From: Mycobacterium sp.
Lineage (GTDB): Bacteria > Actinomycetota > Actinomycetes > Mycobacteriales > Mycobacteriaceae
Assembly: GCA_025965975.1 (NCBI GenBank)
Contig: JAOPVX010000041.1
Coordinates: 1 to 42,192 of the forward strand
Reading direction: 5' to 3'
Length of the DNA: 42,192 nt
A model generated the notes under the pieces. That model ran no database searches. It saw only the letters and a program-made list of their open reading frames with translations, and was not told the DNA's origin. The position numbers and the translations under genes were made by a program. How positions within the stretch are numbered: the first letter of the stretch is position 1; each line of letters begins with the position of its first letter. Positions 1 through 42,192 of this stretch are shown here, one piece after another.

Positions 1-1400
<1,400 letters not shown>

Positions 1401-1401
1401 C

Positions 1402-1448
1402 GTCCGGCGACGGTGCGGGCCGCGCAGCGGCCCGAGGAGGAGCCGGAC
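1402..1448. terminator. Nested hairpin, probable bidirectional terminator
   Basis: The gap between the converging accA3 and NmrA-like genes holds two nested perfect stems. GTCCGGC (1402-1408) pairs with GCCGGAC (1442-1448), and inside it GGGCCGC (1417-1423) pairs with GCGGCCC (1427-1433) across a 3-base loop. There is no long T-run, which is common for mycobacterial terminators. The position suggests that it serves both genes. Confidence 0.6.
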
Positions 1449-1456
1449 AGAAATAT

Positions 1457-2152
1457 CTAGTCGGGGGTCACCAGGCTGCGTTCGGCCAGCCGCGTGCCGA
1501 AGTAGTGGGCCTGCGGGTCGACGACGACGGTGGTGTCCTCAGCCCGATCAGCGAGCACCGCGCGTGCCATCTGCTCGAACGAGATCTTTTCCGGCCCACC
1601 GATATTCACGATGCCTCCAAGCGGCGCGGCGACCGCTGCGCGCGCGACCTCGGCCGCGACTTTGTCCGCGGCGACGGGCTGGATCAACGCATCGGGCACC
1701 CGCACCTCGTCGCCGATCGTCATGGATGCCGTGATGGCGTCGGTGAATTCGGCGAACTGCGTGGCGCGCACAATGGTGTACGGGATGCCGGATTCGGTGA
1801 TGACTTTCTCCTGAACGACCTTGGCCCTCATGTATCCGCTGTCGGGTAACTCGTCGGCCCCGACAATCGACAAGCAGACGTAATGGCCGACGCCGGCGCG
1901 CTTCGCAGCGTCGACCAGGTTGGTTGTCGACCTGGTGAAGAACTCCATGACAGGGTCGTCCTCGAACGACGGTGAGTTGACGACGTCGACGAGAGCGTCG
2001 GCGCCGTTCAGCGCCTCGGCCAGGCCGTCGCCGGTCAGCACGTCGACTCCCGACGCGCGCGACGCTGCGACGACGTCGTGCCCCTCGGCGGTCAGGAGGT
2101 CGACCACCTTGGTACCGATGAGACCGCTCGCCCCAACAACTGTGATCTTCAT
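1457..2152 (-). CDS. NAD(P)-binding NmrA-like/atypical SDR oxidoreductase
   Basis: The 231-residue cytosolic protein opens with the Rossmann motif VVGASGLIGTKVV (residues 4-16), typical of NmrA-like and atypical short-chain dehydrogenases that bind NAD(P)H. There is no SDR YxxxK catalytic pair in the usual place, so it may be a redox sensor or a quinone/isoflavone-type reductase. The ATG at 2152 gives a full N-terminal beta strand before the glycine motif. It converges on accA3 across a hairpin and is divergent from the small gene at 2175 with only 22 bases between them, so the two promoters must overlap. No substrate can be assigned from sequence. Confidence 0.8.
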   Translation of the reverse strand: MKITVVGASGLIGTKVVDLLTAEGHDVVAASRASGVDVLTGDGLAEALNGADALVDVVNSPSFEDDPVMEFFTRSTTNLVDAAKRAGVGHYVCLSIVGADELPDSGYMRAKVVQEKVITESGIPYTIVRATQFAEFTDAITASMTIGDEVRVPDALIQPVAADKVAAEVARAAVAAPLGGIVNIGGPEKISFEQMARAVLADRAEDTTVVVDPQAHYFGTRLAERSLVTPD

Positions 2153-2162
2153 GTGAAATGCC

Positions 2163-2168
2163 TACCAT
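2163..2168 (+). promoter_or_regulatory. -10 box (TACCAT) of a leaderless transcript
   Basis: TACCAT fits the mycobacterial TANNNT consensus and ends 6 bases before the GTG at 2175, so transcription would start at the start codon. No Shine-Dalgarno sequence is present. The same TACCAT arrangement occurs before the Mrr-like gene at 12546. Confidence 0.5.
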
Positions 2169-2174
2169 TGGCGC

Positions 2175-2504
2175 GTGCAGCCCGTGGAGATTAATTCTGG
2201 TGCGTGGTATCTGCGGGCCCCCCGGCAAGACGAGCTGATCGACGACCGTCCCGCGCTGGCCGCGCTGGGCGAGACCGCTCCCGACTACGTCGTCCGGTGC
2301 AGCGCCCGGTGGGCGTCGGATACCGGCTACACATGGGCGGTCTGCGAGCCGACCACCGGCGAGATGCTGGCCGAGGTCACCCTCGACCCGGCGACGGCGG
2401 AGGTGCGCACCCGTGCCCGCGACGGCCACGACGACGCGGCGGCGACCGCGGCGCAGTCGGTATGCCGCTTCGCGGGGGCCGTTCTTGGCCTCACGATCAG
2501 CTGA
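2175..2504 (+). CDS. Conserved hypothetical protein, 109 aa
   Basis: I do not recognise a named family. The protein is soluble, with no signal peptide or membrane segment. Its first third (LRAPRQDELIDDRPAL) resembles the opening strand and helix of GNAT acetyltransferases, but the chain is too short for a complete GNAT fold and lacks the acetyl-CoA loop. The C-terminal part is Ala-rich and helical. The GTG start is supported by the leaderless -10 box at 2163. Its last 8 bases overlap the 3' end of the convergent MobA-like gene. Codon use is like that of neighbouring genes, so it is likely real. Confidence 0.65.
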   Translation: MQPVEINSGAWYLRAPRQDELIDDRPALAALGETAPDYVVRCSARWASDTGYTWAVCEPTTGEMLAEVTLDPATAEVRTRARDGHDDAAATAAQSVCRFAGAVLGLTIS

Positions 2505-3039
2505 CGTCGATGTCGGCGCCGGACGCCAGATCGGCGCAATCCACCGCAATCACATCCGTGCGGCCAACCAGGAATGCCCGGGCGCCCTGGTCGCCGCGCA
2601 GCCCGTCGAGCAGATCCGGCCAGTGCCTGCGCGCAATGACAACGGGATGTCCGGGCCGGTGACCGTAGCGGGCGCGGGCGAGGCCCGACACCGACGAACA
2701 CGCCGCCGCCAGCACCCGCATGACCACGTCGGCGCCCACGTCGGGCGTGTCGACGGTGTGCACCACTGCATAGTCGGCTTCGATCGCGCGCAGCCCGGCG
2801 CGCACCGACGCGCTGAGCCCATCCGCCCAGTCTCGTGCGACCACCGCCCGCGCGGGCGCAGGCACGTCGACCACCGCGGCCCCCAACACCACGACGACGT
2901 CGTCGCACCCTCCGTCGGCCAGTGCGCTCACGCAGGCGCGCAGCCAGCGGCCGTCGTCGGCGAGCACTTTTGGCATGCCATAGCGGGTCCCCGCCCCCGC
3001 GGCAAGCAGCACACCGGCCACGGTGGTGCTCTTCGGCAT
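2497..3039 (-). CDS. MobA-like molybdenum-cofactor nucleotidyltransferase
   Basis: The 180-residue protein begins with the NTP-transferase signature LLAAGAGTRYGMPK (about residues 11-24), in which the GxGTRxGxxK loop binds the nucleotide triphosphate. Members of this clade (MocA/MobA-like) attach CMP or GMP to molybdopterin, often for a xanthine-dehydrogenase-type enzyme. The open frame extends upstream, but the ATG at 3039 places the signature at the N-terminus as in the family. It is divergent from the urate-degradation genes, and a molybdenum hydroxylase lies 6 kb away (8926-12461). That suggests, but does not prove, that it matures that enzyme's cofactor. CMP versus GMP specificity is not determined here. 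Confidence 0.8.
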   Translation of the reverse strand: MPKSTTVAGVLLAAGAGTRYGMPKVLADDGRWLRACVSALADGGCDDVVVVLGAAVVDVPAPARAVVARDWADGLSASVRAGLRAIEADYAVVHTVDTPDVGADVVMRVLAAACSSVSGLARARYGHRPGHPVVIARRHWPDLLDGLRGDQGARAFLVGRTDVIAVDCADLASGADIDVS

Positions 3040-3072
3040 GCGAACAGTGTGAACCTGCCCGATTCTGGATCG

Positions 3073-3537
3073 ATGCGCAACCCGGAGGTGGACCAGCTGC
3101 TCGAGGTGTGCGCGTCGGCGATGTGGGCGCAGCGGGTCGCAGCCGGCGGCCCGTACTCCGACGTCGATGCGCTGCTCGAGCAGGCCGATCGGGTGCTCGC
3201 CGGGCTGCCCAACGCCGAGATCGACGCCGCACTTGCCGGCCATCCGCGCATCGGCGGCCAGATCGACAACCCGTCGTCGGCCCGTGAGCAGGCGCGCGTG
3301 CAAAATGCCACCGAACAAGTCCGCACCGGCCTCGCCGACAAAAACCGGGCGTACGAAGACAAGTTCGGCTATGTCTACCTGGTGTGCGCAGGCGGCCGCA
3401 GCGCCGAGGAGCTGCTGGACAACCTGACTGAAAGGCTGGACAACGACGCCGAGACCGAACGGCGCGTCGTGCGCATCGAGCTGATGAAGATCAACCGACA
3501 ACGCCTGAAACGACTGTCCAAAGAGGAGGGGCCATGA
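3073..3537 (+). CDS. 2-oxo-4-hydroxy-4-carboxy-5-ureidoimidazoline (OHCU) decarboxylase
   Basis: This enzyme performs the last step of urate oxidation, decarboxylating OHCU to S-allantoin in the cytosol. The 154-residue protein is all-helical and carries the family motif GHPRIGG (His57 to Gly62), whose histidine is catalytic, followed by NKAYEDKFGY-like and CAGGRSAEELL segments typical of the C-terminal half. I chose the ATG at 3073, which has a GATTCT box 6 bases upstream that could serve a leaderless start; a GTG at 3049 in the same frame is the alternative. The stop overlaps the next gene's start as ATGA, so translation is coupled. It is the first gene of a three-gene uricolytic operon. 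Confidence 0.92.
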   Translation: MRNPEVDQLLEVCASAMWAQRVAAGGPYSDVDALLEQADRVLAGLPNAEIDAALAGHPRIGGQIDNPSSAREQARVQNATEQVRTGLADKNRAYEDKFGYVYLVCAGGRSAEELLDNLTERLDNDAETERRVVRIELMKINRQRLKRLSKEEGP

Positions 3538-3857
3538 CTCAGATCGGCACCCACGTTCTCGACGCGACCAGCGGCATGCCCGCCGCGGGCGTGCCGGTGA
3601 CCCTGACCGGCGCCGACGGTGCCGCAACGGCCGAAGGCGTCACCGACGACGACGGCCGGATCGGCGACCTCTACACCGGTGAATTGTCGGGCGTGTGCCG
3701 GTTACGTTTCGACACCGCAACCTATTTCGCTGCCCACGGCGTCACCGGTTTCTATCCCGAAATCGTCATCGCCTTCGAAATCAGTGGGACAGCAACCAGA
3801 TACCACGTGCCGCTGCTGCTGTCTCCGTACGCCTATTCGACCTACCGAGGGAGCTGA
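3534..3857 (+). CDS. 5-hydroxyisourate hydrolase (transthyretin-like)
   Basis: The enzyme hydrolyses 5-hydroxyisourate, the product of urate oxidase, to OHCU, which the preceding gene's product then decarboxylates. The 107-residue length is normal for the family. Diagnostic features are the N-terminal THVLD (residues 6-10, with the catalytic histidine), the RYHVPLLLSPYAYSTYRGS end, and the invariant C-terminal tetrapeptide YRGS. The ATG at 3534 overlaps the upstream stop by four bases. The next gene starts 2 bases after its stop. The function is clear from both motifs and context. Confidence 0.95.
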   Translation: MTQIGTHVLDATSGMPAAGVPVTLTGADGAATAEGVTDDDGRIGDLYTGELSGVCRLRFDTATYFAAHGVTGFYPEIVIAFEISGTATRYHVPLLLSPYAYSTYRGS

Positions 3858-3859
3858 AC

Positions 3860-4771
3860 GTGTCGGGCATCATCCTGGGCAAGACTCAATACGGCAAGGC
3901 CGAGAACCGCGTGGTCCGGATCTATCGCGACTCACCTCGGCACGAGATTCGCGACATCAACGTATCCACCTGCCTGCGAGGCGATTTCAGTGCGGCGTAC
4001 CTGGCCGGTGACCAGTCAGATGTGCTGCCCACCGATACACAGAAGCAGACGGTCTACGCGTACGCCAAGGAGAAGGGACTGACGTCGATCGAGAACTACG
4101 GCCTTGAACTCGCCCGCCACTTCGTGCACGACGTCGGCCCGGTCCAGGCGGCACGCATCGAGATTGACGAATTCGCTTGGCAGCGTGTCGTTGTCGACGG
4201 TGTCGAACACGACCACACCTGGATCCGCAAGGGTGAAGAGGTCCGCACCGCGGCGATAACCGTCGACGGCGACAGCGAATGGGTGGTCGGAGGGCTGAAG
4301 GATCTCGTCATCCTCAAGTCAACGGGCTCGGAGTTCGCAGGCTTTCTCACCGACCCGTACACCGTTCTCGAACCCACCCACGATCGGGTGATGGCGACGT
4401 CCCTGGTGGCACAGTGGCGGTTCAGCAGCCCCGCAGGGGAATGGTCAGTCGACTGGGACGGTGTTTACGCGGGAGTCAAGAACGAGCTGGTGAAACAGTA
4501 TGCGGTGGTCCATTCGCTGGCCCTGCAGCAGACGCTGTACGAGATGGGCAAGGCCGTGCTGGAGCGATACCCGGTGATCGCGGAGGTGCGGCTGTCGGCG
4601 CCGAACAGGCATCACTTCCGCTACGACCTGTCGCGATTTGGCTTGGAAAACAACAACGAAGTGTTCAACGCCGACGACCGTCCGTACGGCTTGATACAGG
4701 CGACGGTGACCCGCGACGACGCGACCGCCATGGGGGCCGCGTGGGACAGTCAGCTCGGATGGCTGTGCTGA
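3860..4771 (+). CDS. Urate oxidase (uricase), cofactor-independent
   Basis: It oxidises urate to 5-hydroxyisourate with O2 and without metal or flavin. The 303-residue protein matches the family length. YGKAENR (residues 11-17) carries the catalytic lysine, and LPTDTQKQTVYAYAKE carries the threonine that completes the catalytic pair. NRHHF and DRPYGLIQATV are further conserved stretches in the C-terminal half. The start is GTG at 3860, two bases after the hiuH stop, giving MSGIILGKTQYGK; the longer open frame upstream overlaps hiuH and is not used. The gene ends the operon and is followed by a doubled hairpin. M. tuberculosis lacks this operon as far as I recall. Confidence 0.95.
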   Translation: MSGIILGKTQYGKAENRVVRIYRDSPRHEIRDINVSTCLRGDFSAAYLAGDQSDVLPTDTQKQTVYAYAKEKGLTSIENYGLELARHFVHDVGPVQAARIEIDEFAWQRVVVDGVEHDHTWIRKGEEVRTAAITVDGDSEWVVGGLKDLVILKSTGSEFAGFLTDPYTVLEPTHDRVMATSLVAQWRFSSPAGEWSVDWDGVYAGVKNELVKQYAVVHSLALQQTLYEMGKAVLERYPVIAEVRLSAPNRHHFRYDLSRFGLENNNEVFNADDRPYGLIQATVTRDDATAMGAAWDSQLGWLC

Positions 4772-4772
4772 G

Positions 4773-4815
4773 TTGCCGGCTCGGCCGGCGTGCTGAATTG
4801 CCGGCTCGGCCGGCG
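4773..4815. terminator. Tandem duplicated hairpin after urate oxidase
   Basis: A 25-base unit is repeated directly at 4773 and 4798. Each copy contains GCCGGC-TCG-GCCGGC, a 6-bp stem with a 3-base loop (4775-4789 and 4800-4814). The stop codon of urate oxidase overlaps the first copy's edge. The doubled hairpin without a T-run is a plausible terminator; the duplication looks recent because the copies differ at only a few bases. Confidence 0.55.
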
Positions 4816-4851
4816 TCCTGAGCGGGCATTATTAAAAATCCCTAACGCCGA

Positions 4852-4881
4852 TTGATCAGGGCCCGCCTTTCGGCGTAAGGT
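4852..4881 (+). promoter_or_regulatory. Putative SigA-type promoter for a leader or small RNA
   Basis: TTGATC (4852-4857) and TAAGGT (4876-4881) are separated by 18 bases and fit a housekeeping promoter. The predicted start is near 4888, just ahead of a structured, terminator-ended segment. The -10 fits TANNNT; the -35 keeps TTGA of the consensus. Confidence 0.45.
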
Positions 4882-4887
4882 TCAGAA

Positions 4888-4986
4888 CAGGTTGAGTTCA
4901 CAGCCGGCCGGAAACGTCATCGACGTGCAGGGGACCGAACTCTCGCCCTGCAGCGGAGGCTTTGAGGACGCAGGGCCTATTTTTTT
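4888..4986 (+). ncRNA. Putative structured leader or small RNA upstream of the STAS gene
   Basis: No open frame on either strand of this gap looks coding. The segment can fold as follows: GAGTTC (4894-4899) with GAACTC (4937-4942), enclosing a hairpin ACGTC (4914-4918) / GACGT (4922-4926). CCCTGC (4946-4951) can pair either with GCAGGG upstream (4927-4932) or with GCAGGG downstream (4970-4975). The downstream pairing forms an intrinsic terminator. The first pairing and the terminator exclude one another, as in attenuators and riboswitches. I do not recognise a known riboswitch class. It could equally be a free small RNA of about 100 bases. The end is well defined; the start is inferred from the promoter at 4852. 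Confidence 0.5.
4945..4986 (+). terminator. Intrinsic terminator with a run of seven T
   Basis: GCCCTGC (4945-4951) pairs with GCAGGGC (4970-4976) over an 18-base loop, then CTA and seven T (4980-4986). It is the only stem in the window followed by so long a T-run and lies 49 bases before the STAS start codon. Confidence 0.75.
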
Positions 4987-5035
4987 GACGTGAGCCACAG
5001 TACGAAATCCCGTATTCCGACTGATGGAGTCCACA

Positions 5036-5479
5036 ATGTCTACTGCTACACATGCTCTTTCGGCTTCGCCGGAGTCTCTCATCGAACCCACCGACTGCCA
5101 CACGGCACATTTCGCCACCCAGTGGCTGCAACCGTCAATGGCAGTGATCACCGCCAACGGCGAACTCGACGCGGCAAACGCGCAGGAGTTCGTCGACTAC
5201 GCGCTGCGCCACGCCGCCAACACCGATCGCCTGGTGCTGGATCTGACCGGCGTGGACTTCTTCGGTACCGCGGGCTTTTCTGCCCTGCACACCGTGAACG
5301 TGCGCTGCGCCGCGGAGAAGATCGAATGGGCCCTGACGCCAAGCCAGGCCGTCACCCGGTTGCTGCGGATCTGCGATCCCGATTCGGCCTTGCCGATCTG
5401 CACCAGCGTCGAAACCGCCCTGTCGGCCGTACAGGGCGAGCCACGCCGGCTACTGCAACTGATCTCGAAGTCGCGCTAA
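5036..5479 (+). CDS. STAS-domain anti-sigma factor antagonist (RsfA/RsfB type)
   Basis: The 147-residue cytosolic protein is a single STAS domain. VLDLTGVDFFGTAGFSALHTV contains the FGTAG turn where SpoIIAA-type proteins carry the phosphorylatable Ser/Thr; here the residue is Thr. When unphosphorylated, such proteins bind the anti-sigma factor and free the sigma factor. GGAG at 5026-5029 lies 6 bases before the ATG at 5036, so I prefer this start over the ATG at 5024, whose codon overlaps the ribosome site. It converges on sigF with a 30-base overlap of coding 3' ends. An RNA terminator upstream may control it. RsbW at 6235-6669 is the natural partner. Confidence 0.9.
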   Translation: MSTATHALSASPESLIEPTDCHTAHFATQWLQPSMAVITANGELDAANAQEFVDYALRHAANTDRLVLDLTGVDFFGTAGFSALHTVNVRCAAEKIEWALTPSQAVTRLLRICDPDSALPICTSVETALSAVQGEPRRLLQLISKSR

Positions 5480-6238
5480 GGATTTCGCCAACAGCCGGGA
5501 CACGTGCATCTGCGAGATGCCGACCCGCTCGGCGATCTGCGTCTGCGTCAACGACTCGAAGAATCGCAGCAGCAGCACGGTCCGCTCCCGCTCCGGCAAC
5601 GCAGCAAGCAAGGGCCGCAACGATTCCCGGTTGTCGATCTGATCCAGGCCGGTATCGACATCGCCGAGCGTGTCGGCGATCGCGGGTGCATCTTCGCTGC
5701 CGCTGCCGCCACTGTCGATCGACAGCGTGTTGTAGGAGCTGCCCGCGACAAGGCCCTCGATCACCTCGTCGCGGTCCATGTCCAGCTCGGCGGCAAGCTC
5801 CGTGGCGGTCGGCGCGCGGCCCAGCCGCTGTGACAGGTCACCCGTGGCGGCGCCCAGCCTCAGGTGCAGCTCCTTGAGCCGGCGCGGCACCTTGACCGAC
5901 CAGCTGTTGTCGCGAAAGTGCCTGCGAACCTCACCCATGATCGTCGGCACCGCGAACGACACGAAATCCGACCCGGCATTGACATCGAACCGGATCACCG
6001 CGTTGACCAGGCCCACACGGGCGACCTGCACCAGGTCGTCGCGCGGCTCGCCTCGCCCGTCGAACCTGCGGGCGATGTGGTCGGCCAGCGGCAGGCATCG
6101 TTCCACGATCCGGTCGCGTTGACGCTGGAACTGCGCCGACGAATCGAGCAGATCCTCGAGCTCGCGGAACATGTCGGCGACGTCCGCGTATTCAGAGTTC
6201 GATCGTGACGACGAACCCTGGGCTGACGACGATGTCAC
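5450..6238 (-). CDS. sigF: RNA polymerase sigma factor SigF
   Basis: The 262-residue SigB/SigF-family sigma factor directs stress and stationary-phase transcription. Region 2 (RCLPLADHIARRFDGRGEPRDDLVQVARVGLVNAVIRFD), region 3 (PRRLKELHLRLGAATGDLSQRLGRAPTATEL) and region 4 (ERERTVLLLRFFESLTQTQIAERVGISQMHVSRLL) are all intact. The GTG at 6238 is the start: it overlaps the rsbW stop as GTGA and gives a protein the size of M. tuberculosis SigF; the longer open frame upstream is the rsbW coding region read in another frame. It is co-transcribed with rsbW from a SigF-type promoter at 6697-6723, indicating auto-regulation. Confidence 0.97.
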   Translation of the reverse strand: MTSSSAQGSSSRSNSEYADVADMFRELEDLLDSSAQFQRQRDRIVERCLPLADHIARRFDGRGEPRDDLVQVARVGLVNAVIRFDVNAGSDFVSFAVPTIMGEVRRHFRDNSWSVKVPRRLKELHLRLGAATGDLSQRLGRAPTATELAAELDMDRDEVIEGLVAGSSYNTLSIDSGGSGSEDAPAIADTLGDVDTGLDQIDNRESLRPLLAALPERERTVLLLRFFESLTQTQIAERVGISQMHVSRLLAKSLARLRDQLQ

Positions 6239-6669
6239 CGCAGCGAACTCGCTCGCCTCGTCGTCATGGAGATCCCGAACACCGGCCCCTCCTCGGGGCC
6301 CTGTCCGTTTTGGAAGGTGCGCACCTCGTCGGTCAGCGAGCTCAGCACGTGCCAGCTGAAGCTGCCCGGCGCAAGGATGTCCGGGCTCTTGCACGTGGTC
6401 GACGCGTCGATGACCACCGCGTCCTCGCGAGGATCGACCACCAGCAACAGCGTCGAGTCGGGTACCGAGGACCGGATCAGCCGGGTACACGCTTCGTCGA
6501 CCGCAAGGCGCAGATCGGCGACGGCGTCGAAATCGAGGTCCTCGAACGTGCCGACGGCGGCGACAAGGGTGCGCAGCACCGCGAGGTTCTCCAGCTTGGC
6601 CGCGACCCGGAGTTCAACCGACCGGCCGCTGCGCAACTGCCCATTGTTCAAGTTCGCGACGTCGGCCAC
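6235..6669 (-). CDS. rsbW: Anti-sigma factor RsbW (UsfX) for SigF
   Basis: The 144-residue GHKL-fold protein binds and inhibits SigF, and in related systems phosphorylates its antagonists. DFDAVADLRLAVDEACTRLI carries the N-box region (DExxT) that holds ATP/Mg, and DILAPGSFSWHVLSSLTDEV is the C-terminal family block. I chose the GTG at 6669, which has GGGAGG (6674-6679) 4 bases upstream and gives the length of M. tuberculosis RsbW (145); the open frame runs farther back through the promoter, which rules those codons out if the SigF-type promoter is real. The stop overlaps the sigF start by four bases, so the two are made in step. Confidence 0.95.
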   Translation of the reverse strand: MADVANLNNGQLRSGRSVELRVAAKLENLAVLRTLVAAVGTFEDLDFDAVADLRLAVDEACTRLIRSSVPDSTLLLVVDPREDAVVIDASTTCKSPDILAPGSFSWHVLSSLTDEVRTFQNGQGPEEGPVFGISMTTRRASSLR

Positions 6670-6696
6670 GTGACCTCCCGGCAAATTCCTGGCGAG

Positions 6697-6723
6697 ATTA
6701 CCCCAGGTCGAATCCCAACTAAC
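6697..6723 (-). promoter_or_regulatory. SigF-type promoter of rsbW-sigF
   Basis: Read on the minus strand, GTTA (6723-6720) is followed by exactly 16 bases and GGGTAAT (6703-6697). This matches the mycobacterial SigF pattern GTTT-N15-17-GGGTA. The expected start is about 20 bases before the rsbW GTG. Confidence 0.8.
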
Positions 6724-6755
6724 CATCGACGCTCCGATGATCGGTGGGCGGAGAC

Positions 6756-6781
6756 GTGTGGCAATGGTGACGGCGGGGTAA
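6756..6781 (+). promoter_or_regulatory. SigF-type promoter of the 53-aa membrane protein
   Basis: GTGT (6756-6759), 16 bases, GGGTAA (6776-6781). The -10 element is exact and the -35 differs in one base from GTTT. It points away from the rsbW promoter and ends 9 bases before the ATG at 6791. Confidence 0.6.
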
Positions 6782-6790
6782 CCCCACGTC

Positions 6791-6952
6791 ATGAACAAGA
6801 TTGCGGCACGGAGTCAGGTCGACGACGCAACCGACACCCGACGTCTGCGCCGGATACTCATCGCCATCGGGCTGGTGCTTGTCGTAGTGATCCTGGTGGG
6901 GGTGGCGATATACGCCGGCGCGTTCATCATGCTGGCGCCGATGATGCAGTGA
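6791..6952 (+). CDS. Small single-pass membrane protein, 53 aa
   Basis: The gene is short but well formed: ATG at 6791, TGA at 6950-6952. Residues 1-21 are polar and basic (TRRLRRIL at the boundary), residues 22-48 form one long hydrophobic helix (LIAIGLVLVVVILVGVAIYAGAF), and the tail is MLAPMMQ. The charge pattern predicts the N-terminus in the cytosol. It has a SigF-type promoter directly upstream and a 9-bp hairpin directly downstream, so it is a monocistronic unit divergent from rsbW-sigF. I do not know a family name. The role is unknown; membership of the SigF regulon is inferred. Confidence 0.7.
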   Translation: MNKIAARSQVDDATDTRRLRRILIAIGLVLVVVILVGVAIYAGAFIMLAPMMQ

Positions 6953-6982
6953 CGCCGCCGATGACGAAGGCTCCGGCGGCGT
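6952..6982 (+). terminator. Hairpin after the 53-aa membrane protein gene
   Basis: ACGCCGCCG (6952-6960) and CGGCGGCGT (6974-6982) form a perfect 9-bp stem with a 13-base loop starting at the last base of the stop codon. There is no T-run. The remaining 7000-7134 stretch shows no gene that I can support. Confidence 0.5.
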
Positions 6983-7134
6983 GCCGTCTGATGTCCTCTT
7001 CACCATGTTGCACGTGCAGTACCCCGTGGTGGCCGCCCGTCAAACATGCGACTTCGCCACACCGCCGTCCGCGGCCAAGGCAAGCGCCGGATGGGCCGCG
7101 CGCGCGGGTCCTCCTTGCAGTCACCGATCGCCAC

Positions 7135-7161
7135 GTTTAGCCGATGACGCCGAGCGGGAAC
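7135..7161 (+). promoter_or_regulatory. Weak SigF-like promoter before the csbD-like gene
   Basis: GTTT (7135-7138), 17 bases, GGGAAC (7156-7161). The -35 is exact; the -10 has A in place of T at the fourth position. It lies 100 bases before the csbD-like start, and CsbD proteins are general-stress regulon members elsewhere. Confidence 0.4.
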
Positions 7162-7260
7162 CCAAGTATCTGTGGGGAGATTCCCCTCGTGTGGCCCGAA
7201 AGGGCCCCGCGCTCAAGAAGTGGGCAGCGACCGATCCAAGGCAGTAGCGGAAAGGCAGGC

Positions 7261-7506
7261 ATGACCGAGAAGAAGAACACTGGCCCGGAAGAAGGCATCA
7301 AGGGCGTCGTCGAGGACGTCAAGGGCAAGGCCAAGGAAGCGGTCGGCACCGTGACAGGCCGTAAGGACGTGGTCCGCGAGGGCAAGGCTCAGCAGGACAA
7401 GGCCGATGCCCAAAAGGACGCCGCGAAAAAGGAAGCGCAGGCCGAAGCGGCTCGCGCAGGCGCCAAGGCTGCCGAGAAACGCCAGGAGGCGCATCAGCGG
7501 CCTTAA
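7261..7506 (+). CDS. CsbD-like stress protein, 81 aa
   Basis: The protein is small, very hydrophilic and Lys/Ala/Glu-rich, with the CsbD-type core GIKGVVEDVKGKAKEAVGTVTGRKD (residues 12-36) and a long charged helical tail (QQDKADAQKDAAKKEAQAEAARAGAKAAEK) that is probably a coiled coil or disordered. CsbD is controlled by the general stress sigma factor in Bacillus; its molecular role is not established. The ATG at 7261 has AAAGG 5-9 bases upstream; the open frame begins earlier but lacks the family pattern there. A strong intrinsic terminator follows. A weak SigF-like promoter lies upstream. Confidence 0.85.
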   Translation: MTEKKNTGPEEGIKGVVEDVKGKAKEAVGTVTGRKDVVREGKAQQDKADAQKDAAKKEAQAEAARAGAKAAEKRQEAHQRP

Positions 7507-7520
7507 CAGTTCGATAGAAA

Positions 7521-7553
7521 GGGCCCAGCCGGGCAAACCGGCTGGGCCCTTTT
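7521..7553. terminator. Perfect 12-bp intrinsic terminator
   Basis: GGGCCCAGCCGG (7521-7532) pairs with CCGGCTGGGCCC (7538-7549) around a 5-base loop, followed by TTTT. On the minus strand the stem is preceded by A's, so it can also stop transcription of the convergent usfY gene. Confidence 0.9.
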
Positions 7554-7562
7554 CTTGTGCCG

Positions 7563-7871
7563 TTAACTGCTGGGGCGCTGTCGGTGCGCGTCGGGATGCT
7601 CCGCGTACCAACGTTCTTCGATTCGCCGCACCCGCCGGTGTTCTACGAGCAGCCAGCCCGCGCCGACGATGAACCCGGCGCCAGCCAGTGATGCCAGCGT
7701 CAAACCGACGTCATGGTGGCTGGTGGCGAACGCCGCAAGGCACGAAACGAATAGCACAAGGGTGACGCCGATCACGACGAGCCCCGGCATCATTTTGTTG
7801 TCCGTCATCGACTCGCCGGCATGCGGCCGCGTTGTCCTCGCGTGGTCGATGGGATCCTTCGGGCCCTTCAT
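7563..7871 (-). CDS. usfY: UsfY-like membrane protein
   Basis: The 102-residue protein has an N-terminal cytosolic segment (DPIDHARTTRPHAGES), two hydrophobic helices (LVVIGVTLVLFVSCLAAFA and LTLASLAGAGFIVGAGWLLV) joined by a short HHDVG loop, and a basic tail with EHRRVRRIEERWYAEHP. This layout and the RTTRPxAGES and EHRRxxxIxxRWYxEHP blocks match UsfY, encoded next to usfX-sigF in M. tuberculosis (from memory). Function is unknown. The ATG at 7871 has GAGGAG (7877-7882) 5 bases upstream, so the longer frame is not used. A clear SigF-type promoter lies at 7933-7957. Confidence 0.8.
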   Translation of the reverse strand: MKGPKDPIDHARTTRPHAGESMTDNKMMPGLVVIGVTLVLFVSCLAAFATSHHDVGLTLASLAGAGFIVGAGWLLVEHRRVRRIEERWYAEHPDAHRQRPSS

Positions 7872-7932
7872 CGGTACTCCTCTCTCGGCATACCTACGCC
7901 CGCCCAACATGGGCTGATTTCAACGGTAGATC

Positions 7933-7957
7933 TACCCGACTGCGTTGTGGGAGAAAC
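7933..7957 (-). promoter_or_regulatory. SigF-type promoter of usfY
   Basis: Minus strand: GTTT (7957-7954), 16 bases, GGGTA (7937-7933). Both elements are exact matches to the SigF pattern. It would give a leader of roughly 50 bases carrying the GAGGAG ribosome site. Confidence 0.8.
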
Positions 7958-8053
7958 TGTCACTGAAACGACCGCCAGCACTCCCGAATTCGCTGCTAGA
8001 AGGCCGTACTTAGACGTGGGAGAGAATCCCATGGCCGGGGAAGCCGGTAAACC

Positions 8054-8734
8054 TCAGGATCCGACGCGCATATGCGCCGTCAGCAGCAACCTGTCGTACA
8101 CGGCCCGGGCAGGCAACACCTCGTCGTAGGAGAGCTTGAGAAAGTCTTTCGCGATTTGCTCAGCGAGCGCGCGCAACTTGGTGTTGGTCTCCTGTGAACG
8201 CCATCTGAGCAGCTCGAACGCGGAGTCGGCATTGATTCGGTAGATGAGCATGAGCATGCCTTTGGCCTGTTCGATGCCGCTACGGGCCTCGGCGATCTCG
8301 GCCACCACCTCGGTGACGATCTCGTCGTGGGTCTCCTTCATCGACGGTGTCACGTCGACGTAGAAGCCGTGCGTGCCGATCACCTCGCCGGCGTCGTCGA
8401 ATATCTGGTCGCCGACCACCACCACATGGTGGACCTCACCTCGGGTGTCGACGATGCGGTGCCGGGTGGAAAACGCGCCGGACGTGCGCCGGATCTCGTC
8501 CAGAGTGGCGGCGACCTGGCCGTAGTCGTCGGGATGCTTATGCGAAAGCACCAGCTCGGTGGTCGGGTGCACCGTGCCGGGGTCGTACCCGTGCATGCGC
8601 TCGACCTGCGGCGACCACTCCCAGCGTTCGTCGGTGAAATAGAACCGGAACCAGCCGACACGCTGGGGCTCGCCCCCCGCCAAAGCGTGCTCGACGGGCG
8701 TTTGCCCCTCGAGGTCGGTCAGCTCATCGGTCAT
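8054..8734 (-). CDS. PAS-ANTAR response regulator (RNA-binding antiterminator type)
   Basis: The 226-residue cytosolic protein has a PAS fold at about residues 26-132 (GWFRFYFTDERWEWSPQVERMHGYDPG through IGTHGFYVDVTPS) and a C-terminal ANTAR domain (residues 150-205, RSGIEQAKGMLMLIYRINADSAFELLRWRSQETNTKL). ANTAR domains bind paired hairpins in mRNA and prevent termination; PAS domains sense ligands or redox state. There is no receiver domain. The ATG at 8734 is preceded by TAATCT at 7 bases, a leaderless start. Its placement beside the SigF island and an RNA terminator element at 4945 is notable, although no ANTAR dual-hexaloop target has been identified here. The 7960-8053 gap downstream shows one short hairpin (8017-8031) and no gene. 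Confidence 0.9.
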   Translation of the reverse strand: MTDELTDLEGQTPVEHALAGGEPQRVGWFRFYFTDERWEWSPQVERMHGYDPGTVHPTTELVLSHKHPDDYGQVAATLDEIRRTSGAFSTRHRIVDTRGEVHHVVVVGDQIFDDAGEVIGTHGFYVDVTPSMKETHDEIVTEVVAEIAEARSGIEQAKGMLMLIYRINADSAFELLRWRSQETNTKLRALAEQIAKDFLKLSYDEVLPARAVYDRLLLTAHMRVGS

Positions 8735-8741
8735 GCTGTGC

Positions 8742-8757
8742 AGATTAACCCGGTTAA
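8742..8757 (-). promoter_or_regulatory. Leaderless -10 box overlapped by a 13-bp palindrome
   Basis: Minus strand TAATCT (8747-8742) ends 7 bases before the ATG at 8734. TTAACCCGGTTAA (8745-8757), a palindrome around one central base, overlaps the -10 box, a position suited to a repressor or autoregulator. Confidence 0.5.
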
Positions 8758-8925
8758 CAACAGCGCGGCATCGAAGCAGATCCAGCCGTTCGTTAATCGG
8801 ACCGATCCGCCGGCGGCGCCAGGCGTCGGGTCTGGCATGTCGGGGTCGGCGCCCTCGAACGTGATCGATGGTGGTCCACCGTTTGTTGCAGTGCGGGCGC
8901 CGCGCCGCTTGATTACGTTCGATTG

Positions 8926-9750
8926 GTGGACCTCAACACGGTCGAGGTGGTCGACGCGCCGACCAGCCGCGAGGAGCTGTGGCCGCTGGGCCCCGGCGAT
9001 GCGCTGCTGGCGGGCGGCACGTGGTTGTTCTCCGAGCCGCAACCGCATCTGCGCAGGCTGGTAGACATCACCGGGTTGGGCTGGCGGCCGGTTGTGTTGG
9101 ACGACAACGGTATCGAGCTGGCGGCCACGTGCACGATCGCGGAGGTGGCGCGGCTGTCTTCTACGTTGCCCGCGGACTGGGTGGCCGCGCCGCTGCTGCG
9201 CCGGTGCTGCACGGCGCTGCTGGCGTCATTCAAGATCTGGGGCAGCGCGACCATCGGCGGCAACATCTGCCTGTCGTTCCCGGCAGGCGCGATGATCTCG
9301 CTGGCCTCGGCGCTGGACGGGCGCGTGCGGGTGTGGCGCTCCGACGGCAGCGACTACGAGCTGCCAGTCGCCGCGTTCGTCACCGGCACGTCCACCAACG
9401 TGATGGCCGTCGGCGACGTGCTGCGGTCGGTGCACCTGCCCGCCGCCGCGATGCGGGCGCGCACCGCGTTCGGCAAGCTGGCGCCCTCGCCGCTGGGCCG
9501 CTCCGGTGTCGTGGTCATCGGCCGCCGCAACACGGCGGGCGACGGTGGCCGATTCGTGCTGTCGGTGACCGCTGCCACGGCGCGGCCGTTCGTGTTCGAC
9601 TTTCCGTCGCTTCCCGACGGTGACGCGCTGCGTGCCGCACACGCCACGATTCCCGACGACGCGTGGACCCGTGACCCGCACGGCGATCCGGACTGGCGCC
9701 GAGCGATGACGTTGCTGCTGGCCGAGCAGATCCGCACGGAGCTGGCATGA
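8926..9750 (+). CDS. Molybdenum hydroxylase, FAD-binding subunit (XdhB/CoxM type)
   Basis: This is the middle electron-transfer subunit of a xanthine-dehydrogenase-type enzyme, passing electrons from the iron-sulfur clusters to FAD and then NAD or another acceptor. FAD-binding motifs LLAGGTWLFSE (residues 27-37) and SATIGGNICLSFPAG are present, with the C-terminal CO-dehydrogenase flavoprotein domain after residue 160. At 274 residues it is typical. I chose the GTG at 8926, which has TACGTT 6 bases upstream; the TTG at 8923 is one codon earlier. The last four bases (ATGA) overlap the catalytic subunit gene. The 8735-8925 gap holds only promoters. Confidence 0.88.
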   Translation: MDLNTVEVVDAPTSREELWPLGPGDALLAGGTWLFSEPQPHLRRLVDITGLGWRPVVLDDNGIELAATCTIAEVARLSSTLPADWVAAPLLRRCCTALLASFKIWGSATIGGNICLSFPAGAMISLASALDGRVRVWRSDGSDYELPVAAFVTGTSTNVMAVGDVLRSVHLPAAAMRARTAFGKLAPSPLGRSGVVVIGRRNTAGDGGRFVLSVTAATARPFVFDFPSLPDGDALRAAHATIPDDAWTRDPHGDPDWRRAMTLLLAEQIRTELA

Positions 9751-12461
9751 GCATCATCGTCAACGGCGTTGTGGTGCACGGTGATCCGCGGCCGGGACAG
9801 TGCCTGCGCACATTTCTACGGGAACGCGGCCGGTTCGAGGTGAAGACGGGTTGCGACGCAGGCGATTGCGGCGCGTGTTCGGTGCTGGTCGACGGCGCAG
9901 CGGTGCACTCGTGCGTGTATCCCGCATTCCGGGCCGACGGGCGCAACGTGACGACGGTGGCGGGGCTCGGCACCGACGACGATCTGCACCCGATGCAGCG
10001 GCGGTTCGTCGAGGCGGCCGGGTTTCAGTGCGGGTTCTGCACGGCCGGAATGGTGACGACGGCGGCGGCGTTCACGACGGAGCAGCTGGCGGAGCCGCTG
10101 GAGCACCTGAAGGGCAGCCTGTGCCGCTGCACCGGTTATCGGGCGATCACCGACGCGCTGGAAGGCAAGGTCAACATCGAGAAGCCCGCCGGCGCCGGTC
10201 GGTCGGTCGGCGCTCCCGCCGGTGTCGCGGTGGTCACGGGCGCCGAGCAGTACACGATGGACTGTGCCCCCCACGGTCTGCTGCATCTGGCGGTGCTGTC
10301 CAGCCCGGTGCCGCATGCGCGCATCGTGTCGATCGACACCGCCGCCGCGGAAGCCATGCCCGGCGTGCATCTGGTGCTGACATATCGCGACAGCCCGCCA
10401 GTCGCGTTCTCCACCGGCCGCCACCAGAACCGCACCGACGACCCCGACGACACCTACGTACTCGACGACACGATCAGGTTCGTCGGCCAGCGGGTGGCCG
10501 CCGTCGTCGCCGACAGCCTCGCGACCGCCGAAAAGGCATGCCGGGTAATCGGTGTGGAGTACGAGGTGCTGCACGCGGTGTTCGATCCGGAACTGGCGCG
10601 CCGCCCGGGTGCGCCGCTGCTGCACGACGGAAAGGGCCCTGGCGCGCGCATCGCCGACGCGTCATGCAACGTCGTCGCCGAGCTGCACGGTGAGGTGGGC
10701 GATGTCGAGGCGGCGGTGGCGGCGGCACTGACCGCAGGCGGTCAGGTAGTGCGCGGACGGTGGACCACCCAGCGCGTCCAGCACACGCATCTGGAGACCC
10801 ACGGGTGCACAGGTTGGCGAGACGACCAGGGCCGGTTGGTGATTCGGACTAGCTCACAGGTGCCGTTCTTGGTGCGCGACGAGTTGTGCCATGTCTTCGG
10901 GTTGAGCCGCGACGAGGTGCAGGTGTTCACCAAACGGGTGGGCGGCGGGTTCGGCGGCAAACAGGAGATGCTCGTCGAGGACCTGGTGGCGCTGGCCGTG
11001 CTGCGGCTCGGCCAGCCGGTGCGCTACGAGTTCAGCCGCTCGGACGAATTCACCATGGCGCCGTGCCGGCACCCCTACCGGGTGGATGTGACGGCGGCAG
11101 CCGGCGCGGATGGCGTGCTGACGGCGTTGGCGGTCGACGTGCTGATGGATGCGGGCGCGTACGGAAATCACAGCCCGGGCGTGATGTATCACGGCTGCAG
11201 CGAGTCGATGTCGGTGTACCGCTGTCCGAACAAGCGCGTCGACGCGCAGGCCGTCTACACCAACAACGTGCCGTCTGGGGCGTTCCGCGGATACGGGCTC
11301 GGCCAGGTGATGTTCGCAGTGGAGTCGGCGCTCGACGAGCTGGGGCGGCGGCTCGGGCTGGACTCGTTCGAGCTGCGTCGGCGCAATGTCGTGGTTCCGG
11401 GTGATGCGTTCGCGGATTGGCATGTGCTGCAAGATGATCTGATGTTCGGCAGCTATGGCCTTGACCAGTGCCTTGACCTGGCGCAGGCTGCGCTGGCGCG
11501 CGGCAACGGCGTGGCGGCGCCGGATGGCCCGCAGTGGCGGGTCGGGGATGGCATGGCCATCGCGATGATCGCGACCACTCCGCCGCACGGTCACATCGGT
11601 GAGGCGTCGGTCGCACTGCAGCCCGACGGGATGTACCGCCTGTCGGTCGGCACCGCGGAGTTCGGCAACGGCACGACCACCGTGCACGCGCAGCTGGCCG
11701 CGACGGAGCTGAACACCGCGACCGACCGGGTGTCCATTCGTCAATCGGACACGGACGCAACCGGTCACGACACCGGCGCGTTCGGCTCGACGGGCACGGT
11801 GGTGGCGGGGCGGGCCGTACTGGCCGCCTGCCGGGAACTGCGCGGCGCGATCGTGTCTGCGGCCGCCGCACTCACGGGCTTGCCACCGTCGTCGTGCACA
11901 CTCGGCACGCACGGCGTGCATTGCGGCGATCGGTTCGTCGACTTCGCCGACCTGCCGGGGCCGCTTACCGGGCGCGGCCGTCACGACGGAACACCGCGGT
12001 CGGTGGCGTTCAACGTGCAGGCCTTCCGAGTCGCGGTCAACACCGACACCGGTCAGGTTCAGATCCTGCAGTCCATTCAGGCCGCCGACGCCGGGGTGGT
12101 GGTCAACCCTCAGCAGTGCCGCGGTCAGGTGGAAGGCGGTGTGGCGCAGGCGATCGGATCGGCACTCTACGAAGAGATGCACATCGGGCCGGACGGCACC
12201 GTGCTGACCCAGACACTGCGCAATTACCACATCCCACAGTTGGCCGATGTTCCGCAGACCGAGGTGTATTTTGCGGACACGTACGACGAGCTCGGCCCGC
12301 TCGGCGCCAAGTCGATGAGCGAATCGCCATACAACCCGGTGGCTCCCGCGCTCGCCAACGCCATCGCCCGCGCGTGCGGCGCGCGCATGCACGAGCTCCC
12401 AATGACACCCGCGCGCGTCTGGCGGGCAGTCAAGCGCGAGCTGGGCCCACACGCAAGCTAG
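9747..12461 (+). CDS. Molybdenum hydroxylase, fused 2Fe-2S and molybdopterin-binding subunit (probable xanthine dehydrogenase)
   Basis: The 904-residue protein joins two chains that are separate in many bacteria. Residues 1-75 are a plant-type ferredoxin domain (Cys36, 41, 44, 56). Residues 80-150 bind the second cluster (Cys95, 98, 126, 128 in CGFC and CRC). From about residue 175 it is the molybdopterin domain, with VGGGFGGKQ and SGAFRGYG loops and a C-terminal GAKSMSESP whose Glu is the expected catalytic base. The FAD chain is the preceding gene. Nearby urate oxidase genes and a MobA-like gene point to hypoxanthine/xanthine as substrate; another N-heterocycle is possible. No XdhC-type sulfurase chaperone is in the window. 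Confidence 0.88.
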   Translation: MSIIVNGVVVHGDPRPGQCLRTFLRERGRFEVKTGCDAGDCGACSVLVDGAAVHSCVYPAFRADGRNVTTVAGLGTDDDLHPMQRRFVEAAGFQCGFCTAGMVTTAAAFTTEQLAEPLEHLKGSLCRCTGYRAITDALEGKVNIEKPAGAGRSVGAPAGVAVVTGAEQYTMDCAPHGLLHLAVLSSPVPHARIVSIDTAAAEAMPGVHLVLTYRDSPPVAFSTGRHQNRTDDPDDTYVLDDTIRFVGQRVAAVVADSLATAEKACRVIGVEYEVLHAVFDPELARRPGAPLLHDGKGPGARIADASCNVVAELHGEVGDVEAAVAAALTAGGQVVRGRWTTQRVQHTHLETHGCTGWRDDQGRLVIRTSSQVPFLVRDELCHVFGLSRDEVQVFTKRVGGGFGGKQEMLVEDLVALAVLRLGQPVRYEFSRSDEFTMAPCRHPYRVDVTAAAGADGVLTALAVDVLMDAGAYGNHSPGVMYHGCSESMSVYRCPNKRVDAQAVYTNNVPSGAFRGYGLGQVMFAVESALDELGRRLGLDSFELRRRNVVVPGDAFADWHVLQDDLMFGSYGLDQCLDLAQAALARGNGVAAPDGPQWRVGDGMAIAMIATTPPHGHIGEASVALQPDGMYRLSVGTAEFGNGTTTVHAQLAATELNTATDRVSIRQSDTDATGHDTGAFGSTGTVVAGRAVLAACRELRGAIVSAAAALTGLPPSSCTLGTHGVHCGDRFVDFADLPGPLTGRGRHDGTPRSVAFNVQAFRVAVNTDTGQVQILQSIQAADAGVVVNPQQCRGQVEGGVAQAIGSALYEEMHIGPDGTVLTQTLRNYHIPQLADVPQTEVYFADTYDELGPLGAKSMSESPYNPVAPALANAIARACGARMHELPMTPARVWRAVKRELGPHAS

Positions 12462-12545
12462 GGAACGTAAAAGCCGCCCAAAAACTCGGCGTGTCGGGAC
12501 ATTTTGCGTCTGCTCGCGCGGTGGGTATCACCTACCATTCGGGCC

Positions 12546-13100
12546 GTGGTGCGCGTGAGGCTCTACGCGGTCGTGGCTGTGGTGTCGGGCATCGCCGCAT
12601 ATCTTCTCGGTGTCAGACCCATCTTGAGCCTGGTGATCGGCGTCGGCGCTGCCATCCTGCTTGCCGCCGCGCCCCGATTCCTGCACGGCGCCGTCGTCGG
12701 CCTCAGTACACCCGACGATGAAGCCGAGGAGATGTCGGGCACCGAATTCGAGGACTACGTCGCGCGAATCGCCCGGTCCTGCGGGTTACCGGTGATCATG
12801 ACCTCGATCACCGGTGACTGGGGCGTCGACATCATCGTCGGCAAGCGGCCCAGTCGCCTTGCCATTCAATGCAAACGGCAGTCCCGCCCGGTCGGCACGA
12901 GTGCCATCCAGGAAGTTGTGGCGGGTGCGCCCATGCAGGATTGCACCAAGACCATGGTGGTCACCAACCACGAATTCACTCCCGCCGCACGCAAACTCGC
13001 GAAGTTGCACGGCTGCGAGCTCGTCGGTCGCTCCGAGTTGCCGCGGCTGCGGTCGACGCTCCGCCGCCTCACTGACCCTCTTGACCCGACCAGGGCCTAG
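12546..13100 (+). CDS. Membrane-anchored Mrr-like restriction endonuclease-fold protein
   Basis: The 184-residue protein has two hydrophobic helices at the N-terminus (about residues 4-22 and 25-45) followed by an Mrr-type nuclease domain (residues 65-170). The PD-(D/E)xK elements are visible: SGTEFEDYVARI with its helix Glu, GDWGVDIIV with the Asp, and LAIQCKRQ with the QxK pair. Such domains cleave DNA, but a membrane-anchored form may act on incoming DNA or have another role; function is unproven. GTG at 12546 follows TACCAT by 7 bases, a leaderless start. The stop codon TAG directly abuts the inverted repeat of an insertion sequence, so nothing downstream of the gene survives. Confidence 0.8.
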   Translation: MVRVRLYAVVAVVSGIAAYLLGVRPILSLVIGVGAAILLAAAPRFLHGAVVGLSTPDDEAEEMSGTEFEDYVARIARSCGLPVIMTSITGDWGVDIIVGKRPSRLAIQCKRQSRPVGTSAIQEVVAGAPMQDCTKTMVVTNHEFTPAARKLAKLHGCELVGRSELPRLRSTLRRLTDPLDPTRA

Positions 13101-14422
13101 CTACTTCGACCTGAAAAAGTCGGGGCTGTCGGCGACGCCTGAGCTGGGGGTGTCTGGACGAGAGGATGGCCTCAACCCCTTGGGCTAGATGGGATCGAGG
13201 CCATCGTGCTCAGAACTGTAAACGACCAGCCGACGTTGTGGGATTCGATTCTGCCGCCCGAGTTGTTGGTGGTGCCGGTCGAGTTGGGGCGGGTGGATGC
13301 GCTGCTGGATGATCCGATGTTCTTCGCGCCGTTCGCAGCGTAGGTGCCGCACCCGACCACGTTGATGGAGATCACCACCCGATGCGGGGATCACGCGGTC
13401 GCCGGGCTGAATGAGGCGCTGCTGGCCAAGGCGGCCGCGGCGATGGCCCGCACCGTGGCGCGGATCAAAGCTACCGGTGGGGCGAGGCGTACCCGGGCGC
13501 GGGACCGGCGGCGCTCGGCGGGTCGGCGGGCCCGCTCGATCGCCGCCAAGCTGCGGCTGCGCGGTGAGCAGCAACGCGATCAGGCCCAGGCCGCGGTTCG
13601 GCGGATCACCGGTGAGCTGGCCGGGATCGCCGAGTCGAGCATGCGCGAGGCCGCCGCGGTGCTACGCAACGCTAAACGCGCGCTGCGCGGCGTGAGCGGG
13701 TAACGCAAAGCCCAGCTGCAGCAGGCGATTAACCACCTGAACACGATCTTGGGACCCGCCGAACGCGTGGTGGCCCAGGCCCGCAACCGCGTGGCCGGCG
13801 TGATGGCCGAGTCAGTCAGCCGGTTGGTCAGCCTGCACGATGTCGAGGCCCGCCCGATCCGCAAAGGACGCCTGGGTAAGCCGGTCGAGTTCGGCTACAA
13901 AGCCCAGATCGTCGAGAACGTCGACGGGGTAATCCTCGACCACAGCGTCGAGATGGGAAACCCGCCAGACGCCGCGCAGCTGGCCCCGGCGTTCCAACGG
14001 ATCACCGCCCGCACCGGACGGACGCCACCCGCGGTCACCGCCGACCGCGGCTACGGCAAGGCATCGGTAGAACGTGACCTACATGAGCTCGGCGTCGCTA
14101 GCGTGGCAATCCCGCGCAAGGGCAAACCAGGTGCCGCCCGCCGCGAGTTCGAGCACGGCGGGCCTTCCGCGCCAAGGTCAAATGGCGAACCGGATCCGAA
14201 GGCCGGATCAGCCACGTCAAACGAAGCTACGGCTGGAACCGCACCGAACTCACCGGCATCCACGGAGCCCGAACCTGGTGCGGGCACTGCGTATTCGCAC
14301 ACAACCTCGTCAAGATAGGCGCTCTCGCAGCGTGAAACCGGCACCACGGCGGAGGCAGCCACACCCGACTACCACCCCAGCCCGCAGCGGGCAACCACGC
14401 CGACTATTTCAGGTCGAAGTAG
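13101..14422 (+). mobile_element. Decayed ISNCY-type insertion sequence, copy 1
   Basis: The ends are inverted repeats: CTACTTCGACCTGAAAAAG at 13101 and its complement ending at 14422, matching over at least 17 bases and continuing into AGTCGG with one mismatch. The enclosed transposase is broken. It lies in the same direction as copy 2 (14904-15860), with which it shares ends and coding sequence. I could not identify a convincing target-site duplication (flanks CTAG and ATAG). Confidence 0.85.
13206..14335 (+). pseudogene. ISNCY-type transposase pseudogene (copy 1)
   Basis: The frame begins VLRTVNDQPTLWDSILPPELL and matches copy 2, but about 55 codons are deleted at FAPF, leaving an in-frame TAG at 13341-13343. 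A second deletion removes the segment with the first catalytic aspartate (RADTTVV in copy 2). A TAA stands at 13701-13703, and a frameshift near 14160 separates RKGKPGAARREFEH from the correct ending RISHVKRSYGWNRT...FAHNLVKIGAL. The second catalytic region (TADRGYG) and the Glu-bearing EGRISHVKR are retained. It cannot make an active enzyme. Confidence 0.9.
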
Positions 14423-14542
14423 ATAGCCGCCGGGCTTCAGAGACATCACAGACACCACCCGTGGAATGAATTCAGTGGCTCTGAGCGATGCACGCAGTGG
14501 GGCGTTTGTTTACGCATGCGCTCACAGGAGAGGAACTGAGAG

Positions 14543-14872
14543 ATGACGATGAATCTGAAGAAACTGGTCGGCGCGGCCGCGATCGCCGGAGCGTTGGGGT
14601 TACCAGCCATTGGTGTGGGCGCAGGGGTCGCGAACGCCGCCACGCCGGCACCATGGATTCCCGGCCCAGTGCACACCGTGCAGACACCCGCTGACCTAGG
14701 CCCCACCCAGGCACAGCTGGTTGACTGGCACGGCGGAGGGCGCGGCGACTGCGACTGGGGCCGCTGTGATCGCCGCGGTGATCGGGGGGACGGGGGCGGC
14801 TGGGGTGACCGCGGCGGCTGGGGTGACCGCGGCGGTTGGGGTTGGCCCGGCGGTTGGGGCTGGCACTGGTAA
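14543..14872 (+). CDS. Small secreted Gly/Trp/Asp-rich protein
   Basis: The 109-residue protein has a clear signal peptide: MTMNLKK, a hydrophobic stretch, and a cleavage site after ANA (residue 32). The mature part starts ATPAPWIPGP and ends in Gly-Trp repeats (WGDRGGWGDRGGWGWPGGWGWHW) with an Arg/Asp-rich segment in front. AGGAGAGGA (14526-14534) lies 8 bases before the ATG. It contains two cysteines only in CDWGRC, which could form a small disulfide loop. I know no function; similar Trp-rich exported proteins occur in mycobacteria. It sits between two copies of one insertion sequence, so its original neighbours are unclear. Confidence 0.8.
   Translation: MTMNLKKLVGAAAIAGALGLPAIGVGAGVANAATPAPWIPGPVHTVQTPADLGPTQAQLVDWHGGGRGDCDWGRCDRRGDRGDGGGWGDRGGWGDRGGWGWPGGWGWHW
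14795..14866 (+). repeat. Four tandem 18-base coding repeats
   Basis: Units GGCGGCTGGGGTGACCGC start at 14795, 14813, 14831 and 14849. The first two are identical; the last two diverge. They encode the GGWGDR-type hexapeptide at the C-terminus of the secreted protein, so copy number could vary by slippage. Confidence 0.8.
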
Positions 14873-14903
14873 GCCCCTGCTCGACAATGGCGAGGACGAT
14901 CCC

Positions 14904-15860
14904 TAGCTACTTCGACCTGAAAAAGTCGGGCGTGGCTAGGCGTTCGGACGGGCTTTGAGCTGGGACAATGGCCTCGAACCCTTGGCGAGAAGGGATCGAG
15001 GCCATCGTGTTTCGTACTGTAAGCGATCAGGTGTCGCTGTGGGAGGCCGTGCTGCCTCCGGAATTGTTGAAGTTGCCCGACGAGCTTGCTCGGATCGACG
15101 CGCTGTTGGATGATCCGGTGTTCTTCGCCCCTTTCGAGCCGTTCTTCGATCCGCGGGTGGGGCGTCCGTCGACGCCGATGGAGACGTATTTGCGGTTGAT
15201 GTTCCTGAAGTTCCGTTACCGGCTGGGGTACGAGTCGTTGTGCCGGGAAGTCGGCGATTCGATCACCTGGCGGCGCTTCTGCCGGATCCCGTTGGACGGG
15301 TTGGTGCCGCATCCGACCACGTTGATGAAGCTGACCACGCGGCGCGGTAGCGCGGCGGTCGAGGGGCTCAACGAGGCGCTACTGGTCAAGGCTGCCGAGG
15401 CCAAGGTGTTGCGCACCGGCCGGGTCCGCGCGGATACCACGGTGGTCCCGGCGAACGTGTCTTATCCGACGGATTCGGGGTTGTTGGCCAAAGCGATTCG
15501 TCGGATCGCGGTGACCGGGCAGCGGATCCATGCAGTCGGCGGCGCCGTGCGCACGAGGCTGCGGGATCGGTCGCGGGCGGCGGGCACACGCGCGCATTCG
15601 ATCGCGGCCAAGCTGCGTTCCCGCGCCCAGTTGGGTCGTGACCAGGTCAAAGACGCTGTGCTGGCGATGACCGCAGAACTCGCCGACGTGGCCCAGGCCA
15701 CAGTTCACGATGCGCACCGTCTGCTGGGCAACGCACGGTGGGCGCTGCGACGCGCCTGCCTCAGAGCAGCCGAGCAGGCCCAGGCCGGAGTGCATGACCC
15801 CGCCGCGGGGCGCCGACGCGGCCGGCTGGTCCGTCCGGGTTTGTCAGGTCGAAGTAGCTA
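14904..15860 (+). mobile_element. Truncated ISNCY-type insertion sequence, copy 2
   Basis: TAGCTACTTCGACCTGA (14904-14920) and its exact complement (15844-15860) are the ends. The element is about 0.96 kb against the roughly 1.6 kb expected for a full copy because the 3' half of the transposase has been lost by internal deletion. It lies at the 3' end of lat. Confidence 0.88.
14968..15005 (+). promoter_or_regulatory. Near-perfect 16-bp hairpin just before the transposase start
   Basis: The arm at 14968-14983 (ATGGCCTCGA then ACCCTT) is complementary to 14990-15005 with one mismatch and a 6-base loop. It ends one base before the GTG at 15007. The same arms are partly kept in copy 1 (13166-13173 and 13197-13204). 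In other IS families such hairpins block translation of read-through transcripts. Confidence 0.6.
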
Positions 15861-15861
15861 A
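15007..15861 (+). pseudogene. ISNCY-type transposase, C-terminally truncated (copy 2)
   Basis: The N-terminal half is intact: the DUF772-like domain (VFRTVSDQVSLWEAVLPPELL through SLCREVGDSITWRRFC) and the first catalytic aspartate in RVRADTTVVPANV. After NARWALRRA it departs from the family, losing about 220 residues including the second Asp and the Glu, and reads through the right inverted repeat to a TAA supplied by host sequence at 15859-15861. I placed the start at GTG 15007 (VFRTVSDQ), the family start; the ATG at 14968 lies within the hairpin. Inactive as a transposase, although the truncated protein might still bind the ends. Confidence 0.85.
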
Positions 15862-17188
15862 GTGCGTCGCGCACCGCGGCGACGGCGGCGTCGATCTCCT
15901 CGCGAGACACCGTCAGAGCGGGTCGGAACCGGACACTGTTGGATCCGCTGGCCAGCATGATGACTCGACGGTCCCACAGCAGGCGGATCAACTTGTCGCG
16001 CTGCTCGGTGCTCGGCAGGCTGAACGCGCACATCAGGCCACGGCCGCGGACGTCGAGCACCAGACCCGGATACTCCAACGCGAGACCCTCCAGCCCCTCG
16101 ACCAGATAACGACCCGTCTTGGCGGCCCGCGCTATCAGGCCGTCGGACTCGATGATCTCGAGGATGCGCCGGGACCGCACCATGTCGACGAGGTTGCCGC
16201 CCCAGGTGGAGTTGATCCGAGAGCTGACCGCGAACACGTTGTCGACCACCTCGTCGACCCGGCGCCCAGCCATGATGCCGCACACCTGCGTCTTCTTGCC
16301 GAAGGCGACCACATCGGGCGTGGCGCCCAACTGCTGGTACGCCCAGGCGGTTCCGGTCAGTCCGCAGCCGGTCTGCACCTCGTCGAAGATGAGCAGCGCA
16401 TCGAACTCGTCGCACAGCTCACGCATCGCGGCGAAGAACTGCGGCCGGAAGTGCCGGTCGCCACCCTCCCCCTGGATCGGCTCGCCGATGAAGCAGGCGA
16501 TGTCATGCGGGTGCGCCTCGAACGCCGCACGGGCCTGGCGCAGCGAGTCGGATTCCAGTTCATCCATGTTCGCGCCCTGACGGATGTAGGGCGCGTCGAT
16601 GCGCGGCCAGTCGAACTTCGGGAAGCGCGCGACCTTGTTGGGGTCGGTGTTGGTCAGCGAGAGCGTGTAACCGCTGCGGCCGTGGAAGGCGCCACGCATG
16701 TGCAGCACCTTGCTGCCGAGATTGGGATCGATGCCGCGCGCCTCGTTGAACCGGCTCTTCCAGTCAAACGCCACCTTCAATGCGTTTTCGACGGCCAGCG
16801 CTCCCCCGTCGACGAAGAAAAGCTGCGGCAGGGCCGGATCGCGAAGCACCCGGGCGAACGTGGCGACGAAGCGTGCCATCGGCACGCTGTACACGTCGGA
16901 GTTGCTTGGCTTGTTCACCGCGGCCTGCGCCAATTCCGCGCGGAAGTGCTCGTCGTCGGCCAGCGCCGGGTGGTTCATGCCCAGCGCGGACGACGCGAAG
17001 AACGTGAACATGTCGAGGAAGCGCTCACCGGTGCGGGCATCCACCAGATACGAGCCCGACGAGCGATCGATATCGAGCACGAAGTCCAGGCCGTCGGCCA
17101 GGATGCTGCGCGCCAATACGTCGCGCACGTCGGTGGGGCCAATGTCGCAGGCGGCCGTCGCCTCGGCGGATGTCAGGACAGCGGTCAT
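15761..17188 (-). CDS. lat: L-lysine 6-aminotransferase Lat with IS-derived C-terminal tail
   Basis: Lat is a PLP enzyme that moves the epsilon-amino group of lysine to 2-oxoglutarate, giving 2-aminoadipate semialdehyde (piperideine-6-carboxylate). Class-III aminotransferase features are intact: GALAVENALKVAF, GAFHGRSGYTLSLTNT, LIFDEVQTGCGLTG and the PLP lysine in AFGKKTQVCG. Native sequence ends at about RDAL (residue 443); the next 32 residues (SYFDLTNPDG onward) are encoded by the insertion sequence. M. tuberculosis Lat has 449 residues, so about six native residues were lost. The ATG at 17188 follows TAAGAT by 6 bases (leaderless). The gene lies downstream of lrpA on the same strand. Confidence 0.93.
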   Translation of the reverse strand: MTAVLTSAEATAACDIGPTDVRDVLARSILADGLDFVLDIDRSSGSYLVDARTGERFLDMFTFFASSALGMNHPALADDEHFRAELAQAAVNKPSNSDVYSVPMARFVATFARVLRDPALPQLFFVDGGALAVENALKVAFDWKSRFNEARGIDPNLGSKVLHMRGAFHGRSGYTLSLTNTDPNKVARFPKFDWPRIDAPYIRQGANMDELESDSLRQARAAFEAHPHDIACFIGEPIQGEGGDRHFRPQFFAAMRELCDEFDALLIFDEVQTGCGLTGTAWAYQQLGATPDVVAFGKKTQVCGIMAGRRVDEVVDNVFAVSSRINSTWGGNLVDMVRSRRILEIIESDGLIARAAKTGRYLVEGLEGLALEYPGLVLDVRGRGLMCAFSLPSTEQRDKLIRLLWDRRVIMLASGSNSVRFRPALTVSREEIDAAVAAVRDALSYFDLTNPDGPAGRVGAPRRGHALRPGPARLL

Positions 17189-17194
17189 GGGCCC

Positions 17195-17247
17195 ATCTTA
17201 ACAAATTATTTACGGACATCTACCGCTATGACCGTAACAATTACGGT
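17195..17247 (-). promoter_or_regulatory. lat promoter with spaced ACCGTAA half-sites, probable LrpA operator
   Basis: The 52-base lrpA-lat gap is AT-rich. TAAGAT (17200-17195 on the minus strand) ends 6 bases before the lat ATG. ACCGTAA (17231-17237) and TTACGGT (17241-17247) form a perfect inverted repeat, and a third half-site TTTACGGA lies at 17209-17216, about 21 bases away, two helical turns. No good -35 is seen, as expected for an activated promoter. Confidence 0.6.
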
Positions 17248-17720
17248 ATGAAGTCGCGTCCTGCGTAAAATGTTTGTAAGATGATGGTGCTTCGGGTTCG
17301 GACGTTCGCCGCGGTCCGTATCTGTTGCAGCAAATCTTCGAGCGCCCGCGGGGTCTCGACACGTACCAGCAGGATGTAGCTCTCCTCGCCGGCCACCGAG
17401 TGACACGACACGATGGCCGGTATGTGTTCGAGCCGGGCGGGTGCATCATCGGGTTGAGAGGGATCGAGAGGGGTGATGGCCACGAACGCCGACAGCATCT
17501 TCCCGACGGCTTCTGGGTTGATCCGCGCCGAATACCCGGTGACCACGCCCCGAGACTCCAGCCGGCGCACCCGCGACTGGACCGCCGATACGGACAGTCC
17601 GGCGGTCGCGGCCAGTTGGGCCAGTGTGGCCCGCCCGTCGGCGACCAGTTCACGCGCGAGGAGGCGATCGATCTCGTCGAGCTGTGCCTGCGCGTGCGGG
17701 TGTTCGTCGGATTCACCCAT
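17241..17720 (-). CDS. lrpA: Lrp/AsnC-family regulator LrpA
   Basis: The 159-residue protein has an N-terminal helix-turn-helix (residues 12-62: DEIDRLLARELVADGRATLAQLAATAGLSVSAVQSRVRRLE) and a C-terminal RAM/ligand domain (GYSARINPEAVGKMLSAFV through STIILQTFY). M. tuberculosis LrpA, divergent from the DUF1338 gene and upstream of lat, controls lat and binds amino acids including lysine. ATG 17720 follows TACAGT by 6 bases, so the transcript is leaderless. The stop codon lies inside the inverted repeat proposed as the lat operator. It is divergent from the hglS-pcd unit, with only 33 bases between starts. Confidence 0.93.
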   Translation of the reverse strand: MGESDEHPHAQAQLDEIDRLLARELVADGRATLAQLAATAGLSVSAVQSRVRRLESRGVVTGYSARINPEAVGKMLSAFVAITPLDPSQPDDAPARLEHIPAIVSCHSVAGEESYILLVRVETPRALEDLLQQIRTAANVRTRSTIILQTFYAGRDFIP

Positions 17721-17753
17721 GGCCGCACTGTATCGGAGTCGGAGGGCCGGGCG

Positions 17754-17819
17754 ATGAGCCGCTTGCGCGAAGAGCAGAGGGCAGCGATGAGCCGCTTGCG
17801 CGAAGAGCAGAGAGTCCCG
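17754..17819 (+). repeat. 33-base tandem duplication of a start region
   Basis: Two units starting at 17754 and 17787 share their first 26 bases exactly and encode MSRLREEQR twice. Each copy supplies an ATG and a ribosome site (GGAGG at 17741-17745; AGAGG at 17776-17780). The duplication leaves two usable starts for one gene. Confidence 0.85.
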
Positions 17820-19049
17820 AGCCATCGGGTCGAAACCTGCCAACTGCGCGCGAAATTCGCCGCGGCACTGTCACAGATGTATGGCGCCGAAGTGCCTGCC
17901 TACACCACCCTGGTGGAGGTCTGCGCCGAGGTGAACCGCGATTTCGGCGCCGTCGGACGCACCGCAGACAGGTTCGGCTCGCTCGACCGGGTGACCGCCG
18001 AACGCCACGGCGCCATCCGGGTCGGCAACGCGCGCGAACTCGCCGACGTCGCCGACCTGTTCGCCGCGTTCGGCATGTACCCGGTCGGCTTCTACGACCT
18101 GCGCGACGCGACGCCGCCTGTTCCGGTGGTGTCCACCGCGTTCCGGCCGATCGCCACAGACCAGCTGGCCCGCAACCCGTTCCGGGTGTTCACCTCCATG
18201 CTGGCGACGGCCGACGCCCGCTTCTTCCCCGCCGACCTTCGCCGCAGGGTCGAGCGATTCATCGCCGCGCGGCAGTTGTTCGACCCCGCGCTGATCACCG
18301 AGGCACGGCGTATCGCGGCGGACGGCGGCGCTGACGATGTGCGGGCCGAGCGTTTCGTGGCCGCCGCGGTGTCCGCGTTCGCGCTGTCTGAGGAGCCGAT
18401 CGACCGCGCCTGGCACAAGGAGCTAACGCGGGTGTCGGCGGTGGCTGCGGATATTGCAGGGGTGAGCACCACGCACATCAACCACCTGACTCCGCGCGTG
18501 CTCGACATCGACGAGCTGTACCGGCGCATGACCGCCCGCAGCATCACCATGATCGACGGAATCCAGGGCCCACCCGCCTGGCACGGCCGCGATGTGTTGT
18601 TGCGGCAGACATCATTTCGTGCACTGGCCGAGCCGCGGCGTTTCCGCGATTCCGACGGCACGGTGTCCGACGGCACGCTGCGCGTGCGCTTCGGCGAGGT
18701 GGAGGCGCGCGGCGTCGCCTTGACCCCGCGGGGCCGCAAACGCTACGACGCCGCAATGGCCGCACCCGACCCGGCCGCCGTGTGGGCGGACTACTTCCCC
18801 GCCACCGACGAGGATATGGCCGCCAGCGGACTGGCCTACTACCACGGCGGAAACCCGGCCAAACCCGTTGTCTACGAAGACTTCCTGCCCACATCGGCGG
18901 CGGGTATCTTTCGGTCCAACCTCGATACCGACACGCAGGCGGCCGAGGCGGCCGACAATGCGGAGTACAGCATGCATTGGCTGGCCGGTCAGATCGGACG
19001 CCACATTCACGATCCCTACGAGCTCTACGAGAAAGCCGCAGCATCATGA
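17754..19049 (+). CDS. hglS: 2-oxoadipate dioxygenase/decarboxylase (HglS, DUF1338)
   Basis: DUF1338 enzymes of the HglS type convert 2-oxoadipate to D-2-hydroxyglutarate with a metal in a VOC-like fold. The 431-residue protein (from the first ATG) has the family blocks TCQLRAKFAAALSQMYGAEVPAY, AERHGAIRVGNARELADVADLFAAFGMYPVGFYDL (with the metal-binding His) and the RPAWHGRDVLLRQTSFRAL-like region, with a conserved LAYYHGG near the C-terminus. Homologous to Rv3292. The start is ambiguous because a 33-base duplication gives ATGs at 17754 and 17787; the second reads directly into the family sequence. The stop overlaps pcd as ATGA. With Lat and Pcd it forms a lysine-degradation pathway. Confidence 0.88.
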   Translation: MSRLREEQRAAMSRLREEQRVPSHRVETCQLRAKFAAALSQMYGAEVPAYTTLVEVCAEVNRDFGAVGRTADRFGSLDRVTAERHGAIRVGNARELADVADLFAAFGMYPVGFYDLRDATPPVPVVSTAFRPIATDQLARNPFRVFTSMLATADARFFPADLRRRVERFIAARQLFDPALITEARRIAADGGADDVRAERFVAAAVSAFALSEEPIDRAWHKELTRVSAVAADIAGVSTTHINHLTPRVLDIDELYRRMTARSITMIDGIQGPPAWHGRDVLLRQTSFRALAEPRRFRDSDGTVSDGTLRVRFGEVEARGVALTPRGRKRYDAAMAAPDPAAVWADYFPATDEDMAASGLAYYHGGNPAKPVVYEDFLPTSAAGIFRSNLDTDTQAAEAADNAEYSMHWLAGQIGRHIHDPYELYEKAAAS

Positions 19050-20599
19050 CCACCGTTCAGACATCCAAGCTTCCGACGGCCGAGGACCTGCGCAGCCAGG
19101 CCCGCGACGCGTTGAGCGCCGTCGGCTCGCCCGCATCGCTAGGCGAGCCGGGCGGCCACGGCCTGCAGGCCAGCACGCCCATCACCGGTGATGTGCTGTT
19201 CACCGTCGCCGAAACCACTCCCGAACAGGCCGACGCTGCCATAGCCGAAGCCGCGCGAGCATTTACGACGTGGCGCACCACCCCGGCACCCGTCCGGGGA
19301 GCCCTGGTGGCCCGCCTCGGCGAGCTGCTCGTCGAGCACAAGGCCGATCTCGCCACACTCGTCTCGATCGAGGCAGGCAAGATCACCACCGAGGCCCTCG
19401 GCGAGGTGCAGGAGATGATCGACATCTGCCAGTTTGCGGTCGGCCTGTCGCGGCAGCTGTACGGCAGGACAATCGCATCCGAACGCCCCGGGCACCGCCT
19501 GATGGAGACCTGGCACCCGCTCGGCGTCCTGGGTGTCATTACCGCGTTCAACTTCCCCGTCGCGGTCTGGTCGTGGAACACCGCGATCGCGCTGGTGTGC
19601 GGCGACACAGTGGTATGGAAGCCGTCGGAACTGACGCCGCTGACCGCGCTGGCATGCCAGGCACTGATCGAACGGGCCGCAAGCGATGTCGGCGCGCCAC
19701 GCGAGGTCAGCCGGCTTGTCCAGGGCGGCCGCGAGGTCGGCGAGCGCCTGGTCGACGATCCTCGGGTGGCGCTGCTAAGCGCGACCGGGTCGGTGCGGAT
19801 GGGTCAGCAGGTCGGTCCTCGGGTGGCCAAGCGGTTCGGCAAGGCACTGCTGGAACTCGGCGGCAACAACGCCGCGATCGTCACCCCATCGGCCGACCTC
19901 GACCTCGCCGTACGAGGGATCGTGTTCTCCGCGGCGGGCACCGCGGGCCAACGCTGCACCACACTGCGCAGGCTGATCGTGCATTCGTCGGTTGCCGACG
20001 AGCTGGTCGACCGCATCGTGAACGCCTACCGTCAGCTGCCGATCGGCGACCCGGCCGCCGAGGGCACGCTGGTCGGTCCACTCATTCACGAGACCGCCTA
20101 TCGCGACATGGTCGGCGCGCTCGAGCAGGCCCGCGCCGACGGGGGTGAGGTGTTCGGCGGGGAGCGCCGGATGCTTGAAGGTGAGGCAAAAGACACGTCT
20201 TATTACGTCGCGCCCGCCGTGGTGCGGATGCCCTCGCAGACCGCGGTGGTGCACAACGAAACGTTCGCGCCGATCCTCTACGTGTTGACCTACGACGAGC
20301 TCGCCGATGCGATCGCGTTGAACAACGCGGTGCCGCAGGGTCTTTCGTCGTCGATCTTCACCCTCGACGTGCGGGAAGCGGAGGTTTTCATGGCGGCCGA
20401 CGGTTCGGACTGCGGCATCGCCAACGTCAACATCGGCACGTCAGGCGCGGAGATCGGCGGCGCTTTCGGCGGCGAGAAGCAGACCGGTGGCGGCCGCGAG
20501 TCGGGCTCAGACTCGTGGAAGGCCTACATGCGCCGCGCCACCAACACCGTCAACTACTCCTCCGAGCTGCCGCTGGCGCAGGGCGTTCACTTCGGTTAG
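19046..20599 (+). CDS. pcd: L-piperideine-6-carboxylate / 2-aminoadipate semialdehyde dehydrogenase Pcd
   Basis: The aldehyde-dehydrogenase-family enzyme (ALDH7-like, 517 residues) oxidises the Lat product to 2-aminoadipate with NAD(P). The Rossmann segment VITAFNFPVAVWSWN, the general base glutamate in ALLELGGNNA and the catalytic cysteine in GTAGQRCTTLRR are present, as is the C-terminal NTSGAEIGGAFGGEK-like block. The ATG at 19046 overlaps the hglS stop. With lat and hglS it covers lysine to D-2-hydroxyglutarate, apart from the transamination of 2-aminoadipate. The 20600-20749 gap downstream shows nothing I can call. Confidence 0.94.
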   Translation: MTTVQTSKLPTAEDLRSQARDALSAVGSPASLGEPGGHGLQASTPITGDVLFTVAETTPEQADAAIAEAARAFTTWRTTPAPVRGALVARLGELLVEHKADLATLVSIEAGKITTEALGEVQEMIDICQFAVGLSRQLYGRTIASERPGHRLMETWHPLGVLGVITAFNFPVAVWSWNTAIALVCGDTVVWKPSELTPLTALACQALIERAASDVGAPREVSRLVQGGREVGERLVDDPRVALLSATGSVRMGQQVGPRVAKRFGKALLELGGNNAAIVTPSADLDLAVRGIVFSAAGTAGQRCTTLRRLIVHSSVADELVDRIVNAYRQLPIGDPAAEGTLVGPLIHETAYRDMVGALEQARADGGEVFGGERRMLEGEAKDTSYYVAPAVVRMPSQTAVVHNETFAPILYVLTYDELADAIALNNAVPQGLSSSIFTLDVREAEVFMAADGSDCGIANVNIGTSGAEIGGAFGGEKQTGGGRESGSDSWKAYMRRATNTVNYSSELPLAQGVHFG

Positions 20600-20749
20600 T
20601 CGAGTCGGCGCGCGGCACGCGATCACCCGGCCTGCAACGTCCGGACACCCGATGCTGGGGCGGCGGCATTACAACATCGACACAGTTTGTTCACCTCGAC
20701 GTCACCCCGCGGTTCTGACGCAGGCGCGCAGTGGGTGATCAATTGGTGG

Positions 20750-21247
20750 ATGCTCCAGCAACGCCTGCGAAAGTCGCGTACGGCCGCGCGGCCACGCCTG
20801 AAACTTGTGCTGTTGATCGCGGCCTCGACGCTAGTCGTGGACATGGTCACGAAGGTCATCGCCGTCGATGTGCTGGTCCCAGGACAGCGGGTGCCCCTGA
20901 TCGGTGACCACGTGTCGTATGCGCTGACGCGCAACGCTGGCGCGGCGTTCTCCTGGGGAGTCGCCTACACGATCGAGCTGGCACTTGTGGTCGGCGTGGT
21001 CATCGCTGTGTTGGCTTGGCGCAGTAGACATGTGGTGTCACCAACGGTGGCGGTGGCCACCGGGCTGGTATTGGGAGGCGCGGCGGGCAACCTGGCCGAT
21101 CGAGTATTTCGGGCGCCGCCACCCCTCCGCGGCGCGGTCGTCGACTTCCTCGCGATCGGTTGGGGGCCGATCGTCAACGCCGCCGACATCTGCGTCCTAG
21201 TCGGCGTGGCGATCCTGACCTGCCGGCAATTGGCCGACAGCCGCTAG
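20750..21247 (+). CDS. Signal peptidase II-like protein (LspA paralogue)
   Basis: LspA cleaves lipoprotein signal peptides in the membrane. The 165-residue protein has four hydrophobic segments and both aspartate motifs: GGAAGNLADRVFR (about residue 117) and IVNAADICVLVG (about residue 143), where family members have N-x-A-D. It also keeps LTRNAGAAFSW. It is probably a second copy, since the main lspA of mycobacteria (Rv1539) lies elsewhere. I chose the ATG at 20750; the GTG at 20735 is possible. There is no clear ribosome site. It sits between pcd and a TetR gene, in the place of Rv3294c in M. tuberculosis. Confidence 0.8.
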   Translation: MLQQRLRKSRTAARPRLKLVLLIAASTLVVDMVTKVIAVDVLVPGQRVPLIGDHVSYALTRNAGAAFSWGVAYTIELALVVGVVIAVLAWRSRHVVSPTVAVATGLVLGGAAGNLADRVFRAPPPLRGAVVDFLAIGWGPIVNAADICVLVGVAILTCRQLADSR

Positions 21248-21263
21248 ACGCAGCTCGAGCTCC

Positions 21264-21293
21264 GACACTGTTATACATGTGTCAAAGTAAGAT
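21264..21293 (+). promoter_or_regulatory. Probable promoter and operator of the TetR gene
   Basis: TAAGAT (21288-21293) lies 6 bases before the ATG at 21300. GACAC (21264-21268) and GTGTC (21279-21283) form an inverted repeat with a 10-base spacer just upstream, a suitable place for autoregulation by the TetR protein. Confidence 0.4.
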
Positions 21294-21299
21294 GGGGGC

Positions 21300-21950
21300 A
21301 TGGCAGAGTCCAGACGGCGACTGTCCCCCGACGACCGACGCAACGAACTGCTGGCGTTGGGTGCGGAGGTGTTCGGCCAGCGACCGTATGACGAGGTACG
21401 CATCGACGAGATCGCCGAGCGTGCCGGGGTGTCGCGGGCGCTGATGTATCACTACTTCCCGGACAAGCGGGCGTTCTTCGCCGCGGTGGTGCGCGCCGAG
21501 GGTGAACGGCTCTTCGAGGCCACCAACGCCCCGCCCGACCCGGGGCAAAGGCTGTTCGACCAGTTGCGGGCGGGCGTGCTGGCCTACCTGCGCTACGACG
21601 AGGAGCACCCGCACGGCGCTTGGGCCGCATACATGGGCATGGGCCGCTCCGACCCGATTCTGCGCGGTATCGAGGACATCGACAACGACCGGCAGGCCAA
21701 CCGCATCATCGTCCGGGTCACCGAGGCCGTCCGCGGCGAGATGGACTCCAAGGTCGAACGGGACCTGCGGATCACTATCTACGGGTGGCTGGCATTCACC
21801 TTCGAGATGTGCAGGCAGCGGCTGATGGACCCGTCGATCGACGGCGGCCGCGTCGCTGACGCCTGCGCGCACGCCCTGCTCGACGCCATCGGCCGAGTCC
21901 CCGGCATCCCTTCCGCCCTGAACGAAGCCGTCGGACCTGAGCATCGCTGA
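21300..21950 (+). CDS. TetR-family transcriptional regulator
   Basis: The 216-residue protein has the TetR helix-turn-helix at residues 15-55 (LLALGAEVFGQRPYDEVRIDEIAERAGVSRALMYHYFPDKRAFFAAVV) and an all-helical ligand domain after it. It corresponds in position to Rv3295, which in M. tuberculosis also precedes lhr. The ligand and targets are unknown. lhr begins 31 bases after its stop, so both are probably transcribed together, and it may control lhr expression. The ATG at 21300 agrees with a TAAGAT box 6 bases upstream. Confidence 0.9.
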   Translation: MAESRRRLSPDDRRNELLALGAEVFGQRPYDEVRIDEIAERAGVSRALMYHYFPDKRAFFAAVVRAEGERLFEATNAPPDPGQRLFDQLRAGVLAYLRYDEEHPHGAWAAYMGMGRSDPILRGIEDIDNDRQANRIIVRVTEAVRGEMDSKVERDLRITIYGWLAFTFEMCRQRLMDPSIDGGRVADACAHALLDAIGRVPGIPSALNEAVGPEHR

Positions 21951-21981
21951 CTTTGTCGGTGCGCATTGGCACCATGACTAG

Positions 21982-24900
21982 ATGAGCTCCACCCCCGCCG
22001 ACCCGCTTTCCCCGTTCAGCACGCTGACCCGCGAGTGGTTCACCGGCACCTTCGCGGCCCCGACCGCCGCACAGGCCGAGGCGTGGTCGGCCATCGCCGG
22101 CGGCGACAACACGCTGGTCATCGCGCCGACGGGGTCCGGTAAGACGCTGGCCGCCTTCCTGTGGGCGATTGACCGCCTTGCCTCATCGGAGCCAAGGCCC
22201 GCGACCGCGGGCACCCGGGTGCTCTACATATCGCCGCTGAAGGCGCTGGCCGTCGACGTCGAGCGCAACCTGCGCACACCGCTGACCGGCATCGGCCGCG
22301 TCGCCGAGCGCCGTGGCGTGCCCGCACCCGACATCAGCGTGGGAGTGCGGTCCGGCGACACGCCGCCCGCCCGGCGCCGTGAGCTGATCACCAGGCCGCC
22401 AGACATCCTGATCACCACGCCGGAGTCGTTGTTCTTAATGCTGACGTCGGCGGCGCGCGAGACGCTGGCCGAGGTGCAGACGGTCATCGTCGACGAGGTA
22501 CACGCCGTCGCTGGCACCAAACGCGGCGCACACCTGGCCCTGTCGCTGGAGCGGCTCGATCAGCTGTTGGCAACACCGGCACAGCGCGTCGGGCTGTCGG
22601 CGACCGTGCGGCCGCCCGAGGAAGTCGCGCGCTTTCTGTCGGGGCAGGCGAGGACGACGATCGTCGCGCCGCCCGCGGCCAAGACGTTCGACCTGTCAGT
22701 ACAGGTGCCGGTTCCGGACATGGCCAACCTGGAGAACAACACCATCTGGCCCGACGTCGAGGCACGCATCGTTGATCTGATCGAGGCGCACCGCAGCTCG
22801 ATCGTGTTCGCCAACTCGCGGCGGCTGGCCGAGCGACTGACGTCGCGGCTCAACGAGATTCACGCGGAACGGTCTGGGATCGAACTGCCGGCCGGGCGTA
22901 ACGCAGCGGTCGGCGGCGGCTCACCGGCGCAGCTGATGGCCAGCGGTCAGGCCTTCGGGGCCGAACCGCTGCTGGCCCGCGCTCATCACGGCTCGGTCAG
23001 CAAGGAGCAGCGCGCCCAGGTCGAGGACGACCTCAAGAGCGGACGCCTGCGCGCCGTCGTCGCAACGTCCAGCTTGGAGCTGGGCATCGACATGGGTGCG
23101 GTCGATCTGGTGATTCAGGTCGAGGCGCCGCCGTCGGTGGCCAGCGGCCTGCAGCGCATCGGCCGCGCCGGTCATCAGGTCGGCGAGATCTCGCAAGGTG
23201 TGCTGTTTCCCAAACACCGCACGGACCTGATCGGGTGCGCGGTGACGGTGCAGCGGATGCTGTCGGGCGAGATCGAAACCATGCATGTGCCGACGAACCC
23301 GCTGGACGTGTTGGCGCAGCACACGGTGGCGGCCTGCGCGCTGGAGCCGCTGGACGCCGACCACTGGTTCGACGCAGTGCGGCGCAGCGCGCCGTTCGCG
23401 ACGCTGCCGCGCAGCGCATTTGAGGCGACGCTGGACCTGCTGTCCGGCAAGTACCCGTCGACCGAGTTCGCGGAGCTGCGGCCGCGGCTGGTGTATGACC
23501 GTGACGCAGGCACGCTGACGGCGCGCCCGGGTGCGCAGCGGCTGGCGGTGACCTCGGGCGGCGCGATTCCCGACCGCGGCCTGTTCACTGTCTACTTGGC
23601 GACGGATTCCGAAAAGCCTTCGCGGGTAGGTGAACTCGATGAGGAAATGGTCTACGAGTCCCGACCCGGCGACGTGATTTCACTGGGTGCGACCAGTTGG
23701 CGCATCACCGAGATCACCCACGACCGGGTGCTGGTCATTCCGGCGCCAGGGCAGCCGGCGCGACTGCCGTTCTGGAAGGGCGACAGCGTGGGCCGGCCAG
23801 CCGAATTGGGCGCCGCGGTCGGCGCGCTCACCGGCGAGTTGGCGCGGCTGGGCCGCGACGAGTTCGTCGATCGTTGCCGCGCGATGGGTTTCGACGAGTT
23901 CGCGTCCGACAACCTGTGGCAGCTGCTCGACGACCAGCGACAGGCCACCGGAACGGTGCCCAGCGACACGACGCTCGTGGTCGAACGGTTCCGCGACGAG
24001 CTCGGCGACTGGCGGGTGATCCTGCACTCCCCCTACGGGCTGCGGGTGCACGGACCGCTTGCGCTGGCGGTGTCACGACGGCTGAGGGAGCGCTACGGGA
24101 TCGAGGAGAAGCCGACGGCCTCCGACGACGGCATCATCGTTCGGCTGCCCGACACCGAGGACACCGCTCCGGGGGCCGACCTGTTCGTGTTCGACGCCGA
24201 CGAGATCGAACCCATCGTCACCGCCGAAGTGGGCGGCTCGGCGCTGTTCGCCTCGCGGTTCCGCGAATGCGCCGCCCGCGCACTGCTTCTGCCGCGCCGC
24301 CATCCGGGCAAGCGGTCGCCGTTGTGGCATCAGCGGCAACGCGCCGCGCAGCTGCTCGACGTCGCCCGCAAGTACCCGGATTTCCCGATCGTGCTGGAGG
24401 CGGTCCGCGAATGCCTTCAGGACGTCTACGACGTGCCCGCGCTCACCGAGCTGATGCACCGGGTAGCGCAGCGCCGGCTGCGCGTGGTCGAGGTGGAGAC
24501 CGCAACCCCGTCGCCGTTCGCGGCGTCGCTGTTGTTCGGCTACGTCGGCGCATTCATGTACGAGGGCGACAGCCCGCTGGCCGAGCGGCGCGCTGCCGCA
24601 TTGTCGCTGGACAGCGTGCTACTGGCCGAGCTGCTCGGCCGTGTCGAGCTGCGCGAGCTGCTCGATCCGCAAGTCATCGCGACCACCGCCCAGCAGCTGC
24701 AACACCTCAGCTCGGACCGGCTGGCCCGCGACGCCGAAGGCGTCGCCGATCTGCTGCGGGTACTGGGCCCGCTGACCGAGCAGGAGATCGCCGAGCGCTG
24801 CACGACGAAAGAGGTTGGCGGCTGGCTTGACGGCCTGCAGGCCGCCAAACGCGCGCTGACCGTGTCATTCGGGGGCCAAGCCTGGTGGGTCGCAGTCGAA

Positions 24901-26568
24901 GACATCGGCCTGCTACGTGACGGGGTCGGAGTCGCGGTGCCCGTCGGAGTGCCTGCGGCATTCACCCAATCGGTGGCCGACCCGCTCGGCGAGCTGCTTG
25001 GCCGGTACGCGCGCACGCACGGCCCGTTCACTACGCACGACACCGCTGCCCGCTTCGGCCTCGGCCTGCGAGTGACCGCCGATGTGCTGGGCCGGCTCGC
25101 CATCGATGGCCGGCTGATCCGAGGTGAGTTCACCGACTCGGCGTCTGCAGGATTGCCGGCTCCGGCCGGGGCTGGGGATCAGTGGTGTGACGCAGACGTT
25201 TTGAAGATCCTGCGTCGCCGGTCGCTGGCGGCGCTGCGGGCGCAGGTCGAGCCCGTCAGCACCGCCGCGTATGGCCGCTTCCTGCCGTCCTGGCAGCAGG
25301 TGGGATCGCACAATTTGGGAGTCGACGGCCTGGCTTCGGTGATCGATCAGTTGGCGGGAGTGCCCATCCCGGCCTCGGCGGTCGAGGCGCTGGTGTTCGG
25401 CCAGCGGGTGCGCGACTACCAGCCCGCGATGCTCGACGAGTTGCTCGCTGCGGGCGAGGTCACCTGGTCGGGGGTGGGCCAGATCGGCGGCGGCGACGGC
25501 TGGATCGCGTTTCATCCCGCCGAGTCGGCACCGTTGACGCTGGCCGTGCCGACGGAGATCGAGTTCACCGACACCCATCAAGCGATCATGGCCACGCTCG
25601 GCGGCGGAGGCGCCTTCTTTTTCCGCCAGCTCGCTGACGCCTTCTCCCTGCAGCTCGCCGACGGCGACACCGACCAGTTCAAACAAGCTCTGTGGGAACT
25701 GATTTGGGCCGGCTGGGTTACCGGCGACACGTTCGCCCCGGTGCGGGCGATCCTGGCGGGCACGCGTCGGTCGACTGGACGCCGCAGCGGCCCGGCCCAC
25801 CGGCACCGGCAACGACCGCCGCGGTTGAGCCGCTATAGCGTCGCGCATGCGCAGGCCCGCAGCTCGGAGCCGACGGTCGCCGGCCGCTGGTCGGCGTTGC
25901 CCGCCCCCGAGCCCGAGTCGACCGTGCGCGCACATTTTCAGGCCGAGCTGTTGCTCAACCGCTACGGCGTGCTGACCAAGGGCGCGGTCGCGGCCGAAGA
26001 GGTACCGGGCGGCTTCGCGATGCTGTACAAGGTGCTGACCGCGTTCGAGGACGCCGGCCGGTGCCAGCGGGGTTACTTCGTCGAGTCGTTGGGCGGTGCC
26101 CAGTTCGCGGTTGCCTCGACCGTCGACCGACTGCGGTCCTACCTCGACGGTGTCGACCCGGAGCGCAGGGAGTACCACGCGGTCGTGCTCGCCGCGGCCG
26201 ATCCCGCCAACCCGTACGGGGCCGCCCTGCCGTGGCCGTCGAGGAAGGTGGCTGACGAGGACGCGACGCACCGGCCGGGCCGCAAAGCGGGCGCCCTGGT
26301 GGCGGTGGTCGACGGTGCGCTGGCGTGGTTCCTCGAAAGGGGCGGGCGGTCGCTGCTGAGCTTCACCGACGACGCCGATGCTCATGCGGCGGCCGCGGTG
26401 GCGCTGATCGACCTCGTCGGCTCAGGGCGGATCGGTTCGCTGCTGGTCGAGAAAGTCAATGGCGTGCCGGTGCTGGAATCGGTCGCACAAGGCGAGCGCG
26501 CCGCGGTGCAGGACGCGCTGATCGGCGCCGGGTTTGCCCGCACGCCGCGAGGCCTGCGGCGCCGTTGA
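21982..26568 (+). CDS. lhr: ATP-dependent helicase Lhr
   Basis: The 1528-residue superfamily-2 helicase unwinds RNA:DNA and DNA duplexes 3' to 5' and belongs to the mutagen-response group in mycobacteria. Walker A is IAPTGSGKT (residues 49-57), motif II is VDEVHAV, motif III is LSATVR, and the second RecA domain has VFANSRRLAERLTSRLN and QRIGRAGHQ. The long C-terminal part contains the winged-helix and Lhr-specific domains, which are complete. ATG 21982 is the only start with the usual N-terminus. An SDR gene follows at 39 bases, then nei at 3 bases, so this is probably an operon with DNA repair content. Confidence 0.97.
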   Translation: MSSTPADPLSPFSTLTREWFTGTFAAPTAAQAEAWSAIAGGDNTLVIAPTGSGKTLAAFLWAIDRLASSEPRPATAGTRVLYISPLKALAVDVERNLRTPLTGIGRVAERRGVPAPDISVGVRSGDTPPARRRELITRPPDILITTPESLFLMLTSAARETLAEVQTVIVDEVHAVAGTKRGAHLALSLERLDQLLATPAQRVGLSATVRPPEEVARFLSGQARTTIVAPPAAKTFDLSVQVPVPDMANLENNTIWPDVEARIVDLIEAHRSSIVFANSRRLAERLTSRLNEIHAERSGIELPAGRNAAVGGGSPAQLMASGQAFGAEPLLARAHHGSVSKEQRAQVEDDLKSGRLRAVVATSSLELGIDMGAVDLVIQVEAPPSVASGLQRIGRAGHQVGEISQGVLFPKHRTDLIGCAVTVQRMLSGEIETMHVPTNPLDVLAQHTVAACALEPLDADHWFDAVRRSAPFATLPRSAFEATLDLLSGKYPSTEFAELRPRLVYDRDAGTLTARPGAQRLAVTSGGAIPDRGLFTVYLATDSEKPSRVGELDEEMVYESRPGDVISLGATSWRITEITHDRVLVIPAPGQPARLPFWKGDSVGRPAELGAAVGALTGELARLGRDEFVDRCRAMGFDEFASDNLWQLLDDQRQATGTVPSDTTLVVERFRDELGDWRVILHSPYGLRVHGPLALAVSRRLRERYGIEEKPTASDDGIIVRLPDTEDTAPGADLFVFDADEIEPIVTAEVGGSALFASRFRECAARALLLPRRHPGKRSPLWHQRQRAAQLLDVARKYPDFPIVLEAVRECLQDVYDVPALTELMHRVAQRRLRVVEVETATPSPFAASLLFGYVGAFMYEGDSPLAERRAAALSLDSVLLAELLGRVELRELLDPQVIATTAQQLQHLSSDRLARDAEGVADLLRVLGPLTEQEIAERCTTKEVGGWLDGLQAAKRALTVSFGGQAWWVAVEDIGLLRDGVGVAVPVGVPAAFTQSVADPLGELLGRYARTHGPFTTHDTAARFGLGLRVTADVLGRLAIDGRLIRGEFTDSASAGLPAPAGAGDQWCDADVLKILRRRSLAALRAQVEPVSTAAYGRFLPSWQQVGSHNLGVDGLASVIDQLAGVPIPASAVEALVFGQRVRDYQPAMLDELLAAGEVTWSGVGQIGGGDGWIAFHPAESAPLTLAVPTEIEFTDTHQAIMATLGGGGAFFFRQLADAFSLQLADGDTDQFKQALWELIWAGWVTGDTFAPVRAILAGTRRSTGRRSGPAHRHRQRPPRLSRYSVAHAQARSSEPTVAGRWSALPAPEPESTVRAHFQAELLLNRYGVLTKGAVAAEEVPGGFAMLYKVLTAFEDAGRCQRGYFVESLGGAQFAVASTVDRLRSYLDGVDPERREYHAVVLAAADPANPYGAALPWPSRKVADEDATHRPGRKAGALVAVVDGALAWFLERGGRSLLSFTDDADAHAAAAVALIDLVGSGRIGSLLVEKVNGVPVLESVAQGERAAVQDALIGAGFARTPRGLRRR

Positions 26569-26607
26569 CAGGGAACATCCGGCGCTCGGATATCGTTCGG
26601 TAGGCGC

Positions 26608-27555
26608 ATGACTTCCCACATCACGACACCCTTCGGTGCCGAATCGACCGCCGCCGACGTCATCGCCGGAGTCGACCTGAACGGCAAGACCGCGATCGTC
26701 ACCGGCGCATCCTCGGGCATCGGCGTGGAGACCGCTCGGGCGCTTGCCGGCGCAGGCGCGGCCGTTACGCTGGCGGTCCGCGACACCGCTGCAGGAGACC
26801 GCGTCGCCGCCGAGATCCGCGCGGGCACGGGCAACACGTCGGTCAGTGTCGGCGCTCTCGACCTGTCCGACCTGACAAGCGTCGCCGCATTCGTCCGGGC
26901 CTGGACCGGACCGCTGGACATCCTCGTCGCCAACGCCGGGGTGATGGCCATTCAAGAACTCACCATGTCGCCCAGCGGAAATGAAATGCAATTCGCCACA
27001 AACCATCTCGGCCACTTCGCGCTGGCAGTCGGTCTGCACGACGCGCTGGCCGATGCGGGATCGGCGCGGATCGTGTCGGTCAGCTCCAGCGGGCACCTGC
27101 GTTCGCCGGTGGTGTTCGACGACATCGACTTCGCGTTCCGCGACTACGACCCCTTCGGCGCCTACGGTCAGTCCAAGACCGCGAATGTGCTATTCGCCGT
27201 GGAGGCCACCCGCCGGTGGGCCGACCACGGCATCACGTCGAACGCGTTGATGCCAGGCGGAATCCTGACCCCTCTGCAGCGCCACCTGCCTCCGGACTAC
27301 GGCAAGCAGGCCGAAGAGCGGTTCCGAAAGGCCGGCTCACGGTTGAAGACGGTCGAACAAGGCGCCGCGACGTCAGTTCTGCTGGCCGCCTCGCCGCTGC
27401 TCGACGGGATTGGCGGCCGGTACTTCGAAGACTGCAACGAGGCGCCGGTCGTGCTCCGCCGTTCCGAGACGACGATCGCCGGTGTCGCTCCGTATGCGCT
27501 CGACCCCGCCAATGCCGAACGGCTGTGGGAACTTTCCTCGAAGCTGATCGGATAA
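26608..27555 (+). CDS. Short-chain dehydrogenase/reductase, retinol-dehydrogenase-like
   Basis: The 315-residue protein has the cofactor motif TGASSGIGVETARAL (TGxxxGxG), NAGVMA, and the catalytic YGQSKTAN (YxxxK) preceded by the serine in VSVSSSGH. Its C-terminal extension and the GHFALAVGLHDAL block resemble the WWOX/retinol-dehydrogenase-like group. The substrate is unknown. It lies between lhr and nei, where M. tuberculosis has no gene, so it was inserted into that operon in this lineage (or lost in the other). The ATG at 26608 is the natural start. Confidence 0.9.
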   Translation: MTSHITTPFGAESTAADVIAGVDLNGKTAIVTGASSGIGVETARALAGAGAAVTLAVRDTAAGDRVAAEIRAGTGNTSVSVGALDLSDLTSVAAFVRAWTGPLDILVANAGVMAIQELTMSPSGNEMQFATNHLGHFALAVGLHDALADAGSARIVSVSSSGHLRSPVVFDDIDFAFRDYDPFGAYGQSKTANVLFAVEATRRWADHGITSNALMPGGILTPLQRHLPPDYGKQAEERFRKAGSRLKTVEQGAATSVLLAASPLLDGIGGRYFEDCNEAPVVLRRSETTIAGVAPYALDPANAERLWELSSKLIG

Positions 27556-27558
27556 CGC

Positions 27559-28320
27559 ATGCCCGAGGGCGATACTGTCTGGCACACCGCCACCATTCTG
27601 CGCGACGCACTGACCGGAAGAGCCCTCACCCGCTGCGACATCCGGGTGCCGAAATACGCCACCGTCGACCTGACCGGGCAGGTCGTCGACGAGGTCATCA
27701 GCCGCGGCAAGCACCTGTTCATCCGCGTCGGCGATGCCAGCATCCACTCGCATCTGAAGATGGACGGCAGCTGGAAGGTCAACCCGGTCAGCAACCCGAG
27801 CCGGGCAGGCCATCGCATCCGGATCATCCTGGAGGCAGGCGATATTCAAGCCGCCGGTATCGACCTCGGCGTGCTCGAGGTCCTGGAGCGCGACCACGAC
27901 ATGGATGTCGTTGCCCATCTTGGACCCGACCTGCTCGGCATCGACTGGGATCCGCGCACCGCGGCGGCCAACCTGACCGCCGACCCGGACCGGGGGCTGG
28001 CTGAGGCGTTACTCGATCAACGCGTGATGGCCGGTGTCGGCAACGTGTACTGCAACGAACTGTGCTTCGTCACGGGACATCTGCCGACGGCGCCTGTCAG
28101 CGCCGTCAACGATCCGCTACGGATGGTTCAGCGAGCGCGGGACATGTTGTGGCTCAATCGGTCCCGGTGGAACCGAACGACAACCGGCGACACCCGCGGC
28201 GGCCGCGACCTGTGGGTCTACGGCCGCGACGGAAAGCCGTGTCGCCGCTGCGGCACCGCGATCAAGCGGGACGGCAGCGGCGACCGGGTCAGATACTGGT
28301 GCCCTAACTGCCAGCAGTAG
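27559..28320 (+). CDS. nei: Endonuclease VIII (Nei), formamidopyrimidine-glycosylase family
   Basis: Nei excises oxidised pyrimidines and cuts the abasic site. The 253-residue protein begins MPEGDTVWH, with the catalytic proline and glutamate directly after the removed Met. It carries the conserved lysine in SRGKHLF, the GVGNVYCNE helix-two-turn-helix region, and the C-terminal zinc finger [10 protein letters not shown]...YWCPNC. Its start lies 3 bases after the SDR stop. The 3' end overlaps the convergent desaturase gene by 17 bases. It corresponds to Rv3297. Confidence 0.95.
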
Positions 28321-29431
28321 CAGCGGAGCGCGACGGCAGCGCCAGTTTGACGATCTTGCGCACCACGGTGCCGAACTGGCGCGGAAGCGACCCGCTGTTG
28401 TACGGGACTGCGTAGCGCTTGCAGATCTCCCGTACCTCGGTCGCGATCTCGGCATGGCGGTGTGCCGGGATGTCCGGGAACAGATGGTGCTCGATCTGGA
28501 ACGACAGGTTGCCGCTCAAGATGTGAAAGAGCTTGCCGCCGGTCAGGTTTGCCGAGCCGAGGACCTGACGGAAGTACCACTGGCCGCGGGTCTCGGCCTT
28601 GGTCTCCTCGATGGAGAACTCCTGGACGTCCTCGGGGAAGTGACCGCAGAAGATGATCATGTACGACCACACATTGCGAATGAGGTTGGCCGTCAGGTTG
28701 CCGGCGAACACCCACGGGGCGAACGGGCCGGACAGCAGCGGGAATGCCACGTAGTCCTTGAGCGTCTGCCGCTTGGTCTTACGCCAGATGCCGTTGAGGA
28801 TCTCGCGCTTGTCGGCCAGCGTGATCTCGCCGGCGCGAATACGCTCCGTCTCCAGTTCGTGCAGTGCGACGCCGTACTGGAACAACACCATCAGCAGGAA
28901 CGCGTATACCGGGTTGCCGAGGAAGTACGGGCGCCACCGCTGGTCCTCGCTCATCCGCAGGAGGCCGTAGCCGATGTCGCGGTCCATGCCAACGATGTTG
29001 GTGTAGGTGTGGTGCATGTAGTTGTGCGAATGCCGCCACTGGTCAGCCGGGCACGCGGTGTCCCATTCGAACGTCTTGCTCGACAACGCCGGGTCGCCCG
29101 TCCAGTCGTACTGGCCGTGCATGACGTTGTGGCCGATCTCCATGTTGTCGAGGATCTTCGACAAGCCCAGCATCGCCGTTCCGGCGAGCCAGAAGGGCGC
29201 GAAGATGCCGCCGAACAGCATCGCACGCCCGGTGACCTCTAAACCACGCTGCGCCTTGATGATCCGGCGGATGTACGTGGTGTCGCGTTCACCCAGGTCG
29301 GCGATCACGCGTTCCTTCAACCCGTCGAGTTCGCGGCCGAACGCGTCGGCTTGCTCGGGGGTCATCGTGACGGTTGTGCCGGCCACGGTTTTCGAGATGG
29401 ACTTCTGCGGGGCCAAGGTGGTGACAGTCAT
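28304..29431 (-). CDS. desA3: Stearoyl-CoA delta-9 desaturase, DesA3 type
   Basis: The 375-residue membrane diiron enzyme inserts a double bond into saturated acyl-CoA to make oleoyl-type products. The three histidine boxes are present: [17 protein letters not shown] and QIEHHLFP, and four hydrophobic stretches fit the fatty-acyl desaturase fold. The ATG at 29431 has AAGGAG 6 bases upstream. It follows the reductase gene by 16 bases, as desA3 follows Rv3230c in M. tuberculosis, where the pair is a two-component desaturase system. Control by the divergent FabR-like regulator at 30573 is likely. Its 3' end overlaps nei by 17 bases. Confidence 0.93.
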
Positions 29432-29447
29432 GTCGAACTCCTTTCGA

Positions 29448-30503
29448 TTACAGCGCGATGTCGACGTCGCCGACGGGCACGGACACGCAGATCTGCACGT
29501 CCTCCGCCTCAGTGCTCGACATCGCGCCGGTGGTTAGGTTTTTCACCACGCCGCTGGTTTTGCGGAGGGTGCAGGTGTGACAGATGCCCATCCGGCATCC
29601 GCTTTCCGGCTTGAGGCCTGCGGCCTCGGCCTGCTCGAGCAGCGAGCGGCCATCGTCAGTGACGGCAACGCCGCTGTCGGCGAAGGCAATGCGTCCGCCC
29701 GACGGTTCGGACGGCACTTCGAAGACCGGCGGCACGAAGCTCTCCCAGTTCGCATCCGCGCAGTGCTTGCGCACCGCCTCGACGAGTGCGGGCGGGCCGC
29801 ACACATACACCGCGTCTGGGGAGGGCATGGCGGTGGCGAGGTGATCCGCACCGAAGTAACCGTCCAGGTCGCCCTCCTCGGGTGAACGGGTGTAACTGTG
29901 CAGCACCCGCACACCGGCCATGGCGGCGAGTTCATCGCGGTAGCAGGCTTCCTGTCCGCTGCGCGCGTAGTGGATGAAGGCGATCTCGCGGTCGGACCCC
30001 TCGGCACGCATCGTCCGCAGCATCGACATCACCGGGGTGATGCCGCTGCCGCCGGACACGAACAGGATCCGACCCGGCCGGACGTCCGGCAGGACGAAGT
30101 CGCCGCCGACCGAGTCGAGGCCGACCACCATGCCGGGCCGCGCGTGCTCGTAGAGGTAGTTGGAGACCAGGCCGCCATCGTGGCGGCCCACGGTCAGTTC
30201 GATGTGCGGGGCGCCCTCGGCGCTGGCAGGTGAGTAGGGCCGGGTGCGCCGGCGGCCGTCGATCTCGACGGTGAGATTGATGTGCTGGCCGGCGCGAAAG
30301 CCGGCGAATGCCCGGTTGGGCTCCAGGATCAGTGTGGCGCTGCGAGGGGTCTGCCGGCGCACCGCGATCACCTTCGCGCGGGCGTCGGCCAGCGTCCAGG
30401 TTGGGGTGACGAGTTCGGTGTAGCGGTCGACGCCGTGTGGCCCCGTAAGGAGGTCCACCAGCGGCGACGCCAACACCCGCTTCGTCAAAGTTTGAGTGAA
30501 CAT
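29448..30503 (-). CDS. Desaturase-linked ferredoxin reductase (Rv3230c type)
   Basis: The 351-residue protein supplies electrons to the desaturase. The N-terminal part is a ferredoxin-reductase FAD domain (RTRPYSPAS for FAD, about residues 85-93), then the NAD(P)H domain (LFVSGGSGITPVMSML), then a C-terminal plant-type 2Fe-2S domain with cysteines in CRMGICHTC and QICVSVP. The start is the ATG at 30503, giving MFTQTLTKRVLASPL; the longer frame crosses the promoter region. It heads the reductase-desaturase operon and is divergent from a FabR-like regulator with 69 bases between starts. Confidence 0.92.
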   Translation of the reverse strand: MFTQTLTKRVLASPLVDLLTGPHGVDRYTELVTPTWTLADARAKVIAVRRQTPRSATLILEPNRAFAGFRAGQHINLTVEIDGRRRTRPYSPASAEGAPHIELTVGRHDGGLVSNYLYEHARPGMVVGLDSVGGDFVLPDVRPGRILFVSGGSGITPVMSMLRTMRAEGSDREIAFIHYARSGQEACYRDELAAMAGVRVLHSYTRSPEEGDLDGYFGADHLATAMPSPDAVYVCGPPALVEAVRKHCADANWESFVPPVFEVPSEPSGGRIAFADSGVAVTDDGRSLLEQAEAAGLKPESGCRMGICHTCTLRKTSGVVKNLTTGAMSSTEAEDVQICVSVPVGDVDIAL

Positions 30504-30510
30504 ATGTACA
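30497..30510. promoter_or_regulatory. Near-palindrome centred on the reductase start codon
   Basis: TGAACATATGTACA is symmetric except at one base pair and contains ACATATGT exactly. It spans the ATG of the reductase gene at 30503-30501. It could be an operator for the divergent TetR protein or simply reflect chance around the start. Confidence 0.35.
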
Positions 30511-30559
30511 CCGTGCGTCACGTATCTGCGGGATGTCAATCGATCAGAGCAGGTTGTGG

Positions 30560-30577
30560 TAGGTTTCACAAAGTGAA
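30560..30577 (+). promoter_or_regulatory. Leaderless promoter and operator of the FabR-like regulator
   Basis: TAGGTT (30560-30565) ends 7 bases before the GTG at 30573. TTCAC-AAA-GTGAA (30565-30577) is a perfect palindrome that includes that GTG. A protein bound there would block its own start. Confidence 0.55.
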
Positions 30578-31268
30578 CGACCGTACGCCGAGTTCACGGC
30601 AACACCGCACGTCGGCGCGTTCGAGCCGCTCCGGCTCGTCGCGGTCCCGCGACACGCTGTCCCGTGAGGAGCGCAAGGAGGCCACCCGGCGGGCCATCGT
30701 CGCGGCGGCGCTGAAGCTGCTCGAGGATCGCAGCTTCGCGGCGCTGAGCCTGCGCGAGGTCACGCGCGAGGCGGGCATCGTGCCCGCGGCCTTTTATCGC
30801 CACTTCGAGTCGATGGAGGCACTCGGCCTGGTGCTCATCGACGAGTCCTTCCGCGCGCTCCGCGACATGTTGCGTAGCGCGCGCGCCGGCAAGCTCGATC
30901 CCAACCGCGTCATCGAGTCGTCGGTCGACATTCTCGTCGGCGGCGTCAACGAGCGCCGTGAACACTGGCGCTTCATCGGGCGTGAGCGCTCCAGCGGCGT
31001 GACGGTGTTGCGCTATGCAATCCGCACCGAAATCCGGTTGATCACTTCGGAGCTGGCGATCGACCTGGCACGGTTTCCCGGGCTGAACACCTGGAGCAGT
31101 GAGGACCTCAATATCCTGGCCAGCCTGTTCGTGAACTCCATGATCGTGATCGCCGAGGCCATCGAGGACGCCAACGATGCGGCGGCGATCGACGAGATCA
31201 AGCGCACGGCGGTCAAGCAGCTGCGGATGATCGCCGTCGGCGTCAGCGGGTGGCGCAGCGCAGGTTAG
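30573..31268 (+). CDS. FabR/DesT-like TetR-family regulator of desaturation
   Basis: The 231-residue protein starts with a Ser/Arg-rich, probably disordered segment (residues 1-33), followed by the helix-turn-helix SREERKEATRRAIVAAALKLLEDRSFAALSLREVTREAGIVPAAFYRHF. The pattern of FYRHFxxMxxLGLxxxDES and FxxRERSSG is that of FabR of E. coli and DesT of Pseudomonas, which sense the saturated/unsaturated acyl-CoA ratio. Divergent location from a desaturase-reductase pair fits exactly. The GTG at 30573 has a -10 box and a palindrome on it. The next gene, an enoyl-CoA hydratase, starts 10 bases after its stop. Confidence 0.88.
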   Translation: MNDRTPSSRQHRTSARSSRSGSSRSRDTLSREERKEATRRAIVAAALKLLEDRSFAALSLREVTREAGIVPAAFYRHFESMEALGLVLIDESFRALRDMLRSARAGKLDPNRVIESSVDILVGGVNERREHWRFIGRERSSGVTVLRYAIRTEIRLITSELAIDLARFPGLNTWSSEDLNILASLFVNSMIVIAEAIEDANDAAAIDEIKRTAVKQLRMIAVGVSGWRSAG

Positions 31269-31278
31269 CGTGTCGCAC

Positions 31279-32061
31279 ATGCCGCATCTCCAATTGACCT
31301 ACCCGCGACCCGACATCGCCGTGATGACACTGAACCGGCCGGACAAACTCAACGCGCTGAACTACGAGCTCGTCGAGGAGCTGCACGCCGCCCTCGACGG
31401 AATCGGCGCCAACAACGACAGCCGGGTCGTGGTACTCACCGGGGCCGGGCGGGGTTTCTGCTCAGGTCTGGACCTGACCGATCCGAATCCGGCGCAGGCG
31501 GGTGGCGGCACGGAGTTCCCGCGGTCAGGCATGCGCTGGCAGGAGCGCATCGCGAACCTCACTGCCCGGATACATCGGCTAAGGCAACCGGTGATCGCGG
31601 CGGTCAACGGTCCCGCCTACGGCGGAGGCTTCGGCATCGCGCTGGCCTGCGATATCCGGGTCGCCTCCGAGTCGGCGCGCTTCTGCACGCAGTTCATCAA
31701 GCTCGGCCTCGGCGGCTGCGACATCGGGGTCAGCTACACGCTGCCGCGCATCGTCGGCGCCGGCCCGGCGTTCGACCTGATCCTGACCGCGCGAGTGGTC
31801 GACGCCGACGAGGCGCTGCGGTTGGGCATCGTCTCGCGGTTGTCAGGCTCGGTGCTCGACGACGCGCTCGAGATTGCCGAAATGCTGTGCGGATACGGCA
31901 AATTCGGACTCGAGTCGACCAAACAGGTGTTGTGGGCGAACCTCGAGGCGTCCAGCCTTGAGGCGGCGCTGCACGTGGAGAACCGTAGTCAGATCCTGGC
32001 GTCGACCAGCGGGGAGATGCTCGAGGCGGCTAACGCGGCGTTCCACCGCCGTCAGCGATGA
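31279..32061 (+). CDS. Enoyl-CoA hydratase/isomerase family protein
   Basis: The crotonase-fold protein (260 residues) carries the oxyanion-hole segments AGRGFCSGLDL (about residue 62) and VNGPAYGGGFGIALACD. In the second hole the catalytic Glu-type position reads LGLGGCDIGVSY, with Asp and Gly instead of the usual hydratase glutamate, so dehydratase or isomerase activity rather than classical hydratase activity is possible. I chose the ATG at 31279 because TAGCGT lies 7 bases upstream; the GTG at 31270 is an alternative. It overlaps the convergent SDR gene by 32 bases. The preceding regulator is in the same direction. Confidence 0.85.
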   Translation: MPHLQLTYPRPDIAVMTLNRPDKLNALNYELVEELHAALDGIGANNDSRVVVLTGAGRGFCSGLDLTDPNPAQAGGGTEFPRSGMRWQERIANLTARIHRLRQPVIAAVNGPAYGGGFGIALACDIRVASESARFCTQFIKLGLGGCDIGVSYTLPRIVGAGPAFDLILTARVVDADEALRLGIVSRLSGSVLDDALEIAEMLCGYGKFGLESTKQVLWANLEASSLEAALHVENRSQILASTSGEMLEAANAAFHRRQR

Positions 32062-32800
32062 CGACCTGCCCGGTGATGTAGCTGCCGGCGTCCGACGCCA
32101 ACAGCAATGCGGCGCCGACCATTTCGTCGGACGAGGCCAGCCGCTTCATCAGCGTCAAGCCGACCATGTAGTCGATCGCCTCTTGCGGGTTGCTGCGCAT
32201 CATGTCGGTGTCGACGGGTCCTGGCGCGAGCGCGTTGACCCGGATGCCCAGTGGCGCGAACTCGGCGGCCATCGACCGGGTGACCGACATCAGCGCGGCC
32301 TTACCAGAGGCGTAGATCGACAGCGCCGGAGCGAAGCTGAACGCGCCGACCGACACCATGTTCAACACCGCGGCCGCCGCGCTCTTCTTCAGATACGGCA
32401 GCGCATGCTGGACCAGAAACACCGGGCCGCGCAGGTTCACCTCGTACGACTTCGCCCACGCTTCGGGTGTCGTCTGCCCCAGCGGCTGCGCGAGCGCGTT
32501 GGCGGCGTTGTTGACCACGACGTCGATGCCGCCGAACTCGTCGACGGTCCGCTGCACCAGGGCACCGAGATCGTCGACGTTGCCGCTGTGCGTGGGCACG
32601 CCGATTGCTGCTCCGCCGAGTCCGCGCAGATGCTCGGCGGCCTGCTCGCAGGCGTCGGGTTTGCGGCTGGCCACCACCATGTTCGCGCCGGCCAGCACGA
32701 AGCCTTCTGCCAGTGCGAGGCCGATGCCTCTGGTGCCGCCCGTGACGATGACGGTGCGGCCGGTCATGTCGAACAGACGGTCAAATGATGGGCGATCCAC
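32030..32800 (-). CDS. SDR-family oxidoreductase (3-oxoacyl-ACP reductase / dehydrogenase-like)
   Basis: This 256-residue classical SDR has VTGGTRGIGLALAEGF, VVNNAANAL, the serine in LNMVSVGAF and the YASGKAAL (YxxxK) pair; the C-terminal GPVDTDMM and GQVVIADGG match the family. It reduces or oxidises a hydroxy/oxo group with NAD(P)H; the substrate is not clear. GTG at 32800 starts MDRPSFDRLFDMTGR, the form usual in mycobacteria, and the longer frame overlaps the neighbour gene. It is second in a tail of genes read leftward (34240 to 32030), which also contains an NmrA-like protein and a DUF1330 protein. Confidence 0.9.
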   Translation of the reverse strand: MDRPSFDRLFDMTGRTVIVTGGTRGIGLALAEGFVLAGANMVVASRKPDACEQAAEHLRGLGGAAIGVPTHSGNVDDLGALVQRTVDEFGGIDVVVNNAANALAQPLGQTTPEAWAKSYEVNLRGPVFLVQHALPYLKKSAAAAVLNMVSVGAFSFAPALSIYASGKAALMSVTRSMAAEFAPLGIRVNALAPGPVDTDMMRSNPQEAIDYMVGLTLMKRLASSDEMVGAALLLASDAGSYITGQVVIADGGGTPR

Positions 32801-32804
32801 GCGG

Positions 32805-33704
32805 TCAGTAGAACAGATCGGGATTAGCCGCCACGTACTGCATAACGGTCTGCGCGGGCTGGCCGGTGATCCGCTCGACGTCGTCGGTGGCCCGGTTATA
32901 ACGATCTTCGCGATGCAGCCGCGCCATGGTGGCGATGTGCTGCTGGACGTGCTCCGGCAGGCCGATCGGTGCCAGCACCTCGCGCTGCCATTCGTCGTAG
33001 GGGACGTCTTCGCCGGCAACCGCCCGTCCCAGCGCGCGGCCGTACTGCGCAGCGAGGCCGTCGACGTCGAGCACTTGCGGGCCGGTCAGTTCGTAGACGT
33101 CGCCGATACGGTCGGCGGGGTCATGCAGGAGGGCGGCGACGACGCGCGCCACGTCGGCGGCGGCGATCGGCGAGGTGCGGCCAGTTCCGAACGGCAGCGC
33201 GAGCACACCGCGGTCCCGGATGGCGGGCGCCGCAAGTACCGTGAACAACGGATTGTCGAGGAAAGCCGTTGGGCGAACATGGATTACCGGCAGGCCCGAC
33301 CAATTGAGCACATGCTCGGCCAACCAGTGCAGCCTTTGATGGTGGGACTCATCGGTGCTCGTCAACGTCATCTGCGTCACGGTCATCTGAGACATGTTGA
33401 CGATCACGTCGAGCTGGCCGCGCTCGAGGCAAACAGCGCACACCTCCGCCGTGGCCCGCAGGTAGTCGGGTGAGACGCTCATGTTGAAGAACATGCGACG
33501 CGCGCCGTCCACCGCGTCAACGATGTCGCCGGCCCGGGTCAGGTCGCCGACCACCACCTGGGCCCCAAGGACCCGCAGTTGTTCGGCACGTTCGTCGTCG
33601 CGGTGCACCATCGCCCGGACCTGTTCGCCGGATTCGAGCAGCAGCTCCACTACCCGGCGGCTGACGCTGCCGACTCCTCCGCCGGCACCGGTGATCAGAT
33701 ACAT
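32805..33704 (-). CDS. NmrA-like NAD(P)H-binding protein
   Basis: The 299-residue protein has an N-terminal Rossmann motif LITGAGGGVGSVSRRVVELL (residues 3-22) and the NmrA-type layout: VVVGDLTRAGDIVDAVDGARRMFF after the second strand, then VRPTAFLDNPL. It lacks an obvious SDR tyrosine-lysine pair. Related proteins include azoreductase-like and redox-sensor proteins. The ATG at 33704 is 3 bases after the DUF1330 gene's stop and its stop is 4 bases before the SDR start, so the genes form a tight operon. Confidence 0.85.
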   Translation of the reverse strand: MYLITGAGGGVGSVSRRVVELLLESGEQVRAMVHRDDERAEQLRVLGAQVVVGDLTRAGDIVDAVDGARRMFFNMSVSPDYLRATAEVCAVCLERGQLDVIVNMSQMTVTQMTLTSTDESHHQRLHWLAEHVLNWSGLPVIHVRPTAFLDNPLFTVLAAPAIRDRGVLALPFGTGRTSPIAAADVARVVAALLHDPADRIGDVYELTGPQVLDVDGLAAQYGRALGRAVAGEDVPYDEWQREVLAPIGLPEHVQQHIATMARLHREDRYNRATDDVERITGQPAQTVMQYVAANPDLFY

Positions 33705-33707
33705 GGC

Positions 33708-34091
33708 TCAGTCGGCCATGGTCCAGATGGACGTGGCAATCAGGTCGCCGCGGTCCAGTCCCGCCGCACGGTACTCGTGCACCTTGAGGTACTCGTCGTT
33801 GGACACCATATCGAGGAACGCCGCAGGCGACGGGTACTCGACGACGATAATGGCATCCCACCAAGGCTTCTCGCCTTCACCGATGACGACACCCGGTGCG
33901 CCGCCGACGTAGCGGACAGCCCCGCCCACTCGTTGAAGGTGCGGGGCGACCTCCTTGGTGTAGCGCAGATAGTTTTCCCGGCCTCCCTCGGCCCGAAACT
34001 GCAGCAGGTTGATCATCACGACTGGCGCGTCTGCAGGCCGCGCCGCCAGGGCTTCTAACTGCTCGGGCGTGGGTTCCAGCGACGAACTCAT
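33708..34091 (-). CDS. DUF1330/ABM-like small protein, 127 aa
   Basis: The protein has a ferredoxin-like barrel pattern: PVVMINLLQFRAEGGRENYLRYTKEV, GGAVRYVGGAPGVVIGEGEKPWWDAIIVVEYPSPAAFLDMVSNDEYLKVHEYRAAGL. This repeat of 'MxNLLxF ... VxYPSxxAFLxMxxDxxY' defines DUF1330, a family of likely small-molecule-binding or dimeric alpha-beta barrel proteins with no settled activity. The start ATG at 34091 overlaps the stop of the upstream 50-residue ORF as ATGA, so the two are translated together. The operon continues with the NmrA-like and SDR genes. Confidence 0.85.
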   Translation of the reverse strand: MSSSLEPTPEQLEALAARPADAPVVMINLLQFRAEGGRENYLRYTKEVAPHLQRVGGAVRYVGGAPGVVIGEGEKPWWDAIIVVEYPSPAAFLDMVSNDEYLKVHEYRAAGLDRGDLIATSIWTMAD

Positions 34092-34240
34092 GGCTGCACG
34101 CGGCCGCTGACGTCGACGCGCGCGCCGGCCACGGAACCGCACACAGTGGCCTTCGCCGCAGGCGCGGCCGCAAGCATGGGGGTTTCACCGCATAAAAGAC
34201 CCGCGGCACACGCCGCCGTCCGCGAAAAGACCTTCACCAC
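34088..34240 (-). CDS. Small exported protein, 50 aa
   Basis: Minus strand: GTG at 34240 with AAGGAG (34252-34247) 6 bases upstream, running 50 codons to a TGA that overlaps the DUF1330 start. The N-terminus is VVKVFSR, then an Ala/Leu-rich segment (TAACAAGLLCGETPMLAAAPAAKA) resembling a signal peptide with a possible cleavage after AKA. A mature part of only about 20 residues (TVCGSVAGARVDVSGRVQP) would result. A second GTG at 34237 is in frame. I do not know the family. The strong ribosome site and overlap support expression; export is inferred. The 34241-34409 gap upstream holds only a short hairpin at 34289-34303. Confidence 0.6.
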   Translation of the reverse strand: MVKVFSRTAACAAGLLCGETPMLAAAPAAKATVCGSVAGARVDVSGRVQP

Positions 34241-34409
34241 ATCCCGCTCCTTACGTCTCAGTTGCCGTCACCTCGATTGTGGCCGCAAGCGCCCCTTCGG
34301 CGCGGCTGAACGCGCTCAATGCGAACCGGATCACCGCGGCGCACGAGCTGAGATTCCGCGACACCCCGCATGGATTTCACCGGCTAGCGCCATAGTCGGT
34401 CGAGCGACG

Positions 34410-35273
34410 TCATTGGTCCAGTCTTCGTCCACTGACGAACCGGCGTTGACACCCTCGGATCGGGTCGTCGAACTCGATGCTATGGCCCAGCAGTTGAAGC
34501 GGCCGCGAGAAGTCGTCAGGCGCGACATCAATCACGTTCGGGTACAGCGGATCCCCATGGATCGGCAGGCCAAGCGATGCCATGTGCACACGCAGCTGGT
34601 GAGTTTGTCCGGTACGCGGGGTGAGCCGGTAGAGGCCGTCTGCGACGTGCTCAACTAGCGTTTCGGCGTTGGGCTCGCCCGATTCCTCAATCGCCTGTAA
34701 CTGCCCACGCCGCTTGACAATCCGACTACGGATCATCGCAGGCAACGCCACCTCGGGATCGACGGCCGCCCGTGCCAGATACGTCTTGCGCACCAACCCC
34801 TTGGCGAACAGCGTCTGATACGCGCCCCGCAGTTCGCGGCGCGTCGTGAACAACAACACGCCCGCGGTCAGCCGGTCCAGTCGGTGCGCGGGCGAGAGCT
34901 CAGGCAGGTCGAGTTCTCGGCGCAGCCGCACGAGCGCAGTCTGTGCGACGTGTCTGCCTCGCGGCATGGTCGCCAGGAAATGCGGCTTGTCGACAACGAC
35001 GATGTCGTCGTCGCGGTACAGGACCGGAACGTCGAACGGTACCGGCACCTCCTCGCGCAGTTCCCGATAGAAGTAGACGTGCGCCCCGGCCGGCAGCACG
35101 GTGGTTTCGGTGACCACCGCACCGTCGGGCAAGACCACCTCTCCCGCAAGCACTTTCGCCGCAGCTTCGGCACCCCACCGGGCGCGAAACTCGTCGAACA
35201 CCACCCCGCCCTGCAGCCGCACCCGCGCCGGGCCCAGCCCGTCGCGCACCGGAAGCGGTGCGACACGCCTCAA
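34410..35273 (-). CDS. RluA-type RNA pseudouridine synthase
   Basis: It isomerises uridine to pseudouridine in rRNA or tRNA. The RluA core is intact: PVLYRDDDIVVVDKPHFLATMPRG, the catalytic aspartate in SPAHRLDRLTAGVLLF, and the C-terminal GQTHQLRVHMASLGLPIHGDPLY. It corresponds to Rv3300c. The start is uncertain: TTG at 35273 overlaps the glpD stop as TTGA and includes the PLPVRDGL stretch that family members share, so I prefer it over GTG 35249; the longer frame lies in glpD. No S4 domain is obvious. It ends an lpdA-glpD-rluA-type operon. Confidence 0.88.
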   Translation of the reverse strand: MRRVAPLPVRDGLGPARVRLQGGVVFDEFRARWGAEAAAKVLAGEVVLPDGAVVTETTVLPAGAHVYFYRELREEVPVPFDVPVLYRDDDIVVVDKPHFLATMPRGRHVAQTALVRLRRELDLPELSPAHRLDRLTAGVLLFTTRRELRGAYQTLFAKGLVRKTYLARAAVDPEVALPAMIRSRIVKRRGQLQAIEESGEPNAETLVEHVADGLYRLTPRTGQTHQLRVHMASLGLPIHGDPLYPNVIDVAPDDFSRPLQLLGHSIEFDDPIRGCQRRFVSGRRLDQ

Positions 35274-37015
35274 TTGAGGGGCACCGGCTCGAGGATCTCG
35301 GCTCGCGCCTCGGGTGCGGCAGCACGCAGCGCGTCGGCTGACTCGTCGTCGGGCTGGGCCTGTGACATCACCTCGGCCTCGACCCGCGCAATGTAGGTCG
35401 CCACTTCTCGGTCGACGTCCTCGGCGCTCCATCCCAGCACGGGGGCCACGACCTCGGCCACTTCGCGCGCGCAATCCATACCGCGGTGCGGATACTCGAT
35501 CGAGATTCGCATCCGCCGGGCCAGGATGTCCTCCAGGTGCAGCGCACCCTCGGCCGCGGCGGCGTACCACGCCTCCACCTTCAGATAGACCGGCGCTTCG
35601 GTGATCGGTGTCAGCAGCTCGGGCCGGCCCTCGGCCACCGCGAGCACCTCGCCGATCAGCGAACCGTACCTGTCCAGCAGGTGGCGAACGCGATACGGGT
35701 GAAGACCGTAATGCGCACCGACGCTTTCGGTTTGGTTGATCAGCGCGAAGTAGCCGTCGGCGCCCATCAATGGCACCTTCTCGGTGATCGACGGCGCCAC
35801 CCGGGCCGGGATGTACTCGGCGGCGGCGTCGATGGCATCGGCGCCCATCACCCGGTAGGTGGTGTACTTGCCACCGGCGATGGCCACCAGGCCCGGCGCG
35901 GGCACCGCGACGGCGTGCTCGCGGGACAGCTTGGACGTTTCCTCGCTCTCCCCCGCAAGCAGCGGGCGCAGCCCCGCATACACACCGTCGATGTCGTCGT
36001 GGGTCAATGGCGTGGCCAGCACGGTGTTGACATGGCCGAGGATGTAATCGATGTCGGCCTTAGTGGCCGCAGGGTGGGCCAGGTCGAGGTTCCAGTCCGT
36101 GTCCGTCGTTCCGATGATCCAGTGGGTGCCCCACGGGATGACGAACAGCACCGACTTCTCGGTGCGCAGGATGATCGCGACCTCGCTGACGATCCTGTCG
36201 CGGGGCACCACGACGTGCACCCCCTTGGAGGCCCGCACCCGGAACCGCCCGCGCTCCTTGGACAGCGCCTGGATCTCGTCGGTCCACACCCCGGTGGCGT
36301 TGACCACCACGTGACCGCGCACTTCGGTGATCGCGCCGTCCTCCGAATCGCGGATCGTCACCCCGGTCACTCGGTCACCCTCGCGCAGCAGCGCCACCAC
36401 CTGGCTCGACGACCGCACCACCGCGCCGTATTGGGCCGCGGTGCGCACCACCGTCATCGTGTGCCGGGCGTCATCGACGACCGTGTCGTAGTACCGAATC
36501 CCGCCGATCAGTGAACTCCGCTTGAGCCCAGGCGACAGCCGCAACGCGCCCGCGCGAGTCAAATGCTTTTGCGCCGGAACCGATTTCGCGCCACCCAGCT
36601 GGTCATACAGCAGGATGCCCGCGGCCACATACGGCCGCTCCCACCACCGATTGGTCAGTGGGAACAGAAACGGCAGCGGCTTGACCAGATGTGGCGCCAG
36701 CGTAGTGAGCGATAACTCCCGTTCGTGCAGCGCCTCGCGGACCAACCCCAACTCCAGCTGCTCGAGGTAACGCAGCCCGCCGTGGAACATCTTCGACGAC
36801 CGGCTGGAGGTCCCGGAGGCGAAGTCGCGGGCCTCGACCAGCGCGACCCTCAGCCCCCGGGTCGCGGCGTCAAGGGCAGCTCCGGCCCCGACCACGCCTC
36901 CACCGATGACGACGACGTCGAACTGCTCGCTGCCGAGCCGCTCCCAGGCCTGTTCCCGCTGTTTGGGGCCAAGGAAGGTCTGCCCCTTGCCCGGTGCTGG
37001 GTTCGGGTCAATCAC
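35270..37015 (-). CDS. glpD: Glycerol-3-phosphate dehydrogenase GlpD (FAD)
   Basis: The 581-residue membrane-associated flavoprotein oxidises glycerol 3-phosphate to dihydroxyacetone phosphate and passes electrons to quinone. VVVIGGGVVGAGAALDAATRG (residues 34-54) is the FAD motif, FASGTSSRSSKMFHGGLRYLEQ and WGTHWIIGTTDTDW are family signatures, and GGKYTTYRVM lies in the C-terminal half. GTG 37015 starts VIDPNPAPGKGQTFLGPKQR, with AAGGAG about 10 bases upstream. It corresponds to GlpD2 of M. tuberculosis (Rv3302c) in order. The neighbouring lpdA ends 58 bases before it. Confidence 0.94.
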   Translation of the reverse strand: MIDPNPAPGKGQTFLGPKQREQAWERLGSEQFDVVVIGGGVVGAGAALDAATRGLRVALVEARDFASGTSSRSSKMFHGGLRYLEQLELGLVREALHERELSLTTLAPHLVKPLPFLFPLTNRWWERPYVAAGILLYDQLGGAKSVPAQKHLTRAGALRLSPGLKRSSLIGGIRYYDTVVDDARHTMTVVRTAAQYGAVVRSSSQVVALLREGDRVTGVTIRDSEDGAITEVRGHVVVNATGVWTDEIQALSKERGRFRVRASKGVHVVVPRDRIVSEVAIILRTEKSVLFVIPWGTHWIIGTTDTDWNLDLAHPAATKADIDYILGHVNTVLATPLTHDDIDGVYAGLRPLLAGESEETSKLSREHAVAVPAPGLVAIAGGKYTTYRVMGADAIDAAAEYIPARVAPSITEKVPLMGADGYFALINQTESVGAHYGLHPYRVRHLLDRYGSLIGEVLAVAEGRPELLTPITEAPVYLKVEAWYAAAAEGALHLEDILARRMRISIEYPHRGMDCAREVAEVVAPVLGWSAEDVDREVATYIARVEAEVMSQAQPDDESADALRAAAPEARAEILEPVPLN

Positions 37016-37073
37016 TTCGAATGGACTCCTTGTTACTCGCCGGTACGTTTTGCCGGTTCCAGGTTACGTGGGG

Positions 37074-38489
37074 TCAGTCCAAATCGTCGTGTGCCATCAA
37101 GCGTCGCGCCGCCTCGGTGATCGAACCCGACAGCGACGGGTAGACCGAAAAGGTCTGCGCGAGGTCCCCGACCGTGTTGCCGTTCTGCACCGCCAGCGCG
37201 ATCGGCAGGATCAGCTCGGAGGCGATCGGGGCCACCACCACGCCGCCGATCACCACGCCGGTGGCGGGGCGGCAGAAGATCTTCACGAAGCCGAGGCGCA
37301 GGCTGGACATCTTGGCGCGGGCGTTGGTGCTCAGCGGCAGCGTGATCGCCCGCGCAGGCACCGAACCGTCGTCGATCTTGGCCTGCGGCACCCCCACCGC
37401 GGCGATCTCGGGCCTGGTGAACACCGCGGCGGCGACGGTGCGCAGCCGGATGGGACTGAGCCCCTCGCCAAGCGCGTGATAGATCGCGATGCGGCCCTGC
37501 ATCGCGGCAACGGAGGCGAGCAGCATCAACCCGGTGCAGTCGCCGGCCGCATAGATTCCGGGCACCGACGTGCGGGACACCCGGTCGACGGCGAGGTAGT
37601 TGCCTGGCCCGAGTTCAATCCCGACGCGCTCAATGCCAAGGCCGGTGGTGTTGGGCACCGAGCCGACGGTCATCAGCGCGTGGCTGCCCTCGACGGTGCG
37701 GCCGTCCGTCATCTTGACGAGCACGCCGTCGCCCGTCCGGGTGACCGACTCTGCTCGGGCGTTCTTGACCAGCGTCACACCGCGTTCGGCCAGCGCGTCT
37801 TCGAGCACCGCTGCGGCGTCGGAGTCCTCATGCGGCAGGATCTGATCGCGGCTGGCGACCACCGTCACCGCGACGCCGAGTTCCGTGTAGGCGTTGACGA
37901 ATTCGGCACCGGTGACGCCGGAGCCGACGACGATGAGATGCTCGGGCAGCTTGTCGAGGTCATAGAGCTGGCGCCAGTTCAGGATGCGTTCGCCGTCGGG
38001 CTCGGCGTTGGGCAGCACCCGCGGGCTGGCGCCGGTGGCGATCAGCACGACGTCGGCCGTGAGCTTGCTGACCGTGCCGTCGTATGCGGTGACCTTGACC
38101 GTGTGCGCGGCCATGCCGGGCACGTCATCGACCAGCTCGGCGCGGCCTGCGATCAGCGTCACGCCCTCGCTCTGCAGCCGAGCCGCGATATCGGCCGATT
38201 GCGCGGCCGCCAGTCTCTTGACGCGGTTGTTGATCGTCGGGAGTTCGATCTTGGCGTCCTCGAACTCCAGGGCATACCCGAGATTGGGTGCGCGGCGCAG
38301 CTCGGTGCGCACGCCGGTGGACGCGATGAACGTCTTGGACGGCACGCAGTCCCACAGCACGCAGGCGCCGCCGATGCCGTCACAGTCGACGACGGTGACG
38401 TCGGCGACCTCGAGGCCGCGGGCCGCGGCGACCAGTGCCGCCTCATAGCCGGCGGGCCCGCCGCCGATGATCACGATGCGGGTTGCCAC
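37074..38489 (-). CDS. lpdA: Flavoprotein disulfide reductase LpdA (NAD(P)H-quinone reductase)
   Basis: The 471-residue two-dinucleotide-binding flavoprotein corresponds to Rv3303c, a quinone reductase rather than a lipoamide dehydrogenase. IVIIGGGPAGYEAAL (FAD) and IVVGSGVTGAEFVNAY (NAD(P)H) are clear, as is GIYAAGDCTG. The active-site region reads GGACVLWDCVPSKT, giving the C-x4-C spacing of true disulfide reductases, whereas the M. tuberculosis protein, as I recall, reads GGAAVLDDC with one cysteine. The C-terminal HxxxxE dyad of lipoamide dehydrogenases is absent (VYPSLSGSITEA). GTG 38489 follows TAGCGT by 7 bases, a leaderless start. It is the first gene of the operon. Confidence 0.93.
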   Translation of the reverse strand: MATRIVIIGGGPAGYEAALVAAARGLEVADVTVVDCDGIGGACVLWDCVPSKTFIASTGVRTELRRAPNLGYALEFEDAKIELPTINNRVKRLAAAQSADIAARLQSEGVTLIAGRAELVDDVPGMAAHTVKVTAYDGTVSKLTADVVLIATGASPRVLPNAEPDGERILNWRQLYDLDKLPEHLIVVGSGVTGAEFVNAYTELGVAVTVVASRDQILPHEDSDAAAVLEDALAERGVTLVKNARAESVTRTGDGVLVKMTDGRTVEGSHALMTVGSVPNTTGLGIERVGIELGPGNYLAVDRVSRTSVPGIYAAGDCTGLMLLASVAAMQGRIAIYHALGEGLSPIRLRTVAAAVFTRPEIAAVGVPQAKIDDGSVPARAITLPLSTNARAKMSSLRLGFVKIFCRPATGVVIGGVVVAPIASELILPIALAVQNGNTVGDLAQTFSVYPSLSGSITEAARRLMAHDDLD

Positions 38490-38556
38490 GGCCCTAACGC
38501 TAGCCAAGCGTGCCGTTGATCGCCCAGCCAGTGAGCGAAGCTCTAGGCTTTCCCCC

Positions 38557-39030
38557 GTGCCGATCTACGCCGCCTACGGATCGAACATGCATCCGGAGCA
38601 GATGCTGCAGCGGGCTCCCCATTCACCGATGGCGGGAACCGGGTGGCTGCACGGCTGGCGGCTGACGTTCGGCGGCGAGGACATCGGTTGGGACGGCGCG
38701 CTGGCCACCGTCGTCGAGGATCCGGCGTCACGGGTCTTCGTCGTGCTCTACGACATGACCAAGGAAGATGAGAAGAACCTCGACCGGTGGGAAGGTTCAG
38801 AGCTGGGCATCCACAAGAAGATCCGATGTCGGGTGGACCGCACGTCGTCAGACACCACCACCGACCCGGTGCTGGCCTGGCTGTATGTCGTGGACGCGTG
38901 GGAGGGCGGCATACCGTCGGCGCGTTACCTCGGCGTGATGGCCGATGCCGCCGAAATCGCAGGCGCCCCAGCAGAATACGTCCACGATCTGCGCACCCGC
39001 CCAGCGCGCAACATCGGCCCTGGCACCTAG
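38557..39030 (+). CDS. Gamma-glutamylcyclotransferase-like protein
   Basis: The 157-residue protein has the family start YAAYGSNMHPEQMLQR (YGSN motif, about residues 4-19) and the catalytic glutamate in LDRWEGSELG. Cyclotransferases release 5-oxoproline from gamma-glutamyl peptides; in mycobacteria the substrate is uncertain because mycothiol replaces glutathione. It matches Rv3304. GTG 38557 follows TAGGCT by 7 bases, so leaderless. It is divergent from lpdA with 67 bases between starts and converges on amiA1. Confidence 0.85.
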   Translation: MPIYAAYGSNMHPEQMLQRAPHSPMAGTGWLHGWRLTFGGEDIGWDGALATVVEDPASRVFVVLYDMTKEDEKNLDRWEGSELGIHKKIRCRVDRTSSDTTTDPVLAWLYVVDAWEGGIPSARYLGVMADAAEIAGAPAEYVHDLRTRPARNIGPGT

Positions 39031-39039
39031 ATTTACTTC

Positions 39040-39102
39040 GTTGACTCTGCGCGCATGGCGAAATCGCCCGCGAGAAGACCGCACCCTCAGCGCAGAATCA
39101 AC
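39040..39102. repeat. Palindromic element between convergent genes
   Basis: GTTGActCTGCGC (39040-39052) and GCGCAGaaTCAAC (39090-39102) are complementary apart from the two internal bases. A small hairpin (GGCG-AAAT-CGCC, 39057-39068) lies inside. The layout resembles dispersed palindromic elements of mycobacteria and may also act as a two-way terminator. Confidence 0.5.
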
Positions 39103-39104
39103 CG

Positions 39105-40274
39105 TTAGAAGGCGGCGGCTTGGTCGACGATGTTGACCAGCACCCGAACGCCCACCGCCAGCGAGCGCTCGTCGAGGTCGAACGTCGGCTGATGCAGGTC
39201 GAGTTGCTGGCCGCGGCCCGTCCACACGCCCAGCCGTGCCATCGCGCCGGGAACCTCCTCGAGATACCACGAGAAGTCCTCGCCGCCGCCGGACTGGCGG
39301 GTGTCGCAGAGCACATCGGGGCCGACCGCCTCGATCGCGTGGGTGAGAATGCGCGTCGAGATCTCCTCGTTGACCACCGGCGGCACACCGCGGCGGTACT
39401 GCAGGCTGTGTTCGATACCCAGCGGTTGCAGCAACGACGAAATGATCTCGCGCACAATCGATTCCAGCGAATCCCAGGTGTCGCGGCTGGCGGTGCGGAT
39501 GGTGCCGGCCAGCGTGCCCGTCTGCGGGATCGCATTGGCGGCCACACCCGCATTCACCGCACCCCACACCATCACCGTGCTGTTTCGCGGGTCGATGCGG
39601 CGCGACAGCACACCGGGTACCCCTGTGATCAGCGTGCCGAGCCCGTACACCAGGTCACCGGTCAGGTGCGGGCGTGACGTGTGCCCGCCGTGCGACTGCA
39701 GCGTGACCTCGAGCTGATCGGCGGCCGACGTGATCGGCCCGGGCCGCAGCGCGACCTTGCCGACCGCCAGTCGCGGGTCGCAGTGCAGCGCGAAGATGCG
39801 CGACACGCCCGTCAGCGCGCCCGCCGTGATCGCGTCGATCGCGCCACCGGGCATCAGCTCCTCGGCGGCCTGGAAGATCAGCCGCACCCCGACCGGCAGT
39901 TCGGGCACCGACGCCAGCGCCAGCGCCGCGCCAAGCAGGATCGCGGTGTGCGCGTCGTGACCGCAGGCGTGTGTGACGTTGGGCACCACCGACGCGTAGG
40001 GCGCGCCGGTGCGCTCGGCCATCGGCAGCGCGTCCATGTCGGCCCGCAGCGCGATCCGCGGCCCGTGCTCCGGGCCGAAATCGCAGGTCAGCCCCGTCCC
40101 GCCGGGAAGCACCTTCGGGTTAAGGCCCGCGTCGGCCAACTGGGAGGCGACGAACTGGGTGGTTGCGAACTCCTGTCGCCCCAGCTCGGGGTGTGCGTGG
40201 ATGTGCCTGCGCCACGCGACGAGGTCGTCGTAGTGGGCGTCCAACCACAGCCCGGCGGCGTCGACGATGCTCAT
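39105..40274 (-). CDS. amiA1: M20-family amidohydrolase AmiA1
   Basis: The 389-residue metallopeptidase-fold protein removes acyl groups from N-acyl amino acids or similar amides. Metal ligands are seen in HACGHDAH (Cys and His), QAAEELMPGG (Glu) and LHCDPRLAVG (His), with a C-terminal GGEDFSWYLEEVPG block. The dimerisation-domain HGGHTSRPH is conserved. It corresponds to Rv3305c and follows amiB1 by 31 bases, so the two genes are co-transcribed. The ATG at 40274 is the only reasonable start. Confidence 0.92.
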   Translation of the reverse strand: MSIVDAAGLWLDAHYDDLVAWRRHIHAHPELGRQEFATTQFVASQLADAGLNPKVLPGGTGLTCDFGPEHGPRIALRADMDALPMAERTGAPYASVVPNVTHACGHDAHTAILLGAALALASVPELPVGVRLIFQAAEELMPGGAIDAITAGALTGVSRIFALHCDPRLAVGKVALRPGPITSAADQLEVTLQSHGGHTSRPHLTGDLVYGLGTLITGVPGVLSRRIDPRNSTVMVWGAVNAGVAANAIPQTGTLAGTIRTASRDTWDSLESIVREIISSLLQPLGIEHSLQYRRGVPPVVNEEISTRILTHAIEAVGPDVLCDTRQSGGGEDFSWYLEEVPGAMARLGVWTGRGQQLDLHQPTFDLDERSLAVGVRVLVNIVDQAAAF

Positions 40275-40305
40275 GCGCGATCCGCCTGCGCTACTGGCTC
40301 GCCGC

Positions 40306-41487
40306 TCACGACGCCCGCCTCGCGCGAAGCTCCAACACCCGGTCCCGCTCGGCCGGCGTCTCGGCCAGCCTGACGACCGTGCGGGCCAGCATGACCGCGC
40401 CCTCGACGACCGCCTTGTCGGCGCTTGGCCCGGCCGCAGCGACGGTGAACGCCGGCTGGTGGATGGACGCGCCGTCGGCCTCGATCCCTACGATTGGGTG
40501 GATGCCCGGCATCACCTGCGTGACGTTGCCCATGTCGGTGCTGCCCAGCGGCAGCGTGGCCTCGACGTCCTCGGCCACCGGGCTGCGGCCCAGCCGGACC
40601 ATCTCGCTGCGAAAGACGGAGGCCAGCCACCGGTCCGGCGTCAACTCCGCATAGGCGGGCGCGGTCTCGGTCACTGTGTGCGTGCAGCCGGTGGCCACCG
40701 ATCCCGCGGCAAAGCAGCCGGCCATCCTGTCCTCGAGCTGGTGCAGCGACTCGGAGTTGACGGCGCGCATCGTGTAGCGCAGCTCGGCCCGGCCGGGAAT
40801 GACATTGGTGGCCTGCCCGCCGTCGGTGACGATGCCGTGCACCATCTGCCCCGGCGCCAGGTGCTGGCGCAGCAGCCCGATCCCCACCTGCGCGACGGTG
40901 ACCGCGTCGGCGGCGTTGACGCCGAGATAGGGCGCGACGGCGGCGTGCGATTCGCGGCCCGCGTAGCGAACCGTCGCCTCCGACAGCGCCAGCGACCGGG
41001 CGGCGGCGATATCCAGCGGCCCGGGATGCAACATCACCGTGGCCGCAACGTCGTCGAACGTTCCGGCCTTGAGCAGCAACGCTTTTCCGCCGCCGGCCTC
41101 CTCGGCAGGCGTGCCGAGCAGCACTACCGTCAGACCCAGTTCGTCGGCCACCGCTGCCAATGCCAGCGCCGTGCCGACGGCCGAGGCGGCGATGATGTTG
41201 TGGCCGCAGGCATGTCCGATGTCGGGCAATGCGTCGTACTCCGCGCAGATGCCGACGACCAGCGGGCCGCTGCCGTAGGCGGCGCGGAACGCGGTGTCAA
41301 GACCGCCGGGTGCCGCGGTGATCTCGAACCCGAACTCGGCGACCAGTGCTTGCGTCTTGGCGCAGCTGCGGTGTTCGGCGAACGCGAGTTCCGGCTCGGC
41401 GTGAATCGAGTGCGACAGCTCCACCAGATCGCCACGGCGTCGGTTGACGGCGTCTTCGACGCTTATCGACGCGGTGGCGGTGGGCAT
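40306..41487 (-). CDS. amiB1: M20-family amidohydrolase AmiB1
   Basis: The 393-residue paralogue of AmiA1 has the metal-binding GHACGHN (about residues 91-97), [10 protein letters not shown], and [17 protein letters not shown], and ends with [16 protein letters not shown], where the last His completes the second metal site. It belongs to the AbgA/AbgB-like group that hydrolyses amide bonds such as p-aminobenzoyl-glutamate; the substrate here is not established. The ATG at 41487 follows GATACT by 6 bases, probably leaderless. It is divergent from deoD, with 56 bases between starts. It corresponds to Rv3306c. Confidence 0.91.
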
Positions 41488-41543
41488 CTTCGCAGTATCT
41501 CACTGTCAACCGGAGATCCCGGTGCCAGCTAAGCTCGCCGACT

Positions 41544-42192
41544 GTGACCGATCCGGATGCGCTGGCCGCAGCGGCGGCGGTCGCCATCCGCGATCGCACC
41601 GGCGTCGACGTGCACGACATCGCCGTCGTCCTCGGTTCGGGCTGGGCGCCGGCCGTGGCCCAGCTGGGCGATCCGGTGGCCGTGGTGCCGATGGCCGAGT
41701 TGCCCGGATTCACCCCGCCAACTGCCGCCGGGCATGGCGGTCAGGTGTTGTCGCTGCACGTCGGCGACCACCGGGTGCTGGTGTTCGTCGGCCGGATCCA
41801 CGCCTACGAGGGACACGGGCTGCGTCACGTCGTGCACCCGGTGCGCGCGGCGTGTGCAGCGGGTGCACGCAGCGTGGTGCTGACCAACGCCGCGGGCGGC
41901 CTGCGCGACGACTACGCCGTCGGCCAGCCGGTGCTGATCAGCGACCACCTCAACCTCACGGCGCGCTCGCCGCTGGTCGGCCCGCAATTCGTCGACCTGA
42001 CCGACGCGTACTCACCGCGGCTGCGGACGCTCGCCCGCGAAATCGATCCGTCGCTGGCCCAGGGCGTCTACGCCGGGCTGCCGGGGCCGCACTACGAGAC
42101 GCCGGCCGAGATCCGCATGCTGCGCACGCTGGGCGCGGACCTGGTCGGCATGTCCACCGCGCTCGAGGCGATCGCCGCCCGGGCGGCGGGCA
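41544..42192 (+). CDS. deoD: Purine nucleoside phosphorylase, 5' part (continues beyond window)
   Basis: The protein cleaves purine nucleosides with phosphate to the free base and ribose 1-phosphate, feeding purine salvage or, here, oxidation by xanthine dehydrogenase. The 216 visible residues carry the phosphate-binding LGSGW (family GSG), [39 protein letters not shown] and [15 protein letters not shown] blocks of the trimeric class II PNPs. GTG 41544 lies 8 bases after TAAGCT. It corresponds to Rv3307. The catalytic Asn/Asp near residue 240 is outside the window. Confidence 0.94.

Follow-up and report, generated by a model that had tools for sequence, protein, structure and literature searches.

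The window analysed here is a stretch of 42,192 nucleotides from a Mycobacterium-type draft assembly (G000; 7.44 Mb, 449 contigs). It contains a STAS-domain gene and a sigF-type sigma factor gene in convergent (tail-to-tail) orientation, and the two open reading frames overlap by 30 bases (5450-5479). The region from about 4888 to 5035 is the whole 5' leader of the STAS gene that starts at 5036, and it is linked to a promoter. The locus comprises the following features.

4852 to 4881, plus strand: SigA/SigB-like promoter with -35 TTGATC (4852-4857), an 18-nt spacer and -10 TAAGGT (4876-4881), assigned from the sequence and the conserved -10
4888 (about) to 5035, plus strand: 5' leader RNA, spanning the predicted transcript start to the last base ahead of the ATG, supported by covariance model R1 and BLAST relatives
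5036 to 5479, plus strand: STAS-domain gene with start codon ATG at 5036, encoding an anti-anti-sigma-type product of 147 aa
5450 to 6490, minus strand: sigF-type sigma factor ORF, start not settled, with Pfam Sigma70 regions 2, 3 and 4

The initial annotation had assigned an anti-anti-sigma factor to the gene downstream of the promoter, and the assignment was borne out: beside sigF, the window protein matched Pfam STAS (PF01740) at 2.9e-15, with 56.4 bits against a cut-off of 22.6. The same Pfam cut-off was apparently also passed by the leader genes of the eight genomes that were checked. With the NCBIfam model ant_ant_sig, the window protein reached 48.9 bits, below its cut-off of 53.45, and solved anti-sigma antagonists including RsfB (8ih8, E 4e-4) matched it weakly. 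Among the 118 loci listed as exact 18-mer matches, a SigF homologue lay within the retrieved sequence in 77, the leader started 470-720 nt from the 3' end of a convergent sigF in 75, and AccA3 was present in 68. On these neighbour counts, the STAS gene usually lies between accA3 and sigF. Judged from this position, the STAS protein may act on the SigF switch.

Architecture of the leader

The leader can be divided into the following parts.

4890 to 4905, plus strand: H1, the 5'-terminal hairpin and near-invariant core, with GGUUG (4890-4894), loop AGUUCA (4895-4900) and CAGCC (4901-4905)
4914 to 4919, plus strand: 5' strand of helix P2, ACGUCA, able to pair with 4986-4991 or, locally, as ACGUC with GACGU at 4922-4926 (alignments A4 and A2)
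4927 to 4951, plus strand: variable stem-loop GCAGGG...CCCTGC, whose loop GAACUC (4937-4942) is complementary to GAGUUC of H1 (sequence)
4957 to 4986, plus strand: stem AGGCUUUG/CAGGGCCU with a U7 tail, as far as tested resembling a terminator only in this species (pairing in A2)
4986 to 4991, plus strand: 3' strand of helix P2, UGACGU (alignments A4 and A2)
4995 to 5027, plus strand: H3, in which CCA (4995-4997) and CAGU (4998-5001) pair with ACUG (5020-5023) and UGG (5025-5027), leaving a bulged A at 5024 (A4)

H3 overlaps the Shine-Dalgarno sequence GGAG (5026-5029). Two stretches of the leader, both missed by the initial annotation, are conserved far beyond the source species: its first 18 nt and the ~25 nt that lead up to the start codon. 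Between H1 and the latter stretch, the leader sequences diverge widely. In 26 aligned leaders (one strand), the conserved frame begins with CAGGUUGAGUUCACAGCC, continues with ACGUCAUCGACG and the variable stem, and then runs through GGCUUUGAG..GCAGGGCC, UGACGUGARCCACAGUACGAA and ACUGAUGGAGUCACA to the start codon. Five sequence types of leader were distinguished, which fold differently in the middle and have the first hairpin in common. At other loci in the same genomes, shortened or rebuilt versions of the leader stand ahead of other STAS genes.

H1 is near-invariant. Among the 150 representatives that could be parsed (of 152), its stem reads GGTTG in all 150 and CAGCC in 149, a conservation that is due in part to selection because the representatives were picked by R1 or by the 18-mer. 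The loop in these representatives has 6 nt in 143 cases, 7 in six and 5 in one. Across 253 parsed copies, 42 loop types were counted; the loop begins with A, and the stem letters are almost fixed. The loop thus varies in length and sequence while the stem stays, which favours an RNA hairpin, but not via covariation.

The promoter and its position relative to H1

The SigA-like promoter of the initial annotation is supported by its -10 box, which is conserved in 151/151 leaders. In all of these representatives, a TANNNT motif ends 5-9 nt before the first C of the leader, the distance being 6 nt in 89, 5 in 39, 7 in 18, 4 leaders having 8 and one having 9. Their consensus reads ttgt...gg.gta.ggttc, with a -10 of the TAnnGT type. 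A simple sigma-70 scan left the promoter at 4852-4881 out of its list, although the -10 box is conserved. A SigF-dependent promoter was also considered and rejected, since the consensus of the 151 leaders is unlike the SigF consensus GTTT-N15-17-GGGTA given in PMC7390352.

When the -10 box and the hairpin were searched as one pattern in 12 genomes, 25 matches were obtained and the reversed pattern gave 0. Twenty-four of the 25 precede a STAS gene, and the exception (L436) resembles coding sequence. Without the promoter, the hairpin pattern gave 36 matches in the 12 genomes versus 8 for its reverse, and 20 of the 29 matches that were retrieved were STAS leaders. The promoter-locked matches, 25 versus 0 and mostly before STAS, therefore couple the hairpin to the start of transcription in these genes and set it apart from a scattered motif.

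Two other explanations of H1 have to be weighed at this point. The main rival is that H1 is a DNA operator. In this view, GGTTG-N6-CAGCC, spanning +1 to +18, would be an imperfect inverted repeat bound by a transcription factor that blocks the promoter or adjusts its activity, and RNA folding would be incidental. On the one hand, the position of H1 is fixed relative to the -10 box, and its sequence, including an asymmetric T/G position, is stricter than pairing requires. On the other hand, a spacer of 5, 6 or 7 nt would be unusual for a dimer site, and other promoters do not generally share the motif, as the counts above indicate. We consider an operator rather unlikely. H1 might also be a mere shield of the 5' end of the mRNA against decay, with no dedicated partner, which would suit its place at the predicted 5' end. 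However, any stable hairpin would do for this purpose, and the near-invariant sequence and the restriction to one family ask for more; we regard such a shield as improbable.

Distribution across genomes

Occurrence of the leader is limited to a single STAS subfamily and, in essence, to Mycobacterium. A BLAST search with positions 4840-5030 (191-nt query) gave matches at E <= 0.001 in 137 of 198 genomes of the genus, the source genome included. The covariance model R1 was made from 28 leaders, with 147 positions and 20 pairs; it scores the window leader at 144.7 bits, a match by construction since this leader is among the 28 used for training. R1 had a match in 258 of 297 Mycobacterium genomes and, counting the better assemblies only, in 245 of 275. 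A search of 298 genomes of the order gave 34 with a match, 33 of them Mycobacterium (by genus, 2/76). The sole match outside Mycobacterium (G354) was weak, with E 0.008, and its locus is without a STAS gene.

An exact 18-mer scan of 84,980 species returned at least 118 stretches. The 118 loci listed were mycobacterial in 113 cases and belonged to an Actinomycetota MAG in one and to other bacteria in four (L135, L140, L160 and L165), and these last four have neither the -10 box nor a STAS gene. Named species in which the leader was found include Mycolicibacterium peregrinum and M. septicum. By a rough estimate, about 7 exact matches to the 18-mer are expected by chance in 257 Gb. The exact 18-mer was not found in viral contigs, and the 191-nt query had no match in plasmids. 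A BLAST search of the source assembly for a second copy returned only the window itself and two chance-like 16-nt matches, and the same assembly also holds three divergent STAS genes that bear the hairpin (L397, L402 and L403).

The initial annotation recognised no known class in this element, in agreement with Rfam, which gave 0 matches at gathering score in the whole window. In the region 4780-5080, at E <= 5, the only Rfam match was salivarius-1, with 15.5 bits against a gathering score of 50. In the open-licence literature, we found no paper describing such a leader.

Association with one STAS subfamily

The 309 leader elements, comprising a first set and later ones and covering 80 of the 118 listed 18-mer loci, collapsed to 262 distinct copies, and in 255 of them a gene of the STAS subfamily lies in the next 600 nt. 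Among the seven copies without STAS, four reach the end of the retrieved sequence (L077, L085, L093 and L126) and three are weak matches (L340, L341 and L055 at 4328). The STAS profile used here was built from 51 genes behind leaders, so that it tests for this subfamily. At the exact 18-mer sites, 120 in the 118 listed loci, a STAS gene lies downstream in 109; of the other 11 among the matches listed, six reach the sequence end, four are the non-mycobacterial ones and one is L159. The latter, at 2787 in a Mycobacterium MAG, has the promoter and the leader start, but the 700 nt that follow contain no STAS gene.

The association was also seen when the search started from the protein. At E <= 1e-20, 23 STAS homologues were found in 13 genomes, and 22 of them have the hairpin upstream: 19 with an upstream R1 match and three with the hairpin alone (L397, L402 and L403). 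The exception is the close homologue L387 (G000:C404:27900-28274), whose matching region contains one in-frame stop and which resembles a copy that has decayed or been displaced. The leader of L405, a weaker homologue (E 7e-19), measures only about 55 nt and consists of the hairpin and little else. L405 apart, an upstream region could be read for 15 of the weaker homologues, and all of these lack the hairpin. Four genomes without an R1 match (G029, G064, G026 and G149) contain distant STAS genes only, with a best E of 7e-14. The STAS proteins behind leaders diverge to about 40% identity while the hairpin stays almost unchanged. The association of leader and STAS gene could be simple co-inheritance within one subfamily.

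Folding and covariation

The initial annotation described the region after the promoter as a structured element. For the leader as a whole this description found some support; taken alone, 4880-4990 folds little better than shuffled sequences (z -0.78, with 36 of 200 shuffles as good). Over 147 leaders, the mean folding z was -1.38 on the sense strand versus -0.80 on the antisense strand (P 1e-10, a value that ignores relatedness).

Covariation was examined in two alignments, A4 with 100 distinct rows fitted to the model, and A2, which was made with plain MAFFT from leaders of the window's type (type A), independently of the model. In A4, 92.2% of cells are paired, and 34 cells are changed on both sides. 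Shuffles gave 13.4, none of 500 being as high, and sliding the alignment gave 5-14. This signal stems from P2 and H3, and H1 contributes none. The P2 helix CGUCA/UGACG is paired in 93.1% of cells in A4, with changes on both sides in three of its five pairs, and H3 is paired in 90.5% of cells, with three of its seven pairs so changed. In A2, the long-range helix P2 is almost invariant (98.7% paired), the stem AGGCUUUG/CAGGGCCU is paired in 92.3% of cells with changes on one side only, and measures of covariation are mostly no higher than in shuffles. In the H1 stem, no pair is changed on both sides in either alignment; because this stem is too invariant for covariation, its pairing as RNA is not proven.

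The strand asymmetry of folding and the covariation in A4 would suit a structured cis-regulatory leader RNA; A2 for the most part does not, and H1 is invariant. The DNA operator discussed above would leave both the sense-strand folding bias and the covarying distal helices unexplained.

The predicted pairing of the Shine-Dalgarno sequence is 0.704 versus 0.689 in shuffles (n=142), which is no excess, and for pairing between the H1 loop and the Shine-Dalgarno sequence 26 of 60 permutations were as good. Unlike in the main family, such pairing is strong in L402, L403 and L405, three of the four divergent paralogues that were inspected: in each, the H1 loop reads AGCUCC and can pair with the Shine-Dalgarno sequence of the same gene, with duplex energies of -10 to -11. 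A complement of the H1 loop occurs in the middle region of 128 of 245 leaders versus 61 in shuffles, and no permutation over the whole set (0/60) did as well. A possible kissing of the H1 loop with GAACUC was not matched by compensatory changes in variant loops, for which 19 of 60 permutations scored equally well. The alternative pairing of ACGUC with 4922-4926 or 4987-4991 is kept in many type-A leaders and might act as a switch.

Considering H3, one may think of a translational switch that needs no protein, either an RNA thermometer or a riboswitch for a ligand; the helix at the Shine-Dalgarno sequence would then open on a signal. The changes on both sides of H3 and P2 in A4 would fit such a switch, and STAS proteins serve stress responses. 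However, a conserved core of the size of an aptamer is lacking, only H1 being common to all leader types, and the leader of L405 would leave little room for it. Together with Shine-Dalgarno pairing at the level of shuffles and no match to a riboswitch in Rfam, this makes a protein-free switch doubtful, and we assign it a low probability.

The terminator-like stem and the ANTAR hypothesis

The promoter and the sequence motifs of the initial annotation are present where it had placed them, with GCAGGG at 4927-4932, CCCTGC at 4946-4951, a second GCAGGG at 4970-4975 and T7 at 4980-4986. From these motifs, a regulated terminator or attenuator, or else a small RNA ending at 4986, had been proposed. 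In this species a U7 does follow the stem, and the site has the longest T-run of the eight terminator-like sites listed; as a class, eight such sites in positions 1-12000 are no more than chance (5.8, sd 2.6, in shuffles). Relatives rarely keep it: at least 5 T in 8 nt are found at the T-run in 5 of 35 related (type-A) leaders, and the hexamer could switch between the two mutually exclusive GCAGGG/CCCTGC pairings in only 8 of 37. The conserved stretch also continues to the start codon, where an independent small RNA would have ended before it. Since conservation runs to the start codon, and the T-run and the switch are rarely kept, the region is neither a stand-alone attenuator nor an independent small RNA, and we consider control by termination very improbable.

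The consensus of ANTAR targets consists of two adjacent hairpins with hexaloops that have A1 and G4. H1 shares with it a hexaloop starting with A, but differs in having a single hexaloop and in loop position 4, which is G in only 8 of 143 hexaloops; it was rejected as an ANTAR target. A second conserved hexaloop was not seen in the leader alignments. A PAS-ANTAR protein is encoded at 8054-8734 on the minus strand, 3 kb from the leader. The link between the two, raised as a speculation in the initial annotation, did not hold, given these loops and a PAS-ANTAR homologue in only 10 of 135 longer loci.

Proposed mechanism and significance

Considering the promoter linkage, the restriction to one subfamily and genus, the near-invariant H1, the sense-strand folding and the covariation of some helices, all obtained by computation, we propose a leader RNA whose 5'-terminal H1 is read by a trans-acting factor, with an output on translation or mRNA stability. 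Our confidence in this proposal is about even. What we infer is the action of H1 at the RNA level, its binding by a factor and the effect on expression. Transcription is predicted to start at the SigA-like promoter, a few bases ahead of H1. The hairpin (GGUUG-N6-CAGCC), most likely as RNA, would then be the landing site of the factor, which may be an RNA-binding protein or part of the transcription or decay machinery. The folded remainder and the helix beside the Shine-Dalgarno sequence could relay binding to translation or mRNA stability. In this way, all genes of the STAS subfamily in one cell might be set together via a common factor. More tentatively, and with less than even confidence, the invariant hairpin may be read by a dedicated and new mycobacterial factor, so that a post-transcriptional STAS regulon would set the supply of antagonists of the SigF switch.

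Cis-regulatory 5' leaders of bacteria include riboswitches and protein-binding leaders such as those of ribosomal-protein autoregulation. The STAS leader resembles them in being structured, in lying between a housekeeping-type promoter and a start codon, and in having helices near the Shine-Dalgarno sequence. It differs in its universal part, which consists of a hairpin of 16 nt placed at the predicted 5' end, and in the high variability of the rest. It is of a known kind, unusual for its tiny invariant 5'-terminal core and its fast-changing body. Our results point to an undescribed control element of the mycobacterial stress response. SigF-type switches of mycobacteria have been studied as protein partner-switching, and a near-invariant hairpin would add a layer of RNA (or DNA). 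No Hfq is known from mycobacteria, and new RNA-recognition systems in such bacteria are of general interest.

According to PMC7693655, RsfA and RsfB were shown in M. smegmatis to be antagonists of the SigF switch. They are STAS-type antagonists acting on this switch and share the STAS type with the window protein; however, the window protein belongs to a separate subfamily, and its closeness to RsfB is the weak match to 8ih8. In PMC7390352, the sole gene down at 48 h in a phoH2 deletion of M. smegmatis is the STAS antagonist gene MSMEG_0586, and PhoH2 is reported there to act on sigF mRNA, not on a STAS leader. What PhoH2 shares with our proposal is post-transcriptional control near SigF. The MSMEG_0586 result may be a lead to the candidate factor.

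Two minor observations concern the region upstream of the promoter. At 4771-4822, directly 3' of the stop codon of a uricase gene, lie two near-identical tandem copies of GCCGGCTCGGCCGGC-type inverted repeats, possibly the terminator region of uricase. Immediately ahead of the promoter, at 4840-4861, the minus strand has a stem that resembles a terminator and carries a T-rich tail; antisense transcripts arriving from the sigF side could terminate here.
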